Part shown: positions 1 through 64,000 of the stretch, piece after piece
How the letters are laid out: the number at the start of each line of letters is the position of its first letter
Position numbering within the stretch: the stretch's first letter is position 1
NCBI GenBank assembly: GCA_040221055.1
Contig: JAVJVN010000020.1
Span: 1 to 64,000 of the forward strand
Source: Rhodothermales bacterium
GTDB lineage: Bacteria > Bacteroidota > Rhodothermia > Rhodothermales > UBA10348
Direction of reading: 5' to 3'
DNA length: 64,000 bases
Position numbers and translations under genes: made by a program
The notes under the pieces: model-generated
Database searches by the model: none
Told to the model about the DNA's origin: nothing
Seen by the model: the letters and a program-made list of their open reading frames with translations, nothing else

Positions 1-22
1 GCCACACCGGTGGGATAACCTG

Positions 23-88
23 CCCCCCATATTTGTGGGGGGTTGTCCTTTAGCACTGGGGGGGGTTGGGGCAAAACCCTCCCCCCCG
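23..88 (-). terminator. G/C-tract hairpins downstream of the pilin-like operon
   Basis: Two homopolymer-arm hairpins lie just past the stop of the gene at 130. One is CCCCCCA/TGGGGGG at 23-42 with a six-base loop, a perfect 7-bp stem. The second pairs the G-run at 58-65 with the C-run at about 79-87. Neither has a strong T-run on the minus strand, so this is at best a weak or factor-dependent end of the operon. The window edge cuts off further context. Confidence 0.3.
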
Positions 89-129
89 CCCCTGTTGTGG
101 ATAACTTGGTATTTCTCCAGGATTCAGTC

Positions 130-1701
130 TTATGGCGCAACCGGATCCAGGATGATCCGATCCTCAATCCGCTGGACCGTTACCGTATTGTCACCGATGT
201 CCAGGAAGCCAATCAGTTCGGCTGCCATGTTCAGCGCTTCCGTGCTGTACAGGATCTGGGCACCATCACGAATGGTGAAGGCCATTTCAGTACCCTCTTC
301 CGTTCGAATGTCATCTTCGCATGCCCCTTCTGTGTCGCCGTGGGCAAGGTGGGCCGCAACGGCGGACACACCCACCGTGATGGTGTGTTTGTTGGCAGGG
401 TTTCCTGGCGGAACGTGGCAGACGACCGCGTCCTGGTAGACAGGAGCCTTGGCGAAAGCCGGACGGGCAAAATCGAAATTGATGAAGGCGAGCTTCTTGG
501 ATTTGTCACTCTTCTTTGACTTGTCCGATTTGTCACTCTTGTCTGACTTGTCCGACTTGTCACTCTTCTTTGATTTGTCCGACTTGTCGGATTTGGGCTC
601 ACAATCCTTCGCGGACTTCGCGGACTTTGCGGACTTCGCGGATTTGCCTGACTTATCGGATTTGGCGGACTTGTCCGACTTGTCCGACTTATCCGACTTC
701 GCGGATTTGTCGCTCTTCTTGGATTTGCCGGACTTGTCCTCTTCACATTCGCCCTCACCGTCGTCGCCGTCGTCGTCATCATCGTCGTCGCCACTGTCCA
801 TGGCCGTCCGGAAGACAGCCGCCCCCATGATGGAGCCTCCGTCGCGGAGGACATGTATTGCTCCGGCGGGATTGTTCACGAGAACGAGTCCATTCCAACG
901 GGCATTGTCCTCGATCACGAAATCCCCGGTTACATACAGAACACCATAGCCGACGAACGTATCCGACAGGGTCGCATCCCCGGCCACACGGACCAACTTG
1001 GGTGATGCCGGTGATCCCAGCGTCCCGGAATCAAACACTGTTGCCCCGGATGCCGTGATCAGAGACCCGCCCGAATAATTCAGGATGGCGGATTCCAGTG
1101 CATCCAGATCCATGAGCGTAGCGCCGGAGAGAATATCCAGTTCGCCACCTACGCCAACCACCTTGTCCGACGACGATTCGAACTGGACCGTGTTGAACAC
1201 GCTCGACTTCGTAACCAGGATGGCATGTACATCCGGGCCGGACGCCCGGGTACCGTTCAGTTTGAGGTCCGTACCGGAAATGAGGTAGTCGTCCCGGAAG
1301 TCCAGGTCGGCGAATCCACCGTCCAGGGTCAGGGCATCCAGACGACGCGTACCACCGCGGGTGGCCGCACCCACAATCTTGTGCTCATAGCCCGAGTACT
1401 TGCCGATGGCCGTAATCACCACCGTATTGTCGTCGGCGTCCACAGCCGAAATATCGTACTTCGCACCCCGGTATTCGATATTGGATTCCGTACCGCGATA
1501 GCCTTCGAAGTCGCGCTTCACACGGCCGGTAATGACATTGTATGCCGAATGGGCGGCCTCGCGTGCCAACACGCGCGCTTCGTAATCGGCTTCGACGGCA
1601 GCCGTGTCGACCGCCGTGCGTTCCCGTCCCACAAACATGGCCGTAGCGGCCATCATGGAACCCAGAACGATCAATAGAACCGCTTTACCCACGGTAATCA
1701 C
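130..1701 (-). CDS. Pilin-like envelope protein with polyampholyte KSx repeat and Cys/His motif
   Basis: 523 aa, not assigned to a named family. Residues 4-25 form one hydrophobic N-terminal helix, followed by a charged helix as in PilX-like or minor pilin proteins; no clear prepilin-peptidase site is visible. Residues ~110-300 are repetitive, glycine/serine rich and probably beta-helical. Then come an acidic tract (seven Asp at 305-311), 25 K-S-x triplets (323-403, x = D, K, A or G), and a Cys/His motif with C428, H429, PPGNP, H439, H451, H454 and C461, which resembles a short motif seen at the ends of many secreted bacterial proteins. The last ~60 residues are a small ordered tail. It is the last gene of a three-gene operon with the pilin-like genes at 1789 and 2364. 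Function unknown; surface filament or matrix protein is an inference. Confidence 0.7.
   Translation of the reverse strand: MITVGKAVLLIVLGSMMAATAMFVGRERTAVDTAAVEADYEARVLAREAAHSAYNVITGRVKRDFEGYRGTESNIEYRGAKYDISAVDADDNTVVITAIGKYSGYEHKIVGAATRGGTRRLDALTLDGGFADLDFRDDYLISGTDLKLNGTRASGPDVHAILVTKSSVFNTVQFESSSDKVVGVGGELDILSGATLMDLDALESAILNYSGGSLITASGATVFDSGTLGSPASPKLVRVAGDATLSDTFVGYGVLYVTGDFVIEDNARWNGLVLVNNPAGAIHVLRDGGSIMGAAVFRTAMDSGDDDDDDDGDDGEGECEEDKSGKSKKSDKSAKSDKSDKSDKSAKSDKSGKSAKSAKSAKSAKDCEPKSDKSDKSKKSDKSDKSDKSDKSDKSKKSDKSKKLAFINFDFARPAFAKAPVYQDAVVCHVPPGNPANKHTITVGVSAVAAHLAHGDTEGACEDDIRTEEGTEMAFTIRDGAQILYSTEALNMAAELIGFLDIGDNTVTVQRIEDRIILDPVAP
493..735 (-). repeat. 9-bp tandem coding repeat (Lys-Ser-x)n
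   Basis: Twenty-five copies of a nine-base unit, AAG TCN GAC/GCG/GGC/AAG on the minus strand, encode K-S-[DAGK]. The array is interrupted once by the residues K-D-C-E-P. Unit identity is high at the nucleotide level (frequent exact TCCGACAAG), so copy number could change by slippage. It is followed by the GAC-rich poly-Asp tract at about 755-795. Confidence 0.9.
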
Positions 1702-1788
1702 CTGAGAATTTGTTGAGGAGTATCAGAAGTATCGTCGGCGTGTGTCCAAATGTTAAATTTCGACGGGTCGAGGGCGCGGTCGCTTGGG

Positions 1789-2364
1789 TCATGTGTCCAG
1801 GTTCATCGGGTTGATGGTCATGCCCCAGTGGCTCTCGAACAGGTAGGCATCCTCGCCCATCCCGAACGGGAAGGCGTTCACTACAACCACGCGCAGCAGA
1901 CGCGCCGAGGCTACATCCGTCGTCGCGTTTCCCGCCGGATTGAGCATCGTAATCCGGAAATGCCTTATGCGGCTGCCTCCACCCCCCACGACAACGCCGC
2001 CTTCCAGCCGGTCCAGGCGATACAATTGGACGGTCTCACCGGCAATATTGATTTCCTCGGTTTCCGTGAGCCGGTACTCATACTCTGTATCGACCCCGGC
2101 CTCATTCTCGCGCCAGAAGACGAAGGAAGACGTCTCACCCGCCGCGTTGGTGGTGGCCGTCGTAATGGTTTCGTCCGTACCGTCGCCGATCAATCCCAAT
2201 TCCTGTTCCAGTGTCGTGGCCAGGTCCAGGGTGATTTTCTTTGACGCATAGGCCACCGTCTGCTCGATGGCCGACCGTTGAGCCTGGAATTGCGTGGTCA
2301 GCACGATGAGGATGACCGCAGACGCAATCATGACCGACGATATGTGATCCAGAAGCAGCTGCAT
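1789..2364 (-). CDS. Pilin-like membrane-anchored protein, unknown function
   Basis: 191 aa. A single hydrophobic segment at residues ~8-26 follows a short N-terminus, then an amphipathic helix rich in Gln/Ala/Thr (26-55), then a beta-rich domain to the end. This layout is typical of minor pilins and pseudopilins, but a G/A-(F/M)xxxE processing site is not evident, so the class is uncertain. The ATG overlaps the TGA of the upstream gene by one base (TGATG at 2362-2366), so translation is probably coupled. The downstream gene starts 87 bases after its stop. Confidence 0.6.
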   Translation of the reverse strand: MQLLLDHISSVMIASAVILIVLTTQFQAQRSAIEQTVAYASKKITLDLATTLEQELGLIGDGTDETITTATTNAAGETSSFVFWRENEAGVDTEYEYRLTETEEINIAGETVQLYRLDRLEGGVVVGGGGSRIRHFRITMLNPAGNATTDVASARLLRVVVVNAFPFGMGEDAYLFESHWGMTINPMNLDT

Positions 2365-2753
2365 CAGTCGCTGAAAATGCGGCTGTGGGTGACCATGACC
2401 CGGGAAAAGTGGTCTTCCATGGCCTGGATTTCCACTTCTTTCTGGTCCGTTTCAATGGCGGACGGATTTCCCTCATCGTCCACCCACCGGACCGTGATGG
2501 CCAGATCGAAGGTCACGGTCCGCGAGCCCGACTCGAAGGAACGCTCGACGAGTGCGCTGTCCCAGGTCTCCAGGTCCTCGTAATCCGTGAGGAGGTCTAT
2601 CCGCTCCATCTGGTCAATGGCCACGGCATTCGCCATCAACTCGAATTCCGAGTAGATCATTTCGTTGTATGACCCGAGCTTGGCGCTCATCTGATTGAAG
2701 GCAGCCATCGTCGCGATCATCATCGCCAGGAATGCAAGAAGACTTTGTGGCAC
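2364..2753 (-). CDS. Small pilin-like membrane-anchored protein, unknown function
   Basis: 129 aa. Begins with GTG; the next methionines are 11 and 12 codons in, inside the hydrophobic N-terminal helix, so the GTG at 2753 is the sensible start. After the helix (residues ~4-20) there is a Gln/Asn/Ser-rich amphipathic stretch and a beta-strand-rich remainder. First gene of the operon 2364-1789-130. No prepilin peptidase, secretion ATPase or inner-membrane platform gene lies in the window, so any assembly machinery must be elsewhere. The role is inferred from shape only. Confidence 0.55.
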   Translation of the reverse strand: MPQSLLAFLAMMIATMAAFNQMSAKLGSYNEMIYSEFELMANAVAIDQMERIDLLTDYEDLETWDSALVERSFESGSRTVTFDLAITVRWVDDEGNPSAIETDQKEVEIQAMEDHFSRVMVTHSRIFSD

Positions 2754-2864
2754 GGCCGGAGTCGTGTTTCAGGTTCGGATTTCGTTATCAGTATCGGAGC
2801 ACAATGCATATTTGTTAAGGCGAAGCTTAAATCGCGGACTGCGTTGGTCGATGCTCCAATCAAC

Positions 2865-2928
2865 GTGCAGACAGCCCGGGGGCGAGGGTCATATTTGAGG
2901 GGGTATGCCCTTCGTCCCCTGTCTGCAC
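2865..2928. other. 10-bp perfect inverted repeat enclosing 44 bases
   Basis: GTGCAGACAG at 2865-2874 is matched by CTGTCTGCAC at 2919-2928. The 44-base interior contains runs of G and a second possible small stem near its ends. It lies in the 261-base divergent gap between the pilin-like operon (start 2753) and the M28 peptidase (start 3015), 86 bases before the latter. It could be a leader stem-loop of the peptidase mRNA, or a DNA site; the sequence does not decide. Confidence 0.55.
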
Positions 2929-3014
2929 CATCGGCCTCGTCAACGCCCCGTGCGTTGAACGAGGCTGAGTTTTTTCGTAGCGTGGGTGTGAACCTCCAAT
3001 CGCCGGTCACTCCC

Positions 3015-4391
3015 ATGCCCCACGCCGTTCACGACGCGCGTTCGTCGACATTGCTCGCTCTTCTGTCTGTCCTGTTCATTTCGATTCCAGCACAGGCGCA
3101 GTCAATCACCGCACCACCAGCTGTCGACGTGCGGATGTATGACATTGTCGATGCGGTTTCACCCGACCGGATCCTTGCCGACATCCAGACACTCGCAGGA
3201 TTCGGGACGCGGAACACGTTTTCCGATACGCTCTCGGCTACGCGAGGCATAGGTGCGGCACGCCGATGGATTGCGTCGGAATTCGAGGCCATCGGGAGCG
3301 CCTGCGGCGGATGCCTCGAGGTCCGCACGCAGACCTCGCGGATTGAAGCCGGTTCGTCCTCCCGGGCCGTTCGGGACGTCGAGGTGGTGAACGTCCTGGC
3401 CATACAGCGCGGCTCCTTGCATCCTGACCGCTACGTCATCATGGCCGGGGACATTGATTCCCGCGCATCGAGCGCGACAGACGATTCCACCGATGCACCG
3501 GGCGCGAATGACAATGCCTCGGGCATGGCCGGGGTTCTGGAGGCGGCGCGTGTGCTGTCGGCCTACCGGTTTCCTGCCTCGATCGTCTACGTAGGCCTGT
3601 CCGGTGAGGAGCAGGGGCTCTGGGGCGGCGCGCACATGGCACAGGTCGCCGTGGATGCAGGATGGGATGTCATCGGTGTCCTGAACAATGACATGATCAG
3701 CAATATCGAGGGTATTGACGGCGTCATCGACAACCGTGCATTCCGCATTTTTTCGGAGCCGACACCCGTGACCGAGTCGGAACGGGACCGGAACCGGCGG
3801 CGATTCACCGGTGGAGAAGTGGATGGCGTCTCGCGCCAGCTGGCGAGGTACGTCCACCGAATGACACAAACCTACATGCCGGAAATGAATCCGGTCCTTA
3901 TCTACCGACTGGACCGATTTGGCCGCGGCGGACACCACCGGCCGTTCAACGATGCCGGGTTCGCCGGCATCCGCATCATGGAGATGCATGAACACTACGA
4001 TCGGCAGCACCAGGACATCCGAATGGAGGACGGCATTGCCTACGGGGATGTCGTCGAGGGGGTGAATGCCGACTACGCCGCCCGGCTGACGGCCGTGAAC
4101 GCCATCACGCTGGCCGGACTGGCTGCGGCGCCGCGGCAGCCGGGCGAAGTCCGGGTCCGCGGCGCCGTACAGCCCTCAACCACCCTGGAATGGCGTGCCG
4201 TGGACGACCCGCATCTCGCCGGATACCTGGTCCACTGGAGGGACACCACGGCGCCACAATGGCAATATTCCCGGTTTTTGGGGCCGGAAACGACCTCGTA
4301 CACGCTCGAAGGCGTCGTCATTGACAACTACCTGTTCGGCGTATCGTCCGTCGGAAAGGACGGAAACCAGAGCGTGGTGGTGTTTCCCTGA
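3015..4391 (+). CDS. Secreted M28-family zinc peptidase with C-terminal Fn3-like domain
   Basis: 458 aa from the ATG at 3015, chosen because it opens a signal peptide ending near AQA at residues ~27-29; the open frame upstream has no signal. The peptidase domain covers ~40-365. Expected M28 metal and catalytic residues are visible: D166 in GANDNASG, E198/E199 in SGEEQG, D226 in NNDMI, H307/H308. The first ligand, normally His in a GHxDS motif, is Asp (D146 in GDIDSR). A ~85-residue Fn3-like domain closes the protein. Likely an aminopeptidase or carboxypeptidase acting in the periplasm or outside. It stands alone, divergent from the pilin-like operon. Confidence 0.85.
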   Translation: MPHAVHDARSSTLLALLSVLFISIPAQAQSITAPPAVDVRMYDIVDAVSPDRILADIQTLAGFGTRNTFSDTLSATRGIGAARRWIASEFEAIGSACGGCLEVRTQTSRIEAGSSSRAVRDVEVVNVLAIQRGSLHPDRYVIMAGDIDSRASSATDDSTDAPGANDNASGMAGVLEAARVLSAYRFPASIVYVGLSGEEQGLWGGAHMAQVAVDAGWDVIGVLNNDMISNIEGIDGVIDNRAFRIFSEPTPVTESERDRNRRRFTGGEVDGVSRQLARYVHRMTQTYMPEMNPVLIYRLDRFGRGGHHRPFNDAGFAGIRIMEMHEHYDRQHQDIRMEDGIAYGDVVEGVNADYAARLTAVNAITLAGLAAAPRQPGEVRVRGAVQPSTTLEWRAVDDPHLAGYLVHWRDTTAPQWQYSRFLGPETTSYTLEGVVIDNYLFGVSSVGKDGNQSVVVFP

Positions 4392-4419
4392 GTCCAGGGC
4401 GTCTTGACCCCGATCCTGC

Positions 4420-4896
4420 TCAGAGCTTTACGTCGAACTCGCCGTTGGAGACCTGGATCTGGTCGCCATTGTTGTTGCGACCCGTGAAGGAGAACGTACC
4501 GACGGCCCGATTGTCGCTCAGTGTCGTGATGTTCAACGTGCCACTGAGCGCCGTGTAGCCGTCCAGGGCCGTCAGGGAACCCGTTGCCCAGACGCCGATG
4601 GCACCACCGATCCCGAAGCTGTGGGATCCGACCGAGGCGGCGTTGAGCGTGATGCTGAGTTGCTCGTTGCTGCCCGCCTGGGTGGCACCCAGATTACCGG
4701 TTATGCTGAGGACCCCGTTCTGCCAGGTCGTTACCACCAGGACCGCATCGAACGACTGACCGGCAACCGTGGCCTTGAGGGTACCGGCGCTGTCCAGACC
4801 GGTATCGCCGTCACCGTCACCACCGGAATCGCAGGCCGTCAGCGTCAGCGCAAAAAGGGCAACGAACAGGAATCGGAAAAAGGATGTGTATTGCAT
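4420..4896 (-). CDS. Small lipoprotein of unknown function
   Basis: 158 aa. Signal peptide with lipobox LTAC, cysteine at ~22, followed by a Gly/Asp linker typical of exported lipoproteins. The mature part is a beta-rich, Thr/Ser/Gly-rich domain with an early K-A-T-V-A-G-Q-S-F pattern seen in small Bacteroidota lipoproteins of the DUF6252 type; that link is tentative. It converges on the M28 peptidase (28 bases apart) with no clear terminator between them. Confidence 0.7.
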   Translation of the reverse strand: MQYTSFFRFLFVALFALTLTACDSGGDGDGDTGLDSAGTLKATVAGQSFDAVLVVTTWQNGVLSITGNLGATQAGSNEQLSITLNAASVGSHSFGIGGAIGVWATGSLTALDGYTALSGTLNITTLSDNRAVGTFSFTGRNNNGDQIQVSNGEFDVKL

Positions 4897-4963
4897 GGTT
4901 CAGGGAAGGTTTGGGAATGTGACACCTTGCCCCGCAACCTACTGGACGCAAAACACGCGGAAC

Positions 4964-6694
4964 CTACCCTTCCACGGGTATTTTCTTGAGTACGATGATG
5001 GTAAAGTCATCCGACAGTACCGGAGCATGGTCCGTGAACGCCATGACTTCCCTGCGAAGCGTCTCCAGGATGTCCTTGGCGGTTTTCTCGCGGTTCGCGA
5101 CGAGCAACGGCTCCAATCGCTCTTCGCCGTACTCCTCCCCTTCCGGACTCATGGCCTCCGTCACGCCGTCCGTGAACATGGCCAGGACATCGCCATCTTT
5201 CAACGTGACCGTCCCGGATTCATAGGGCATTCCGGCTATCACACCCAGCAGCAACCCGCCTTTCTCCAGCAATTCGAAACTGCCGTCGGCCCGTACGAGC
5301 GTTGGTGGGTTGTGACCGGCGTTCACATACACGAAGGATCCGTCCCGCGTGTCATAGATCCCGTGGAAATAGGTGATGAACTTGTCGTAGCCCGTATTCT
5401 CACAGATGACCCGGTTCATATGGGCCGTCGCCGTGGTCAGGTCCAGATCCAGGGGGCACAGGATCCGCAGACAGGCCTGCAGATTCGACATCAGGAGCGA
5501 TGCCGGCACGCCCTTTCCGGTGACGTCCGCGATGGCGTACAACATCCGGTGCTCATCCAACTTGACCGCATCGAAATAATCCCCGGCCACGTGACGACTG
5601 GGCAACGCAAGGCTGTCGGTCTCCAGGCCCGAAACCGACGGCAGGGAACTCGGCTGCAGGCGCTCCTGGATGTCCCGTGCCAGCCGCATTTCCTCCTCCA
5701 GCCGCTCCTTTTCGATCTGTTCCTCCACCAGATAGGAGTTCTGGAGCGACACGAAGGCCAGATTGCCGAGAGCGTACAGGAATTCCACCTCATCAGGCTG
5801 GTAGTCCTGACCGGTCATCTTGGAGCCCAGACACAATATGGCCCCCGTCTTTCCCTTATGGCGGATAGGAAGGAGCAAGGTGAACCCCTTCTCGGCCAGG
5901 TCTGAAAACACGCCGGTTGCGTGCTCGCCCTCAAGCAGGATCATTTCCTTGAGCTCGCACAATTCCTGGATGACCTCGGGGGTGACATCCTTGCGGTTGA
6001 TGCCTTTCGCGGTGACCACGTTCACACCTGAATCATCCTCGCCGTGATCGCCCACGGACCGGATGAGGAAAAGGTGCTTGTTGACCAGCATCTGCCCCAT
6101 GAGGGCAAACGTCAGCAGTTTGACCAGCCGCGTCCGGTCCACCGTGGAGTTGAATTCCTGCGACAGGTCGAACAGCGTGTTCAACTGCTGGACCTTGGCA
6201 TCCAGGTCCCGGTTCGCCAGCTTCAATTCCTCGACCATCAGCGAGTTGTGGATGGCCGCGGATGACATGTTCACGAGCGAAGCCATGAACTCCAGCTCCT
6301 GCTCGTCAAAGGCCTCACCCGTGAACTTCCCTCCGAGGCCGATAAGTCCGATTTCCCGATGCCCGAAGGCCACCGGAAAGACCAGGCGGATGTCCCTTTC
6401 GGCCAGTTCCACAGGCACGTCATCTCCCGTCATAACCCGGGTGACGTCCATGTCGGCAATCGCAACACGCGTACCTGCACCCAGCTTGGGCAATCCTTTG
6501 GAGGCACCCACCGAGTAGTTGGACTGGAGCGGATCGTAGAGCAGGGCTGCCCCCTTGGTGACCAACAATTTGCCCATGGCCGTCCGCAACAGGTTGCTCA
6601 ATACGAACTCCAGGTCGAGCGAAGAGCTGAGCAATTGACTCGTCTCGTACAGGGCGCGAAGGTCGAAACGGTCGGTTCTGCTGGTATCATTCAT
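4964..6694 (-). CDS. Double-GAF SpoIIE/RsbU-type PP2C phosphatase
   Basis: 576 aa from the ATG at 6694 (a TTG three codons upstream also fits the frame). Two GAF-like sensor domains (~10-160 and ~175-325), a helical coiled-coil linker (LEEEMRLARDIQERLQP, ~335-355) and a SpoIIE phosphatase domain (~360-575). Metal-binding motifs GDYFD, VTGKG, TDGVTEA and DDFTI are all present, so it should be active. Enzymes of this class dephosphorylate STAS-type anti-anti-sigma factors in partner-switching pathways; no STAS or kinase partner is in the window. The start overlaps the upstream phosphoesterase stop by 8 bases, making it the last gene of a five-gene operon. Confidence 0.93.
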   Translation of the reverse strand: MNDTSRTDRFDLRALYETSQLLSSSLDLEFVLSNLLRTAMGKLLVTKGAALLYDPLQSNYSVGASKGLPKLGAGTRVAIADMDVTRVMTGDDVPVELAERDIRLVFPVAFGHREIGLIGLGGKFTGEAFDEQELEFMASLVNMSSAAIHNSLMVEELKLANRDLDAKVQQLNTLFDLSQEFNSTVDRTRLVKLLTFALMGQMLVNKHLFLIRSVGDHGEDDSGVNVVTAKGINRKDVTPEVIQELCELKEMILLEGEHATGVFSDLAEKGFTLLLPIRHKGKTGAILCLGSKMTGQDYQPDEVEFLYALGNLAFVSLQNSYLVEEQIEKERLEEEMRLARDIQERLQPSSLPSVSGLETDSLALPSRHVAGDYFDAVKLDEHRMLYAIADVTGKGVPASLLMSNLQACLRILCPLDLDLTTATAHMNRVICENTGYDKFITYFHGIYDTRDGSFVYVNAGHNPPTLVRADGSFELLEKGGLLLGVIAGMPYESGTVTLKDGDVLAMFTDGVTEAMSPEGEEYGEERLEPLLVANREKTAKDILETLRREVMAFTDHAPVLSDDFTIIVLKKIPVEG

Positions 6695-7184
6695 GGTCGT
6701 CAAGATGGATCACTTCCGCTTTGTGTGCCCGCCCGTCATCCACATGGAGACGAACGCACGTTTTTACCTGGTGGAACCCCTGTCGTCCGGCCGCACCGGG
6801 ATTCAGGAAAAGCATACCTCCCAGGCGACGTACGCGTTCTATCTGAAGTATATGACTGTGCCCGCATATGAACACATCCGGTGGTTCGTCTGCAAGCGCC
6901 TTTCCCATGCCGCGCTGCCAGGCACCGGGCCTTCCGGCAATGTGGGTCATCCATATACGTAGTCCTCCCAGCAACAAATGTTGGTGCTCGGGAGCCTCAT
7001 GACGGATGTCCCACCCGTCCACGTTGCCATGGACCGCACGGACCGGCGCCAGGGTCCGGAGGGTATCGAGAATGTCGATCGTGCCCACGTCACCGGCATG
7101 CAGGATATAGTCTACATCGGCCAGGTAGGTGGCCAGATTCGGGTGGAACCATCCATGGGTGTCCGACAGGATGCCAATGATCAT
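6687..7184 (-). CDS. YfcE/MJ0936-type metallophosphoesterase
   Basis: 165 aa, starting at the ATG at 7184 so that the product begins MIIGILSDTHG, as in the family. Calcineurin-like metal motifs are present: SDTHG near the N-terminus, HAGDVG, GNVDG (usually GNCD) and CGHSH. Cytoplasmic phosphodiesterase; the natural substrate of this family is poorly defined. The ATG overlaps the TGA of the upstream outer-membrane-like gene (TGATG) and its own stop overlaps the phosphatase start, so it is translated in a coupled chain. Confidence 0.93.
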   Translation of the reverse strand: MIIGILSDTHGWFHPNLATYLADVDYILHAGDVGTIDILDTLRTLAPVRAVHGNVDGWDIRHEAPEHQHLLLGGLRIWMTHIAGRPGAWQRGMGKALADEPPDVFICGHSHILQIERVRRLGGMLFLNPGAAGRQGFHQVKTCVRLHVDDGRAHKAEVIHLDDHE

Positions 7185-8113
7185 CGGAGCATGAACCGGA
7201 CACCAATCCGGGCCCGCTTGCCCGGCCACTCACCCGATTCGGGTGCCCACTGCGTGAGCGGAAGACTCACATAAGGCATGAACACGTAGGACGGCCGGGC
7301 AATCTCGAGTCCTGAGCGCAGCAGGACCACTCCGCCCCGGTATCCGGTCGTGGTCCGGTTCCCGTCGTCGACCGTCCACTCCACCACATCGTACGAGCCC
7401 GTCTGCGCCAGGGCCAACAGGAACAGGTTGCTGCCGCCGGGATCGAACACCACGCGATAGCTGGTTGTCATGTGCAACTCCCAGCCGACGGCCCGGCCAC
7501 GCAGCAGTTCGGTCACAGGTCCCGGGGGAATGGGTTCGAAGGCATTCTCGTCCACGAGCCCGGGCGGTACCGGCACCAATTCCTGGAACCCGACCTGCAC
7601 CCTGCGCACGCCGATCCCGAAATCGGTGGACACTGTGGATGCCAATGGGGCGGCATAGAGGAAACCGAGGTCCATCTGCGGAAAACCACCCCGCGCATCG
7701 GACGACGGGTCGACGGCCAATCGGACGGCGTAATCCACCCCGTCCCGATGCCGGTGGTATTTGAGCATCAACCAGCTCAGATCCAGGGAACGTCCGGCCG
7801 CATTGCCCGATGCGTCAATGTAGGCACCCGCATCCAGGGCGCTGGCCAGGCGGTACTCGAAAAGCAGGTTCAGTCCGATGGGTTCGGCTCCGATTCCCGG
7901 ACCGGAACCGCCGACGGCCTCATCGGCCTGCAGGAATCCCGGGGGGCGATACGTCAATTCCGCGGTAAGGGCATACGTGTCGTAGAACGTGCGACCGGCC
8001 GATTCGCCGCGATAGAACGGGTCGAACATCTGCACCGGACGCTGGGCCGTGGCCGTGTGGGTGGTGCCCACCAGCAGCAACAACAGCAGGATCCGGGTGC
8101 GTCCGCCCATCAT
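7181..8113 (-). CDS. Probable outer-membrane beta-barrel protein, unknown function
   Basis: 310 aa with a signal peptide (leucine run, cleavage near TATAQ at ~23). The rest alternates polar and aromatic/aliphatic residues in strand-sized blocks and ends in RIGVRFMLR, a typical barrel C-terminus. No named family recognised. Start overlaps the stop of the UPF0173 gene in an ATGA. Position inside an operon with a secreted LamG protein and a SpoIIE phosphatase suggests an envelope role, but nothing more specific can be read. Confidence 0.7.
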   Translation of the reverse strand: MMGGRTRILLLLLLVGTTHTATAQRPVQMFDPFYRGESAGRTFYDTYALTAELTYRPPGFLQADEAVGGSGPGIGAEPIGLNLLFEYRLASALDAGAYIDASGNAAGRSLDLSWLMLKYHRHRDGVDYAVRLAVDPSSDARGGFPQMDLGFLYAAPLASTVSTDFGIGVRRVQVGFQELVPVPPGLVDENAFEPIPPGPVTELLRGRAVGWELHMTTSYRVVFDPGGSNLFLLALAQTGSYDVVEWTVDDGNRTTTGYRGGVVLLRSGLEIARPSYVFMPYVSLPLTQWAPESGEWPGKRARIGVRFMLR

Positions 8114-8799
8114 GCCCCTCGCAGGTCCATGCTGGTATCGGGTGCCATGACACGGGTGTCATGGCCCGCTTCGCTGAATTCCCGCTCCCATGCCGCCAAG
8201 TCCACTTCGATGGGCGGAAAGGTGTTGTAGTGCACGGGAATGGTAATGCGGGGGTTCAACATGTCGGCGGCTCGGCGGGACCCTGGAATGCCCATCGTAA
8301 AACAATCTCCAATCGGAAGCAGGGCATAGTCAATGTCAAAATCCGTCCCCAGCCAGACCATTTCATGGAACGGGGAGGTATCCCCCGCCGCATACACGCA
8401 CAGCCCCCCGGCTTCAATCATGAATCCGCCCGGATTGCCCCCATAGGTCCCGTCCGGAAACGAGGAACTGTGAAGCGCCCAGGTCATGGTTACGCGTCCC
8501 CAGGGAAAGGTCCAGGACCCTCCCGTGTTCATGCCGTGCACGTTCTCATGTCCGTGACGGGCGGTCAAATACTGCGTGATCTCGTAGTTGGCCACGACCA
8601 GGGCCCCTGTCCGGCGTGCGATGGCCGCTGTGTCGCCCCAATGGTCTCCATGGGCATGCGTAAGCAGAATGACGTCCGGGTGCACGTCGTCCGGTGAACG
8701 ATCCGTGTGCGGATTGTCGCCCAGGAAGGGGTCCACGAGCACCGTCGTCCCGTCCACCACGAGTTGGAATGCGGAATGTCCGAAATACGTGAGGGTCAT
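8110..8799 (-). CDS. UPF0173-type metallo-beta-lactamase-fold hydrolase
   Basis: 229 aa. N-terminal YFGHSAFQL, the metal motif THAHGDHWGD, a later AAGDTSPF and a final IPVHYNTFP are the signature of the UPF0173 (YtkL-like) metal-dependent hydrolases. Cytoplasmic; substrate unknown in this family. Length is normal. ATGA overlaps with genes on both sides (8796-8799 and 8110-8113) make it the second gene of the five-gene operon. Confidence 0.93.
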   Translation of the reverse strand: MTLTYFGHSAFQLVVDGTTVLVDPFLGDNPHTDRSPDDVHPDVILLTHAHGDHWGDTAAIARRTGALVVANYEITQYLTARHGHENVHGMNTGGSWTFPWGRVTMTWALHSSSFPDGTYGGNPGGFMIEAGGLCVYAAGDTSPFHEMVWLGTDFDIDYALLPIGDCFTMGIPGSRRAADMLNPRITIPVHYNTFPPIEVDLAAWEREFSEAGHDTRVMAPDTSMDLRGA

Positions 8800-10373
8800 C
8801 TGGCTACCACCATCCTGTGCGTCTGCGTTCGTCCGTCTACTTCCATGTGGGCAAAATACGTCCCACTGGGCAGATCGTCCGGAATGAACATGGTTTCGTG
8901 CGTTCCGACCGGCCGATTGCCGTCAAGCAGCACACGGACCAACTGCCCCGAAAGATCCCAGACGGAAATTCGGATGTACGCCGGTCGGTCGACGGCATAG
9001 GTGATGATGGTTCGCTCCCGGAACGGATTCGGATAGTTCCCGGTGATGCGTGCGGGCAGTGCCGTTTCCGGCTGCTCCACGCCGGCACCGATCTTGATGG
9101 CGGCCGAGACCACATCGGCCCCGTTGGCGTGGAGTTGGCGGATGCGGTAATACCGTATACCGGACTCCGGGCGGTCCGCCTGCCAGGACACGACATCTGT
9201 GTTGGCCACGACGCCACCGTCCATCCGCGCGACGGCTTCGAATTCCCCATCCAATCCGGACCGCTCCACGATGAACGTCCGGACACCGGGCTCACCCGGT
9301 TGCCATGTCAGCGTCATGCCCGTTTCACGGAAGCTGACCTGGATGTCACGGGGTGGACGAAACAGCATGAGGTCGGACCGCACGGTCCGCTGGCCGGAGG
9401 ATTCAAAGGACTCCACGAGGAGCGGCGAATCCACCAGCGTCGTCGAATGCTGACGCATGCGGGAACGGACCTGACCCGGTGTCCAACTCCTGTCCCACAG
9501 CCGGACTTCGTCGAGTGCGCCGGTGAACGCGCCTCCCAACGAAACGGGCGCCCGGAACGCCTTGGTGCCTGCCGGCAGGCGACGCGCGAGCAGCGAATCG
9601 GCAGCAGCCCCGTCAATCATCAAGGTCCACCACTTCCCCGAAACCACGGCCACATGATGCCAGGTGCCATCCGCAACCGGTCCGGGGCTCCGCAGCGAGA
9701 CATGCTCCCGCCCGTTGCCCCGATAGGCGACAACGTGTCCGGATGCGTCCACGGTGACCTCGAAGGGATACGGATCCGATTCGCGTCCCGTCCATGATGT
9801 GGCTACGACCTGGTCCGTGGAGCCGGTTCGCATCCAGAACTCCAGGGTGTGATGTTCCGGGATGGACTGCCCTTCACGAACGATGCCGTTGGACGGCGTT
9901 TTGGAATCGAAAACGCCATGCCTGAACGGGGAGCGGAGAGCCGGCCGACTTTCCGGGAGCGCAAGTCGCACGGGTGCGCCGCGTACGATTCGGCGGTCTT
10001 CCTCGGCGTATTGGACCGGTCGGATGAACAGCGTCGCATCCCGGACCGCCTCCGTGGCCGTCACCGTTACAGCCACATTCCGGAGACCCGACGCATCCAT
10101 CATCCAAGCCTGATCCTCGACCGAAATGCGCGCATGGGCCCACCCGGCATATGTCCTGTATCGGACGGTATTCACGCGGTACGCCGAAGAGGATTCAATG
10201 ACCAGGCCGTCGGCCTCCACCTGCACGTACAATACGACCGGTTGACCGATCGCAACGGCCTTGGGGACGTGTACGACACGGACCTGCGCGGCCGACGGAA
10301 CCGCCACGAGCGCGACGAGAACCATCTGACACACCGCGAGTCGGGTGTGCGATATGATAGACTTGATGACCAT
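8796..10373 (-). CDS. Secreted LamG-domain protein with type IX-like C-terminal sorting domain
   Basis: 525 aa from the ATG at 10373 (a TTG two codons upstream is possible). Signal peptide ends near PSAAQ (~29). Residues ~30-150 are beta-rich; ~150-320 form a LamG/concanavalin A-like jelly roll with the typical W-H-H-V-A-V-V-S-G-K-W motif; ~335-425 look Fn3-like; the last ~85 residues (GNYPNPFRERTIITY ... LPSGTYFAHM) match the FlgD-like/T9SS type A sorting domain. Expected to cross the outer membrane by a type IX system and be cell-surface attached or released; no T9SS gene is in the window. First gene of the operon ending at 4964. Confidence 0.88.
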   Translation of the reverse strand: MVIKSIISHTRLAVCQMVLVALVAVPSAAQVRVVHVPKAVAIGQPVVLYVQVEADGLVIESSSAYRVNTVRYRTYAGWAHARISVEDQAWMMDASGLRNVAVTVTATEAVRDATLFIRPVQYAEEDRRIVRGAPVRLALPESRPALRSPFRHGVFDSKTPSNGIVREGQSIPEHHTLEFWMRTGSTDQVVATSWTGRESDPYPFEVTVDASGHVVAYRGNGREHVSLRSPGPVADGTWHHVAVVSGKWWTLMIDGAAADSLLARRLPAGTKAFRAPVSLGGAFTGALDEVRLWDRSWTPGQVRSRMRQHSTTLVDSPLLVESFESSGQRTVRSDLMLFRPPRDIQVSFRETGMTLTWQPGEPGVRTFIVERSGLDGEFEAVARMDGGVVANTDVVSWQADRPESGIRYYRIRQLHANGADVVSAAIKIGAGVEQPETALPARITGNYPNPFRERTIITYAVDRPAYIRISVWDLSGQLVRVLLDGNRPVGTHETMFIPDDLPSGTYFAHMEVDGRTQTHRMVVAR

Positions 10374-10506
10374 GGGCAAATGGACACTGCAAGGTATTCG
10401 ACTGGACGGGCCGAGTCAAGCAATGTACTTTGGTCCAGGCACCCATTGGTGCGCCTCGTGACACCATTCAGGACAGCGAACACCTCATACCCCACACCCT
10501 GCCGCC

Positions 10507-11415
10507 ATGCACGTTCTGGTTACCGGAGCCTCCGGCTTCATCGGAAAATATGTCCTCAACGCGCTCGTCGAGCGCGGTCATACCGTACGGGGCCTGTCCC
10601 GCTCGCGTCCCGAAGAAACGGCAGCGTGGCCCACCATGGAATGGACGCACGGTGACGTGCTGCAACCCGGATCGCTCGGTGACGCCATGAAGGGTGTCCA
10701 TGCCGTCGTCCATCTGGTCGGGATCATCGATGAGAAGCCATCCAAAGGCATCACGTTCGATGCCGTCCACCGGAAGGGTACGGAAAACGTCGTGCAGGCT
10801 GCCCGAAGTGCAGGCGTCAACGCGTTTGTCCAGATGAGCGCCAACGGAGCTCGGCCGGATGGCGTATCGGAGTACCAGACCAGCAAGTGGCACGCCGAGC
10901 AGACGGTGGCCGCCGCCGGATTCGCCCACTGGGTAATCCTGCGGCCTTCCCTGGTCTTTGGACGGCCGGAGCCGGGCCAGGAGGAGTTTTGTACTCGTCT
11001 GGCGTCCACGCTGCTGCGTCCGTTCCCGGTCTGGCCCATTTTCGGGGACGGGAAATACGAAATGCAGCCCGTCGCCGTCGAGAATGTGGCCCTGGCGTTC
11101 GCCCGTGCGGTCGACGAGCCCCGTGCCCACGGACGGACGTTCTGTGTGGCCGGACCCGAAGCCTTCGCTTATACCGAAATCCTGCGCCGGATGGCGGGCG
11201 GGGCGGGGTTGTCCGTCAAACCGATGATCCGCCAACCGGCCGCCCTCATGGAACCTCTTGTGACCCTGTTCGGCGGATGGGCGCTTCCCATCTCCATAGA
11301 CCAGTTCCGCATGCTGTTGGAGGGGAATACCTGTGACCCGGCGGAATACGTGGACACGTTCGGGATTGAACCCGTACCGTTCACGCCGGAGACGCTTTCC
11401 TATCTGCGCGGCTGA
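10507..11415 (+). CDS. NAD(P)-binding epimerase of the NDUFA9/complex I accessory type
   Basis: 302 aa. N-terminal Rossmann motif TGASGFIGKYV, then VHLVGII and the TENVVQAARSAGV segment common in atypical short-chain dehydrogenases of the NDUFA9 group. The classical YxxxK is represented by Y125-QTSK within VSEYQTSKWHAE. Cytoplasmic; substrate unknown. Divergent from the LamG gene with 133 bases between starts; followed by a strong hairpin terminator at 11499-11530. Confidence 0.88.
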   Translation: MHVLVTGASGFIGKYVLNALVERGHTVRGLSRSRPEETAAWPTMEWTHGDVLQPGSLGDAMKGVHAVVHLVGIIDEKPSKGITFDAVHRKGTENVVQAARSAGVNAFVQMSANGARPDGVSEYQTSKWHAEQTVAAAGFAHWVILRPSLVFGRPEPGQEEFCTRLASTLLRPFPVWPIFGDGKYEMQPVAVENVALAFARAVDEPRAHGRTFCVAGPEAFAYTEILRRMAGGAGLSVKPMIRQPAALMEPLVTLFGGWALPISIDQFRMLLEGNTCDPAEYVDTFGIEPVPFTPETLSYLRG

Positions 11416-11498
11416 GACGGCTCAGGGTTTTGGGGATCCGGTGGGGCGAACCAGCCCGGGTCGCTTCCGCAGAGCGTTTCAACACACCCATAAAAAGA

Positions 11499-11530
11499 AG
11501 AGAGGGCAGCGCCGTAGCGCCACCCTCTCT
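11499..11530 (-). terminator. Rho-independent terminator, largely bidirectional
   Basis: Stem AGAGAGGG-CA-GCGC, loop CGTA, GCGC-CA-CCCTCTCT. On the minus strand it is followed by a T-rich run (TTCTTTTTA), so it fits best as the end of the FG-GAP/LVIVD gene at 11581. It also lies 84 bases after the plus-strand epimerase and could serve both convergent genes. Confidence 0.85.
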
Positions 11531-11580
11531 TTCCGGGGCGTGACAGCACGCCCGAATGCACATTCAGTCCTGGGGCCTGG

Positions 11581-13920
11581 TTACAGGTCCACCTGACGCT
11601 TCTTCAACAGGAAGAGACCGGACTCGATGCCCGTAACCACGAGCGTTCCGCTCTGGAAATACGGGTAGTTGCTCCAGGTACCGTTGAAGCCTGCCGTGTT
11701 GTCGTCGGCCTGGGGCGCGACGTCGAAGTAGGCCACTTCAACCGGATTCTCCGGGTCGCTGATGTCCAGCACACGCAGTCCCGAATTGTAATTGGACTGG
11801 TACATCAGATTGCCCTTGATGTACAGGTTGTGGTCGGAGGATCCGACGGTGCCCAGGTGTTCCTTGACGAGAACCGGTTCATCCAGGTCGGTGATGTCCC
11901 AGATCATGGTCCGCGTCTTGGACGTCGTGCCCTGCATTTCGTCCAACTCATCGTTCACGTAGTAGTACGCGAAATCCTCGGAAATCCAGCCCTGGTGCGT
12001 GTATCCCGCGTTGGGGTAGTCCCCCGTCGAGATGGCGACCGGGTTGCTCTTGTCCGTCACGTCGGCAATCGAAAGAGCCGTCTCGTTCGAACCGAAGCAG
12101 ATTTCACGACCGGCGTAGTCCGAATCGGGACCGTTGTAGACCAGGCACTGCGCATCGTGGGAATAGCCTGTGCCTGCATTGCCCGTGCCTTCGTGACCGA
12201 AGCAACCGACGAACGTCGGATTCAGCGGATCCTGGATGTTGATCATGTGCAGGCCGCCTCCGCAGGTTTCGCCACCCGAGTTCACGCCAACGGCATAGGC
12301 GTAGCCGGTATCCTCATTGATGACAATGTTGTGGGCGCTGCCGATTTCACCGTAGTGGGCGTCGGCCTCGAACATCTGCGGTTCCGTGACGTCGCGCAGA
12401 CGGGTGAGATCGAACACCTGCATGCCGTGCTGACCCGACCCGTCGGCCACGATGAAGGTGTGGTTGTTGTACACCTTCATGTCGCGCCAGGCCGCAGCAT
12501 TCGCACCTTCGGTCATGGGCAGGTCACCCAGGTAGCGCGGGTTGTACGGATCGGTCACATCGACGAAGGACGTGCCGTTGTTGCGTCCTACGACAGCATA
12601 CTCACGACCGGTCTCCGGGTCGGTCCAGCCCCAGACGTCGTTCATCCGGACGCCACGACCACCACCCAGGTCGGAAATGTTCAGGAAGGACAGCATGTCC
12701 ACATCCTGGCACGGGAACTGGCTGGCCTCGCCATCCTCACAGCGGACTTCGCCACCGGTCATGGATTCGAACAGGTCCTTGTACGCGGTTTCGAGCGACT
12801 GCTCTACGACCCAGCCCTCTTCGTTCCAGGCCAGTACGTGTGCCGTGCCCAGCCCGTTGGATGCGCCGGCATTGCCGACGACGGCCAGACCTTCGCTCAC
12901 GGCCATGGAGGTGCCACCCGTGGCATCGCCATCGGCCAGGAAGGAGGCGGACTCATAGCCGTTCTCACCACCCGAGTAGACGTAGACACTTCCTGCGCCA
13001 CCGACCCACACATCCTGACCGACAATCTTGACGGCCGATCCAGTGCCCGGCTGGGCGACCGAAAACGGCAGCAGGAGTCCGGCCAGCTGGAAATTACCGG
13101 CCTGACCGCGGTAGACGGCCGCGCCGCCAATGCCACCCGCCAACTGCGGGGCGCCAACCACGACCATGCCGTCACGGGCATCCAGACCGAGTCCGAACTG
13201 CGAAGCGTCGAACACACCCGGGAATTTGCCCAGCGTGCCGTGGGCCACGAACGCATCCTGGTCGGCATGATAATAGAACACGTACACGTCGCCGTTGTTG
13301 TCATCGCCGGCCATGGGGGCGGCAACCAGGACGTTACCGTCCGAAGCGGCAACGGACAGTCCGAAGAAGCCTTGCTCCGGACGCCCTTCCGGGGCCAACT
13401 TCGTGTGCTGGGCCCACATGCCGTCGGCACCGCGACGGAACACGTAGGCTGCGCCCAACTGACCGTCGGCACCGGCCGCACCCACGACGAGCCAATCGCC
13501 GTCCAGCGCAATGGTCCGCCCGAATGAGTCGCCTTCCTGCGTGTCGTCACCGAGCAATTTCTGGGATTCGACCCACGCACCGTTGTTGTTCTTCTGGAAG
13601 ATGTAGACGCCACCCGTGGAGTTGTCCATGAGCGTGGCGCCGACGGCCAACGTACGTCCGTCGGCAGCCAGGGAGCGACCGAAGCGGTCGTCTTCGCCGT
13701 TGTTGTCCGAAGCGGCCACGAGCTCGGCCTGCATCCAGCTGCCGTCATCACCCTTGCGGAAGACATGGACGGACGAGTTGGTTGAATTCTGGCCACTCAT
13801 GCCGACAATGACGTCGTCACCGGAGACGGCCACGGCCCCACCGAACTGCTGGGCGACGGCCGGCATGGCCATGACCAACAGCACTGCGAGTGCAGAAAAA
13901 GTTCTGAAAAAGGTATTCAT
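11581..13920 (-). CDS. Secreted FG-GAP plus LVIVD-repeat protein (choice-of-anchor B type)
   Basis: 779 aa from the ATG at 13920, which opens a signal peptide ending near AVAQ (~23); the upstream open frame lacks signal features. Residues ~25-375 contain FG-GAP/integrin-like propeller repeats (DGxWLVVGA, VYVFRRGADG patterns). Residues ~390-779 are the LVIVD-repeat region, starting with CEDGEASQFPCQDVDMLSF and including DVTDPYNPRYLG and HNIVINEDTGYAY, as in choice-of-anchor B proteins. Likely exported and surface located, role unknown. The upstream region has an exact TACACG/CGTGTA dyad at 14014-14030. Ends at the terminator 11499-11530. Confidence 0.88.
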   Translation of the reverse strand: MNTFFRTFSALAVLLVMAMPAVAQQFGGAVAVSGDDVIVGMSGQNSTNSSVHVFRKGDDGSWMQAELVAASDNNGEDDRFGRSLAADGRTLAVGATLMDNSTGGVYIFQKNNNGAWVESQKLLGDDTQEGDSFGRTIALDGDWLVVGAAGADGQLGAAYVFRRGADGMWAQHTKLAPEGRPEQGFFGLSVAASDGNVLVAAPMAGDDNNGDVYVFYYHADQDAFVAHGTLGKFPGVFDASQFGLGLDARDGMVVVGAPQLAGGIGGAAVYRGQAGNFQLAGLLLPFSVAQPGTGSAVKIVGQDVWVGGAGSVYVYSGGENGYESASFLADGDATGGTSMAVSEGLAVVGNAGASNGLGTAHVLAWNEEGWVVEQSLETAYKDLFESMTGGEVRCEDGEASQFPCQDVDMLSFLNISDLGGGRGVRMNDVWGWTDPETGREYAVVGRNNGTSFVDVTDPYNPRYLGDLPMTEGANAAAWRDMKVYNNHTFIVADGSGQHGMQVFDLTRLRDVTEPQMFEADAHYGEIGSAHNIVINEDTGYAYAVGVNSGGETCGGGLHMINIQDPLNPTFVGCFGHEGTGNAGTGYSHDAQCLVYNGPDSDYAGREICFGSNETALSIADVTDKSNPVAISTGDYPNAGYTHQGWISEDFAYYYVNDELDEMQGTTSKTRTMIWDITDLDEPVLVKEHLGTVGSSDHNLYIKGNLMYQSNYNSGLRVLDISDPENPVEVAYFDVAPQADDNTAGFNGTWSNYPYFQSGTLVVTGIESGLFLLKKRQVDL

Positions 13921-14075
13921 GTCGTAAAAAAACGATGGTTTGCGATTCGATCGCCCGACGGGCGCTTCCGATTTGACGGTCCGATCCTGTTCACGGAGCA
14001 CCGCCGGATTTGTTACACGGACAGCGTGTATAGCCATGCAATGCACACGGTTCCCCCGGCATGGGCGAAACCGCT

Positions 14076-14876
14076 TCAGTCGAGGCACGCGCGGGGATCG
14101 GACGATACGTAATAGGACTTGCGATTGACCGCCTGGGGATCGGTGCACCCCCGGAGCGGAAGCAAATCGATGCGCCGGATATCGAACGGCCATCCGCCCG
14201 AGCGGATGGCGATGCCCCCTCCGGCCAATAGCGTGCCGTCATCCATGCGTGGGCGTTCGTAGGCGAGCACGCGTACCCCGTCCACCCTGTGCTCCACGCG
14301 TTCGGCACCCAATACGGTGACTTCCAGCGTCACCCACTCGTCCCCGTGATGGGTCTCAGAGGCCGAGCTGACACATTCCCGTCCCACGGCCCGACCACTC
14401 ATGTCCATTTGCGTACCGGGCGTGCACGCATTGCCCGTGGGACGATCGTTTTCGCCGTCGCCGCCCAGCAATTCCACTTCCATCCCGACGTTCTCACCAT
14501 TCGCTCCTTCCGTGGAGTGGACCCACACCGAAGCCCGACGCACGTCCCGTTCGGGCCACGACGCCGGGTCCAGGTCCGTTTCCGGAAAGCGGTATTCCAA
14601 ACGAAGCCGGTAGAACGACCATTCCCCGTCATGCGCGAGGAATCGTCCTGGATCCGGCGCAATGCCATCCGCAGGAGTCCCGGGCAGGAATCGGAGGAGA
14701 CCATCATCCACGTCGACCAGATCACGGTCTCCGTTCCAACCCGACAGGCTGCGCCCGTCGAACAGGCGAACCCAGTCTTCCCGATCGGGATCGGGGTCCG
14801 ACTCCGGACCACCGCATCCGGCCGTGGCCAGCAGCAGCGCTGCGACGGCCATGACCACCCTTCTCGTGTGCATCAT
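14076..14876 (-). CDS. DUF1080 (3-keto-disaccharide hydrolase-like) lipoprotein
   Basis: 266 aa. Lipobox LATAGC with cysteine at ~21. The domain opens with W-V-R-L-F-D-G-R-S-L-S-G-W-N, the hallmark of DUF1080, a LamG-like fold found in sugar-processing secreted proteins. The C-terminal ~30 residues with two Cys (CTDPQAVN ... DPRACLD) are an extra tail that could form a disulphide. Overlaps the DinB gene stop (ATGA at 14873-14876) and so is the last gene of the riboflavin operon, with no obvious link to flavin synthesis. Confidence 0.82.
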   Translation of the reverse strand: MMHTRRVVMAVAALLLATAGCGGPESDPDPDREDWVRLFDGRSLSGWNGDRDLVDVDDGLLRFLPGTPADGIAPDPGRFLAHDGEWSFYRLRLEYRFPETDLDPASWPERDVRRASVWVHSTEGANGENVGMEVELLGGDGENDRPTGNACTPGTQMDMSGRAVGRECVSSASETHHGDEWVTLEVTVLGAERVEHRVDGVRVLAYERPRMDDGTLLAGGGIAIRSGGWPFDIRRIDLLPLRGCTDPQAVNRKSYYVSSDPRACLD

Positions 14877-15400
14877 TTCAGATAGCGCTCCTGGAGGATG
14901 TTCACATGATGCTGCGCGTGGCCGGCCATGATCCAGACCAAGGCCCGGACGGTGAACTCCACCCCGCTGGCCGTCCCGCGCAGGACCAGGTCCTCCTTGG
15001 TCATGCCCTTCAGCAAGGAGATGGACGATGCGCGGATATGAACAAACTCGTCCACGAGACCCGCCAGGGGCCGCGATGCGAAGTGCCCGCCCTCCACGTA
15101 GCGATTCTGATCCATGCCGGGGAGCGGACCGGCGTCACCGCGTGCGAAAGACAGCGCCCGGTAGCCGAACACGCGTTCGGTGTCGTTGATATGACCGAGC
15201 ACTTCCCTGACTGTCCACTTTCCGGGGGCGTAGGCATGGTCGGCCCGGTCAATGCCGATGGAGTTGAACAACCGCTCGAAAACGGCATGTTGCACCTTGT
15301 ACGTCTCCAACAGGGAGCCGTCCGGCACGGCCGCTACATAGCCTGCATAGTACGGGGCATACTCGGTTTCGTCGGGGCGGGTACGGAACGCGTCAGTCAT
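14873..15400 (-). CDS. DinB-family (DinB_2 four-helix) protein
   Basis: 175 aa from the ATG at 15400. Four-helix DinB/YfiT-like layout with the metal histidines of the family: GKWTVREVLGHINDTERVF around residue 65-80 and MAGHAQHHVNIL near the C-terminus. Proteins of this group include thiol transferases using bacillithiol or mycothiol, but many have no known substrate. Its start overlaps the ribH stop by 8 bases; part of the rib operon. Confidence 0.88.
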   Translation of the reverse strand: MTDAFRTRPDETEYAPYYAGYVAAVPDGSLLETYKVQHAVFERLFNSIGIDRADHAYAPGKWTVREVLGHINDTERVFGYRALSFARGDAGPLPGMDQNRYVEGGHFASRPLAGLVDEFVHIRASSISLLKGMTKEDLVLRGTASGVEFTVRALVWIMAGHAQHHVNILQERYLK

Positions 15401-15899
15401 GGTCGTCGGTTGATTGGACCTGCAATCTACGAAGTACGGCAACGGTCTCCACGGCCGCCAGCACGGCTTCCTCACCTTTGTTGCCGACCCGCCCTCCGGC
15501 GCGTTCCTGCGCCTGCTGCATGGTGTCGCATGTCAACACCCCGAACGAGACCGGAACGCCCGTCTCCACCGCCACGGCCTGCAGGGAATGCGCCACCGGA
15601 CCCGCGACGAAATCGAAGTGCGGGGTCTCACCGCGGATGACCACACCCAGGCAGACGACGGCGTCCACCTGGCCCGACCGCGCCCAGCCAGCGGCTACGA
15701 CCGGCAGTTCGTACGCGCCGGGAACGCGGGAAACAACGGGTTTCGGGGCGCCCAGGCGGCGGCACGCCGCCTCGGCGCCCGCAAGCAACGCATCGGTCAC
15801 CTCGGCATTCCACCGGGCGGCCACGATGGCCAGGCGGATGCTCGCGGCCTGCATCGCATCGACATCATCTGGAAAAGAAGGGGCACCGTCAATCATCAA
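15393..15899 (-). CDS. ribH: 6,7-dimethyl-8-ribityllumazine synthase
   Basis: 168 aa. Catalyses the penultimate step of riboflavin synthesis from 5-amino-6-ribitylaminouracil and dihydroxybutanone phosphate. Motifs seen: ARWNAEVTDALLAGA, VPGAYELP, GVVIRGETPHFDF with the catalytic His, and FGVLTCDTMQQAQERAG. Two adjacent ATGs (15899, 15896). Overlaps ribBA by 11 bases. Cytoplasmic, expected to form pentamers or icosahedral shells. Confidence 0.97.
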   Translation of the reverse strand: MMIDGAPSFPDDVDAMQAASIRLAIVAARWNAEVTDALLAGAEAACRRLGAPKPVVSRVPGAYELPVVAAGWARSGQVDAVVCLGVVIRGETPHFDFVAGPVAHSLQAVAVETGVPVSFGVLTCDTMQQAQERAGGRVGNKGEEAVLAAVETVAVLRRLQVQSTDDHD

Positions 15900-17187
15900 T
15901 CAGCTCCGAATGGTGGGACAGTTTCCGGACCTTGGTGGCCAGGTATTTCTCGTTGTCCGGCCCGCGCACGGCACGCGAGGGGACGCGTTCTGCAATGGTA
16001 ATCCCGCACGTATCCAGGTCAGCGATCTTGTCGGGATTGTTGGTGATGAGCCGGACCGCCGTGACCCCGACATCGCGCAGCATGGATGCCGCCAGGAAGT
16101 AGCGGCGTTCATCGGCCTCGAACCCGAGGCACTCGTTCGCCTCCACCGTGTCCATGCCTTGGTCCTGCAGGGCATAGGCGCGGATTTTGTTGGCCAGCCC
16201 AATGCCCCGACCTTCCTGCCGGAGGTAGATCAGGTGTCCATGCCCGGACGCGGCAATGGCGGCGAGTGCGGCCTCCAACTGCGCCCCGCAATCGCAGCGC
16301 GTGGACCCGAGGGCATCCCCGGTCAGGCACTCGGAATGGACGCGTACGAGCGGCAGGGCTGCGTCCGGAACGGCCCCCGATCCGTGCACCCGTCCATGCA
16401 CGGTTTCCGGCGGCATGGACAGAAGCAGATGATCCAGGCCCCACGCATCCCGGTAGGCCCGGACGGCAAACCGGCCGTGCCGGGTGGGCAGCACCGATTC
16501 CGCGATGAAGCGGACGGCCCGGTCCGGGGAAGCGGGAGCCGGGGCGGGAAAAGCCTGAGCCGGAGCAGCTTCAGCTTCAGCTTCGACCTCGGCCAGCGCA
16601 TTCACATCCACGTACGGCATGCCGTGTCGGTCGGCGAAGGCGCGCAGGGCGTCGCCACGAAGCATGGTACCGTCATCAGCCATGATTTCGCACAGGATGG
16701 CCGCCGGCGGCTGACCGGCCATGCGGGCCAGGGCCACGCCCGCTTCGGTGTGTCCCCTGCGGGCCGCCAGCCCACCGGGATGCGCACGCAAGGGAAACAG
16801 ATGGCCCGGGGTCGTGACCGATGTGGCGTCGGCATCCGGGTCGGCCAGCACGCGAGCCGTGACCGCGCGGTCCGATGCCGAGATCCCGGTGGTCACGCCT
16901 GCGGCGGCCTCGACCGAAACCGTGAACGGACTGCTGTGCCCGGCCTGCCCACGGACCGGCACCAGCGGCAGGTCGAAGCGGTCCACGAGTTCGGGCGCCA
17001 TGGCGATGCAAATGAGCCCGCGTGCCTCCGTGGCACACAGGTTCATGAGTTCGGGCGTTGCGTGCCCGGCAGCGAACACGATGTCCCCCTCGTTTTCGCG
17101 GTCCGCATCGTCGGCCACCACGATCGGGCGACCCGCCGCGAAGGCGGCGATGGCTGTGCGTACGGCATCGTTCAAGGCGGTATTCAT
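15889..17187 (-). CDS. ribBA: Bifunctional 3,4-dihydroxy-2-butanone-4-phosphate synthase / GTP cyclohydrolase II
   Basis: 432 aa from the ATG at 17187 (overlaps the ribE stop as ATGA). RibB half (~1-205) shows DADRENEGD and RRGHTEAG. RibA half (~230-432) shows HSECLTGDALGSTRCDCGAQL, with the zinc cysteines, and YLRQEGRGIGL, then a TNNPDKI segment. The linker at ~203-225 is an Ala/Glu/Pro-rich spacer that appears as low-complexity DNA. It supplies both substrates of the pathway: ribulose-5-phosphate to DHBP and GTP to the pyrimidine. Confidence 0.97.
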   Translation of the reverse strand: MNTALNDAVRTAIAAFAAGRPIVVADDADRENEGDIVFAAGHATPELMNLCATEARGLICIAMAPELVDRFDLPLVPVRGQAGHSSPFTVSVEAAAGVTTGISASDRAVTARVLADPDADATSVTTPGHLFPLRAHPGGLAARRGHTEAGVALARMAGQPPAAILCEIMADDGTMLRGDALRAFADRHGMPYVDVNALAEVEAEAEAAPAQAFPAPAPASPDRAVRFIAESVLPTRHGRFAVRAYRDAWGLDHLLLSMPPETVHGRVHGSGAVPDAALPLVRVHSECLTGDALGSTRCDCGAQLEAALAAIAASGHGHLIYLRQEGRGIGLANKIRAYALQDQGMDTVEANECLGFEADERRYFLAASMLRDVGVTAVRLITNNPDKIADLDTCGITIAERVPSRAVRGPDNEKYLATKVRKLSHHSELIDD

Positions 17188-17789
17188 TGGGATGTCCCCG
17201 TAAGCCTGTCCCATCCGTGTCTCAACCAGCGTTCCATATAGCGCCCCACAATGTCTGTTTCAATGTTGGCCCGGTACCCCACCGGTTGGGTGCCGAGCGT
17301 GACCATCTGCTGCGTGAAAGCAATCAACATGACCGAGAATCCGTCGTCCCGGGCATCGACCACCGTGAGCGACGTACCGTCAATGGCCACGTATCCCTTC
17401 GGCACGACGTACCGGACGTAGGCCGGATCCAGCCGGAATGACAACCGGAGGCTGTCCCCGTCGACCGTGCGTTCCACGAGTTCCGCCGTCGTTTCAATGT
17501 GCCCCTGGACCATGTGCCCCCCGAACCGGCCATCGGCGGCCATGGACCGCTCCAGATTCACGCGGTCGCCCGCACCCAGCGCTCCCAGATTCGTCCGACT
17601 GAGGGTCTCCGGTGCGAGTCCGGCGCGGAATCCGTCGGCGGACCGTTCCACGACCGTCAGGCAGACGCCATTCACGGCAATGCTGTCGCCCACGGATGCA
17701 TCGGTCACCACGAGCGAACACGCCACGTCCAGCTGACCGCCGTCGAGGTGCCGCACCATTCCCGTCTCTTCCACAATTCCTGTAAACAT
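17184..17789 (-). CDS. ribE: Riboflavin synthase alpha subunit
   Basis: 201 aa, starting MFTGIVEETG as the family does (ATG at 17789). Two lumazine-binding barrels, each with a G-D-S/R-V motif: VGDSIAVNGVCLTVV and IDGTSLTVVDA, plus FGGHMVQGHI. The enzyme dismutates two 6,7-dimethyl-8-ribityllumazine molecules to riboflavin. Two bases separate it from the ribD stop. Confidence 0.97.
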   Translation of the reverse strand: MFTGIVEETGMVRHLDGGQLDVACSLVVTDASVGDSIAVNGVCLTVVERSADGFRAGLAPETLSRTNLGALGAGDRVNLERSMAADGRFGGHMVQGHIETTAELVERTVDGDSLRLSFRLDPAYVRYVVPKGYVAIDGTSLTVVDARDDGFSVMLIAFTQQMVTLGTQPVGYRANIETDIVGRYMERWLRHGWDRLTGTSQ

Positions 17790-17791
17790 GG

Positions 17792-18937
17792 TCAGGTCCT
17801 CCAATCCGAGATCGTTCCAGAAATGAGCACATCGTCACCAAGCACGTGCACGCGACGGTCCCGGAGGCGCGGCGCGAGCCCCAGTTGACGTGATCCCTCG
17901 CCTGCCACCGAGGCGGGGGCTCCCAGGCCACCAATCACCACCGGTGCCATATAGGCATGCCACTCGTCCACGCATCCGGCATCCAGGAACGCGCCCAGGA
18001 CCGTCGGCCCACCTTCAACGAGAAGGGACTGGATACCCAAGCCCCCCAACACGTTGAGCGCATCATCCATGGATACGCGGGTATCGTCCGTCGAAGCACA
18101 CAGGTGCACGGCGCAGCCCGCATCTTCCAGCGCCCGTCGCGTCGCGTCCGGCATGCGATTGGTCGTGAGCACGAGCGTGCCCGGTCCCACGAGCGTCGCG
18201 TCCAGGGGAATTCGCCCGGACCCATCAAGTACGACCCGCATGGGCTGATGAAGGGATCCTGGTGCTTGAGCGTGAGATGTTGCGTGGTCTCCAGCCCATC
18301 CACCTGAACGCCGCGCGGTCAATTGCGGATTGTCGGCCACCACCGTCCCGACGCCCACCAGGATGGCGTCCACCACGGCTCTGACCCCGTGTGCGTGCGC
18401 CCGCGCCTCGTCTCCGGTAATCCACTGGCTCTCCCCGGACGCAGTCGCCACCCGTCCGTCCAGACTGGTGGCCGTCTTCGCAATGACCCAGGGTCGTCCA
18501 TGGCGCATGTGATGCGCAAAAAAGCGGATGATCCACGCAGCCTCCTCTCCGCATACACCGAACTCCACGGACACGCCGTGCCGTTTCAGATGCGCCGCAC
18601 CACCCCCATCCACATGGGGATTGGGATCGCGGGTGCCCACGACCACGCGGGCAATACCGGCGTCGAGGATGGCCGTCGTGCAGGGGCCGGTCCGTCCGGT
18701 GTGATTGCAGGGTTCAAGCGTCACGTACAGGGTAGCGCCCCGGGCCGAATCCCCGGCTTCCTGCAGCGCAAGGACTTCCGCGTGGGCCTCACCAGCCCGC
18801 CTGTGCCAGCCCCGACCGATGACCGTCCCGTCCGGGTGCACGACCACGGCACCCACGGGCGGATTGGGACGGGTATGCCCCAGTCCGCGGGCGGCCAGCT
18901 CGAGCGCCTCGCGCATGTAGTCCGTATCGGTCATCAT
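17792..18937 (-). CDS. ribD: Bifunctional pyrimidine deaminase / reductase
   Basis: 381 aa from the first of two adjacent ATGs at 18937/18934; the longer frame upstream would run through the riboswitch leader. Deaminase domain (~1-145) carries the zinc motif HAEVLAL ... PCNHTGRTGPC and TRPNPPVGAVV. Reductase domain (~150-381) carries KTATSLDGRVA, ESQWITG and LLVEGGPTVLG. First gene of the rib operon, 65 bases downstream of the FMN riboswitch. Confidence 0.96.
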   Translation of the reverse strand: MMTDTDYMREALELAARGLGHTRPNPPVGAVVVHPDGTVIGRGWHRRAGEAHAEVLALQEAGDSARGATLYVTLEPCNHTGRTGPCTTAILDAGIARVVVGTRDPNPHVDGGGAAHLKRHGVSVEFGVCGEEAAWIIRFFAHHMRHGRPWVIAKTATSLDGRVATASGESQWITGDEARAHAHGVRAVVDAILVGVGTVVADNPQLTARRSGGWAGDHATSHAQAPGSLHQPMRVVLDGSGRIPLDATLVGPGTLVLTTNRMPDATRRALEDAGCAVHLCASTDDTRVSMDDALNVLGGLGIQSLLVEGGPTVLGAFLDAGCVDEWHAYMAPVVIGGLGAPASVAGEGSRQLGLAPRLRDRRVHVLGDDVLISGTISDWRT

Positions 18938-19001
18938 CAGAATGGATGACTCCGGGGCACATGCAGGCGCAGGCATGCGGCCACCATGGACCACACGCCC
19001 G

Positions 19002-19147
19002 ACATCTTCTCCCATCCGGACTGTACCGTCGGCTTCGGCCTCTCACCGAATCAACCTTCAGGGGCCTGCGGACAGGCCCGGGAAGGGTCACGGGCTCGGA
19101 GCTGTTACACTCCATACCGTCGGTCGGGAATTTCACCCTGCCCCGAA
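19002..19147 (-). promoter_or_regulatory. FMN riboswitch (RFN element)
   Basis: Read on the minus strand the conserved blocks occur in order: GGGGCAGGGTGAAATTCCCGACCG, a GAGCCCGTGA segment, a variable C/G stem, GATTCGGTGAGA, AGCCGACGGTACAG and TCCGGATGGGAGAAGATG at the 3' end. This is the canonical aptamer. It lies directly before ribD and should turn the operon down when FMN is abundant. No obvious terminator is seen in the 64 bases to the start codon, so control at translation initiation is more likely (inference). Its 5' 43 bases overlap the 3' end of the DUF1353 frame. Confidence 0.97.
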
Positions 19148-19596
19148 GATGTGTCCGTGGCTAACCGGTTTTCCGGGGCCAGGTTCTCCACCACCCGGGA
19201 TTCTGCTCTTGAATCTTCATCGAATGGCCGCCACCACAGCCATCCGACGGCGCGCACCACCAACCATGCGACAGCCGCCACCAGTACGTGGACGCCCTCG
19301 GCACGCATGAGCCGGAAGAAGTGCCGGTCGGCCTCGGATCGGCGCAAGCACACGCGCCGCCCACCACGACAGCGGAAGCATCCGCGGCTCCGGTACAGCC
19401 AGTCGTGGATGAGGGGCGCGGGAATGGACAGGTGGTACGGCGTGATCAGGAACCAGAACGGCCGGGGCACGGAAGCGAGGTCGAACGTGAACCCGGCGGG
19501 TATTTCCACGATGTGTGAACCCACGACGACCTGGTAGTCGGACACCAACGTCCAGCAACCGGTTCGGGGAGAAAACGTGACGGCAGGGCGGAGCAT
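19105..19596 (-). CDS. DUF1353 family protein
   Basis: 163 aa. The core (~15-125) has the DUF1353 pattern: IPAGFTFDLASVPRPFWFLI, PAPLIHDWLYRSRG and a later R-x-D-x-x-F-x-x-x-M/L-R motif. A hydrophobic Trp-rich helix follows at ~103-123. Function unknown; homologues occur in phages and bacterial chromosomes. The last ~14 residues are encoded inside the FMN riboswitch aptamer, so the frame may have a shorter functional end or share RNA with the switch. No start alternative changes this. Confidence 0.8.
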   Translation of the reverse strand: MLRPAVTFSPRTGCWTLVSDYQVVVGSHIVEIPAGFTFDLASVPRPFWFLITPYHLSIPAPLIHDWLYRSRGCFRCRGGRRVCLRRSEADRHFFRLMRAEGVHVLVAAVAWLVVRAVGWLWWRPFDEDSRAESRVVENLAPENRLATDTSSGQGEIPDRRYGV

Positions 19597-19773
19597 GGGC
19601 AGGCAATCGCGTTCGCATGGGCAGCGGGACCGCTCATCCTTCTAAACGCCACCGGCGCGCGCAACGCGACGTGCGCCGCGGGTCACCCAGCAAACACGCA
19701 TGAAGCGCTTTCTCTTTTCGTGTCCATGCCTTAATTACTGGCAATCCCCCACCCACCAAATGGAGTTACTCCC

Positions 19774-20187
19774 ATGTCCATGATGAAGGAGTTCAAGGAA
19801 TTTGCCATGCGTGGCAACGTGGTCGACATGGCCATCGGCATCATCATCGGCGGCGCGTTCGGCAAGATCGTGTCCTCGTTCGTGGCCGATGTCATCATGC
19901 CCCCCATCGGCCTGCTCATTGGCGGCGTCGATTTCAGCGAGTTGGCTTATGTCCTGAAGGAAGCCACCGCCGAGGCGGAAGCCGTCACCATCAGCTATGG
20001 CGTCTTTGTGCAGTCAGTCATCGACTTCGTCATCATTGCCTTCGCCATTTTCATGGTGGTCAAGGGCATGAACCGCATGAAGAAGAAGGAAGAGGCCGCC
20101 CCGGAACCCGCCCCCGCCGCTCCTCCCGAGCCGAGCGCCGAGGAAAAGCTGCTCACCGAAATCCGGGACCTGCTCAAGAAAGACTGA
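19774..20187 (+). CDS. mscL: Large-conductance mechanosensitive channel
   Basis: 137 aa. N-terminus [35 protein letters not shown] is diagnostic; first transmembrane helix ~17-45, periplasmic loop ~46-73, second helix ~75-98, then a charged cytoplasmic helix ([16 protein letters not shown]) after a Pro/Ala linker. Releases solutes on hypo-osmotic shock. Single gene; the 176-base gap before it contains a T/C-rich stretch but no certain promoter. Confidence 0.98.
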
Positions 20188-20217
20188 TGGGCCGCGCTTT
20201 GGCGCACGTGATTCAGC

Positions 20218-20835
20218 CTACCGCTTCCGCAGGATCACCCCTTCCAGGAGGATATTGGCGGTAATCAGCGACGTGCCGGACGTGCGCGAGCACGTGACCG
20301 GAATGGAGGCCATCCTGAGGTCGCCCTCGGCATCGAGGACGGCGGGGATGGCCTCCGGCGCGTTGGCCGATCCCGCCTCGCCGTGCGGCGTCAGCGATAC
20401 CGTGACCTCGCCCCGTTCGAACGTGCCCCGCTCATTGGCAATGCAGGTCTCACTCGGCCCCTGGTCGAAGCCGGCAGTTACGATATAGGTGGCGAAGGCC
20501 GCATTGAAGACGTACGTGCCTCCTTTTTCCAGGCGCAGGAATCCGTCGGTCATGACCCGGTGGCGGTCCGCCCGATCGCCCACATAGTCAATCCCTACGG
20601 TTTCCGGGATTTCCGAATCCAGGAACGGGGGATCGATGAAGCTGGCAGGCGCATCGAGTCGCTTCAGGGCAACAACATCCCAGACTTCGTCCGCCAGATC
20701 CAGCGGACCCGCCGTGCCCCCGAAGTCCTCACCGCCGAGCGGATCCAGATTCGAGCAGCCAACGAGCCCGAACACCACCAGCCCGAACCCGAGCGCCCGC
20801 CCGAACGACAACGCATATGTCAAGGCGCGGCGCAT
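20218..20835 (-). CDS. Lipoprotein of unknown function
   Basis: 205 aa with lipobox GLVGC (Cys at ~27). The mature part looks like a lipocalin-like/META-type beta domain: VWDVVALKRLDAPASF, then GGTYVFNAAF, and a C-terminal run of strands. Two Cys (in ETCIANERG and PVTCSRTSG) may pair. The ATG overlaps the DUF6526 stop (TGATG at 20833-20837), forming a two-gene operon. Confidence 0.72.
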   Translation of the reverse strand: MRRALTYALSFGRALGFGLVVFGLVGCSNLDPLGGEDFGGTAGPLDLADEVWDVVALKRLDAPASFIDPPFLDSEIPETVGIDYVGDRADRHRVMTDGFLRLEKGGTYVFNAAFATYIVTAGFDQGPSETCIANERGTFERGEVTVSLTPHGEAGSANAPEAIPAVLDAEGDLRMASIPVTCSRTSGTSLITANILLEGVILRKR

Positions 20836-21266
20836 CAGACGCGGTGATGGTCCGCCTTCCAGTTCGTGATGGCCTGCTTGATGGCCTTCTGGGACAGGTT
20901 CTCGGACACAGCCCGCGCGGCGAGCGCATCGACTTCATCATCACTGGCAAACCGGAGGCCGACAATCTGCGCCATGGAGAGCCTGGAATCCAGCGGACGA
21001 CCGGTACGGACAAACGATCGCAGGTTTTCTTCGGCCCGGATGGCCCGGTCCTGGGCCTTGAGGGCAAAGACCCGGCAATACCACAGCGCAGACGTGACCA
21101 ACAGGCAAAGCGCCAGGATGAGGCTCGCGCTGTACTGTGCGTTCGTGCCCCAGGCCTCGTACATGTTCACACCGGCGCCAATGAAGGTGAGCAGGAGAAC
21201 GAGGAACGTGAAATAGTGGAATCCGGGCACCATGCGGGCGTGGTTGGCAAAATTCTGTTCAGCCAT
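20835..21266 (-). CDS. DUF6526-type membrane protein
   Basis: 143 aa. Starts AEQNFANHARMVPGFHYFTFLVLLL, with two transmembrane helices (~17-36 and ~45-65), then a cytoplasmic helical region (RAIRAEENLRSFVRTGRPLD, residues to the end) typical of the DUF6526 family. Function unknown. First gene of a pair with the lipoprotein at 20218. Divergent from the TPR gene at 21360. Confidence 0.82.
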   Translation of the reverse strand: MAEQNFANHARMVPGFHYFTFLVLLLTFIGAGVNMYEAWGTNAQYSASLILALCLLVTSALWYCRVFALKAQDRAIRAEENLRSFVRTGRPLDSRLSMAQIVGLRFASDDEVDALAARAVSENLSQKAIKQAITNWKADHHRV

Positions 21267-21359
21267 GACAGTAGCGGTTCGTTTGGTGGTTTTCCGGAAT
21301 ATACGCGGGCCGTATGTTCACACGATCATAGAGTACGTCCATCTTCCCGGAATTCTGAC

Positions 21360-22988
21360 ATGGTCCGCTGTTTCCCGCGTTTTCCCGCCGCCGCGTTCAC
21401 CCCCGTCGTCGCCGTCGCAGTGACCCTCGTTGCGCTCACAGCCCTGCTGTCCCCGGCGGCCGTCGCCCAGGAAGCCGCTGACCTGGAACGCATTGGTTAC
21501 TACGAAACCGCGCTCGGTGACTACGATTACCGGATTTCGTCCTCCGTGGACTCGACCCGCCTGTTCTTCAGCCAGGGCGTCCAGATGATGTACGCCTTCA
21601 CGAAGCGCGATGCCGCCCGCTCCTTCCGCACGGCCGCCGAGCTCGATCCCACGTGCGCCATTTGCCACTGGGGCGAGGCCTGGGCGTGGGGACCGTACCT
21701 GAACGGCCCCATGAATGCACAGGATGCGCAGTACGCCGTCCACGCCGCCCGCCGAGCGGCTGAGCTCCGGTCTTCTGCCGACCCCCGCGAGCGCGCCCTC
21801 ATCGACGCCATCGGCATCCGATACGCCGTCCCCTACGACCGCGCCGAGCAGGCCCGCCGCGACACCCTCTACGCCGAGGCCCTTGAGGGCGTCGTCCGCC
21901 AATTCCCGGACGACCTGGATGTCGCCACGCTCTACGCCGAGGCCCTGTTCCTGCTCGAGCCCCGCCGCGGCAACCGCGACGTGAACGACCCCGATGTCAT
22001 TCGTCTGCACACCGTTCTGGAGGACATCCTGGCCCGTGACATCACCCATCCGGGCGCCTGTCACCTGTATATCCACGCCACGGAGTCGAGCCAGGAGCCG
22101 GCGCGGGCCGAGGCGTGCAGTGAATACCTGGCCGACGCCATGCCGGGGGCGAGCCACATCAACCATATGCCGTCCCACACCTGGAACGAAATCGGCCGCT
22201 GGGGCGATGCCGTGCGTGCGAACATCAAGGCCTGGCACGCCGACCAGCGCGCCGCCTGGGGCGAAGGCTTTGCCATCTACCCCTCCCATAACCTGCACAT
22301 GCTGCTGTTTGCGGGGTCCATGGACGGCCAGGGCGGGGTGGCCACGCAGGCCGGCCGCGACTACACCGTGCTAACGGGCAATTCCATGTACGAAGCCATG
22401 ACGCTGGTCCGGTTCGGCCGATTCTCCGAGGTCGCCGGGGTCGAGGCCCCGGATCGCGGCGGTGACGTCGCTCACGGGTTGTGGTCCTTCTCCCAGGGTT
22501 ATGCCGCACTGAAGGAGGGCCGCCGGATGGATGCGCTGCGCCATCTGGCATTCGTGGAGGCACTGGCCGATACGTCGTCCGGTCGGTTCCGCTTCCATTC
22601 GGCCGAACAGTTGCTGGGATCGGCCCGTCACCTGTTGGCCGGGGAAATGGCGCGCATGGACGGGGATCTGGACGATGCGATACGCCACTTCGAATTGGCC
22701 GTGGCCTTCGAGGATGCCCTGGACTACGATGAACCCGAGCCGCTGCCCTTCGATGCGCGCCACTGGCTGGGATCGGCCCTGCTGGCCGCCGACCGCCCCG
22801 CAGACGCCGAGGCCGTATACCGGACCGAGCTCGAAGATCACCCTCGCAACGGGTGGTCGTACTTCGGGCTGTGGAAGGCACTGGAGGCCCAGGGTCCGTC
22901 GCGCGCCGCTGACGCCGAGGCGGCCCGGGCCGCATTCCAGACCGCGTGGGCCCGCGCCGATATCTGGTTGCGGGACAGCCGGTTCTGA
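21360..22988 (+). CDS. Secreted tetratricopeptide-repeat protein
   Basis: 542 aa from the ATG at 21360, which opens a signal peptide (AAVAQ near ~35); the much longer open frame upstream overlaps two antisense genes and is rejected. TPR-like helices: FFSQGVQMMYAFTKRDAARSFRTAAELDP, with the conserved CAICHWGEAWAWGPYLN block, and later LDDAIRHFELAVAFEDAL and DAEAVYRTELEDHP. The CAICHWGEA cysteines could be functional, but a single CxxCH (CAICH, possible haem c site) is present and should be noted. Role unknown. Confidence 0.82.
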   Translation: MVRCFPRFPAAAFTPVVAVAVTLVALTALLSPAAVAQEAADLERIGYYETALGDYDYRISSSVDSTRLFFSQGVQMMYAFTKRDAARSFRTAAELDPTCAICHWGEAWAWGPYLNGPMNAQDAQYAVHAARRAAELRSSADPRERALIDAIGIRYAVPYDRAEQARRDTLYAEALEGVVRQFPDDLDVATLYAEALFLLEPRRGNRDVNDPDVIRLHTVLEDILARDITHPGACHLYIHATESSQEPARAEACSEYLADAMPGASHINHMPSHTWNEIGRWGDAVRANIKAWHADQRAAWGEGFAIYPSHNLHMLLFAGSMDGQGGVATQAGRDYTVLTGNSMYEAMTLVRFGRFSEVAGVEAPDRGGDVAHGLWSFSQGYAALKEGRRMDALRHLAFVEALADTSSGRFRFHSAEQLLGSARHLLAGEMARMDGDLDDAIRHFELAVAFEDALDYDEPEPLPFDARHWLGSALLAADRPADAEAVYRTELEDHPRNGWSYFGLWKALEAQGPSRAADAEAARAAFQTAWARADIWLRDSRF

Positions 22989-23023
22989 GCCCGAAGTCGC
23001 GAGCGGGATCCGACGCTTTCGCG

Positions 23024-23044
23024 TTACATAGCGCGGCTATGTAA
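23024..23044. promoter_or_regulatory. Perfect dyad upstream of padR gene, probable PadR operator
   Basis: TTACATAG-CGCGG-CTATGTAA is an exact 8-bp inverted repeat with a five-base spacer. PadR-type repressors are known to bind ACAT/ATGT dyads. It sits 82 bases before the chosen padR start. Confidence 0.65.
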
Positions 23045-23058
23045 CTCTGGCGGCGCGG

Positions 23059-23081
23059 CATACGTAGTGGCGCAAGGTATG
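23059..23081. promoter_or_regulatory. Second dyad upstream of padR gene
   Basis: CATAC at 23059-23063 and GTATG at 23077-23081 form a 5-bp inverted repeat with a 13-base spacer, 35 bases downstream of the start of the first dyad. It could be a second half-strength operator; the match is short. Confidence 0.4.
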
Positions 23082-23125
23082 TGGTCCGGACGGTCCGGCC
23101 ACCCTTTCACCACGCGAATGTACCC

Positions 23126-23455
23126 GTGATACCCAAAGCCCTCGTCGCCGCATCGACCCGCCCGCTCATCCTGTCCATCCTCGCCGATTCCGGTGAGAGC
23201 TACGGCTATGACATCATCAACCGCGTCAAAGAGTTGACGGACGGTCGATTGGAGTGGCAGGATGGCATGCTGTATCCCGTCCTGCACCGTTTGGAGCAGG
23301 AAGGTCTGCTGCTGGCCCGGTGGGGCCGGTCCGAAACCGGACGTCGCCGCCGTTATTACCGGCTGAAGCAGGAAGGCCATGCCGCCCTTGAGCTCGAAAA
23401 GGAACAGTGGCTCCACGTCCACGAAGCCCTGGTGACGTTATGGAACGCGAGCTGA
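23126..23455 (+). CDS. PadR-family transcriptional regulator
   Basis: 109 aa from the GTG at 23126; a GTG at 23081 would add 15 residues but the family normally begins just before this winged-helix block. Motifs: RPLILSILADSGESYGYDII, LEWQDGMLYPVLHRLEQEGLL and GRRRRYYRLKQEG. Cytoplasmic repressor, probably of its own operon through the dyads upstream. Overlaps the downstream permease by 16 bases, the usual arrangement of PadR with permease-prefix transporters. Confidence 0.93.
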   Translation: MIPKALVAASTRPLILSILADSGESYGYDIINRVKELTDGRLEWQDGMLYPVLHRLEQEGLLLARWGRSETGRRRRYYRLKQEGHAALELEKEQWLHVHEALVTLWNAS

Positions 23456-26121
23456 AAAAGCAGGTCGCCGCGTGGCGCCGCGCCATGGAGCAGCGCACGC
23501 CGTTCAAGCCGGCCCAACTGGACGAACTGGAAAGTCACCTGTTCGACGAGGCCGAGCGCCTGCTTGCGGACGGCAAGTCCGTGCGCGAGGCCGTGCTCGG
23601 CGCATCGGCCAGACTGGGCCATGCCGACGTCCTGGCTGGCGAGTACCGGAAAATCCAGGACGCATCAACATCCACCCGCGCGGCGCATCATCCCCTCATA
23701 TTCAATCTCAGATGGAGTCTTGTCATGTTCAGGAATTATTTAACCGTTGCCATCCGGAGCCTTCGTCGTCAGGCCGGATTCTCGGCCATCACCATCGGTG
23801 GGCTGGGCGTGGGATTGGCCTGTGCATTCCTGATCATGCTGTTCGTGCGGCATGAGCTGTCCTACGACCGCTTCCACGAGAACGCCGACAATCTGTACCG
23901 GATGTATTTCCGGACCGTAACCGGTGAGAATGCCGGAGAGACCTCCACGAACTTCGCGGCGGGGATGGCCGGAATCCTGGACGGGCGCGTGTCCGGCCTC
24001 GTGGAGCTGTACCTGTACGAGGAGTCGCAGCCGGTGTACCTGGAGGTGGGCGGCGAGAGCCGTCGCATAGGCAAGGCCGGATTCATGGATCAGGCGGCCT
24101 TCAATGCGTTCACGTTTCCGCTCGTCGAAGGCGATGCACAACAGGCACTGGTGTCCCCGTCGTCCATCCTGTTGACGCGTGAGGCTGCCCGCACGCTGTT
24201 CGGGGACCGGTCTCCCGTCGGCGAGCTCGTTCGGTACGGGACCCGTGAACTGACCGTGACCGGCGTGCTCGAAGAACTGCCCAGCAATTCGCATCTGGAA
24301 TTCGATGCGCTCCTCCCGTTCGATGTGATGGCCAACCGCATGGGGGATGATTCGCGCACCAACTTTTCCAATTGGAACTACTCCCTCTACGTCCGCCTTG
24401 CGCCCGGCGTGGCACCCGCCTCGCTGCACGATGCGTTGCAACAACCCCTCGTCGAACAGTTCGCGGGGGATGATGGCACGGTCTCGTCCGAATTGCTGCT
24501 GCAGCCCATCACGTCCATCCATCTGGCCTCCGAAATCCAGGCCGATACGAACGCCACGACCGATCCCCGGACGGTGTGGATGTTTGCGGCCATCGGACTG
24601 CTCATCCTGTTCATAGCGGGTGTCAATTTCACGAACATGGCGACAGCCCGGGCCATGCAGCGGGCCCGGGAAGTGGGCGTCCGGAAAACGGTCGGTGCCG
24701 TTCGGGGTCAGCTGACCTCCCAATTCCTGTTGGAATCCGGTGTCAGCGGCGTGATGGCGGCGGTTGTCGGGGTGGTGCTGGCCGTGCTGGCGCTCCCCGT
24801 GTTCTCCGGGCTGCTCGGCGTGGAAATGGGTCTCGGCGGAGGTGTCCTGTCGATCGCCGGTCTGCTCGGTGCCATGTTGGCCATCGGTCTGCTTACCGGG
24901 TTGATGGCCGGCGTGTATCCGGCGTTTTTCCTGTCGGCCTTCCTGCCGTCGCGCGTCCTGAAAGGGGAAATGGCCACCGGCGGTGGTTCGGCGGTCCTGC
25001 GCAAGAGCCTGATCGTGGCGCAGTTCGCCATTGCCATTGCCCTTGTGATTGCCACGGTCAGCGTGTACAACCAGTTGCAATTCATGAAGTCACAGGCCCT
25101 CGGCTTTGACCGGGAGCAGGTGGTGTACGCGCCCGTGAATGCCGAAATCAGGGAGAACTTCGACCGGTTGCGGACGACGGTCCTGCAGAGTTCGCGGATT
25201 GAGGCCGCCACATTGGCCGGCAATGTCCCGGGCCGCGTGGGCACGTCCCGCGGGTACAACTGGCCCGGGCAGACCGGGGAAGGCGAGGAAGGGCGCTCCT
25301 TTACAACCGTACTGGCGGACCACGACTACATCCGCACGTTCGGGCTGGAACTGATTGCCGGCCGGGACTTCTCCCGTGACCGGCCGAACGACTTCGAGAA
25401 TGCGTACATCCTGAACGAGACGGCCGCCCGGGAGCTCGGGTTCGAGGATCCGGCAGCAGCCATCGGACAGCCTTTCCGGGCGTGGGACAAGGAGATGGGC
25501 GAAGTCATCGGTGTCGTCCGGGACTTCCATTTCCAGTCCCTGCACGAAGCCATCCATCCCGTGGTCATCAACATCAAGCCCTGGATTTCATGGGCAGCCT
25601 TCCGCGTGGCGCCGGGCGATGCCCAGGAAGCCGTCGACGTCCTGACGGCGGCGTGGGCCGGCGTCAGCCCGGGTTACCCGTTCGATTTCCGGTTCCTGGA
25701 TGAGGACTTCAACCGGCTGTATGAAACCGAGCAACAGCTGGGTGACCTGTTCACGTTCTTCGCGCTGTTGGCCATCTTCGTTTCATGCCTGGGCCTGTTC
25801 GGCCTGTCGGCATTCAGCGCCCGCAAGCGGGCGAAGGAGATCGGCGTCCGCAAGGTGCTCGGCGCGAGCGTGACCGACATCGTGGTCATGCTGTCGCGGG
25901 AGTTCACGGTATTGGTCATCGTCGCATTCGCCCTCGCTGCACCGGTAGCCTGGTACCTGATGGATGCCTACCTGGCCGATTTCGCGTATCGCACATCGGT
26001 GTCGGTCTGGCTGGTGGCCGGAGCCGGGGTGGGCGCACTGTTGATCGCGCTCCTGACGGTCGGTTACCAGGGCATCCGCGCATCGACCGTGAATCCGGTG
26101 GTCGCGCTCAAGACGGAGTAG
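23440..26121 (+). CDS. FtsX/MacB-type ABC permease with N-terminal permease-prefix domain
   Basis: 893 aa from the ATG at 23440. Residues ~1-75 are the charged helical permease-prefix domain; then two MacB periplasmic/FtsX units: TM near 110-130, TMs at ~385-500 (ILFIAGVNFTNMATARAMQRAREVGVRKTVGA), TM near 520-545, and a final FtsX set at ~770-890 (CLGLFGLSAFSARKRAKEIGVRKVLGAS). Eight membrane segments in all. Such permeases use a separate ATPase, not found here, and act on lipids, peptides or antibiotics; substrate unknown. The overlap with padR indicates co-regulation. Confidence 0.93.
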   Translation: MERELKKQVAAWRRAMEQRTPFKPAQLDELESHLFDEAERLLADGKSVREAVLGASARLGHADVLAGEYRKIQDASTSTRAAHHPLIFNLRWSLVMFRNYLTVAIRSLRRQAGFSAITIGGLGVGLACAFLIMLFVRHELSYDRFHENADNLYRMYFRTVTGENAGETSTNFAAGMAGILDGRVSGLVELYLYEESQPVYLEVGGESRRIGKAGFMDQAAFNAFTFPLVEGDAQQALVSPSSILLTREAARTLFGDRSPVGELVRYGTRELTVTGVLEELPSNSHLEFDALLPFDVMANRMGDDSRTNFSNWNYSLYVRLAPGVAPASLHDALQQPLVEQFAGDDGTVSSELLLQPITSIHLASEIQADTNATTDPRTVWMFAAIGLLILFIAGVNFTNMATARAMQRAREVGVRKTVGAVRGQLTSQFLLESGVSGVMAAVVGVVLAVLALPVFSGLLGVEMGLGGGVLSIAGLLGAMLAIGLLTGLMAGVYPAFFLSAFLPSRVLKGEMATGGGSAVLRKSLIVAQFAIAIALVIATVSVYNQLQFMKSQALGFDREQVVYAPVNAEIRENFDRLRTTVLQSSRIEAATLAGNVPGRVGTSRGYNWPGQTGEGEEGRSFTTVLADHDYIRTFGLELIAGRDFSRDRPNDFENAYILNETAARELGFEDPAAAIGQPFRAWDKEMGEVIGVVRDFHFQSLHEAIHPVVINIKPWISWAAFRVAPGDAQEAVDVLTAAWAGVSPGYPFDFRFLDEDFNRLYETEQQLGDLFTFFALLAIFVSCLGLFGLSAFSARKRAKEIGVRKVLGASVTDIVVMLSREFTVLVIVAFALAAPVAWYLMDAYLADFAYRTSVSVWLVAGAGVGALLIALLTVGYQGIRASTVNPVVALKTE

Positions 26122-26173
26122 GGCCTGCTCTGCAGCTCATTTGCTCAGCAGCTCACACAAGAACGGAAGGTGG

Positions 26174-26848
26174 TCAGCGTCGGTCCGCCGGTCGAAGCCC
26201 GGTCATGTCGAACACCCTCCCGCTCCGGATGAGCGCGTCCGTACTGCCCGTGACGCTGGCCTTCCCCTGGGCGACGGCTTCCCTGAGCAACACGGTCCCG
26301 GCCAGCAGATCCCGGTACGTGGACGCATCGGCCGTGAGCGTGAAGGCCGGATCGGGCGCCGGGCCTTCCCAGGTGTGCAACTCCCCGTCGCACACGTGGG
26401 CATGGAAAATGTCGTCGCCTATCCGGTACTCATAGTACTCGTCCACGCCCTCGGCCCGATCCGGCCGGAATACGGCGTGCATGATGAGGACCGACGAACT
26501 CGGTACATGGTAGTCGTCGGCTGCCGGCGCCGGCGCAATGCCCAGACCCCAGCGCGCCAACGGAACTATGGTTTTTTCAAGCTCGCGGCCGGTCTCCGTG
26601 AGTTCGTATTCACCGGAGTCCAGCTTCCGCAACACACCAGCCGCCGCCAGGGACTTCAACCTGTCCGCCAACAGATTCGTCCCGATCCCGTGCAGACGCA
26701 CCTCGAGCTCGGAGTACCGCTTCGGCCCGGTCATCAATTCCCGGACCAAGAGCAGACTCCACCGCTCGCCGATCACGTCCAGCGCCAACGCCAGACCGCA
26801 ATATTGTCCGTAGGATCGTTTGGGCCGGGTTTTTTGCTTTGAAGACAT
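26174..26848 (-). CDS. HxlR-family regulator with C-terminal ligand-like domain
   Basis: 224 aa from the ATG at 26848. Winged helix (~10-105): YCGLALALDVIGERWSLLLVREL, RYSELEVRLHGIGTNLLADRLKSL, then GVLRKLDSGEYELTETG. Residues ~120-224 add a domain resembling SCP2-like folds (TLTADASTYRDLLAGTVLLREAVAQGKASVTGS), which usually binds a hydrophobic ligand. The 127 bases upstream are conspicuously AT-rich and contain the palindrome CTGATCAG, a likely promoter/operator area. Converges on the permease. Confidence 0.9.
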   Translation of the reverse strand: MSSKQKTRPKRSYGQYCGLALALDVIGERWSLLLVRELMTGPKRYSELEVRLHGIGTNLLADRLKSLAAAGVLRKLDSGEYELTETGRELEKTIVPLARWGLGIAPAPAADDYHVPSSSVLIMHAVFRPDRAEGVDEYYEYRIGDDIFHAHVCDGELHTWEGPAPDPAFTLTADASTYRDLLAGTVLLREAVAQGKASVTGSTDALIRSGRVFDMTGLRPADRR

Positions 26849-26975
26849 GGCGGCTGTCCTGAATACCGTGGTCACTTTGAATGAACACAGCCAGTCTACT
26901 GATCAGCTATATATTATTCAAGTAATCGCTATTGTTTTTCAAGCCGTCCTGGAAGACTGTTGATATGGCAATGGA

Positions 26976-29900
26976 TTACTTGGCCACCGCTTCGAAACGC
27001 GCTTGAAGATCCTGTAGTTCTGACTTCAATTCCATATAGCGCTTCTCGGCCTCCCCGCCAGGGTGTTGGTCGGCACCGGATGTCATCCCGTACAGGTACC
27101 CCATCTGGTTCAACATCATGGGGGTCGCATAGCTGTCGGTATCGGAATTCTCCAGCGCCTCTGCGATGGCGGTCAGTTCCTTCCTGGCGTCGGCGCCCTC
27201 CGGCAATGCCTCAAGGGCCTTCTCCACCCGGTCCTGCAACGCATAGGCCTCGGAGATCAGCGTGACCATTTTCTGGTTGAAGGCCAACTGCACTTCCATG
27301 TCTGCCTGCGATACACCTTCCAGGCGCGGGTCGGGGACGATGGTCAACACCTGTGTGCGTTCCACCGCGCCGGCCCTGAGCGTGAGGGTGTAGTCCCCGG
27401 GGACGGCCATCGGGCCTCGGCCGGTCCGGCCGTTGCCGTAGTCCGGTCCCTCATGGCGCATGTCCCACACGAACCGGTGGACGCCGGGGGTGGTGTCGAG
27501 ATCGCTGCCGCGCGGGGCCGGGCGGGGCGGCTGGCGCATGCCCTGTTCCTCACTCGCGGGCGCTGCGGCTTCCCCCTCGAACGACCCGACGAGTGTACCT
27601 GCGGCATCGTGCACCTCCAGGGTGACCCGACCGGTGAAGCCTTCGGGCAAACGGTAGTCAATCCGGGCGCCCGGTGGCGCGTATTCAGGTTCCTCGGGCC
27701 GTCCGCCCCGGGCCCCCCACCGTCCACGGACAGCCGGGGCCGGAGCAAACAGGTGGGGCTCTGCCTGGAACGCATCCATCTGCAAACGGGCTGTGCGGTG
27801 CGCGCCGGCCCATTCCCGAACGGGGCTCAGGTCGTCCATCACCCAGAAACCGCGTCCCATGGTGGACAGCACCAGGTCGCCGTGCACCAATCGCATGTCG
27901 GTGATCGGCGTGACCGGCAGGTCGAACTGGAACGTCTGCCAGCTTGCGCCATCATCCATGGAGACCCATACGCCATAGTCCGTACCGGCATAGAGCAGCC
28001 CCGGCACTTCGGGATCGACGCGCAGGATCCGCGCGGGGTGGTCGGCAGGAATCCCGGTCGCTATCCGGGTCCACGTTTTGCCGTAATCGGCGGTGCGATA
28101 GAAGTACGGTGTGAAATCATTCAACAGGTACCGATACGCCGCGAGATACGCCACGCCCGGCGTGTGCGGCGATGGGTCCAGGCTGTTGATGCGCCCCTCG
28201 GGCGGCATGTCGCCCGGCGTCACGTCCACCCAGGTCGCTCCCCCGTCCCGCGTGACATGCACCGGACCGTCGTTGGCGCCCGTCCAGATGACGCCGGGCT
28301 CCAGGGGAGATTCCTCGATGACGTAAAGGGTCGAGTAGTGCTCCTCCCCCGTCCCGTCCCGCGTGATGGGGCCGCCGGAAACCATCTGCCGCTCCGGCCG
28401 GAAGGCGGTCAGGTCCGGGCTGATGGTTTCCCAATCCTGCCCGGCGTTCCGCGTCCGATGGACGTACTGGGAGCCATGGTAGACCGTCTCCGGATCGTGC
28501 GGCGAGACTTCGATGGGCACGACACGCTGGAACCGGTACGGCAATTCAGCCGGATTGCGGCTGTACAGGTTCCACGCACCTACGTAGTAGCTGCGCTCCT
28601 GGCCCGTCCGGTCGTTGTAGACCCCGAACTGGCCCTTGCAGTTGGCATAGACGATGTCGGGATCGCCCGGCTTGGGCACGACCGGTCCGGTTTCGCAGCC
28701 GCCGACGGCCTCCCAGTACGCCTGGTATCCGCCAGCGCGGGATCCGGCCGGATTGGACGGGACCCGGATGGTGGAATTGTCCTGCTGCCCGGAGTAGATC
28801 CAGTACGGGAAACGGTCATCCACGTCGGCGGAGTAGAGCTCGGCGGTCGCCTGGTTGTCCTGCGGGGACCACGTTCTCCCCCCGTCGAGGGTCACGTTCA
28901 CACCCCCGTCGTTGGCCTGGATGTAGAGATCGGTATCATCCGGATTGATCCACATGTCGTGGTTGTCGCCGTGCGGCGTTGAAATCCGCACCCAGGTCTT
29001 GCCGCCGTCATCCGAGCGATGGAAGCCGAGGTTGTTCACGTACACCCGGTCCGCATCCACCGGGTCTGCATCCACGTTGGTGTAGTAGAACGGGCGCGTC
29101 ATGAGGAAGCCCTCGTTGGACACCAGTTGCCACGATTCCCCGTGGTCATTGGAGCGGTACAGGCCTTCCACTTCCGGCCGGGCCTCCACAAGCGCATAGA
29201 TGCGCGACGCATCGGCCGGCGTGACGGCAAAGTCGATCTTGCCGATGAGGTCCGTCGGCAACCCCTTCATGCTGCGGGTCCACGTGGCGCCCGCATCGTG
29301 CGAAACATAAATGCCATTCTCGGAGCCATCATCTCCCGAAATGATGGTCCACGGTTTGCGCTCGGCATGCCAGAGCGCAGCGTAGACCTCATCCGAATTG
29401 GCCGGATTCAATTCCAGGTCGATGGCACCGGTCCGGTCACTGACGTGCAGGACATGCTGCCAGGTGGTGCCCCCATCCACCGATTTGTAGACGCCCCGGT
29501 CCGGGTTCGGCCCGAAAGGTGAACCCTGCGCCGCGACCCAAACGATGTCGGGATTCGTGGGATGCACCACCACAGCGCCGATCTGACCGGTCTTGCGGAG
29601 GCCCATGTGTGTCCAGGTCTTCCCGGCGTCGGTTGATTTGTACAGGCCGCGCCCGATGATGACGTTGCTGCGCAGGCCGTCGGATCCGGTACCGACATAA
29701 ATGATGTCGGGGTTGCTGTCGGCCACGTCAATGGATCCGATGGAGGCCGTTTCGAAGAAGCCGTCGGAGATATTGGTCCAGGTCTGCCCGGCATCGGAAG
29801 TTTTCCAGACGCCGCCCCCCGTGGATCCCATGTAGAAGGTGTGGGGATGAGCGCGGTGACCGGCCACCGCCGTCACCCGACCGCCGCGCGAGGGCCCGAC

Positions 29901-30047
29901 GTATCGGTAGTCCAGGTCCTGGAAGGTGGATTCCAGGCTGGCAGGTGCGGCTTGGGCGGATGCTTCCTGTGCCTGGACAGGCATCAACATCAACGAAAGC
30001 AGGGCGAGCGAAGAGAAGCGGAAGGCACGTGGTGGGAAGAATGACAT
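26976..30047 (-). CDS. Secreted VPS10/sortilin-like BNR beta-propeller protein (paralogue 1)
   Basis: 1023 aa from the ATG at 30047, opening a signal peptide that ends near VQAQ (~27). Residues ~40-720 hold repeated Asp-box/BNR motifs (S-x-D-x-G-x-T-W: KTSDAGQTW, KSTDAGKTW, KSVDGGTTW, TADYGKTW and others), forming one or two propellers. Residues ~750-880 are a FlgD-like Ig domain (GVHRFVWDMRHEG ... VPGDYTLTL), and the last ~110 are helical. Databases often call such proteins glycosyl hydrolases, but no catalytic motif is evident. Probably periplasmic or extracellular. Paralogous to the genes at 35504 and 41595. Confidence 0.88.
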   Translation of the reverse strand: MSFFPPRAFRFSSLALLSLMLMPVQAQEASAQAAPASLESTFQDLDYRYVGPSRGGRVTAVAGHRAHPHTFYMGSTGGGVWKTSDAGQTWTNISDGFFETASIGSIDVADSNPDIIYVGTGSDGLRSNVIIGRGLYKSTDAGKTWTHMGLRKTGQIGAVVVHPTNPDIVWVAAQGSPFGPNPDRGVYKSVDGGTTWQHVLHVSDRTGAIDLELNPANSDEVYAALWHAERKPWTIISGDDGSENGIYVSHDAGATWTRSMKGLPTDLIGKIDFAVTPADASRIYALVEARPEVEGLYRSNDHGESWQLVSNEGFLMTRPFYYTNVDADPVDADRVYVNNLGFHRSDDGGKTWVRISTPHGDNHDMWINPDDTDLYIQANDGGVNVTLDGGRTWSPQDNQATAELYSADVDDRFPYWIYSGQQDNSTIRVPSNPAGSRAGGYQAYWEAVGGCETGPVVPKPGDPDIVYANCKGQFGVYNDRTGQERSYYVGAWNLYSRNPAELPYRFQRVVPIEVSPHDPETVYHGSQYVHRTRNAGQDWETISPDLTAFRPERQMVSGGPITRDGTGEEHYSTLYVIEESPLEPGVIWTGANDGPVHVTRDGGATWVDVTPGDMPPEGRINSLDPSPHTPGVAYLAAYRYLLNDFTPYFYRTADYGKTWTRIATGIPADHPARILRVDPEVPGLLYAGTDYGVWVSMDDGASWQTFQFDLPVTPITDMRLVHGDLVLSTMGRGFWVMDDLSPVREWAGAHRTARLQMDAFQAEPHLFAPAPAVRGRWGARGGRPEEPEYAPPGARIDYRLPEGFTGRVTLEVHDAAGTLVGSFEGEAAAPASEEQGMRQPPRPAPRGSDLDTTPGVHRFVWDMRHEGPDYGNGRTGRGPMAVPGDYTLTLRAGAVERTQVLTIVPDPRLEGVSQADMEVQLAFNQKMVTLISEAYALQDRVEKALEALPEGADARKELTAIAEALENSDTDSYATPMMLNQMGYLYGMTSGADQHPGGEAEKRYMELKSELQDLQARFEAVAK

Positions 30048-30106
30048 GTCGAGCGGACGTGGGTGGAACAGATGCCCCAAGGTAGCATCGGTTCAGGTTC
30101 TGGACC

Positions 30107-30970
30107 TCAGAAATCCTCGACCAACACCCCCATCTTTCCCATCTGCGCGTCGCGCATGGCTTCCAGTATCTGCGTGGTCGTGTTCATGACGTAGGGACCC
30201 GACGTTACCACGGGCTCGCCTATCGGCTCGCCGAGCATGAGCAACGCACGCGTATCCATGTCGGCATCCACACGCAACGGCCCCACGCCGGCCAACTCGG
30301 ACAAATATCCACCGGGCAGCTCCACCTCCTCATTCAGTGTCAGCTGACCGTCGAGCGCATACAGGAATCCCACCTGGCCGTCCGGAAGCGCCAGCGTCGT
30401 GGACGCCCCTTCCTCGGCGTGCAGCACCAGTGCGGTGATGGGCGTATGGGTGAGGACGGGGCCTGCGGTCCGGTCCAGCGCCCCGGTTACGACCTGGACG
30501 TGGAATCCATCCTGCTCGAGGACCGGAATGTCCGCTGCAGACAACCCCTGGTACCGGGGCTGCACCATTTTGTCACGCGCCGGGAGGTTCACCCAGATCT
30601 GCATGAGTTCCCATTCGCCACCCTGCTCGGCCAATTCCTTCGTTGGACGTTCGGAGTGGACAATGCCCATGCCCGCAGTCATCCACTGCACACCCCCTGC
30701 CCGGACCACGTGGTCATTGCCACGTGAGTCGCGATGATGCACCCCTCCCTTGAAAACGAACGTGACCGGCTCGAAGCCCCGGTGGGGATGCGGAGGCACG
30801 CCTTCCTGGGACTGCCGCCCCCCGGGCTCGAACGTCACCGGACCGGCGTGATGCACCAGCAGGAAGGGATCGATGTTGTTGATGCGGGCATGCGGAAGCG
30901 GCTGCCTGACGGCGAAGCCGCCCATGTTCATGTGGACGGCCCGGACGGGCGGATAGGCGGTGCGATGCAT
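30107..30970 (-). CDS. Pirin family protein
   Basis: 287 aa from the ATG at 30970. Bicupin with the pirin metal motif GVPPHPHRGFEPVTFVFKG and H-x-D-S-R-G-N, and the second cupin with GQVGFLYALDGQLTL. Some pirins are quercetin dioxygenases, others are redox sensors; the sequence does not separate these. Upstream of the propeller gene at 26976 by 59 bases on the same strand; divergent from the VOC gene. Confidence 0.93.
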   Translation of the reverse strand: MHRTAYPPVRAVHMNMGGFAVRQPLPHARINNIDPFLLVHHAGPVTFEPGGRQSQEGVPPHPHRGFEPVTFVFKGGVHHRDSRGNDHVVRAGGVQWMTAGMGIVHSERPTKELAEQGGEWELMQIWVNLPARDKMVQPRYQGLSAADIPVLEQDGFHVQVVTGALDRTAGPVLTHTPITALVLHAEEGASTTLALPDGQVGFLYALDGQLTLNEEVELPGGYLSELAGVGPLRVDADMDTRALLMLGEPIGEPVVTSGPYVMNTTTQILEAMRDAQMGKMGVLVEDF

Positions 30971-31098
30971 GACTTGGCCGTTGGCGTGGTAATGATTACG
31001 CAAATATGCAATCTTATACTGCAAGCAAGGGCCGGTTTATCCCGCAACCCGGGCACCGTTCCCCGACCAGCGCTTCATCACCATCATCCTTCCTTGTC

Positions 31099-31464
31099 AT
31101 GAACCCTGTCAATTGGTTTGAAATCCCTACGTCCGACCTGGATCGGGCCCAGCGCTTTTATGAGACCGTAATCGGCGTGGAACTGAACCGTCAGGACGTC
31201 ATGGGCCTGCCCATGGCCTGGTTTCCGATGGTACCCGGAGCGGCCGGATCGTCCGGAGCCCTTATCCAACAGGAGTCCTATGTGCCATCGTATGAGGGCA
31301 GTCTGGTCTACCTGAGCGTGGACGATGTAGCCGCGGCGCTCGATCGCGTCCGCTCGGCGGGCGGAAAGGTCATCACCGAAAAAATGAGCATCGGTGAGTA
31401 CGGCTTCGTGGGCCATTTCGAGGACTCGGAAGGCAACCGCGTAGGGCTGCATTCGAACGAATAG
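31099..31464 (+). CDS. VOC-family (glyoxalase/bleomycin-resistance fold) protein
   Basis: 121 aa from the ATG at 31099. Single VOC domain: NWFEIPTSDLDRAQRFYETVIGVEL, SLVYLSVDDVAAALDRVRSAGGKV and the final GHFEDSEGNRVGLHS with the metal Glu. Substrate unknown. Converges on the toxin gene at 31500 with a 35-base gap and no clear terminator. Confidence 0.93.
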   Translation: MNPVNWFEIPTSDLDRAQRFYETVIGVELNRQDVMGLPMAWFPMVPGAAGSSGALIQQESYVPSYEGSLVYLSVDDVAAALDRVRSAGGKVITEKMSIGEYGFVGHFEDSEGNRVGLHSNE

Positions 31465-31499
31465 ACGGTTGGCTTGTCGCTGGGTGCGGTCGGTTCGGG

Positions 31500-31919
31500 T
31501 CAATTCTCGAACCAGTTCACGACGCTCAGCCCTTGGAAGGACGCAAAATCACGTTCATTCCGGGTCACCAGAATAAGAGAACGAGAAGCCGCCGTAGCTG
31601 CGATCATACCATCCACGAAGGCGGGTGTCTGACCGGCAGCCGTCAGCCTGGCTCGTTCGCGGGCATGCCATATGGATGCGGCGGAGTCATATTCCAGGAC
31701 CTGCAGCGCGGGCAGCACCATGGTCTCCAGATACTTCGAAAGCCAGGCTTTCTTACGTCCGTCCGGCAGGCGTACTACACCGTACACCAGTTCATGCAGA
31801 CACACGGATGAAATGGCGGACTCTCGTCCGTGACGCCTCATTTTCGCCAGAACGTGCGCGTGAGGATCAGGACGCGACAGTTCCGATACGATGTTGGTAT
31901 CCAACAGATACCGGATCAT
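31500..31919 (-). CDS. PIN-domain toxin of VapC/FitB type
   Basis: 139 aa. PIN-domain acids are visible: D7 in YLLDTNIVSEL, E in CLHELVYGV, D in FVDGMIAATA and D in TRNERDFASF. These endoribonucleases usually cut tRNA or rRNA when not bound by antitoxin. The start overlaps the antitoxin stop by ATGA at 31916-31919, as expected for a toxin-antitoxin pair. Confidence 0.95.
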   Translation of the reverse strand: MIRYLLDTNIVSELSRPDPHAHVLAKMRRHGRESAISSVCLHELVYGVVRLPDGRKKAWLSKYLETMVLPALQVLEYDSAASIWHARERARLTAAGQTPAFVDGMIAATAASRSLILVTRNERDFASFQGLSVVNWFEN

Positions 31920-32158
31920 GATTCCCGCCCCGGCGACCGATCGCGAAGTCCCTCCAGGTCTTCCGGGTCCAGGGGCGACGGCCCGTACGTCTTCAGGAAT
32001 TGGTCGTAGAGTTCGCTGAAGGGACGCGGTCGCTGCTCCAACGCCTCCTCCAGCAACAGGATGGCCTGTTGATTCAAACTGCGTCGTTCTTCGTCTGCGA
32101 GTCGGCGAAGACGGTCCATGAGGTCGTCCGGTATGGATTTCAAGGTCAACGATGCCAT
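31916..32158 (-). CDS. FitA/VapB-type antitoxin
   Basis: 80 aa from the ATG at 32158. N-terminal ribbon-helix-helix MASLTLKSIPDDLMDRLRRLADEERRSLNQQAI is FitA-like; the C-terminal half (RPFSELYDQFLKTYGPSPLDPEDLEGLRDRSPG) would wrap the toxin. An ATG at 32182 gives eight more residues but would place the start inside the putative operator, so 32158 is preferred. Confidence 0.9.
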   Translation of the reverse strand: MASLTLKSIPDDLMDRLRRLADEERRSLNQQAILLLEEALEQRPRPFSELYDQFLKTYGPSPLDPEDLEGLRDRSPGRES

Positions 32159-32173
32159 TCCGATTCCCCGTTT

Positions 32174-32192
32174 TGGTTCCATAATGGTTCCA
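32174..32192. promoter_or_regulatory. Direct repeat upstream of the antitoxin, possible autoregulatory operator
   Basis: TGGTTCCA occurs at 32174-32181 and again at 32185-32192, an 11-base period that puts both copies on the same face of the helix, 16 bases before the antitoxin ATG. Ribbon-helix-helix antitoxins commonly bind tandem sites of this kind. Confidence 0.5.
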
Positions 32193-32307
32193 ACGACGGG
32201 ATCGACGTCTGGTTTCGACACCGTCAGGGCGGCGGCATAACCGGCTGCGTGAATCCTATATTGGGGCGAACCAATCCCGCTCTGCCCTAACCAGCCCGAA
32301 TAGCCCC

Positions 32308-35300
32308 ATGCGCTGCATCCATTTCCCGATCCCGGCCTTTGTGTTTTCCGCACTGGCCCTGGCCTTGCTTCTGCCCCCGTCCGCCATGGCCCAGGACGAG
32401 TCCAAGTGGGACGTGAATGACGCATTCGGCCCGACCGAGAACGTGTCGTTCACGACCACGGAAGGAACGTGGATGAGCCTCGACGTGTCGCCCGACGGCG
32501 AAACCATCGTGTTCGATCTGCTGGGCGATCTGTACACCATGCCCATCGGAGGAGGCCGCGCCACGCCGCTCACATCGGGGCCGGCGTGGGATGTGCAGCC
32601 CGTGTTCAGCCCGGACGGGTCCCGGATTGCCTTCACCAGCGATCGGGCGGGGGGTGACAACATCTGGACGGTGGCCCGCGACGGATCGGACCCGAAGCAG
32701 ATCACCAAGGAGTCGTTCCGGCTGCTGAACGGTCCGGCGTGGACACCTGACGGCCAGTACCTGTTGGCGCGCAAGCACTTCACATCGGGCCGGTCGCTTG
32801 GCGCCGGTGAAGTCTGGATGTATCATGCGTCCGGGACGGCCTCGGGCGGACTCCAGCTCACGGAGCGAAAAAACGACCAGCAGGATCAGGGCAACGAGAT
32901 CGCCGTGAGCCCCGATGGCCGGTACGTGTATTACAGTGAGGACATGTCGGGCGGCTCCACCTTCGAGTACAACAAGGATCCGAACGGCCAGATCTACGTC
33001 ATCCGTCGCCTGGATCGGGAAACCGGCCGCACGGAGAGCTATGTGACGGGCGCCGGTGGATCGGCCCGCGCCACCCCCTCCCCGGACGGTAAGAAGCTGG
33101 CCTTCGTCCGCCGGGTCCGCGACAAGAGCACGATTTACCTGTTCGATACCACGACCGGCCGCCAGCGCATGGTGTATGACGGCCTGGATCGGGATCAACA
33201 GGAGGCCTGGGCCATTTTTGGTGTGTATCCGCGCATGGACTGGACACCGGACGGCCGCTCCATCGTGTTCTGGGCGGGCGGAGGTATTCACCGACTGGAT
33301 GTGGCAGCCGGCACCACGACCCCCATTCCCTTCAGTGTGGACGTGGAGCGCACCATCCATACGGCACTGCGGGTACCGGTTGACGTCCTTCCGGAGCAGT
33401 TTGAAGCCCGGATGATCCGCGACGTAGCCTCGTCCCCCGACGGAACACAGGTGGTGTTCCACGCGGCCGGATACCTGTACGTGAAAGAGCTTCCGGACGG
33501 CATGCCCCGCCGGCTCACGTCCCAGACCGATCATTGGGAATACAGCCCGTCGTTCAGCCCCGACGGCCAGACGCTTGTCTACACGACCTGGGACGACGAC
33601 ACGTATGCCACCATCCGTGTGCTCTCCTTCGCGAACGGCCGGTCACAGGTCCTTACAACGCGGCCCGGGCACTACCACGAACCCCGGTTCTCGCCCGACG
33701 GAACGCAGATCGTGTACCGCCGCGGCGGTGCCAGTTCGCTGATCGGTCCGCTTCACGGGATGGACACCGGTATCTGGCGCATGGCATCGACCGGCGGAAC
33801 GCCGGTGTTGGTCAGTCGGGGAGGCTCCGATGCCCGCTTCGGCCCCGATGGTGAGCGCATCTATTTCATGAGCGGCGGAGGCCTGAACAAATCCTACCGG
33901 TCCGTGGACCTGCATGGCAGCGACGAACGCACGCATTTCACCATGAAGTACGCCAATGTGGTGGTTCCCAGTCCCGATTTCGAGTGGGTGGCGTTCAATG
34001 AGTTGTTCAACGCCTACGTGGCCCCGTTCCCGAAAACCGGCGAGGCCGTGGACCTGGACAAGGATACAAAGGCGGTACCGGTAACACGGATCACGGAAGA
34101 CCTGGGTACGGATGTCCACTGGTCGGCCGACGGGCAGCGCATCCATTGGGTGATCGGTCCCACCTATGTCAGCACGGAACGGCCCTCGGGAGAGGCCGGT
34201 CGCTTGGACAAGGACGACGTGTCCTCCACCCGGACGGACCTGGGACTGGTCCTGGAAAGTGATGTCCCGGAAGGCATGACCGCTATTACGAATGCGCGGA
34301 TTGTGACCATGAACGGGGATGAAATCATTGAGCGCGGTACGGTGGTCGTGGACGGCAACCGGATTGTGGCCGTTGGCCCGACGGCCTCGACCACGGTCCC
34401 GGACGGAGCGCGCGTGGTGGATGGGACCGGAAAGACAGTGCTGCCCGGATTCGTGGATGCCCATGCGCATGTATCCCATTTCTTCTCCGGACCGGTACCG
34501 GAACAGCACGCGGGGTATTCGGCCAACCTGGCCTTCGGCGTAACGACCGCGCACGATCCGTCGGCCAATACCGAAACGGTATTCACACTGTCGGAAATGG
34601 TGAAGGCCGGTCGCCTGCAGGGACCCCGCATTTTCTCAACCGGGACCGTCCTGTACGGGGCGGATGGCGACATGCGGGCCATTGTCAATTCCATGGAAGA
34701 TGCACGCTCACATTTGCGACGCATGAAAGCCGTCGGAGCCGTCAGCGTGAAGAGCTACAACCAACCGCGCCGTGACCAGCGCCAGCAGATCATGCAGGCC
34801 GCACGGGAGCTGGGAATGAACGTGGTGCCGGAAGGCGGTTCGACGTTCAACCACAACCTGACCATGATCGTGGACGGGCATACGGGCATTGAGCACAACG
34901 TTCCCGTGGCTCCCCTGTACCACGATGTACTGGAGTTGTGGCGTCACAGCGGAACGGGCTATACACCTACGTTGGTGGTAGCCTACGGTGGACCCAGCGG
35001 CGAGCGCTGGGCCTACGAGCAGGACAACGTATGGGAGAATGAACGCCTGCTGCGCTACGTGCCGCGTTCAGGCATCGATCCCCAGTCCCGCCGCCGACAG
35101 AAAGCCGCCGGCGACGAGTATTTCCACGACGAGATTGCGGCCGCTGCCAAACGCCTGGTGGATCAGGGCAACCTGGTCCAGATCGGCTCGCACGGTCAAA
35201 TGCAGGGCCTGGCCTTCCATTGGGAAATGCGCCTGCTGGAAACCGGTGGCTTCACACCGCACGAAGTGCTGCGTTCGGCCACGCTCCATGGTGCCCGCTA

Positions 35301-35481
35301 CCTGGGCATGGACGGCGACATCGGCTCCCTGCAGGTCGGCAAACTGGCCGACCTGCTGCTGGTGGACGGCAATCCACTGGTCGATCTGCGCGCCGCCGAG
35401 AACGTCTCGCACGTCATGATCAACGGACGGCTCCTGGATGCCATGGCGCTGCCGCGGGGAGCCCGGGCAGACCTGGACTAG
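32308..35481 (+). CDS. Secreted TolB-like propeller fused to an amidohydrolase
   Basis: 1057 aa. Signal peptide ends near AMAQ (~29). Residues ~40-640 contain TolB/PD40 repeats (D-V-S-P-D-G, V-F-S-P-D-G-S-R-I-A-F-T-S-D, F-S-P-D-G-Q). Residues ~650-1050 are an amidohydrolase of the imidazolonepropionase/adenine-deaminase type: LPGFVDAHAHVSHF with H719 and H721, AVSVKSYN with a conserved Lys candidate, IEHNVPV, IGSHGQMQG and GSLQVGKLADLLLVDGNPL. It likely hydrolyses a cyclic amide or peptide-derived compound outside the cytoplasm; substrate unknown. Convergent with the propeller gene at 35504. Confidence 0.92.
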   Translation: MRCIHFPIPAFVFSALALALLLPPSAMAQDESKWDVNDAFGPTENVSFTTTEGTWMSLDVSPDGETIVFDLLGDLYTMPIGGGRATPLTSGPAWDVQPVFSPDGSRIAFTSDRAGGDNIWTVARDGSDPKQITKESFRLLNGPAWTPDGQYLLARKHFTSGRSLGAGEVWMYHASGTASGGLQLTERKNDQQDQGNEIAVSPDGRYVYYSEDMSGGSTFEYNKDPNGQIYVIRRLDRETGRTESYVTGAGGSARATPSPDGKKLAFVRRVRDKSTIYLFDTTTGRQRMVYDGLDRDQQEAWAIFGVYPRMDWTPDGRSIVFWAGGGIHRLDVAAGTTTPIPFSVDVERTIHTALRVPVDVLPEQFEARMIRDVASSPDGTQVVFHAAGYLYVKELPDGMPRRLTSQTDHWEYSPSFSPDGQTLVYTTWDDDTYATIRVLSFANGRSQVLTTRPGHYHEPRFSPDGTQIVYRRGGASSLIGPLHGMDTGIWRMASTGGTPVLVSRGGSDARFGPDGERIYFMSGGGLNKSYRSVDLHGSDERTHFTMKYANVVVPSPDFEWVAFNELFNAYVAPFPKTGEAVDLDKDTKAVPVTRITEDLGTDVHWSADGQRIHWVIGPTYVSTERPSGEAGRLDKDDVSSTRTDLGLVLESDVPEGMTAITNARIVTMNGDEIIERGTVVVDGNRIVAVGPTASTTVPDGARVVDGTGKTVLPGFVDAHAHVSHFFSGPVPEQHAGYSANLAFGVTTAHDPSANTETVFTLSEMVKAGRLQGPRIFSTGTVLYGADGDMRAIVNSMEDARSHLRRMKAVGAVSVKSYNQPRRDQRQQIMQAARELGMNVVPEGGSTFNHNLTMIVDGHTGIEHNVPVAPLYHDVLELWRHSGTGYTPTLVVAYGGPSGERWAYEQDNVWENERLLRYVPRSGIDPQSRRRQKAAGDEYFHDEIAAAAKRLVDQGNLVQIGSHGQMQGLAFHWEMRLLETGGFTPHEVLRSATLHGARYLGMDGDIGSLQVGKLADLLLVDGNPLVDLRAAENVSHVMINGRLLDAMALPRGARADLD

Positions 35482-35497
35482 TTCAGACCTGGACTAG
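35468..35497. repeat. 16-bp-period duplication covering the stop codon
   Basis: CAGACCTGGACTAG is present twice (35468-35481 and 35484-35497) separated by TT. The first copy includes the final codons and TAG of the amidohydrolase gene. A short recent duplication by slippage explains it; no coding effect. Confidence 0.85.
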
Positions 35498-35503
35498 GGC
35501 GGA

Positions 35504-38500
35504 TTATTCCGGACGCTCCAGGACCGGGAGGTCGAGTGCGGCAATCCTGCGCTCGAATTCCGGCACCCGGATGTCCAGGATGGCCGTCCATTTGCCGAGT
35601 TCGTCGTTGATTTCCGCCACCAGCTGGTCCCGGACGACGTACGCCTGGTCCGTGGGGCGGTAGTTGCCGCTTGCCACGACCCCGCCCACGGCGGCCAGCT
35701 TGTTGTTCAACCGGATGGGAAAGTTCAGCGGGTCCTGACCGGACCGGTTCTTGGTCTGGTACAACGCCTCCTCGATGGCCGTCATGTCGGCTACCATGGA
35801 ATCGGCGAGGGCCTCCACGTCTTCGTTCCCGTCCGGAATGCGCTTCACCAGGTCATTGATCTGGGTCCGGAAGGAACGGATGTGTTTGATGGTCCTGTGG
35901 GTTTCCGAGAGCTTGTCCCGCACGTCAATCAGGAAATCGAACTGCTCCTGCAGGTCGGCCATGGACGATTCACTGCGGGGATCGGGCTGGATCCCGAAGG
36001 GGACCTCCGTCGAGTCGTCACCTGCAACCAGGCGGGCCCGGTACGTGCCGGGGACGGCGCGTGGGCCCCGCACGGATCCCGCCCACATGATGAGCCCATC
36101 GAACGATTCCGCATCCTCGTACCGCATGTTCCAACGGAACTCGTTGAAGCCGGCTTCCGCAGGCACATCGTCGTTGTCGAACGATTGGATAAGCGTGCCG
36201 TCGGTTTCCAGGATCCGGAGGGTCAACGCATCTTCCATGTCCTCGGGCAGCCAGTACCGGAGGCGAACCGCTGACTCGGCACCGAGGGTGATCGGGTACG
36301 GACTGTGGAAGCGGTAGGACTCCGCCACCTGATCGGCACCTACATGGTGCAGCGGCGTGAGGTCCTCCATGATCCAGAACGCGCGTCCCTGAGTGCCTAC
36401 CACCAGATCATGATCCCGCCATTCCAGGTCGGTGATCGGTACGATGGGCAAGTTCTGCTGGAAGGGTTGCCAATGGGCACCGTCATCGAATGAGATGTAC
36501 ATCCCAATCTCCGTACCGGCGAACAGAAGCCCGTCCACGACCGGGTCGACTTCAATGGCGCGCGTGAAGTGATCGGCCGGAATCCCGTTCGTGATCTTCG
36601 TCCAGGAAGCGCCGTAATCGGACGTCTTGTACAGGTACGGGGCAAAATCGTCGGACTTGTACCGCGTTCCGGCCACGTACAGGCCGCCCGGGTTCCGGGG
36701 ATCCACGACCATGTCGTTCACCTGCATCCACTCCGGAAACAGGCGTGCCGGCGGTGTGACATCGGTCCAACTGGCTCCACCGTCGCGCGTGATGTGGATG
36801 AGGCCGTCATCGGATCCGGTCCAGATGACCCCCGGCTCCGCTCCTTCCGCAAAGGTGAAGATGGTGGCGTAGTACTCGACCGCGGTATTGTCTTTCGTGA
36901 TGGGACCGCCGGAGGGCCCCAACGTCGTCGGGTCGTTGCGGGTCAGGTCGGGTGACAACGCCTCCCAGGACTGCCCGTCATTGTCGCTCTTGAACAGGAC
37001 CTGGGCGGCCGTCAACACGCGTCCGGGTACGTGCCGGGAAAACTTGATGGGGAAATTCCATTGGAACCGGTACGTGTAGTCCTCCGCGCCGTGACCCATG
37101 GGATTGTCCGGCCAGACGTTCACGTTCCGGGACTGCCCGGTCCGGTGATCCAGCCGCTGCAGGTAGCCACCGTACGAGCCCCCGAACACCACATCCGGGT
37201 TGTCCGGATGGGCGGCCAACCAGGCACTCTCTCCTCCGGCAGTCTCTTCCCAGTCGTCTTCGCTCCCGGTGGAGGTATGCAGGATGCGAACGGTCGAGTT
37301 GTCCTGCTGGCCGCCATAGATGCGGTATGGGAAGTGGTTGTCCGTCGCCACGCGATAGAACTGGGCCGTCGGTTGGTTGTGATACGTGCTCCAGGATTCA
37401 CCACCGTTGTACGTGACCTGGGCACCGCCATCATCGGCCACAACAATGCGATCCGGGTCTTCGGGAGCAATCCAGAAGTCATGGTGGTCACCGTGGGGTG
37501 TAGAGACGGACTCGTACGTACGACCGCCATCCGCCGAATGCCACAGGCTCACATTCAACACCCAGAGATCATTCTCATCCTGCGTTCCGGCATACAGGCG
37601 CGTGTAGTACCAGGCCCGCTGGCGCAGATTCCGGTCGTCGTTTATGCGGCGCCAGCTCTTTCCGGCGTCCTCGCTGCGATACACACCGCCCTCCTCATGC
37701 TCTACGATCGCCCAGACCCGGTCCGCATTCACCGGGGAGACCGCCACGCCGATAATGCCCAGCACTCCCCCGGGCAGGCCGTTGTCCTGGTTCGTGAGCT
37801 CGGTCCACGTATCCCCGCCATCCGTCGACTTGTAGAGACCCGAGTCCTCCCCGCCACTGGACAATTCGTAGGGGGAACGATACACCTCCCACGTCGAGGC
37901 ATACAGCACGCGCGGGTTGGACGGGTCCATGACCAGGTCGACGGCACCTGCCTTGTCGCTGACGAACAGGACCCGCTCCCACGTGGCGCCTCCATCCTTC
38001 GAGCGATACACCCCCCGCTCCTCGCTCGGACCATAGATGCGTCCCAGCACGGCGGCATACACCAGGTCTGGGTTACGCGGATGGATGCGTACACGGGGTA
38101 TGTGATGGGAGTCGGCCAGCCCGCTGGCCGTCCAGGTACGCCCGGCATCCACGGACTTCCACATGCCGGATCCGTGGGACACGTTCCCTCGCAACGTCTT
38201 TTCGCCACCGCCCACGTAGATCACATTGTTGTCCCACTCGGACACAGCCACGGCGCCAATGGATCCGCCGAAGTAGCCGTCCGAAATATTCTCCCACGAC
38301 CCACCCCCATCTTCCGTTCGCCACACGCCTCCTCCGGTCGCGCCCATGTAGAACAGGTCCGGCTTTCCGGGCACGCCCGTCACGGCCGCGCTGCGGCCGC
38401 CCCGCTCCGGACCCACGAAACGATACTCCAATCCCTCAAGCAGGGATGGGTCTACGGACTGGGCCTGGGCAAAGGCCGCGGGCGAGAGGACGAGCAGAAG

Positions 38501-38521
38501 CAGGGCAAGCAAGCGGTGCAT
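35504..38521 (-). CDS. Secreted VPS10/sortilin-like BNR beta-propeller protein (paralogue 2)
   Basis: 1005 aa, signal peptide ending near AFAQ (~19). BNR/Asp-box repeats through ~30-700 (TEDGGGSWENI, KSVDAGRTW, KSTDGGDTW, SEDAGKSW, TSDYGASW), a FlgD-like Ig domain (~740-860, EFRWNMRYEDAESF) and a C-terminal helical region (~870-1005) with coiled-coil potential. Overall order matches the proteins at 26976 and 41595. No catalytic signature seen. Single gene, 91 bases downstream of serA on the same strand. Confidence 0.88.
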   Translation of the reverse strand: MHRLLALLLLVLSPAAFAQAQSVDPSLLEGLEYRFVGPERGGRSAAVTGVPGKPDLFYMGATGGGVWRTEDGGGSWENISDGYFGGSIGAVAVSEWDNNVIYVGGGEKTLRGNVSHGSGMWKSVDAGRTWTASGLADSHHIPRVRIHPRNPDLVYAAVLGRIYGPSEERGVYRSKDGGATWERVLFVSDKAGAVDLVMDPSNPRVLYASTWEVYRSPYELSSGGEDSGLYKSTDGGDTWTELTNQDNGLPGGVLGIIGVAVSPVNADRVWAIVEHEEGGVYRSEDAGKSWRRINDDRNLRQRAWYYTRLYAGTQDENDLWVLNVSLWHSADGGRTYESVSTPHGDHHDFWIAPEDPDRIVVADDGGAQVTYNGGESWSTYHNQPTAQFYRVATDNHFPYRIYGGQQDNSTVRILHTSTGSEDDWEETAGGESAWLAAHPDNPDVVFGGSYGGYLQRLDHRTGQSRNVNVWPDNPMGHGAEDYTYRFQWNFPIKFSRHVPGRVLTAAQVLFKSDNDGQSWEALSPDLTRNDPTTLGPSGGPITKDNTAVEYYATIFTFAEGAEPGVIWTGSDDGLIHITRDGGASWTDVTPPARLFPEWMQVNDMVVDPRNPGGLYVAGTRYKSDDFAPYLYKTSDYGASWTKITNGIPADHFTRAIEVDPVVDGLLFAGTEIGMYISFDDGAHWQPFQQNLPIVPITDLEWRDHDLVVGTQGRAFWIMEDLTPLHHVGADQVAESYRFHSPYPITLGAESAVRLRYWLPEDMEDALTLRILETDGTLIQSFDNDDVPAEAGFNEFRWNMRYEDAESFDGLIMWAGSVRGPRAVPGTYRARLVAGDDSTEVPFGIQPDPRSESSMADLQEQFDFLIDVRDKLSETHRTIKHIRSFRTQINDLVKRIPDGNEDVEALADSMVADMTAIEEALYQTKNRSGQDPLNFPIRLNNKLAAVGGVVASGNYRPTDQAYVVRDQLVAEINDELGKWTAILDIRVPEFERRIAALDLPVLERPE

Positions 38522-38612
38522 GGGACTTTGGGAGTAGATATACAGTGCGGGCGGTCAGGCCCGATTACCGTACCAAACATACCGCTCCCCGAACCTTCTT
38601 GCACTCGTCTGA

Positions 38613-39836
38613 TCACCGCAACCAGCGTGTCCGGATCGTCGCCTCCAGGGCGCCCAACCCCACCAGCAAGGGCGACACGTCGTCGGTCTCCACATCCATG
38701 ACCACATACCCGACATCCGGCATGGTTTGCAGGTATTGGCCGGCAATATTCACGTGATTGGCGGCCAGTACACGGTTCACCGCCGTCAGCACCCCGGGCT
38801 CGTTCCGGTGGATGTGCAGGATGCGGCGGGCAGACACATGATCCGGCAAACTGACTTCCGGGAAGTTGACCGCGCCCACGGTGGATCCGTTGTCGGAATA
38901 CTGGATGAGCTTGATGGCCACGTCGGCCGCAATATTCTGTTGGGCCTCATGCGTGCTGCCACCTATGTGGGGCGTCAGGAGCACATTGTCCATGCCCTGC
39001 AATTCAGATGTGAACCGCTCCTGTGTCGTGGCCGGCTCCTTCGGAAAGACGTCCACGGCAGCACCGGCGACGTGTCCGCGTCGAAGGGCTTCAGCCAGCG
39101 CCGGGATGTCCACCACGCCGCCGCGCGACGCATTCACCAAGTGACTGCCGGGCCGCATGCGGGCCATTTCAACCGCACCGATCATGCCCCGGGTGCTCGG
39201 CGTATCGGGTACGTGCAACGTGACGACATGCGCGGCCCCCAGGACCTCTTCCAGACTGGTGCAGGCACGGGCGTTGCCCAGCGGCAACCGGGGCGCCGTA
39301 TCGAAATACGCGACATGCATCCCCAATCCTTCGGCCAGCACGCCCAATTGCATACCGATGTGCCCGTATCCCACAATACCCAAGGTTTTTCCGCGGACCT
39401 CGTGGGCCCCATCGGCGCTTTTCTGCCACTCGCCCCTGTGCGCTGCCGCATTTCGGGCCGGAATTCCCCGGAGCAGCAGGATGATCTCGGCCAGGACGAG
39501 TTCGGCGACCGACCGGGTGTTGCCATATGGTGCGTTGAATACGGGAATCCCGAGCGTGCGGGCAGCAGCCGTATCCACCTGGTCGGTCCCGATGCAAAAA
39601 CACCCAACGCCGGCGAGGCGGGGAGCGGCGGCCAGGATATCTGCCGTCAGCTTCGTACGCGAGCGGATGCCCACGAAATGCGTGTCCGCAAGGCGTTCGG
39701 CCAACTCATCGGGCGGCAAGGTGCCGCGTATGCAGTCCACATTGGCATAGCCGGCGCGCGCAAAATGCTCCACGGCCGAGGCATCTATGCCCTCCAGGAG
39801 GAGAATCCGGATTTTATCTTTCGAAAGCGACAACAT
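38613..39836 (-). CDS. serA: D-3-phosphoglycerate dehydrogenase
   Basis: 407 aa, the E. coli-like short form. Substrate domain first, then the NAD domain with GKTLGIVGYGHIGMQLG, and catalytic NASRGGVVD, ALRRGHVAGAAVDVF and LTPHIGGSTHEAQ (His of the His-Glu pair). The last ~80 residues are an ACT domain (HIHRNEPGVLTAVNRVLAANHVNIAGQYLQT), which in this type binds serine for feedback inhibition. First committed step of serine synthesis. Confidence 0.95.
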   Translation of the reverse strand: MLSLSKDKIRILLLEGIDASAVEHFARAGYANVDCIRGTLPPDELAERLADTHFVGIRSRTKLTADILAAAPRLAGVGCFCIGTDQVDTAAARTLGIPVFNAPYGNTRSVAELVLAEIILLLRGIPARNAAAHRGEWQKSADGAHEVRGKTLGIVGYGHIGMQLGVLAEGLGMHVAYFDTAPRLPLGNARACTSLEEVLGAAHVVTLHVPDTPSTRGMIGAVEMARMRPGSHLVNASRGGVVDIPALAEALRRGHVAGAAVDVFPKEPATTQERFTSELQGMDNVLLTPHIGGSTHEAQQNIAADVAIKLIQYSDNGSTVGAVNFPEVSLPDHVSARRILHIHRNEPGVLTAVNRVLAANHVNIAGQYLQTMPDVGYVVMDVETDDVSPLLVGLGALEATIRTRWLR

Positions 39837-39892
39837 GGTCAGGTCATGCTACATTGCAGGTGTCCAACTTACCCCGGCCAAAGGAAAGAACC

Positions 39893-40531
39893 ATGATTCC
39901 TGTACGTATTCCCGACGGGTACGCCAGCCGTATCCTGTTGCCCTGGGCGCTCGCGTTGTTGTCCGCACACATGCTGGTCATGATGTACCACTACTGGATG
40001 GACGACGTGCCCTGGCTGGTCCGTCAATTGATTGACCTGGATGAGGAAAACAATCTGCCGACGTGGTTCTCCAGCTTCCTGATGCTGAACGTGGCCGGCC
40101 TGCTCTTCCTCATCCGGAAGTCGACCGATGCGTGGCGTGGGCACTGGACGCTGTTGGCGGCAGGCTTCTTCCTGATGTCGGTGGACGAAGTGGCCGGGGT
40201 CCACGAAACGCTCAACACGGCGACGGACACCTTGTGGGTCTGGCCGGCGCTCGCGTTGGTAGTCTTGCTGGGTTTGTGGTTCCTGCCGTTCCTGCGGGCC
40301 CTGCCGCGCGCCACCACCTTTCGGTTCATCCTGGCCGGATTGGTGTTCGTCGGAGGCTCCATCGGAATGGAGATCGTCGGGGATCCCATGGACGCCGACA
40401 CGCTGGTTTACAACATGACGGTGTTGGTGGAAGAAGGCATGGAAATGATGGGCGTGCTCCTCTTCGCCCATGCCCTCATCCTATACCTACAAGCTCAACA
40501 TCGAACACCAACGTTGCATGTGGAGGTATGA
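39893..40531 (+). CDS. Polytopic membrane protein of unknown function
   Basis: 212 aa from the ATG at 39893, preceded by a good AAGGAAAG ribosome site. About five to six hydrophobic helices (~12-32, ~57-75, ~85-103, ~118-138, ~147-165, ~185-203) with acidic loops; an EVAGVHETLN and a VEEGMEMMG motif put conserved-looking Glu and His near membrane faces. No family recognised. Its last 56 bases overlap the 3' end of the FKBP gene on the other strand. Confidence 0.75.
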   Translation: MIPVRIPDGYASRILLPWALALLSAHMLVMMYHYWMDDVPWLVRQLIDLDEENNLPTWFSSFLMLNVAGLLFLIRKSTDAWRGHWTLLAAGFFLMSVDEVAGVHETLNTATDTLWVWPALALVVLLGLWFLPFLRALPRATTFRFILAGLVFVGGSIGMEIVGDPMDADTLVYNMTVLVEEGMEMMGVLLFAHALILYLQAQHRTPTLHVEV

Positions 40532-40826
40532 CGCCTCCGGCACCATAGCGGCCGTAGCCAAGCTCCGGCGGAATGGTCAGGATCCGACGTCCACCCACCT
40601 TCATGCCGGCAACGCCATCATCCCATCCGGCAATCACGCGGCCTGCACCCAAGGGGAAGGAAAAGGTCTCCCCCCGATCGCGGGATGAATCGAACTTGTC
40701 ACCCCGGTTTTCGGGTGCACTCATATCGAAGAGCCAGCCGGTGTAATGCACCTCGGCATGCTGGCCGGCTTTGATTTCCGGTCCGGTGCCGATTTCCACG
40801 TCTTCTATCAGGAGTTCCTGGCTCAT
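40476..40826 (-). CDS. FKBP-type peptidyl-prolyl cis-trans isomerase
   Basis: 116 aa, single FKBP domain without a signal peptide: VHYTGWLFD, KFDSSRDRGETFSFPLGAGRVIAGWDDGV, GGRRILTIPPELGYG and PPHATLVFDVELV. Active-site aromatics and the Asp of FDSS are present. Cytoplasmic folding helper. Starts 8 bases after the lipoprotein at 40835, forming a pair. Confidence 0.95.
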   Translation of the reverse strand: MSQELLIEDVEIGTGPEIKAGQHAEVHYTGWLFDMSAPENRGDKFDSSRDRGETFSFPLGAGRVIAGWDDGVAGMKVGGRRILTIPPELGYGRYGAGGVIPPHATLVFDVELVGIG

Positions 40827-40834
40827 TGTATGCT

Positions 40835-41488
40835 CTAGTCTGCTACGGTAACGAAATACGCCTGTGGTTCACCGATGACGCCGGCCAACCGCATGGTCAC
40901 ACGAAGCAGTTGGGACGACATGTAGTCCGAAACAGTTTCCGGATCCGTCACGCTGAACATCATCATCACGTCGTTCGGGTCGTCCAGCGCCTGAGTGACC
41001 ATCATGGTGTGCACACCCGCGTTGGCCCGCTCCTGTTCGTGCCCCTTGAAGGTGTTCATCCAGCGCTCGAAATCCTCGACGGGGTGGCGGACCAGCAGAC
41101 GCAGCCCGGTCTCGGTGGTCGTGGGCCAGAGGGTCCCGTATGTGACCAGTTCGGTGAGCAACTCGCCCGTGACCCCGGCGAATTCCATGGACCGGGCCGT
41201 CTCGGGATCGGTCAGGAAGGCCGTGGCCGCTTCCCGGTCCCGGACCGTCAGCAGGACGAACACGAGGTTCGGATTGTCCTCCGCCTGCATGACCAGTTCA
41301 TCCTCGACGCCGGCATCCAGACGGGCGTCGACCTGTGCATTGAACCGCTCCCGCCAGACGGCATAGTCGTCGACCTCATGGGCGACCAGCAGGCGGACCT
41401 GATCGGTAACGGCCTCAGGTGCCTCTTCGGCCGGTTTCGCGCAGGCGGTCAGAAAAAGTACGAAAAACAGGGTGTACAGTAGGCGCAT
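40835..41488 (-). CDS. Lipoprotein with two tandem dimeric alpha/beta-barrel-like domains
   Basis: 217 aa, lipobox LTACA with Cys at 16. Two internal repeats (about 31-108 and 129-206) align across their length: RLLV-H-V-D-Y/F-x-x-W, AGV, Q-A-x-D-x-P-N, V-x-D-x-E and AGV-x-G recur in both. They resemble ABM/EthD-type small-molecule-binding monooxygenase folds, so the protein probably mimics a dimer in one chain. Function unknown. Pairs with the FKBP gene. The 106-base gap upstream contains the exact 12-base palindrome GGGGATATCCCC at 41579-41590. Confidence 0.75.
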   Translation of the reverse strand: MRLLYTLFFVLFLTACAKPAEEAPEAVTDQVRLLVAHEVDDYAVWRERFNAQVDARLDAGVEDELVMQAEDNPNLVFVLLTVRDREAATAFLTDPETARSMEFAGVTGELLTELVTYGTLWPTTTETGLRLLVRHPVEDFERWMNTFKGHEQERANAGVHTMMVTQALDDPNDVMMMFSVTDPETVSDYMSSQLLRVTMRLAGVIGEPQAYFVTVAD

Positions 41489-41594
41489 GACGGACCTCGG
41501 GGTGTTCGGATCTCAACACCCGCAGTATCCGCAAGGAAATCAATCCCGCCCGTACACGAAAGTCATGCACGTTGTGTAGGGGATATCCCCGCAA

Positions 41595-44500
41595 TCACTG
41601 GCCATCCCCGACGTCCTCGAGGGCCGGTACGAGTTCGATCGCGGCGGCATCCACGGCCGCACGGTACGCCGCCCACTCAGCCTGAAGCACGGCGTTTACG
41701 CGTTTCTCGTAGGCATCGATGGACGCTGAGGCCAGTGACAGCGCGACATCTTCCGGAGTATTCGGGGCGCGATCACTCGAGAAGATGTAGGAGCGGGCTG
41801 TGCCAAGGGTATTGGATACGGTATGCGGATTCCGGTAGATGCCTTGCTTGCCCTCCACGCCGAAGAATTCATCCAGGAGGACATCCAGGGAATCGCCCAC
41901 CGATGCGCCGCGTTTGGCGACAGCCGTTGCCAGGGAGTCGTCCCGACCTTCCATCTGCGCCGATACGCGTGCAATGACTTCTTTCAACTCCCGCAACCGA
42001 TCCGTAGTCCGGGTGGCACGGGTGGCCAGTTGTTCATACGTGCGGTACATGGCCATACGTGCCAGTGCCGCCTCCCGGTCGTACGGATAGCGGGGATCGG
42101 GCTCGACGTGCAACTGGACGCTGGATGTGTGATCGCCGTACGTCATTTTCACGGTATAGGTACCCGGCAACACCTGCGCACCCGAAGGCTCGGCGGCATT
42201 GGCCCGGGGAGCGGTCCGACTGGGCGTCCGGACCCCCTTGCGCGTGAATGACCAGAACGTCCGGTTCATTCCGGCCTCGGCCGGCGCGTCGAACGTCCGG
42301 ATGACCGCGCCATCCGCGTCCAGGATGTCGACCGTGACCTCCTGTTCCTCGAGGGACGTATCGGGCCGGATGCTGTAGGTAAGCATGGCACCGCGCGGAC
42401 GATTCTCACCTGCATACATGGCATCCCCCATGAAACGGGTTCCGGATGCCTGGATATTGGCGGCCATGTAGGCTATCGGCGGCTCATACAGCCGGACGGG
42501 GTCTTCGAGCACGTCCAGCCCCTCAGACGCCAGCGCCCGAAGCGGGCGGATGTCATCCAGGACCCATGCCGAGCGACCGAACGTGCCAATGACCAGATCG
42601 TGCTCGCGCGGGTGGATGACCAGGTCGATGGTGGACGCCGTGGGGTACCCCTGCGTCCATTTCGTCCAGGTCGCGCCATCATCAATGGTCACGTACAGTC
42701 CGAATTCCGTGCCCATGAAGGCCAGCCGGGGTTCCACCGGGTCCTGAACGTAGGAGAGGGCGAAACCATATACGGTGTTGGCATCGGCCACACGTTCGAA
42801 GGTGCGACCGAAATCACGCGTGCGATAAACGTACGGCTCCCAGTTGTTCCGGCGATGGTCTTCCACCACCACCACGGCCTCGGCGGCATGATGGGGGGAC
42901 GGCTTGATCTGTTTCACCCACGATCCGTCGGGTACGCCGCGCAGGCGACTGGCCAGGTTCGTCCACGATCCGCCGCCATCCCGGGACAACTGCAGATTGC
43001 CGTCGTCCGTACCGACCCACAGGATGCCCGGTTCAACAGGAGATACGCCGATCGATACGATGGTGGTGTGGTTTTCGGCCTGCGTGACGTCGTACGTCAG
43101 ACCGCCGGACTCGAATTGCTGCTGTTTTTCAGGATCGTTCGTGGTCAGGTCGGGCGATACGATTTCCCAACGCTGTCCCCTGTTCGTGGATTTGTGCAGG
43201 AACTGGCTGCCGAACCAGAGGGTGCCGGCATCGAACGGATCCTGCGCGAAGGCAGCGTCCCAATTGAACCGCAGGAAGGTGCCCTCCGGATGGAGCGGCT
43301 TGATGAAGCTGGAATTCCCGGTTTCCCGGTCGTATCGCGAAATGCTCCCCCCCTGGCTCATGGCGTAGCCGAACCGACTGTCTTCCGGATCGGGCGACAC
43401 GTCGAAGCCGTCACCGAAGGCCATTTCCTGCCAATGACTGTTCCGGATGCCGCCACTCCGCCACACGTACGCCGGACCCACCCATGACCCGTTGTCCTGC
43501 ATGCCGCCCATGACGTTGTAGGGGATGTCCATGTCCACGTTGATATGGTAGAACTGGGCCACCGGCAGATTCTCGGCAAATCGCCACGTACGCCCCTTGT
43601 CGTGCGTAATGGACAGGCCACCATCATTCCCTTCAATAATGAAGTCAGGATCGGACGGGGAGACCCAGAAGGCATGATGGTCCGGATGGATGCCGTTCTG
43701 GCTGTAGCCAGGCTGCCATTGACGGAAGGAACGCCCTCCGTCTTCGCTTACATATATGTAGGTCTCCGGACGATAGATCCGGTTCTCGTTCTCCGGGTCG
43801 ACGAAGATGTCCGCATAGTAGAAAGGCCGACTGTTCACCCCATCATCGGAGTTCACGAGCCGCCAGTTCGAACCGCCGTCATCCGATCGGTACAGCCCGT
43901 TCTTCTTGGCTTCAATCAAGGCGTACGCCACTTCCGGTTCATTGTGGGCGAAGGCCAGGCCGATCCGACCGAGATCCCCGGCGGGCAGTCCATTCTTGGT
44001 CGTTTGTCGGACCCAGTTGATGCCGCCATCCCACGTTTCCCAGATTCCGGAATCGTCTCCTCCGGAATGGAAGAACCACGGCCACCGCCTGAACTCCCAC
44101 ATGGCCGCGAGCAGGTGGTTGGGATTGGACGGGTCCATGACCAGATCGCCGATACCGGTACCATCGTTGATGAACAGGCTCCGCTCCAGCGTTTTGCCAC
44201 CGTCACGGGTCACATAGACTCCCCGTTCGTCCGATGTGCCCCAAGCCGGTCCCTGGACCCCGATCCAAGCCACGTCGGGATCGGTCGGATGCAGCAGGAT
44301 CCGATGGATATTGCGGGACATCTCCAGGCCGAGCCGTGTCCACGAACGGCCGCCGTCCAGGGATTTATAGAGGCCGCTTCCGGAAGATTGGCTGTTGCGA
44401 GGATTGCCTTCTCCGGCTCCCACCCAGACGATATCCGGATTGGACTGGTTGATGGCCACGGCACCAATGGAATGGTCCGGTTCCTCATCGAAAATCGGCT

Positions 44501-44747
44501 TCCAGTCCACGCCGCCGCTCGTGGATTTCCAGAGTCCCCCTGAAGCCGTGCCCACATAGATGACGGACGGATCATCGTGGACCGCATCGATGGCCGTCAC
44601 GCGTCCGCTCATGCCGGCCGGGCCGATATTGCGGGGCTTCATGGCCGACATCGCGTCCATGTCCAGCTGCTGCGCACGCACCACCGGCACAGCCAACATG
44701 AAAAGGATCAGGAAGGTCGTGGTCGTGGTCGTGGCCAGGTGTTTCAT
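41595..44747 (-). CDS. Secreted VPS10/sortilin-like BNR beta-propeller protein (paralogue 3)
   Basis: 1050 aa from the ATG at 44747, the first residue of the signal peptide (MKHLATTTTTTFLILFMLAVP, cleavage near VRAQ at ~26). BNR repeats at ~40-720 (KSTSGGVDW, KSLDGGRSW, TWDGGINW, SDDGGSNW, SEDGGRSF, NRGQRW, RDFGRTF), FlgD-like domain ~780-880, C-terminal helices ~890-1050. The Gfo/Idh gene upstream overlaps it as ATGA, so the two are translationally coupled. Paralogue of 26976 and 35504. The Thr6 run in the signal peptide is unusual. Confidence 0.88.
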   Translation of the reverse strand: MKHLATTTTTTFLILFMLAVPVVRAQQLDMDAMSAMKPRNIGPAGMSGRVTAIDAVHDDPSVIYVGTASGGLWKSTSGGVDWKPIFDEEPDHSIGAVAINQSNPDIVWVGAGEGNPRNSQSSGSGLYKSLDGGRSWTRLGLEMSRNIHRILLHPTDPDVAWIGVQGPAWGTSDERGVYVTRDGGKTLERSLFINDGTGIGDLVMDPSNPNHLLAAMWEFRRWPWFFHSGGDDSGIWETWDGGINWVRQTTKNGLPAGDLGRIGLAFAHNEPEVAYALIEAKKNGLYRSDDGGSNWRLVNSDDGVNSRPFYYADIFVDPENENRIYRPETYIYVSEDGGRSFRQWQPGYSQNGIHPDHHAFWVSPSDPDFIIEGNDGGLSITHDKGRTWRFAENLPVAQFYHINVDMDIPYNVMGGMQDNGSWVGPAYVWRSGGIRNSHWQEMAFGDGFDVSPDPEDSRFGYAMSQGGSISRYDRETGNSSFIKPLHPEGTFLRFNWDAAFAQDPFDAGTLWFGSQFLHKSTNRGQRWEIVSPDLTTNDPEKQQQFESGGLTYDVTQAENHTTIVSIGVSPVEPGILWVGTDDGNLQLSRDGGGSWTNLASRLRGVPDGSWVKQIKPSPHHAAEAVVVVEDHRRNNWEPYVYRTRDFGRTFERVADANTVYGFALSYVQDPVEPRLAFMGTEFGLYVTIDDGATWTKWTQGYPTASTIDLVIHPREHDLVIGTFGRSAWVLDDIRPLRALASEGLDVLEDPVRLYEPPIAYMAANIQASGTRFMGDAMYAGENRPRGAMLTYSIRPDTSLEEQEVTVDILDADGAVIRTFDAPAEAGMNRTFWSFTRKGVRTPSRTAPRANAAEPSGAQVLPGTYTVKMTYGDHTSSVQLHVEPDPRYPYDREAALARMAMYRTYEQLATRATRTTDRLRELKEVIARVSAQMEGRDDSLATAVAKRGASVGDSLDVLLDEFFGVEGKQGIYRNPHTVSNTLGTARSYIFSSDRAPNTPEDVALSLASASIDAYEKRVNAVLQAEWAAYRAAVDAAAIELVPALEDVGDGQ

Positions 44748-46009
44748 GCGTCCGGGATATTGGGTTTCCACGTGCCCTGCGCGACGGCAGGAATGAAGGT
44801 GTCGAGACCGTCCGGTCTCCAGGTCAGGCGTCGTCCCTGTTCCGCGCTCATGTAGGCGGCCATGAGCTGTTCCGTGACGTCAAGACCCGCATGGAAGTCC
44901 AGCGCGGGTTGCTGGCCATCCAGGAAACAGCGGATCATGTGGCGGTTCTCGTCTTCGTATCCATATTCAGCCGCCTCGTTGCCCACGTAGGGCATGCTGC
45001 CCTGCTCAGCATTCTGCTTCTCCACCAGGTCTTCGCCGGACGAACCCGTGACATTCCTGCTCAGGAACACGGTCCCGCCGGAATCCAGTGAATTCACCCG
45101 CATGGAGTATTCAGGTCCCAGCAACTCGGAAGAAAGGCGAAGACCGGCCCCCACGAAACTCCAGGATGTTGTCACCTCGGCAATCAAGGGATGCCCCTGT
45201 TCGTCCACATACTCGATGGTGGCACGCGCGAAATCCTCGGCAGGTCGCGTTGCGTAATCGATGGACTTCCCGAACTGCGCACGCAGGATTTCCGCGTATT
45301 CAGGACGCGACCACTTCAGTGAGGCAATATGCCCGGTCACCGCTACCGGGCGGATGGACGACCGCGGAGCCCCCGGACGCGTAAGCAGATAGCGGGCTAC
45401 CTCGACGGAGTGGCACATCATGTCATTGAGGACGCCTCCACCCTGGCGGGTACCGTCCCAGAACCAGGCGGCATGCGGGCCGGAGTGCTCTTCGGCTGCC
45501 CGGGCCAGATACGGTCGGCCGCTGAGGGCCGCACCCCGCTTCCATGAAATCTCCTTGCCGCGCATGAGGGCCGGAGAGAATACCTGGTCCTCCAGATAGC
45601 CATGAAGCAGACCGGACTCTTCCACCAGTTCCACCACACGGCGGGCCTCGGCGACATTCCGGGCGAGGGGTTTCTCACAGGCCAGTCCCACCAATTCTCC
45701 TACGCCCCGTCCCAGCGCATCGACAATCTCTTCCATATTCTCGACACGGCGGTGGTTCGGGCCGCAGATCCAGAGGCAATCAATGGCCGGATCGGCAATC
45801 ATCTCCGTAATCGAACCATAGGCCTTGGCCTCACCGACCCGAAGCGTTCGAGCGAGGGTCGCAGCCTCCTCGGCATTCTCCCTGTTGGGACTCCAGACGC
45901 CCAGGATATCCGCGTCACGGACGGCCTGCCAGGAACGGATATGGAATTGGGCGATGAAGCCACTTCCGATGAAACCGACACCAAGTCTCTTTTTTCCGGT
46001 CATACTCAT
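44744..46009 (-). CDS. Gfo/Idh/MocA-family oxidoreductase
   Basis: 421 aa; ATG at 46009 with a second ATG at 46003. Rossmann motif VGFIGSGFIAQFHIRSW, then CEKPLARNVAEARRVVELVE with the family catalytic Lys, and a C-terminal domain with GGGVLNDMMCHSVEVARYLL. Cytoplasmic, acting on a sugar or sugar-like ring; substrate unknown. Starts four bases after the stop of the outer-membrane-like gene at 46014 and overlaps the propeller gene, forming a three-gene operon. Confidence 0.93.
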   Translation of the reverse strand: MSMTGKKRLGVGFIGSGFIAQFHIRSWQAVRDADILGVWSPNRENAEEAATLARTLRVGEAKAYGSITEMIADPAIDCLWICGPNHRRVENMEEIVDALGRGVGELVGLACEKPLARNVAEARRVVELVEESGLLHGYLEDQVFSPALMRGKEISWKRGAALSGRPYLARAAEEHSGPHAAWFWDGTRQGGGVLNDMMCHSVEVARYLLTRPGAPRSSIRPVAVTGHIASLKWSRPEYAEILRAQFGKSIDYATRPAEDFARATIEYVDEQGHPLIAEVTTSWSFVGAGLRLSSELLGPEYSMRVNSLDSGGTVFLSRNVTGSSGEDLVEKQNAEQGSMPYVGNEAAEYGYEDENRHMIRCFLDGQQPALDFHAGLDVTEQLMAAYMSAEQGRRLTWRPDGLDTFIPAVAQGTWKPNIPDA

Positions 46010-46013
46010 GCGT

Positions 46014-47285
46014 TTATCCGCCGAAACGGGAATTCACGACGTTGTTGTAAATGGAACCGAATCGGTAGCTGAGCCCCATCTCCAGCTCATACGAGAAGCT
46101 GGTCGGCAGGCTGATGCGCCCGAGCAGGATGTCCTCGTCCGAGGCGTCTGCCTGGGCAAGATAGATCTGGTCGTGGATGGAAGATACCTGTGCACCCAGG
46201 TTGACCGAGAGCCCTCGCAGCAGCCGGAAATAAATGTCCCCGCCGAATTCGACCTTGTACAGGTCCGTCAGGGATTTCTCGTAGTCCGTCAGGAACGATT
46301 CGAACTGGACGCGTGCATTGGCCGAACCCCACGGGCGCGAGAGGTCAAGCCGGAGCGACAGTTGCTGCTGGATGACCGACTCCTCCAGTTTCTCGAATAC
46401 CGTAATCTCGTTGTAGTTGAAGTGCCGGAAGTTCAGCTCCCACTGGATGCGCAATTCGCGTTGGGAGGACTGATCGTACGGAAAGATGTTGTACTCGATG
46501 GTCGGTGAGACCGACAGGGAGTAGTCAATGTTGTTCCGGGTGCTGGTCTCCGAATAGGATGTTGCTCCGACACCCCAATGATCCCCGATGGACTTGACAA
46601 CGAGGCCATACACGGAGCCGTCCCGCTGGATGACGGACAGCGTCCCATCGGTCACGTCGTAGGTATTCTCCCGGTATGAAAAACGACCGTTCATGGAGGT
46701 TTTCCACATCTCCGTGACGCGACTCGCGCTGAGACGCGGATTCAGGCGCAGGGACGTGCTGGACTCCTCGGCATCATAGTTGCCGTTGACGCTCACGTTG
46801 AAGACCCAGAAATTCCAGGGATCCTCCACGGGACCCTCGTCCACGATGGATTCCCCGACGGCCGGGTTCACACGTACCACGACCTGGTCACCGGTCCGCG
46901 TGCGCACCAAGTACGGGACGAGACCACGCGCAATGGCCTCCGTCAGTCCTGCCCGACGCTCATTTTCAATATCCGTGGAACTCGAGCTGTACGTGAGGAC
47001 GTCCGTCCGGCCGGCATAGGGGCCAAGACCAATGAATTCCAACTGGTAGGTGCTCCCACCTGAGCCGGACGATTCGCGGGTAACGAGTACATGCACATCC
47101 GACCCGACCCGGTCCCGGACATGGTTCACGTAGTCGATCTCCCGTCTGATGTAATCGAAATCACATCGCGTGTTCTGACAGTCCAGGAAGACGGCAATGG
47201 TCTGGGGGCGGGTATCCTGGGATACGGCCGGCCGAACAGGCATGGCCAACAGGCAAAGTAAACCGGCAAAAAGGTAAAGGCGCAC
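46014..47285 (-). CDS. Probable outer-membrane protein with N-terminal Cys-motif domain
   Basis: 423 aa from the GTG at 47285, which directly opens a signal peptide (LYLFAGLLCLLAMPV, cleavage near AVSQ at ~23); the frame continues upstream through a terminator hairpin to another GTG, which is rejected. Residues ~25-130 are a globular domain beginning IAVFLDCQNTRCDFDYIRREIDYVNHVRD with two Cys; ~170-423 alternate like a beta-barrel and end in LSYRFGSIYNNVVNSRF. No family name can be given. First gene of the operon with the oxidoreductase and propeller. Confidence 0.68.
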   Translation of the reverse strand: MRLYLFAGLLCLLAMPVRPAVSQDTRPQTIAVFLDCQNTRCDFDYIRREIDYVNHVRDRVGSDVHVLVTRESSGSGGSTYQLEFIGLGPYAGRTDVLTYSSSSTDIENERRAGLTEAIARGLVPYLVRTRTGDQVVVRVNPAVGESIVDEGPVEDPWNFWVFNVSVNGNYDAEESSTSLRLNPRLSASRVTEMWKTSMNGRFSYRENTYDVTDGTLSVIQRDGSVYGLVVKSIGDHWGVGATSYSETSTRNNIDYSLSVSPTIEYNIFPYDQSSQRELRIQWELNFRHFNYNEITVFEKLEESVIQQQLSLRLDLSRPWGSANARVQFESFLTDYEKSLTDLYKVEFGGDIYFRLLRGLSVNLGAQVSSIHDQIYLAQADASDEDILLGRISLPTSFSYELEMGLSYRFGSIYNNVVNSRFGG

Positions 47286-47306
47286 GTCCGGATTGGGATA
47301 AAATGA

Positions 47307-47336
47307 GAAGAGCTCGGCCTTTCGGCCGAGCTCTTC
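47307..47336 (-). terminator. Perfect 13-bp intrinsic terminator in the leader of the gene at 46014
   Basis: GAAGAGCTCGGCC / GGCCGAGCTCTTC, with loop TTTC on the plus strand (GAAA, a stable tetraloop, on the minus strand), is followed on the minus strand by CTCATTTTA. It lies 22 bases before the GTG start of the outer-membrane-like gene and downstream of no minus-strand gene, so it reads as an attenuator in the leader or as the end of an untracked small RNA. Confidence 0.8.
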
Positions 47337-47553
47337 ACGGGACAAACCGCCTTGAGACGGATCCTGGATGAACAAGATGTCGCCTCGATGAAGAGTATCG
47401 GCCACCACGAAAATAACTTAAACAGGTCGGGGGTACGGGCGATTGACCGAACATTCATCACGCATTCGATGGATTCCGGAGTGGACCAGGCCGGTTTTGG
47501 TAAAACCAGACCCGTATGCACGCGTAGGACTGCCATCCTTTACCGACGATTCC

Positions 47554-48792
47554 ATGCGAGAACGAATTACTGAGGCCATCGTGGCCCGGATATTGACCGA
47601 CCTGCCCGAGGGCGCGACCCACAGTCGTGCATCCATGCAGGACGCCCTGACACAGGCCGGGACCCCTCCTTCACTGCTGAATTTCCTGGATCGGACCCTG
47701 GAGCGCCGGACAGAACTCGAGCTCCGGGAAGCCCTTGACAGCTCCTTTGCCTGGTTCAATGCGGCCGATGCAGGGGTAGCCGGAGCCATGGAACACCTGC
47801 ACCATGAAGCCTTGCGGGCCGCATGTTTTCCACCGGACGAGTGGCCCCGGGCCGTTCACCACGCAGTCGAGACCACACTGTCCTATTTGCTGGATCCGAC
47901 GCGGACCCTTGTCGCCTTCCTGTTCGCGGAGGGATCCGACAGTGCCCGTGCGGCCGACGCCCGCCGCAGGAGCGGCTACTTCCGGGACTACTCCCACCTG
48001 ACCCGGGCCGTCGGGGCATTCATCGACAAGAAGAAGGAGGAGTTGATTTCACGTCACGAATTGGCCGGTGTCCTGCGCCACGTGGATCGGAACATCGTCT
48101 CGGAATTCGATGCCGATGCATGGATGAACCACTTGAGCCCGCTGGTGACCTTTGTGTCGTTTTCGGGATTGATTTCCGAGGGCCTGCCGGTTGCTTTCGC
48201 CAGCCGGTTCCTGGAAGCCAGAGGCCATACGGCCGCGCGGGACGCTGTCGAAACGGCGGCCGACAAGGCGCGTGCGGACATGATTTCCGTACCCACCCTG
48301 ACGTCCTTGCTGCGCACACTGGGTACCGAGGAACCTGCCAGTCAGGAAGGGACGGCTCCGGAAGCCGCTCCGTCTGCGCCCGCTGAGCCCGCGCCACTCT
48401 GGAAACAATTTTCAAAGGCGCCCAACCACCCGCACCCGCCTGCAACGACGCGTCCCCCGGATGCTGCCCCGGCGCCCGGAGAGCCGCTTTGGAAAACATT
48501 CCAGGAACGTGCAGCTGTACCCGAGCCCGAGCTTCCGGAAATGGAACGGCAGGTGGTCGGCACGAACGGGCCCGACCGGATGCGGGTCATTGCCGAGCTT
48601 TTCGCGGGCAACGAGTCGCTCTACAGAACGGTCCTGTCCCGCCTCAACGCCGCGCCCGATTGGACGGCAGCCTCCCGCATCCTTGCGAATGATGTGTACA
48701 GGCCCCACGCGGTCGACATATATTCCGAGACCGCGGTGGCATTCACGAATGCCGTCGAAAGCCGGTATCACCCTCATCCCAACCAGTCCTGA
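47554..48792 (+). CDS. Cytoplasmic protein of unknown function with PLWKxF linker motifs
   Basis: 412 aa from the ATG at 47554. Helical N-terminal part (~1-265) with no signal or membrane segment; a Pro/Ala-rich disordered linker (~270-360) that carries the motif PLWK-[QT]-F twice ([13 protein letters not shown] and [12 protein letters not shown]); and a helical C-terminal domain (~365-412, [23 protein letters not shown]). I do not recognise the family. The repeated motif suggests binding to a partner through short linear motifs. Its stop is 8 bases before the carboxylase gene, so they form an operon. A GGTTTT/AAAACC dyad lies in its leader at 47493-47507. Confidence 0.65.
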
Positions 48793-48800
48793 ACCGCATC

Positions 48801-50342
48801 ATGGCCGACCTCTACAAGGATCTTGACGAACGCAGGGATCTTGCCCTGCAGGGCGGTGGAGCCAAACGGATCGAGCAACAGCATGCCAAGGGCAAACTGA
48901 CAGCCAGGGAACGACTGGACCTGCTCCTGGACGAAGGTTCGTTCGAGGAGTTGGGTATGTTTGTCCGCCACCAGACCAAGGACTTCGGACTGGCCGACAA
49001 CCGCCCGTATGGTGATGGGGTGATCACCGGCTATGGCACCATTGACGGTCGTCTCGTCTATGTGTACTCCCAGGACTTCACCGTTTTCGGGGGTTCGCTG
49101 GGACAAGCCAATGCCCAGAAAATCGTCAAGGTCATGCAATTGGCCATGGACAACGGCGCACCCATCATCGGGCTGAACGACTCGGGGGGCGCCCGCATCC
49201 AGGAAGGCGTGGTTTCCCTGGGAGGCTACGCCGACATCTTCCTGCTGAATACCCTGGCCTCCGGGGTTGTCCCTCAGATCTCCGCCGTCATGGGTCCCTG
49301 CGCCGGGGGCGCGGTCTACAGTCCGGCCATCACGGACTTCGTGTTCATGGTTCAGGGAACGAGCTACATGTTCGTGACGGGACCCAATGTGGTCAAAACG
49401 GTCACGCAGGAGGATGTCTCGTCCGAGGAACTGGGCGGTGCCGGCACCCATGCCAGCAAGAGCGGCGTGGCCCACCGTGCATGCGCCAGCGAGGTGGATT
49501 GCCTGATGGCCATCCGCGCCCTGTTGGGATACCTGCCGTCCAACTGCGAAGAGCCCGCCCCCCGTTCGCCGTCGCCCGGACAACCGGTGTCGGATGAATC
49601 GCTCAACGCGGCTGTTCCGGAGAACCCGAACAAACCCTACGACATGCATTCCGTGATCGGCAGGATCGTGGATGCGGATTCGTTTTTCGAAATCCACCCG
49701 GACTTCGCCCCCAACATCCTGGTCGGATTTGCCCGCATGGATGGGCAACCGATCGGCATCGTGGCCAACAATCCGGCGGTCCTCGCCGGGGTGCTGGATA
49801 TCGATTCGTCCGTCAAGGGGGCCCGCTTCGTCCGCTTCTGCGATGCCTTCAACATTCCCCTTGTCGTTTTCGAGGATGTACCGGGGTTCATGCCGGGGAC
49901 CGATCAGGAGTGGCGCGGAATCATCCGGCACGGCGCCAAGCTGCTGTACGCCTTCTGCGAAGCCACGGTACCCAAGATCACCGTCATCACCCGGAAGGCC
50001 TACGGTGGTGCCTACGATGTCATGAACTCCAAGCATATCCGCGGCGACCTGAATCTGGCGTGGCCTACCGCGGAGATAGCCGTTATGGGGCCCAAGGGCG
50101 CCGTGGAAATCATTTACCGGAAAGAGATTGCCGGGTCCGACGAACCAGAGGCCACCCAGGCCCGGATTGAAGCCGAGTACCGGGAGCGGTTTGCCAACCC
50201 CTATATTGCCGCTGAGTACGGCTATGTGGACGATGTCATCCGGCCGTCGGAAACGCGGGCGCGGCTCATCCGGGGGCTGGAGATGTTGCGGAACAAGGCC
50301 GTTCGCAACCCGAAAAGGAAGCACGGAAACATCCCGCTTTAA
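48801..50342 (+). CDS. pccB: Acyl-CoA (propionyl-CoA type) carboxylase beta subunit
   Basis: 513 aa. Carboxyltransferase with both crotonase-like halves: [39 protein letters not shown] in the N-terminal half; [29 protein letters not shown] and [13 protein letters not shown] in the C-terminal half. These are typical of propionyl/methylmalonyl-CoA carboxylases. The biotin-carrying alpha subunit is not in the window. Cytoplasmic. Confidence 0.95.
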
Positions 50343-50382
50343 CCCATTGTATTCTACCGCTTAAACCATCCGGTACAAAGCT

Positions 50383-52572
50383 GTGCATCCATCCTACCTG
50401 GCCACCGTCCGACTCCTGACCCTGACCCTGTTGATTGTCCTGTCGTCCGGAGCGGCCGAGGCCCGCCAGCAGGACGCACAACGGGTGGACCTCCTTCCTC
50501 CGACCACCCTGCAGACGACCGTGAACCTGGACCGGATGGGGTTGGGAGAGGGCGCTGAGCAATGGTCCGAGCGTGTGCTGATGGAAAAGTTGTCCGTCCT
50601 CTACGGTCATCAGTCCGATCTTATGGCCGCTATTGCACGTGACGACCGGGACGCCGTCGTGGCTTCGTTGGATCTGGCCATGACGGAGCTGGGCGATCTG
50701 CTGCGACAGGACGGCGTCACCGACAATGACCGTTTTTCCGATGCCTATCGGATGGTCGTGACCGAGTACGAACGATTCTACGGTCCGACGGACACCCTTT
50801 TTGTGGCCTTCGGGGACATTTTCGAACTGCGCCGTGACATGTTCGCGGCCCTGGAACAGACGCAGGATCCCCTGCTGGAGGACGTGGTCCCGTCCGGACT
50901 GCAACCCGTCGGGACGGATGTCCCCATGACCATGAACCGGTTGGTCGAGAATTCCATGGAGTTCCTGTTGCGCGACCGGAAGGAAGTGTTGCAGACCTGG
51001 CTGCGCCGGGCGGATACGTACTTCCCCATGATCGAACAGATTTTCGCGGAGGAAGGTGTGCCGGATGAACTCAAGTACCTGGCCATGATCGAGTCGGGAT
51101 TGAACCCCCGGGCGCGATCCTGGGCGTCTGCCGGTGGCATGTGGCAGTTCATGGCGGCTACCGGTCGGGCCTACGACCTGAACGTGAACGCGTGGGTGGA
51201 CGATCGTGCCGACCCTGAACTTGCCACCCGCGCCGCAGCCCGCCACCTGAAGGATCTGTATCAGATGTATGGACAGGATTGGCAGGTGGCCCTGGCCGGG
51301 TACAACTGTTCCCCCCGTTGCATAAAGCGTGCCCAGCAGCGTGCAAGGAACACCGGAATAAGCAACCCGGACTACTGGGATATCTACCCCTACCTGCCCC
51401 GGGAGACCCGGAACTATGTTCCGATGTTCATTGCCACGTCACTGATTGCGTCCAATCCGACCGCCTTCGGTGTGCCGGTGCCGTCCGAACCGGGCCCCGC
51501 CTATGCCTACCATGTGGTGCCGGTCACCGGAATGCTGTCCCTTGAGGACGTGGCCACCATGGCCGGTACCGACGTCACCACGTTGAAGGCATTGAACCCC
51601 AACCTTCGCAGGGATACCCTGCCCCCTTCGACGGGTGAATTCAACCTGCGACTTCCGCTCGGAACGCGGGACGCCTTCGCAGCGGCCTACGAGGCATTGC
51701 CCCCGTCGGCACGGCGACCCTCGGGCGAATATGTGGTCAAGTCCGGAGACACGTTGAGCGGCATTTCGCAGGACTTCGGCGTATCGGTCTCGCAGATCAT
51801 GCAGAAGAACGGACTCCGATCCACGCGTATCAACATCGGCCAGCGCCTGGTGGTACCCATCGCCGACTACACGACCGACATTTCGACCGTCCAGTTCGCA
51901 GGAACGGCCGCGGATATATCGTATCCACCGCGTCGCATCCAGCCCATCCGATTGGAACAGGAGCAGGCTCCTGCCCTTGCCGGTGCAGGCCCTGTTCCTG
52001 CCGCAACGCCGGTCCGTACGGTCTCCACTACACCCATCGGTGCGGACGGACCGGGAACGGCTTCGGCCACCCCGCCGGCTGAAGTCCGGATTGTCCACGT
52101 GGTCCGCCGCGGCGAGACCCTCAGCGGGCTCGCCACCCGGTACAATGTCCCGCTCGACAACATCCGCGGGTGGAACAGCATGTCCGGGTCACGGATCAAT
52201 GTCGGACAACGGCTGACCATCTATACGGATGGCCGATCGGCTCCGGCAACCACAACGGCGGAATCGAATGAGCCGGTTCAGTACACGGTCAAGCGGGGCG
52301 ACACCCTGAGTCAGATTGCCGAATCGTACGGCGTCGGCGTCTCCCAATTGCGCCAGTGGAACAGCATAAGCGGATCGAACATCCGCATTGGACAGCGCCT
52401 GACGGTGTATCCCGGAACGTCGAGCTCCGTAACGTACACGGTCCAACGCGGTGACACGCTGATCGGAATTGCCGGCAGGCATGGTGTGACGGTCGCCCTG
52501 ATCAAGGACTGGAACAACCTGTCCTCGAACACCATCCGCGTCGGACAGCAGCTCAGGATACTCAGGCAATAA
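50383..52572 (+). CDS. LysM lytic transglycosylase of MltD type
   Basis: 729 aa from a GTG start. Signal peptide ends near AEARQ (~28). Residues ~30-210 are a helical region; ~225-340 the SLT domain, with catalytic Glu237 in MIESGLNP and the following GGMWQFMAATGRAYDL and AGYNCSP. A degenerate LysM-like segment lies near 375-425, then four clear LysM domains at ~448-493, 568-612, 631-675 and 683-727 separated by Thr/Pro/Ala linkers. It cleaves glycan strands in the periplasm. It opens the block leading to the sigma factor, 45 bases before it. Confidence 0.94.
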   Translation: MHPSYLATVRLLTLTLLIVLSSGAAEARQQDAQRVDLLPPTTLQTTVNLDRMGLGEGAEQWSERVLMEKLSVLYGHQSDLMAAIARDDRDAVVASLDLAMTELGDLLRQDGVTDNDRFSDAYRMVVTEYERFYGPTDTLFVAFGDIFELRRDMFAALEQTQDPLLEDVVPSGLQPVGTDVPMTMNRLVENSMEFLLRDRKEVLQTWLRRADTYFPMIEQIFAEEGVPDELKYLAMIESGLNPRARSWASAGGMWQFMAATGRAYDLNVNAWVDDRADPELATRAAARHLKDLYQMYGQDWQVALAGYNCSPRCIKRAQQRARNTGISNPDYWDIYPYLPRETRNYVPMFIATSLIASNPTAFGVPVPSEPGPAYAYHVVPVTGMLSLEDVATMAGTDVTTLKALNPNLRRDTLPPSTGEFNLRLPLGTRDAFAAAYEALPPSARRPSGEYVVKSGDTLSGISQDFGVSVSQIMQKNGLRSTRINIGQRLVVPIADYTTDISTVQFAGTAADISYPPRRIQPIRLEQEQAPALAGAGPVPAATPVRTVSTTPIGADGPGTASATPPAEVRIVHVVRRGETLSGLATRYNVPLDNIRGWNSMSGSRINVGQRLTIYTDGRSAPATTTAESNEPVQYTVKRGDTLSQIAESYGVGVSQLRQWNSISGSNIRIGQRLTVYPGTSSSVTYTVQRGDTLIGIAGRHGVTVALIKDWNNLSSNTIRVGQQLRILRQ

Positions 52573-52617
52573 TCCCGGCAGCGCGTGCGTTGTATCCGGG
52601 AACGGTTCAACAACGAC

Positions 52618-53202
52618 ATGCATCCGACGGACGAGGAGCTTGCTGGCGCATACGCGGAACGGGGTGACGACCACGCGTTCCGGATCCTGGTGGAACGCCA
52701 TCAGGAGAAGGTGTATGGGTACCTGCTGGGGATGGTCCGGGACCGGGCCGTCGCCGACGATCTCTTCCAGGAAACCTTCATCCGCGTGATTGCGGCGCTC
52801 CGGAAAGACCGGGGCTCCTACCATCATCAGGGGCGCTTCCTTGGATGGATCATGCGGATTGCCCGCAATGCGGCGCTGGACCATTTGCGTACCCGCAAGA
52901 AATGGCAGGACGTACCGGACAATGAAGACTTCAGTTGGTGGGACACCCTGCCCGCTGATGACCTCCCCACGGACGACGTGTTGCAGGCCGGCCAGGAAGC
53001 CGATATCCTCATGGCCTGCATAGATCGGTTGCCTCCCGAACAACGGGAAGTGGTCCTGCTCCGGCATGAATCCGACCTGACCTTCCGCGAGATTGCCGCA
53101 CTGACCGACTGTTCCATCAACACGGCCTTGGGCCGCATGCGATACGCCCTGTTGAACCTCAGAAAAATGCTCGAAGTCACCGAATTACCGGTAGGCGCCT
53201 GA
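52618..53202 (+). CDS. ECF-type RNA polymerase sigma factor
   Basis: 194 aa from the ATG at 52618 (a GTG at 52585 is less likely). Region 2: AFRILVERHQEKVYGYLLGMVRDRAVADDLFQETFIRV; region 4: LPPEQREVVLLRHESDLTFREIAALTDCSINTALGRMRYALLNLRKML. One base separates its stop from the anti-sigma candidate. Probably governs this operon; the promoter motif cannot be read from one copy. Confidence 0.95.
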   Translation: MHPTDEELAGAYAERGDDHAFRILVERHQEKVYGYLLGMVRDRAVADDLFQETFIRVIAALRKDRGSYHHQGRFLGWIMRIARNAALDHLRTRKKWQDVPDNEDFSWWDTLPADDLPTDDVLQAGQEADILMACIDRLPPEQREVVLLRHESDLTFREIAALTDCSINTALGRMRYALLNLRKMLEVTELPVGA

Positions 53203-53203
53203 T

Positions 53204-53746
53204 ATGGAAGACCAACGCAAACAGACCCTCCTGCACCTGTACGATGAGCCCCGCGAGGACAGCGACCTGCGCGCGCTGTTGGCCGATGCGTCGGTGCGTG
53301 ACGAGTACCGGACGCTGTCCGAGGTGAAATTCAAGCTCGATCGGCGCCCGGCCGTCCGACCCGATGCCGAGGTCCTGGACCGGATCATGGCCGCGGCCAC
53401 CGCTCCTCCGTCGGCCCAACGTACGGACCGTCCGGCCGTCCACCGGTTCATGCGGCCCCGCCGCCTGTTGTTCTCGGGTCTCGCGGTGGCCGCGGCCCTT
53501 GTACTGGCGGTGGCCCTCGGGTGGTTTTCCACACCGGATCCGGAAACCGTTCCGGGGACCACGCCGCCTGCGCTTGCTGCCGACACCGAGTTGTCGTGGG
53601 ACGATGCGACCCATATCCGCCAAGTCTATCGCCGCATGGATTCCATGCGGCCCCAATCCCCACTCTCATGGGACGAACCCCCGGTCCCACTTGAATCACT
53701 GCCTTCAGGGCGCCCCGGCAATCTGGTGCCGGTGGGTGCCAACTGA
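53204..53746 (+). CDS. Single-pass membrane protein, probable anti-sigma factor
   Basis: 180 aa. Cytoplasmic N-terminal part (~1-85) contains repeated Leu/Asp pattern (LHLYDEPREDSDLRALLADAS) rather than a zinc HxxxCxxC motif; one transmembrane helix at ~90-108; a periplasmic tail with Pro-rich segments. Position straight after the ECF sigma gene and topology argue for anti-sigma, but no anti-sigma domain signature is present, so this is inference. Confidence 0.65.
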   Translation: MEDQRKQTLLHLYDEPREDSDLRALLADASVRDEYRTLSEVKFKLDRRPAVRPDAEVLDRIMAAATAPPSAQRTDRPAVHRFMRPRRLLFSGLAVAAALVLAVALGWFSTPDPETVPGTTPPALAADTELSWDDATHIRQVYRRMDSMRPQSPLSWDEPPVPLESLPSGRPGNLVPVGAN

Positions 53747-53765
53747 TGAAAAGAACGCTACGGTC

Positions 53766-54635
53766 ATGAATACGAGAACCCTGATTCTTCTTGCGATCCT
53801 TCTGCTGGGATCAAGTACGGCCACCCGGGCACAGACCGTGCACAAGGTGTCGTTCGAAAACGGCGTCGTCTATGTTGACGGCAACCGACTGGCACCCAAG
53901 GACTTGCCGGCCTCCCTCGATGCCCGCTCCCTCCGCGGGAATCTGAACTTCTGGAGTGATGAGGATGCCTTGCTTCAAATCCGCGACCACGTGTACCAGG
54001 TGGTGGACGGCAAGCTGCTGGAAGTCAAGGTGGACGAGCAGGAACCCGGCCGGGTCATGGTCTACTTTGCAAATGAGGACAAGGAATTCCCGGTACGCGT
54101 GCTCCGTTCCAACAACGCCGGCGTACTGACGGAACGCAGCAACGACCAATACTCGTTCTACGTCAAAGCCCTGCAGTCCCAGGCCGCTGAGCTGGACAGT
54201 ATCCGTGTCGTCTTCGAGAAGACCACACCGGAAAAGGCAGGTATCATGCGACGGATGGTGGCCGAAGTCGAATCGGCCGCCCGGATTGCTGAAGTCCTTC
54301 CGCAGGCCCAGTACCAGGCCTACCTCCACGAAGTGCAGGACAATGATCGCGAGCTCTACGAACAGCTTCGCCTGGAGCATGCGCTGGAGTCGGAATCCCG
54401 CATGCTTGCCCGACGGATTGTCTCGGCCCGCTCCGAGGCCGATTCGGAGCGACTCCGGAAAGAGCTGCATACCAAATTGAACACGATCTTCGAGCTCAAA
54501 CAGAAAAACCGCCAGCGTGAAATCGAGCAGCTCTCCGCCCAGCTGAGGGATCTCCAGGAGCGTCTGCAGGCCCGTGAGAGCCAGCGGGATGCCCTCATCC
54601 AGCGGCGGATAGAAGAACTCACCGGCAAGCAATAG
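53766..54635 (+). CDS. Secreted protein with C-terminal coiled coil, unknown function
   Basis: 289 aa from the ATG at 53766; signal peptide ends near TRAQ (~23). Residues ~25-150 are beta-rich; ~155-289 are charged helices with strong coiled-coil heptads (KQKNRQREIEQLSAQLRDLQERLQARESQRDALIQRRIEEL). The ending pattern L-x-E-R-x-x-x-R-x-x-x-R-D-x-x-I-x-x-R/K-x-x-E-L recurs at the end of the next gene, so the two are likely paired periplasmic proteins. Follows the anti-sigma candidate by 19 bases. No family name recognised. Confidence 0.72.
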   Translation: MNTRTLILLAILLLGSSTATRAQTVHKVSFENGVVYVDGNRLAPKDLPASLDARSLRGNLNFWSDEDALLQIRDHVYQVVDGKLLEVKVDEQEPGRVMVYFANEDKEFPVRVLRSNNAGVLTERSNDQYSFYVKALQSQAAELDSIRVVFEKTTPEKAGIMRRMVAEVESAARIAEVLPQAQYQAYLHEVQDNDRELYEQLRLEHALESESRMLARRIVSARSEADSERLRKELHTKLNTIFELKQKNRQREIEQLSAQLRDLQERLQARESQRDALIQRRIEELTGKQ

Positions 54636-54702
54636 AAGGCCGCGCACCGGTAGCCACTCATTCCACCCCCAACGCACGTACCTCAACCAAACCCTATACG
54701 TC

Positions 54703-55182
54703 ATGAACGTTCTGAATCGAACAACCGCGTTGGCCCTGATGACCGGTGCATTCCTGCTCATGCTTCCCGCCAGCCATGCCGAGGCCCAGGACAAGGAATC
54801 GTCCGTCCGCGCCTACTCCCTTGTTTCTCCGGGCTTCGAGGCCCATCTCGATATGCTTCGCGATGGCGAATACAAGGCCCGGCTCGAGCCGTTCTTCGGC
54901 CAACTCCACCGCTTCTCCGAAAAGGAAATGCAGTCCCGTCGTCTGGCAGAGCGAATCCGCCAGGCGGATGGGGATACGGCCGAACTCGAGGCGGAACTGG
55001 ATGATCTGCTGGAAGACATCTTCAACGGTAAACTGGAAGCCCAGCGACAACGCGTTGAGGAAATGAAAGAAGAAATCGCACGTCTGGAAGAACGGATTGC
55101 CACCCGTTCCGAAGCCCGTGATGAGATCATCCGGAAACGCAAAAGCGAATTGCTCGGACACCGCGACGTCTACGACTGGTAG
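54703..55182 (+). CDS. Small secreted coiled-coil protein, unknown function
   Basis: 159 aa. Signal peptide ends near AEAQ (~29). Almost all of the mature part is helical and charged, with a coiled coil at ~110-150 (KLEAQRQRVEEMKEEIARLEERIATRSEARDEIIRKRKSELL). The tail resembles the end of the protein encoded at 53766. Ends 46 bases before the amidase start. EnvC-like amidase activators also pair a coiled coil with periplasmic location, but the LytM domain of EnvC is absent here. Confidence 0.72.
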   Translation: MNVLNRTTALALMTGAFLLMLPASHAEAQDKESSVRAYSLVSPGFEAHLDMLRDGEYKARLEPFFGQLHRFSEKEMQSRRLAERIRQADGDTAELEAELDDLLEDIFNGKLEAQRQRVEEMKEEIARLEERIATRSEARDEIIRKRKSELLGHRDVYDW

Positions 55183-55228
55183 GCCGAGCGCGGGAACATC
55201 GCGGCATGGAAGGGTATCCACGTCATCC

Positions 55229-56416
55229 ATGCGCACACCCCGCTCCGCCATATCCTTCCTGATCACGGCCTGGGTCGTCCTGCTGGGTGCAGGCGCGACC
55301 CGGGCCGCTCTCATCACACCCCTTTCCGAAGAGGTGTCCGTCATCGAACGGGTTTCGTTCGCCCTGTCTTCGCGTACCGGACACACCATTGTGCGCATCC
55401 ACACAACCGGAAAAGTCGATGCCTTCAGTGAGGCCCGGTCCGGCGAAACGGGCACATGGTCCATCGTCCTCTTCCGCACCTCCCTTTCTCCGGACAGGCA
55501 GCTCGACGCATCCATCGGGCCGGTTTCGGCGTATCGGCTGGATGAAGCCGATGGACAGGTCGAACTCCGCCTGACCGTCCAGGAAGGCACGGAGGCCCCG
55601 ACCGTTTACCGTGATGGCGCATCGACCGACATCCTTGTGGCCGTTCCTCCCCCCCGACCCGGCATGCCGACGCCCGTGAATACCGAGCAGGCCGCCGGCC
55701 GATGGCGACTGGACACGGTCGTGATCGACGCCGGTCACGGAGGCAAGGATTCGGGAGCCGTTGGACACCGGGGGCTCCGTGAGAAGGACATCGTACTCTC
55801 GGTGGCCAAGAAACTGGGGGCCTACCTGGAGGAATTGCTGGACGTGAACGTGGTGTATACGCGGGAGGACGACACGTTCATTCCATTGCACGAACGGGGG
55901 CGACTGGCGAATGAAGCCGGCGGAAAGTTGTTCATTTCGTTGCACACCAATTCCGCCCGGAGCGCGCAAGCGCACGGTGCGGAAACGTTCTTTGTCGGCC
56001 TGCACAAGACCGAGGCGGCCCGCCAGGTCATGGAAAAGGAAAATGAAGTCATCCAGCTGGAAGACGATCCCACCGTGTACGAAGCCTTTCGTGGGCCGCG
56101 ACTCATCCAGCATACCTTGACACAGAGCGGCTATATCCGGCAGAGCGAAGCCCTGGCCAGCATCATCCAGGGCCAATTCACCGATCGTGTCGGGCGACGG
56201 AACCGGGGTGTGAAGCAAGCCGGGTTCTACGTGCTTTGGAGTGCGTCCATGCCTGCCGTTCTCGTGGAGTTGGGGTTCATCACGAACCCGGATGAAGCCC
56301 GATTCCTTGCTTCCGACGATGGACAGACCTATCTGGCCAGCGCTATCTTCCGGTCGGTCCGCGAATTCAAGGATGCCTACGAACGTGGCCTCCACCTGAC
56401 TCTCTCCAACCCATGA
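55229..56416 (+). CDS. N-acetylmuramoyl-L-alanine amidase (Amidase_3)
   Basis: 395 aa from the ATG at 55229, opening a signal peptide that ends near TRAA (~26). Residues ~35-140 are an AMIN-like beta domain. The catalytic domain (~165-385) shows zinc ligands H170 in IDAGHGGKDSGA, E185 in LREKDI and H239 in SLHTNS, and the catalytic E347 in VELGF. It cuts the bond between muramic acid and the stem peptide, typically in daughter-cell separation. The apt start overlaps its stop by ATGA. Confidence 0.94.
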   Translation: MRTPRSAISFLITAWVVLLGAGATRAALITPLSEEVSVIERVSFALSSRTGHTIVRIHTTGKVDAFSEARSGETGTWSIVLFRTSLSPDRQLDASIGPVSAYRLDEADGQVELRLTVQEGTEAPTVYRDGASTDILVAVPPPRPGMPTPVNTEQAAGRWRLDTVVIDAGHGGKDSGAVGHRGLREKDIVLSVAKKLGAYLEELLDVNVVYTREDDTFIPLHERGRLANEAGGKLFISLHTNSARSAQAHGAETFFVGLHKTEAARQVMEKENEVIQLEDDPTVYEAFRGPRLIQHTLTQSGYIRQSEALASIIQGQFTDRVGRRNRGVKQAGFYVLWSASMPAVLVELGFITNPDEARFLASDDGQTYLASAIFRSVREFKDAYERGLHLTLSNP

Positions 56417-56934
56417 TCACCGAACTTCTCGCTGCCATCCGGAACGTCCCGGATTTCCCGTCACCGGGCATCCAGTTCAAGGATATTACACCCATCCTGG
56501 CCAGGGCCGATCTGGTACGGCAGGCGGTCCATCTTCTGGTTGAACCCTGGAAGGCTGAAAACATCACCAAGGTCATCGGGATTGAGTCCCGGGGGTTCAT
56601 CCTTGGCGCCATGATTGCTGAAGCACTCGATGCGGGCTTCGTTCCGGTCCGGAAAGAAGGCAAGTTGCCGTACACGACCATCAAAGAGACGTATGACCTG
56701 GAATATGGCACGGACACCATCGAAATGCACATCGATGCGCTCTCGGAGGGGGACCGTGTCCTCATCCACGACGACGTCATCGCCACCGGCGGTACCGCTG
56801 CCGCCACCCATCGCCTGGCCGAATTCGCGGAGGCCCGTGTGGTAGGATTTTCGTTCCTGGTGGAACTCACGGCGCTCAATGGGCGATCCAACCTGGACGA
56901 CGCTGTTCCCGTACATGCCCTCCTGCCAGTCTGA
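56413..56934 (+). CDS. apt: Adenine phosphoribosyltransferase
   Basis: 173 aa. Motifs: IRNVPDFPSPGIQFKDITPIL, VIGIESRGFILGAMIAEAL, and the PRPP-binding VLIHDDVIATGGTAAA. Salvages adenine to AMP in the cytoplasm. Translation is coupled to the amidase (ATGA overlap), although the functions are unrelated. Confidence 0.97.
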   Translation: MITELLAAIRNVPDFPSPGIQFKDITPILARADLVRQAVHLLVEPWKAENITKVIGIESRGFILGAMIAEALDAGFVPVRKEGKLPYTTIKETYDLEYGTDTIEMHIDALSEGDRVLIHDDVIATGGTAAATHRLAEFAEARVVGFSFLVELTALNGRSNLDDAVPVHALLPV

Positions 56935-56994
56935 TTCGCGTCGAACACGACTGGCTCTCCTGCTCCGCTTTCCGTTCAATCCTGTACCATTTCC

Positions 56995-57561
56995 ATGATG
57001 CGATCCCGATTCCAATTGATCCTCGGAGCCTTTTTTCTTGTCATCCTGGCCGGGTGCGACTCGGTCGACCCGAGCTCCGAAACCATCTTCCTGACCATGC
57101 AGATCACAGAAGACGTGGACGGGAATCCCATCTCCCTGGGGTTCAATGCCAATGACCTGCAGACCGGTCGCCTCCAGGATCTGGATTGCGGGTGCCAACT
57201 GGATATTGCCGGCAAGCTGTCCGAACAGGGGTTCTCAAAGGGCGAAATCGTCTCGGCGTCGCTGCAATCAGCCCAGATCGTCATGCTCTTCCCGGTGAAC
57301 GAGAACGTGGCCTTCCTGGACCAGGCCATCCTGAAATTCACCGCAACCGGCGTGTCGCAGACGGAAGTGGCCAATACGTCCAACTTCCCGGCTTCCCGGA
57401 CCGCCCAGATGACCGTGCTGCCCAACCGGGATATCGCCGCCTTCCTTGAGCGGCCCAACTTCGGCCTGATCCTGCAGATCGATCCGGAGACACTGCGTAC
57501 CGGGCAGTCCTACGAAATGAGCCTGGTCCTCACCGTTCGGGTGGAAGTAGAGGGCGTGTAG
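56995..57561 (+). CDS. Lipoprotein of unknown function
   Basis: 188 aa, lipobox VILAGC (Cys at ~21). The mature part is beta-rich with a C-G-C motif (DLDCGCQLDIAG) and a C-terminal segment with strand periodicity. Two adjacent ATGs at 56995 and 56998 are equivalent starts. No homologue recognised. Convergent with RidA, 8 bases apart. Confidence 0.7.
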   Translation: MMRSRFQLILGAFFLVILAGCDSVDPSSETIFLTMQITEDVDGNPISLGFNANDLQTGRLQDLDCGCQLDIAGKLSEQGFSKGEIVSASLQSAQIVMLFPVNENVAFLDQAILKFTATGVSQTEVANTSNFPASRTAQMTVLPNRDIAAFLERPNFGLILQIDPETLRTGQSYEMSLVLTVRVEVEGV

Positions 57562-57569
57562 GAAGCGTC

Positions 57570-57971
57570 CTACCGAACCGCCACGCAGGATATTTCCACC
57601 CGGGCGTCGCGCGGCAATGCCGATACCTGCAGGGCTTCACGGGCGGGAGCGTTCTCACCGAAATAGCGCGCGTACACTTCGTTTACCTGCGCGTAATCGT
57701 TGATGTCGGTCATGTAGACCCGGCACGCCACCACATGGTTCATGGACAATCCAGCCGCCGTCAATACGCCGCGGAGATTTTCCAGTACCCGTTCCGTTTC
57801 GGCTTCAATGCCCTCCGTCACCATATGCCCGCTGGTGGGGTCAATGGCTATCTGACCGGAGCAATACAGGGTATCCCCGACAAAAACGGCCTGGCTGTAC
57901 GGACCAATGGCCGCTGGTGCCAGCTTGGTCTTTACCCGGGATCGTTCAGTAACCAGTTCTTTCTTCCGCAT
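57570..57971 (-). CDS. ridA: RidA (YjgF/YER057c) family protein
   Basis: 133 aa. IGPYSQAVFVGDTLYCSGQIAIDP, VLENLRGVLTAAGLSMNHVVACRVYMTDINDYAQVNEVYARYF and PAREALQVSALPRDARVEISCVA match the family, with the Arg and Glu/Asn of the 2-aminoacrylate-deaminating site. Cytoplasmic. Divergent from the SDR gene; the 176-base gap contains the small hairpin GGCAGG-CCTGCC at 58052-58068. Confidence 0.95.
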   Translation of the reverse strand: MRKKELVTERSRVKTKLAPAAIGPYSQAVFVGDTLYCSGQIAIDPTSGHMVTEGIEAETERVLENLRGVLTAAGLSMNHVVACRVYMTDINDYAQVNEVYARYFGENAPAREALQVSALPRDARVEISCVAVR

Positions 57972-58147
57972 GCGTGTCCCTGTAGGTTATGGATACTCGC
58001 AAATTCCGTGATTCCAGCTCTTTGGACAAGCGAATTATTCTTTAACTTCCGGGCAGGGCGCGCCTGCCGGCATCCTCCGCCGGCCTCACTTGCCCAATAC
58101 CCTTGCCAGACCCACACGCCAACATCCCAGAACCATCCGCCAGAACC

Positions 58148-58963
58148 ATGAACCTCGGACTCCAGGATCGTACAGCACTCGTCACCGGCGCCAGCAGCGG
58201 ACTGGGTCGTGCCACGGCCATCGCATTGGCCCGTGAAGGGGTCCGGGTGGGCATCTGCTCCCGGAATTCGGTGCGCATCCATACCGCCGCCGTGAGCGTG
58301 GCCGATGCAGCGGGCGTCTCCCGGGACCGCGTATTGCCCCTCGTGTGCGATGTTACCGACGAGGCGGCCATCCACACCGCCGTGGATGAGGTCGTTAGCA
58401 CGTACGGAGGCCTGGACATCCTGGTCTGTAACGCTGGCGGTCCTCCGGCTGGTACCGTGGATGACTTCAATGCGGACGACTGGCGAATGGCCCTCGAACT
58501 GAATCTCGTGAGCACCATCAACCTGACCCGGGCCGCCCTTCCGCACCTGCGAGCGGCCGCTGCCCGGCCGGATGGACTCGCGCGCATCCTCATGATCACC
58601 TCCCTGTCGGCAAAGCAGCCCGTTGCCGGACTCTACCTCTCGAACGTTTCGCGCGCCGGGGTCCAGGGGTTTGCCAAGAGCCTGTCCGAAGAACTCGGTC
58701 CGGAGGGAATCACCGTCAACACCATCCTGCCCGGATACACCCGGACCGACCGTTTGACCGATCTGGCGACCTCCCTGTCGGAACGCCGGCAGGTCACCAT
58801 GGCTGAGGTGGAAGACGGGTGGGCCGCGATGGCTGCGCTGCGCCGGATTGGCACCGAACAGGAATTTGCTGCCGCGGCTGCATTCCTGGTAAGCCGACCG
58901 GCAGGATACATTACCGGCGTGGCGCTCCCCGTGGACGGCGGCGCCATCAAGTCCCTTCTGTAG
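58148..58963 (+). CDS. SDR-family oxidoreductase
   Basis: 271 aa from the ATG at 58148. NAD(P) motif TGASSGLGRA, VCNAGG and catalytic Ser segment MITSLSAKQP. The Tyr-x-x-x-Lys is replaced by LYLSNVSRAGV, a pattern shared by one group of 3-oxoacyl-reductase-like SDRs with atypical active sites. Substrate unknown; a role in fatty-acid or sugar metabolism cannot be chosen from sequence. Confidence 0.9.
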   Translation: MNLGLQDRTALVTGASSGLGRATAIALAREGVRVGICSRNSVRIHTAAVSVADAAGVSRDRVLPLVCDVTDEAAIHTAVDEVVSTYGGLDILVCNAGGPPAGTVDDFNADDWRMALELNLVSTINLTRAALPHLRAAAARPDGLARILMITSLSAKQPVAGLYLSNVSRAGVQGFAKSLSEELGPEGITVNTILPGYTRTDRLTDLATSLSERRQVTMAEVEDGWAAMAALRRIGTEQEFAAAAAFLVSRPAGYITGVALPVDGGAIKSLL

Positions 58964-59001
58964 GACATCCCATCTCACCTCTTCTTTCTCTTTTCTGAAC
59001 G

Positions 59002-60018
59002 ATGCGAAGCTCGCCGCTCGTCCTTTTCATTGGCGCGTTGATTGCCGGCCTCCTGCCCCAGGGATGCGTCGAGCCTCCAACTCCAGGTGCGGCTCCGGCT
59101 TCTGCCAGCGCAGAGAATGCCCCCATGCTACTTGTTCTGGGCGTGGGGCAGGACGGTGGTGTCCCGCAGACCGGCAGCCACGCCCACCCCGGATGGACCG
59201 ATCCGTCCCGTGCTGAACGCGTGGTCTCGCTGGGACTCGTCGACCCGGTCTCCGGAGAAACCTGGATGTTCGAGGCGACGCCGGATTTCAGGCACCAGTG
59301 GTATGCCCTTGACCAGTTCGCTGCCGCTGCCGCTACACAGTTTTCCGCGGATTCGGCTACGCGGACGCCCCGGCGCGCCCCCGATGGCATTTTCCTGACC
59401 CACGCGCACATGGGCCACTACACCGGACTCATGTTCCTCGGACACGAATCGATGGGCGCCGACAGTGTGCCCGTTCACGCTATGCCCCGCATGGCCACGT
59501 ACCTGTCCGAACATGGTCCATGGAGCCAACTGGTGAGGTACGGCAATATCCGGCTCTCTCCGCTGGTCGCCGATTCGACCATCGTACTCAACGAACGGCT
59601 CCGCGTCACACCGTTCCTGGTCCCCCACCGTCCCGAATTCTCAGAGGTTGTGGGTTACCGGATTGATGGTCCGTCCCGCAGCGCCCTGTTCATTCCGGAC
59701 ATCGATTCCTGGGCGGAGTGGGATTCCTGGGGCGTTCTCCTGGAGGACATGCTGGCATCGGTGGACATCGCGTATCTCGACGCCACCTTCTTCGCCGACG
59801 GGGAAATTCCGGGGCGTGACATGAGCGGCTTCCCGCATCCGTTCATCACCACGACCATGGAGCGACTGGCGACAGCCGCAGACACGACCCGCGGAAAGGT
59901 CCGCTTCATCCACCTGAACCATACGAATCCGGCGCTGATCGCCGGTTCGCCTGAATGGCAATCGGTGATCAGCGCCGGATTCCATATCGCCGAGACGGGC
60001 GAAACGGTGGGATTGTAA
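59002..60018 (+). CDS. PqqB-like metallo-beta-lactamase-fold lipoprotein
   Basis: 338 aa. Lipobox LPQGC (Cys at ~22), then the PqqB-type opening VLGVGQDGGVPQ and metal motif THAHMGHYTG; a later HLNHTNP may give the last ligand. No other pqq gene is nearby, so PQQ biosynthesis is not implied; it is probably an exported hydrolase. Convergent with the cytochrome gene, 5 bases apart. Confidence 0.85.
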   Translation: MRSSPLVLFIGALIAGLLPQGCVEPPTPGAAPASASAENAPMLLVLGVGQDGGVPQTGSHAHPGWTDPSRAERVVSLGLVDPVSGETWMFEATPDFRHQWYALDQFAAAAATQFSADSATRTPRRAPDGIFLTHAHMGHYTGLMFLGHESMGADSVPVHAMPRMATYLSEHGPWSQLVRYGNIRLSPLVADSTIVLNERLRVTPFLVPHRPEFSEVVGYRIDGPSRSALFIPDIDSWAEWDSWGVLLEDMLASVDIAYLDATFFADGEIPGRDMSGFPHPFITTTMERLATAADTTRGKVRFIHLNHTNPALIAGSPEWQSVISAGFHIAETGETVGL

Positions 60019-60023
60019 ATCGG

Positions 60024-60881
60024 CTACAGCGTCTGCAGGTACAGATGGATGGCGGTCATTTCATCCTCCGACAACTGACCGAGCGCCGTCCAGGGCATGA
60101 ATTCGGGGTCCAATTCACGCCCGTCCGGCGTTACCCCCGTGCGAAGGGCCGACTTGAAATCATCAAGCGACCACGAGGCCGCCATACGCAGGTCCGGAGC
60201 AAACGGGGCATCCGGATTTGGTGGCTGGGCGCCGGTCAGGCCCTGCCCGTGGCACACCACGCACATGACGGAAGCCCGGTATTCGCCCCACTCAGCGGTC
60301 GGGCCGGGCTCTCGGCCTTCCAGACGGGGAGCCCCCGTAATCAGTTCGGACGTCGGCCGGAACTTGGCATCCATGCCCGCAATGACGCGGCCCATGGGTC
60401 GGATTTCCGTGGCCGGAAGCGTGTTGTCGACCGCAGGAAGCTGTTTCAAGTAGGAAACCAGGGCACCAAGCTCCCGGTCGTTCAAGTAATAATAGGCCTC
60501 CGACGGCATGACCCAGGTGCCCGCTCCGTTCGGCTTCACGCCGTGGCGTATGGTTCGGATCCAGTCGGCGTCCGTGTAGGTCGTGCCAATGCCTCCGGCA
60601 CCCGGCGTCAGGTTCGATGCCGCCACCAGGAAGGGAGGGGCATCGACCATGACGGTTCCGCTCAGGTTGGCCCCGTGGCAGTCCTGGCATCCGTGGCTTC
60701 GGACAATGTATTCCCCGAGTGCAAGCGTCGCGGAATCGCCGGACAGGGCAATCGTATCGACCGGGGCCTCATAGGTCTTGCTGACGGCCGACGATCCGCG
60801 CATGAACAGCGCCACGCCCGCAATCAGCAGCAGAATGACGAGTACGCCGAGGATGCGTAACGTCAATTTGAGTGCTTTCAT
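60024..60881 (-). CDS. Membrane-anchored dihaem c-type cytochrome
   Basis: 285 aa from the ATG at 60881. N-terminal membrane helix (~8-28). Two cytochrome c domains with haem sites C65-Q-D-C68-H69 and C207-V-V-C210-H211, and possible axial Met in PSEAY and EFMPW segments. Resembles dihaem cytochromes that feed electrons to alcohol or aldehyde dehydrogenases, but no partner is in the window. Divergent from the S9 peptidase. Confidence 0.9.
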   Translation of the reverse strand: MKALKLTLRILGVLVILLLIAGVALFMRGSSAVSKTYEAPVDTIALSGDSATLALGEYIVRSHGCQDCHGANLSGTVMVDAPPFLVAASNLTPGAGGIGTTYTDADWIRTIRHGVKPNGAGTWVMPSEAYYYLNDRELGALVSYLKQLPAVDNTLPATEIRPMGRVIAGMDAKFRPTSELITGAPRLEGREPGPTAEWGEYRASVMCVVCHGQGLTGAQPPNPDAPFAPDLRMAASWSLDDFKSALRTGVTPDGRELDPEFMPWTALGQLSEDEMTAIHLYLQTL

Positions 60882-61074
60882 GGGTGAAAAGGGGTTGGTT
60901 GGGTGTCGCCGAATGTAGCAGAAATCCCGCGTCACATGCAATACGGGAACGATCACCGAACGTTTTTCGCAGCCAGGGCCTTTTGCCCGTTCACGTTGAA
61001 TCGCTTCCATCTTGTTGCCCTGACCCGCATATTGTCCGGCATCTCTTCCCAATCACCTGCTTTCCTGTCCCGCC

Positions 61075-63933
61075 ATGTCCCTCCGCTCCACGCCTCACGT
61101 GCTGGCCATGCTGTTGCTGGCCACCATGGTCGGTTCGACCATCACCCCGCTTGCCCACGCCCAACAGAAACGCGCCCTCGATCACGACGACGTGAATGCA
61201 TGGAACCGGATTACCACGCGGACCCTTTCCGATGACGGGCAATGGATGGCATGGGTCGCCGGTCCAGCCGAGGGCGACCAGACCGTGCACCTCTCTTCGG
61301 TCGATGGACGGCGCACGCTGCAGATTCCCCGGGGCACGACGCCCCGGTTCAGCGGCGATCTGAACTGGCTCGTGGTCCGTGTGGAGGCACCCTTCGATTC
61401 CACACGCCAAGCACGACTCGATAAAAAGAAGGACGATGAGATGCCACCGGATTCGATCGTCGCCGTCAACCTGCGTACGTTGGCGGTTGCCGCTCTCGGC
61501 TCCGCATCGGAATTCAAGGTGCCGGCCGATGCCAGCAGTCTGGTTGCCTGGAAAGTGGCGGCGGCCCATGCCGTGGAGGATTCCAGCAAGGCCGATTCCA
61601 CACTGGCAAAAGAACTGCGCGACAAACTCCCGAAGAAGCCGGAGGGCGGCACCCTTGTCATCCGGGACCTCGAGACCAACACCGAGACGCGTGTGGATCA
61701 CGTGACCGGGTATGAATTCGCGCCGGACGGCACCCGACTGGTCCTGGCCACGCAGACCAACGACGGGGCCGGAGACGGCCTGCATGTCTGGGAAGCCGGT
61801 GCAACGGCCCCTGAGACCCTCCTGGACGGTGCGGGGCGCTATACCTCCATTACCTTCGGGGAACGCAGCGATCGGTTCGCCTTCCTGAGCGATCGGGACT
61901 CGTGGCCTGCCGAACTCCCGGTACAGGCGTTGTACGTAGTTGTGGACGGTGCACTCCGAACGGTGCCCGGCCATGCGCTTCCGGAGGGCTGGGGCATCAG
62001 CGAACACGGAAATGTCCGGTTCTCCCATTCCGGGGAGCGGTTGTTCTTCGGAACTGCCCCCCGGCCAGAGCCCGCACCCGACCAATCCCACCTGTTGGAC
62101 AGTGAAAAGGTGGAAGTGGACGTGTGGGCCTGGACCGATCCCCTGCTGCAGCCCATGCAACTCGTACAGGCCAAAAGCGAGCGGGAGCGGACCTGGGATG
62201 CCGTGTATCATCTGGACGCCGACCAAGTGGTACAGCTGGCCCGTGAAGACATGCCCGACGTGACGGTTTCGGATCGTGGCGACGGCCGTTGGGCGCTGGG
62301 CGAGAGCAATCTCCCGTACCGGCAGGAAATTTCGTGGGAATCACCGGATTTCCGGGATGCCTGGATAGTCGACGTGGAAACCGGAGATCGGCGCACCGTG
62401 GTGTCGGGCCTCCAGGGCAATACATCCCTGAGTCCAACCGGTGCCTGGGTCTACTGGTGGGACGGGAATTCCAAGCATTGGATGGCCTTCAACTCCGCCG
62501 ACGGATCCGTCACGAATCTGACGGAATCCATTCCCCATGACGTATCGGATTTCCAGCACGACTGGCCCATGTTGCCCAGCTCCGAGGGGGCGGCCGGCTG
62601 GACGGAGGGCGACCGCGCATTCCTCATCTATGACCCGTACGACATCTGGGCGGTCGACCCCGCCCAACCCGCCGCCCCCCGCAACCTCACCGAAGGCACG
62701 GGGCGCGACCGCTCCATCCGCTTCCGGGTGGTTGACCTGGATTCCGAGAACCCGTTCGTCGAGCCCGAATTGGTCCTGTCTGCCTTCAACTACGACACCA
62801 AGGAAAACGGCTGGTTCACCGACCGATTGGCAGGCGAAGCGCCACCCCGCGAACTTGTTTTCGGACCCTACGGATACAACCGACTCGACCGGGCGGATGA
62901 CAACCCGGCGGTCGTGACCTATTCCCGTGAATCCTTCGAGGAATACCCGGAAGTCTGGACGGCCCGTCTCGACCTCTCCCGGGCCACACTTACTGGAACC
63001 CGTCAACTCAGCACGACGAATCCGCAGCAGGCAGACTTCACGTGGGGCTCCGCCCGACTGGTCGAGTGGACCTCCCTGGATGGGCAATCGCTGGACGGCA
63101 TCCTGTACACCCCGGAAGGCTTCGATGCGTCGAAGACGTATCCCATGATGGTGTATTTCTACGAGAAGAGCTCTTCCGGACTGTTCAATTACTTTACCCC
63201 CAGCGCTTCGCGCGCCAGCATTGACCGGGCCTTCTACGTATCGCGCGGATACCTGCTCTTCGTACCGGACATTCCCTACAAGTTGGGCTACCCGGGAGAG
63301 AGTGCCATGAATGCCGTCATGCCGGGTGTCACATCGTTGATTGAGGCCGGTTTCGTGGATCGGGACCGGATCGGTGTACAGGGCCACTCCTGGGGAGGGT
63401 ACCAGATTGCCTATATGGTAACTCAGACGAACTTGTTTGCCGCCGCCGAGGCCGGTGCTCCGGTCGTGAACATGACGAGCGCATATGGCGGCATCCGGTG
63501 GGCCTCGGGCATGTCCCGGATGTTCCAGTACGAACGGACGCAGAGCCGCATTGGCGGCACACTCTGGAATGCCCACCACCGTTACATTGCCAACTCACCG
63601 CTTTTCGAGGCCGACAAGGTGGAAACCCCGCTCCTGATGATGCACAACGATGCGGACGGCGCCGTCCCATGGTACCAGGGTATCGAGTATTTCGTGGCGC
63701 TGCGTCGTCTTGGCAAACCGGTCTGGATGCTGAACTACAACGACCAGGGGCACGGGCTCTCGAATCTCCACGATCAGCGTGACTGGTCCATCCGGATGCA
63801 GCAGTTCTTCGACCACTATCTGATGGATGCGCCTGCTCCGGTCTGGTTGGAGCGGGGCATTCCGGCCGTGGAAAAAGGACGAACGCTTGGTCTGGAACCG
63901 GCCGATGCCGTGTCCTCAGACCGGTATCGATGA
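61075..63933 (+). CDS. Secreted S9-family (prolyl oligopeptidase-like) serine peptidase
   Basis: 952 aa. Signal peptide ends near AHAQ (~32). N-terminal beta-propeller (~40-640) and C-terminal alpha/beta hydrolase (~690-935). Catalytic triad visible: S772 in GHSWGGYQ, D861 in NDADGAVPW and H893 in GHGLSN. Cleaves peptides, usually after Pro or Ala in relatives; exact specificity unknown. Extends to near the window end; the last 67 bases hold nothing recognisable. Confidence 0.95.
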   Translation: MSLRSTPHVLAMLLLATMVGSTITPLAHAQQKRALDHDDVNAWNRITTRTLSDDGQWMAWVAGPAEGDQTVHLSSVDGRRTLQIPRGTTPRFSGDLNWLVVRVEAPFDSTRQARLDKKKDDEMPPDSIVAVNLRTLAVAALGSASEFKVPADASSLVAWKVAAAHAVEDSSKADSTLAKELRDKLPKKPEGGTLVIRDLETNTETRVDHVTGYEFAPDGTRLVLATQTNDGAGDGLHVWEAGATAPETLLDGAGRYTSITFGERSDRFAFLSDRDSWPAELPVQALYVVVDGALRTVPGHALPEGWGISEHGNVRFSHSGERLFFGTAPRPEPAPDQSHLLDSEKVEVDVWAWTDPLLQPMQLVQAKSERERTWDAVYHLDADQVVQLAREDMPDVTVSDRGDGRWALGESNLPYRQEISWESPDFRDAWIVDVETGDRRTVVSGLQGNTSLSPTGAWVYWWDGNSKHWMAFNSADGSVTNLTESIPHDVSDFQHDWPMLPSSEGAAGWTEGDRAFLIYDPYDIWAVDPAQPAAPRNLTEGTGRDRSIRFRVVDLDSENPFVEPELVLSAFNYDTKENGWFTDRLAGEAPPRELVFGPYGYNRLDRADDNPAVVTYSRESFEEYPEVWTARLDLSRATLTGTRQLSTTNPQQADFTWGSARLVEWTSLDGQSLDGILYTPEGFDASKTYPMMVYFYEKSSSGLFNYFTPSASRASIDRAFYVSRGYLLFVPDIPYKLGYPGESAMNAVMPGVTSLIEAGFVDRDRIGVQGHSWGGYQIAYMVTQTNLFAAAEAGAPVVNMTSAYGGIRWASGMSRMFQYERTQSRIGGTLWNAHHRYIANSPLFEADKVETPLLMMHNDADGAVPWYQGIEYFVALRRLGKPVWMLNYNDQGHGLSNLHDQRDWSIRMQQFFDHYLMDAPAPVWLERGIPAVEKGRTLGLEPADAVSSDRYR

Positions 63934-64000
63934 CGTGGAACGGCTGGTCAGGGGCGACTGTTTGACCCGACCGTCCCATCCAAGCGACATGCCCTCGGGC

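Follow-up and report, generated by a model that had tools for sequence, protein, structure and literature searches.

The RpoE-RseA-RseB system of E. coli and the AlgU-MucA-MucB system of Pseudomonas each combine an ECF sigma factor with an anti-sigma factor that crosses the membrane once and carries a MucA-like domain, and a secreted partner is encoded next to this pair. Promoters of the RpoE/AlgU type read GGAACTT-TCTGA. In the metal-sensing CnrH-CnrY-CnrX system of Cupriavidus, the sigma factor, the anti-sigma factor and a helical periplasmic sensor are likewise encoded together. Other secreted helical proteins have different roles: Spy and CpxP are stress-induced helical chaperones, and EnvC and NlpD are coiled-coil proteins that control the amidases AmiA, AmiB and AmiC. 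Among the papers found, none names a sigma-E-like system of this kind for the Rhodothermales.

A locus that invites comparison with all of these lies in a 64,000-nucleotide stretch of DNA from a Rhodothermales bacterium, here called the window. Its features are as follows.

50383..52572, + strand: MltD-like lytic transglycosylase (Pfam SLT and LysM, five stretches), probably outside the sigma operon
52567..52591, + strand: putative ECF promoter, CAATAA-N15-CGTT, a site conserved upstream of orthologous sigma genes
52618..53202, + strand: ECF sigma factor, Sig (Pfam Sigma70_r2 at 5e-16 and r4_2 at 6e-12; TIGR02937 at 5e-29)
53204..53746, + strand: Asf, candidate membrane anti-sigma factor with a single helix (structure model, MucA match, sub-threshold NF052375)
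53766..54635, + strand: CcE, secreted, with a beta domain and long helices, candidate periplasmic regulator (structure model, family conservation)
54703..55182, + strand: CcF, short secreted paralogue of CcE with a shared C-terminal coiled-coil (hhalign to the CcE family)
55229..56416, + strand: N-acetylmuramoyl-L-alanine amidase, Amidase_3, possible operon cargo (PF01520 at 5e-53)
56413..56934, + strand: apt, adenine phosphoribosyltransferase, a frequent neighbour (PF00156, gene order)

The preliminary description had read these genes as a run in one direction with short gaps. Open reading frames and Pfam matches bear this out, positions included: every gene is on the + strand, and the gaps across the run from MltD to apt measure -4 to 67 nt. 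The more likely start of the sigma gene is the ATG at 52618. The number of sigma-70 promoters and terminators predicted in the region does not exceed that in shuffled sequence.

CcE is present in 109 of 114 Rhodothermales genomes and in all 77 of the high-quality ones. Gene order was followed in 80 stretches, taken from 80 of the 108 other genomes of the order that have CcE, and in loci from 17 of 21 matching genomes outside the order (G219, G329, G404, which is weak, and G434 were left out). Sig is found at 78 of the 81 loci of the order, contig ends cutting the other three; since the loci are related, such counts are not independent. In the fetched loci CcE directly follows the anti-sigma gene, an order kept outside the class, and wherever the contig reaches far enough a coiled-coil gene comes after the sigma and anti-sigma genes, the 17 out-of-order loci included. 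The copy number of the coiled-coil genes ranges from one to three. A membrane protein is encoded between the sigma and coiled-coil genes in 15 of 15 fetched loci from three families outside the class. Judged from gene order, the conserved core is the ECF sigma factor, the anti-sigma factor and the coiled-coil protein or proteins, and the hydrolases are not part of it. Conservation of gene order in relatives, which had been suggested beforehand as a check, extends to the core, but the amidase is variable and MltD is linked only within the window's own family (19 of 21 fetched loci, against none of the 59 others). Because of this narrow linkage, and because the promoter-like site overlaps the MltD stop codon, which is contained in its CAATAA, MltD was rejected as a member of the sigma operon, where it had first been placed; it is probably separate from the sigma transcription unit.

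Asf consists of a sigma-binding-like N-terminal domain (residues 1-49), a transmembrane helix (86-107) and a conserved periplasmic tail (about 130-180). When its structure model (pTM 0.39) is compared with the PDB, the two best entries among the matches listed are both MucA(cyto) with AlgU (Z 5.6 and 5.4); the superposition has an rmsd of 2.6 over 49 residues, and the next PDB entry reaches Z 2.6. A sequence search of the PDB gave no significant match. The early remark that this protein lacks known motifs is true for Pfam only, where no family exceeds its cut-off, since Asf carries anti-sigma signals in the MucA structural match and in an NCBIfam match (NF052375 at 7e-9, under the cut-off). 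Model and sequence together suggest Asf as a candidate anti-sigma factor of the MucA type.

The pair also resembles systems with a class I anti-sigma domain (ASDI), which is helical, N-terminal and found in zinc and non-zinc variants: the sigma factor has regions 2 and 4 only, and the adjacent protein has a helical domain and a transmembrane helix. In the four out-of-class anti-sigma factors scanned, zf-HC2 was above its cut-off in two and below it in two. According to PMC7406223, ASDI stands beside only 6% of Bacteroidetes ECFs, so that an order-wide case of this type would be unusual for the phylum.

The Asf tail shows a W-D/E pattern followed by an amphipathic helix in 74 of 77 sequences (71 of which were aligned), and the same holds for 14 of 15 out-of-class anti-sigma factors; shuffled tails give means of 29 (of 77) and 5.4 (of 15). 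Sequence kinship between the two sets of tails was considered and rejected (hhalign probability 1.3%), the tails being look-alikes only.

CcE and CcF carry signal peptides recognised by eye, and neither has a Pfam family above its cut-off, in agreement with the preliminary description, which had assigned them to no named family. Their matching tails, noted there as well, proved to be truly homologous: profile-profile comparison with hhalign covers 87 columns with a probability of 99.9 and an E of 6e-32. The alignments hold 79 of 82 CcE-type and 42 of 43 CcF-type sequences. CcF varies in both length and sequence, with 159 aa in the window and 227-423 aa among 42 relatives. The CcE model (pLDDT 84.5) has no Foldseek match at E<=0.001, and the VIA-align matches listed, up to Z 9.6, are generic helix pairs and coiled-coils only. 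Against PDB sequences nothing is significant (best E 0.016). The Pfam matches listed for CcE and CcF at E up to 10 include neither MucB/RseB nor LTXXQ (Spy/CpxP) nor metal-resist families, and no LytM/M23 match is listed. CcE resembles no known sensor in sequence searches. Most likely, CcE and CcF are a new family of periplasmic partners of the anti-sigma factor that would bind Asf.

Upstream of the sigma gene, CAATAA-N14/15-CGTT is found in relaxed form at 73 of 78 loci of the order (shuffles: mean 0.41, maximum 3) and in strict form at 56. Outside the order, the strict form precedes 14 of 17 sigma genes (2/2, 12/14 and 0/1 by group). The window's own site is the sole match in its 64 kb, where 0.02 would be expected. 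By this sequence evidence the promoter of the sigma operon is apparently self-regulated. Over the 114 genomes the strict motif occurs 1063 times, against 602 for a reversed control; a large regulon was rejected, as this excess has a mean of about 4 sites per genome. Several genomes have a count not above their control, and the window's own genome has 4 strict sites against 2. The site may serve more than one sigma factor, because this genome has 20 matches to sigma-70 region 2 and another ECF gene bears the same CAATAA-CGTT site in three genomes.

Putative targets were sought in 40 stretches around strict sites. For two of the gene types a relaxed search covered the best 30 loci each, HtrA being matched in 113 genomes and GLPGLI in 50; L277 and L302 were removed for having less than 100 nt upstream. 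The site precedes 23 of 29 GLPGLI protein genes (shuffles 0.16), 19 of the 23 being from the window's own family, and 11 of 29 HtrA/DegP genes (shuffles 0.19); in neither set does the opposite strand show it. The 18 HtrA loci that lack it include all seven of family f11 and all five readable ones of f13. BamA genes with an upstream site were seen in three genomes in a non-systematic look. In the window's own genome the best HtrA match has no strict site, and BamA is not among the genes behind the 4 strict sites. Together with the conserved sigma/anti-sigma pair and the apparent autoregulation, these putative targets support the envelope-stress role that had been suggested for the locus.

The locus is like the RpoE/AlgU systems in its sigma factor, its single-pass anti-sigma candidate with a MucA-like domain, its secreted partners encoded next, its apparent autoregulation and, in some genomes, its putative DegP and BamA targets. 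It is unlike them in that CcE and CcF have no RseB/MucB match in Pfam, the operon often ends in an amidase and apt, and the promoter element differs. The joint encoding of sigma factor, anti-sigma factor and a periplasmic partner with helices also recalls the Cnr system; however, CcE and CcF have no metal-sensor Pfam match, and no metal genes are among the putative targets followed up.

The preliminary description suggested CcE and CcF as possible regulators of the amidase by analogy with EnvC; as its activators or inhibitors, they would make the locus a cell-division or peptidoglycan-turnover module. CcE is indeed secreted and coiled-coil, and 54 of the 81 loci of the order have an amidase no more than 1.5 kb downstream. 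The amidase spans 215 residues against 173 matched positions of the Amidase_3 profile, an extra length expected of a regulated AmiA/B/C-type enzyme. However, 21 of the 81 loci have at least 3 kb of downstream sequence and no amidase within 1.5 kb (6 are too short), and the 17 out-of-order loci retain sigma, anti-sigma and coiled-coil genes with no amidase match. In one of the 21, L075, an amidase is 4.8 kb away. Moreover, CcE and CcF differ from EnvC and NlpD in having no LytM match in Pfam, and the window's genome has a separate gene for an EnvC-like protein at another place. Control of the amidase is accordingly left unsupported and is quite improbable; most likely, the coiled-coil proteins regulate the anti-sigma factor rather than the neighbouring cell-wall enzyme.

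Alternatively, CcE and CcF might be effectors of the response, Spy-like chaperones or envelope scaffolds that are induced by the sigma factor and stand outside its control. Their place within a putative sigma-driven operon, their variable copy number, the divergence of CcF and the precedent of Spy and CpxP would all fit. A control role nevertheless fits better, because in the fetched loci CcE comes right after the anti-sigma gene in an order kept outside the class, and the LTXXQ family is missing from the Pfam matches listed at E up to 10; the effector role is thus unlikely, although less so than control of the amidase. It could also be argued, from the missing Pfam family, the sub-threshold NCBIfam match, the low pTM and the fruitless PDB sequence search, that 53204 encodes something other than an anti-sigma factor and that the envelope genes here are only loosely clustered. 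Against this, the position of Asf after the sigma gene is fixed, both of its top PDB entries are MucA, and out-of-class loci have zf-HC2 proteins in the same place. This last explanation is very improbable.

The favoured reading, with a probability of roughly two in three, is a sigma-E-type envelope-stress response in which Asf holds the sigma factor and CcE and CcF act on the Asf tail. Its sequence-based support comes from the gene order, the anti-sigma-like fold, the promoter-like site and the other genes that carry this site; from these we infer that this sigma factor recognises the site and that CcE and CcF bind Asf, and likewise the signal and the route of Asf inactivation. Through its MucA/RseA-like cytoplasmic domain, Asf would tether the ECF sigma factor to the inner membrane. 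The secreted CcE and CcF would act on the periplasmic tail, as sensors or co-inhibitors, and so fill the place held by RseB/MucB or CnrX in other systems. Envelope damage would alter their binding and release the sigma factor, which would then transcribe its own operon from CAATAA-N14/15-CGTT. Further targets, depending on the species, may be htrA/degP, bamA and the genes for the GLPGLI protein and a small membrane protein, and the amidase would be co-induced where it is in the operon.

A bolder, joint reading is more tentative: the coiled-coil proteins might form a novel class of sensor for envelope stress in the periplasm, and the circuit might be an ancient one, the sigma-E equivalent of these bacteria. 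A helical hairpin, capped by a beta domain in the order, might grip the amphipathic helix with the W-D/E pattern, located behind the membrane helix of the anti-sigma factor, and let go on damage, and the circuit as a whole, CAATAA-CGTT promoter and sensor included, might have been kept since before the classes split within the phylum.

In one order and in members of other classes, a sigma factor, an anti-sigma factor and unnamed secreted partners have stayed together, along with one promoter element. An unnamed protein family thereby joins the candidates for periplasmic control of anti-sigma factors, and such a conserved circuit would make a sigma-E-like stress system testable in cultured Rhodothermales.

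Gene calls and Pfam place on one strand (+) the gene set named in the preliminary description, namely MltD, an ECF sigma factor (Sig), a membrane protein that is the anti-sigma candidate (Asf), two secreted coiled-coil proteins (CcE and CcF), Amidase_3 and apt. The central features are:

52567-52591, promoter-like site, sole match in the 64 kb window, with the MltD stop codon within its CAATAA
52618 (start ATG), +, ECF sigma factor Sig
53204-53746, +, membrane protein Asf, 180 aa
53766-54635, +, coiled-coil protein CcE, 289 aa
54703-55182, +, coiled-coil protein CcF, 159 aa

CcE and CcF match no Pfam family above its cut-off, and have a C-terminal coiled-coil in common (87 aligned columns, probability 99.9, E 6e-32). 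At 159 aa, the CcF of the window is shorter than that of relatives (227-423 aa) and mostly lacks the region preceding the coiled-coil.

Within Rhodothermales, CcE is present in 109 of 114 genomes and in all 77 of high quality. The single window sequence of Asf, used as query, finds 89 of the 114; CcF matches 77, a count that includes cross-hits to CcE. Gene order was compared in 81 loci, the window and 80 others fetched from as many genomes. Sig is present in 78, the three without it (L068, L095 and L115) being cut by contig ends, and Asf in 77, plus L128 and L129 on profile matches. There are 44 loci with two or three coiled-coil genes. MltD is confined to the window's own family (19 of 21 fetched loci, versus 0 of 59 others). 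In three loci of family f12 (L130, L131 and L132), the Asf homologues are 438-610 aa long, and the N-terminal anti-sigma-like unit is, by eye, seemingly repeated in tandem.

The amidase is less constant. It lies at most 1.5 kb downstream in 54 of the 81 loci and is absent within that distance in 21 with at least 3 kb of downstream sequence available (nine f3 loci, all three from f8, all three from f14, two from f11, plus L075, L090, L116 and L136); the remaining six have too little downstream sequence to score. Among the amidase-free loci inspected, the following genes differ.

A coiled-coil profile search of 394 genomes of the phylum gave matches in 65: 44 from the order, two from f16, a family of the same class, and 19 from outside the class, 14 of them from family f26. 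Most of these 19 match the C-terminal coiled-coil only, and a few are weak. In f26, the coiled-coil family matches 37 of 79 genomes, some as short pieces only; together with that of f44 it aligns to CcE over 99 columns (probability 98.6). Loci were fetched from 17 of the 21 matching genomes outside the order, 15 of them out-of-class (13 from f26, one from f44 and one from f50). A sigma gene lies near the coiled-coil gene in all 17, and a membrane protein is encoded between the two in all 15 out-of-class loci. Pfam scans of four such membrane proteins gave zf-HC2 (PF13490) matches that pass the cut-off for L173 and L185 and fall short of it for L174 and L176. Both f16 loci have a short ORF in this position that matches the Asf profile (5e-6 and 6e-4). 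The amidase has no match in these 17 stretches of 8-19 kb each. Separately, two f3 stretches distant from the sigma locus (L188 and L189) carry arrays of secreted proteins of about 410 aa, which match the N-terminal domain of CcE and have a different C-terminal part.

The structural model of Asf (pLDDT 76.7, pTM 0.39) shows a helical domain at the N terminus and a single membrane helix. Its best two PDB matches are both complexes of MucA(cyto) with AlgU (Z 5.6 and 5.4, 49 residues, 2.6 A), and the third-ranked entry falls to Z 2.6. A Z below 8 can be chance; it is nevertheless hard to ascribe to chance that both top entries are an anti-sigma factor in complex with its sigma factor. Asf also matches the NCBIfam 'anti-sigma factor' model NF052375 at 7e-9, below the cut-off of that model. 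Across the order, the periplasmic side after the membrane helix has W-D-D followed by an amphipathic helix, and ends in a WDEPAVPLE-like stretch. The out-of-class anti-sigmas have a similar W-D/E and helix, a likeness that falls short of statistical proof that they are related to the Asf tail.

Upstream of Sig, the relaxed site [CT]A[AC]TA-N15/16-CGTT occurs in 73 of 78 loci (shuffle mean 0.41, maximum 3) and the strict site CAATAA-N14/15-CGTT in 56 (mean 0.02, maximum 2); the five loci without the relaxed site all belong to f12. Among loci outside the order, the sigma gene has the strict site upstream in 2/2 of f16, 12/14 of f26 and f44, and 0/1 of f50. A CGTT-type -10 element fits ECF promoters generally.

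Summed over 114 genomes, the strict site occurs 1063 times versus 602 for the reversed control, the own family's share being 300 versus 113. The window's genome has four against two for the control: at the sigma operon, 5' of a GLPGLI-family gene, 5' of the gene for a small membrane protein, and within a predicted ORF. Sites were followed up in 40 fetched stretches, where the genes behind them include GLPGLI (TIGR01200), HtrA/DegP (TIGR02037), BamA (TIGR03303), the small membrane protein and a second ECF sigma factor. The remaining genes appear once each, and many sites lie inside predicted genes or have no gene behind them. Among these followed-up sites, BamA was encountered in G089, G086 and G035; the first two copies are cut by the fetched stretch and score just under the TIGR03303 cut-off. 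The small membrane protein follows the site in two genera (36% identity); L229:2048-2413 and L329:1115-1648 each encode such a single-TM protein of no known family with the same promoter-like site upstream. The second sigma gene has the site upstream in three genomes (L231, L233 and L240, CAATAA-CGTT), which may point to a cascade or to promoter recognition in common.

For GLPGLI and HtrA, the best 30 loci each were taken and 29 upstream regions each scored. The relaxed site precedes GLPGLI in 23 of 29 (strict 16; opposite strand 0; shuffles 0.16), 19 of the 23 coming from the own family, and HtrA in 11 of 29 (strict 10; opposite strand 0; shuffles 0.19). The HtrA sites are confined to families f1, f6, f8 and f15; all seven f11 loci, all five readable f13 loci and six more lack one.

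CcE and CcF had been proposed to regulate the neighbouring amidase by analogy with EnvC. This proposal is weakened by the inconstancy of the amidase at the locus, and further because the window's own genome encodes an EnvC-like protein elsewhere:

L313:1480-2721, -, EnvC-like protein with a coiled-coil and an M23 domain that, by eye, lacks the usual histidines

Its best NCBIfam match is EnvC (4e-18, below cut-off). With its apparently degenerate M23 domain, this protein is a candidate for the true activator of the amidase.

The most economical reading is that CcE and CcF act on the anti-sigma factor, since a coiled-coil gene follows the anti-sigma gene inside and outside the order while the amidase comes and goes. 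No description of such a system was found among titles and abstract openings, limited for several topics to the leading matches. An ASDI anti-sigma is reported nearby for only 6% of Bacteroidetes ECFs (PMC7406223), and RpoE, RseA, RseB and DegP are described as compared here (PMC8103513). CcE and CcF occupy the position of RseB or CnrX, from which they would act on Asf. Three lines read from sequence together point to a sigma-E-type envelope-stress response: the gene order, the domain resembling MucA, and the genes that are putative targets.
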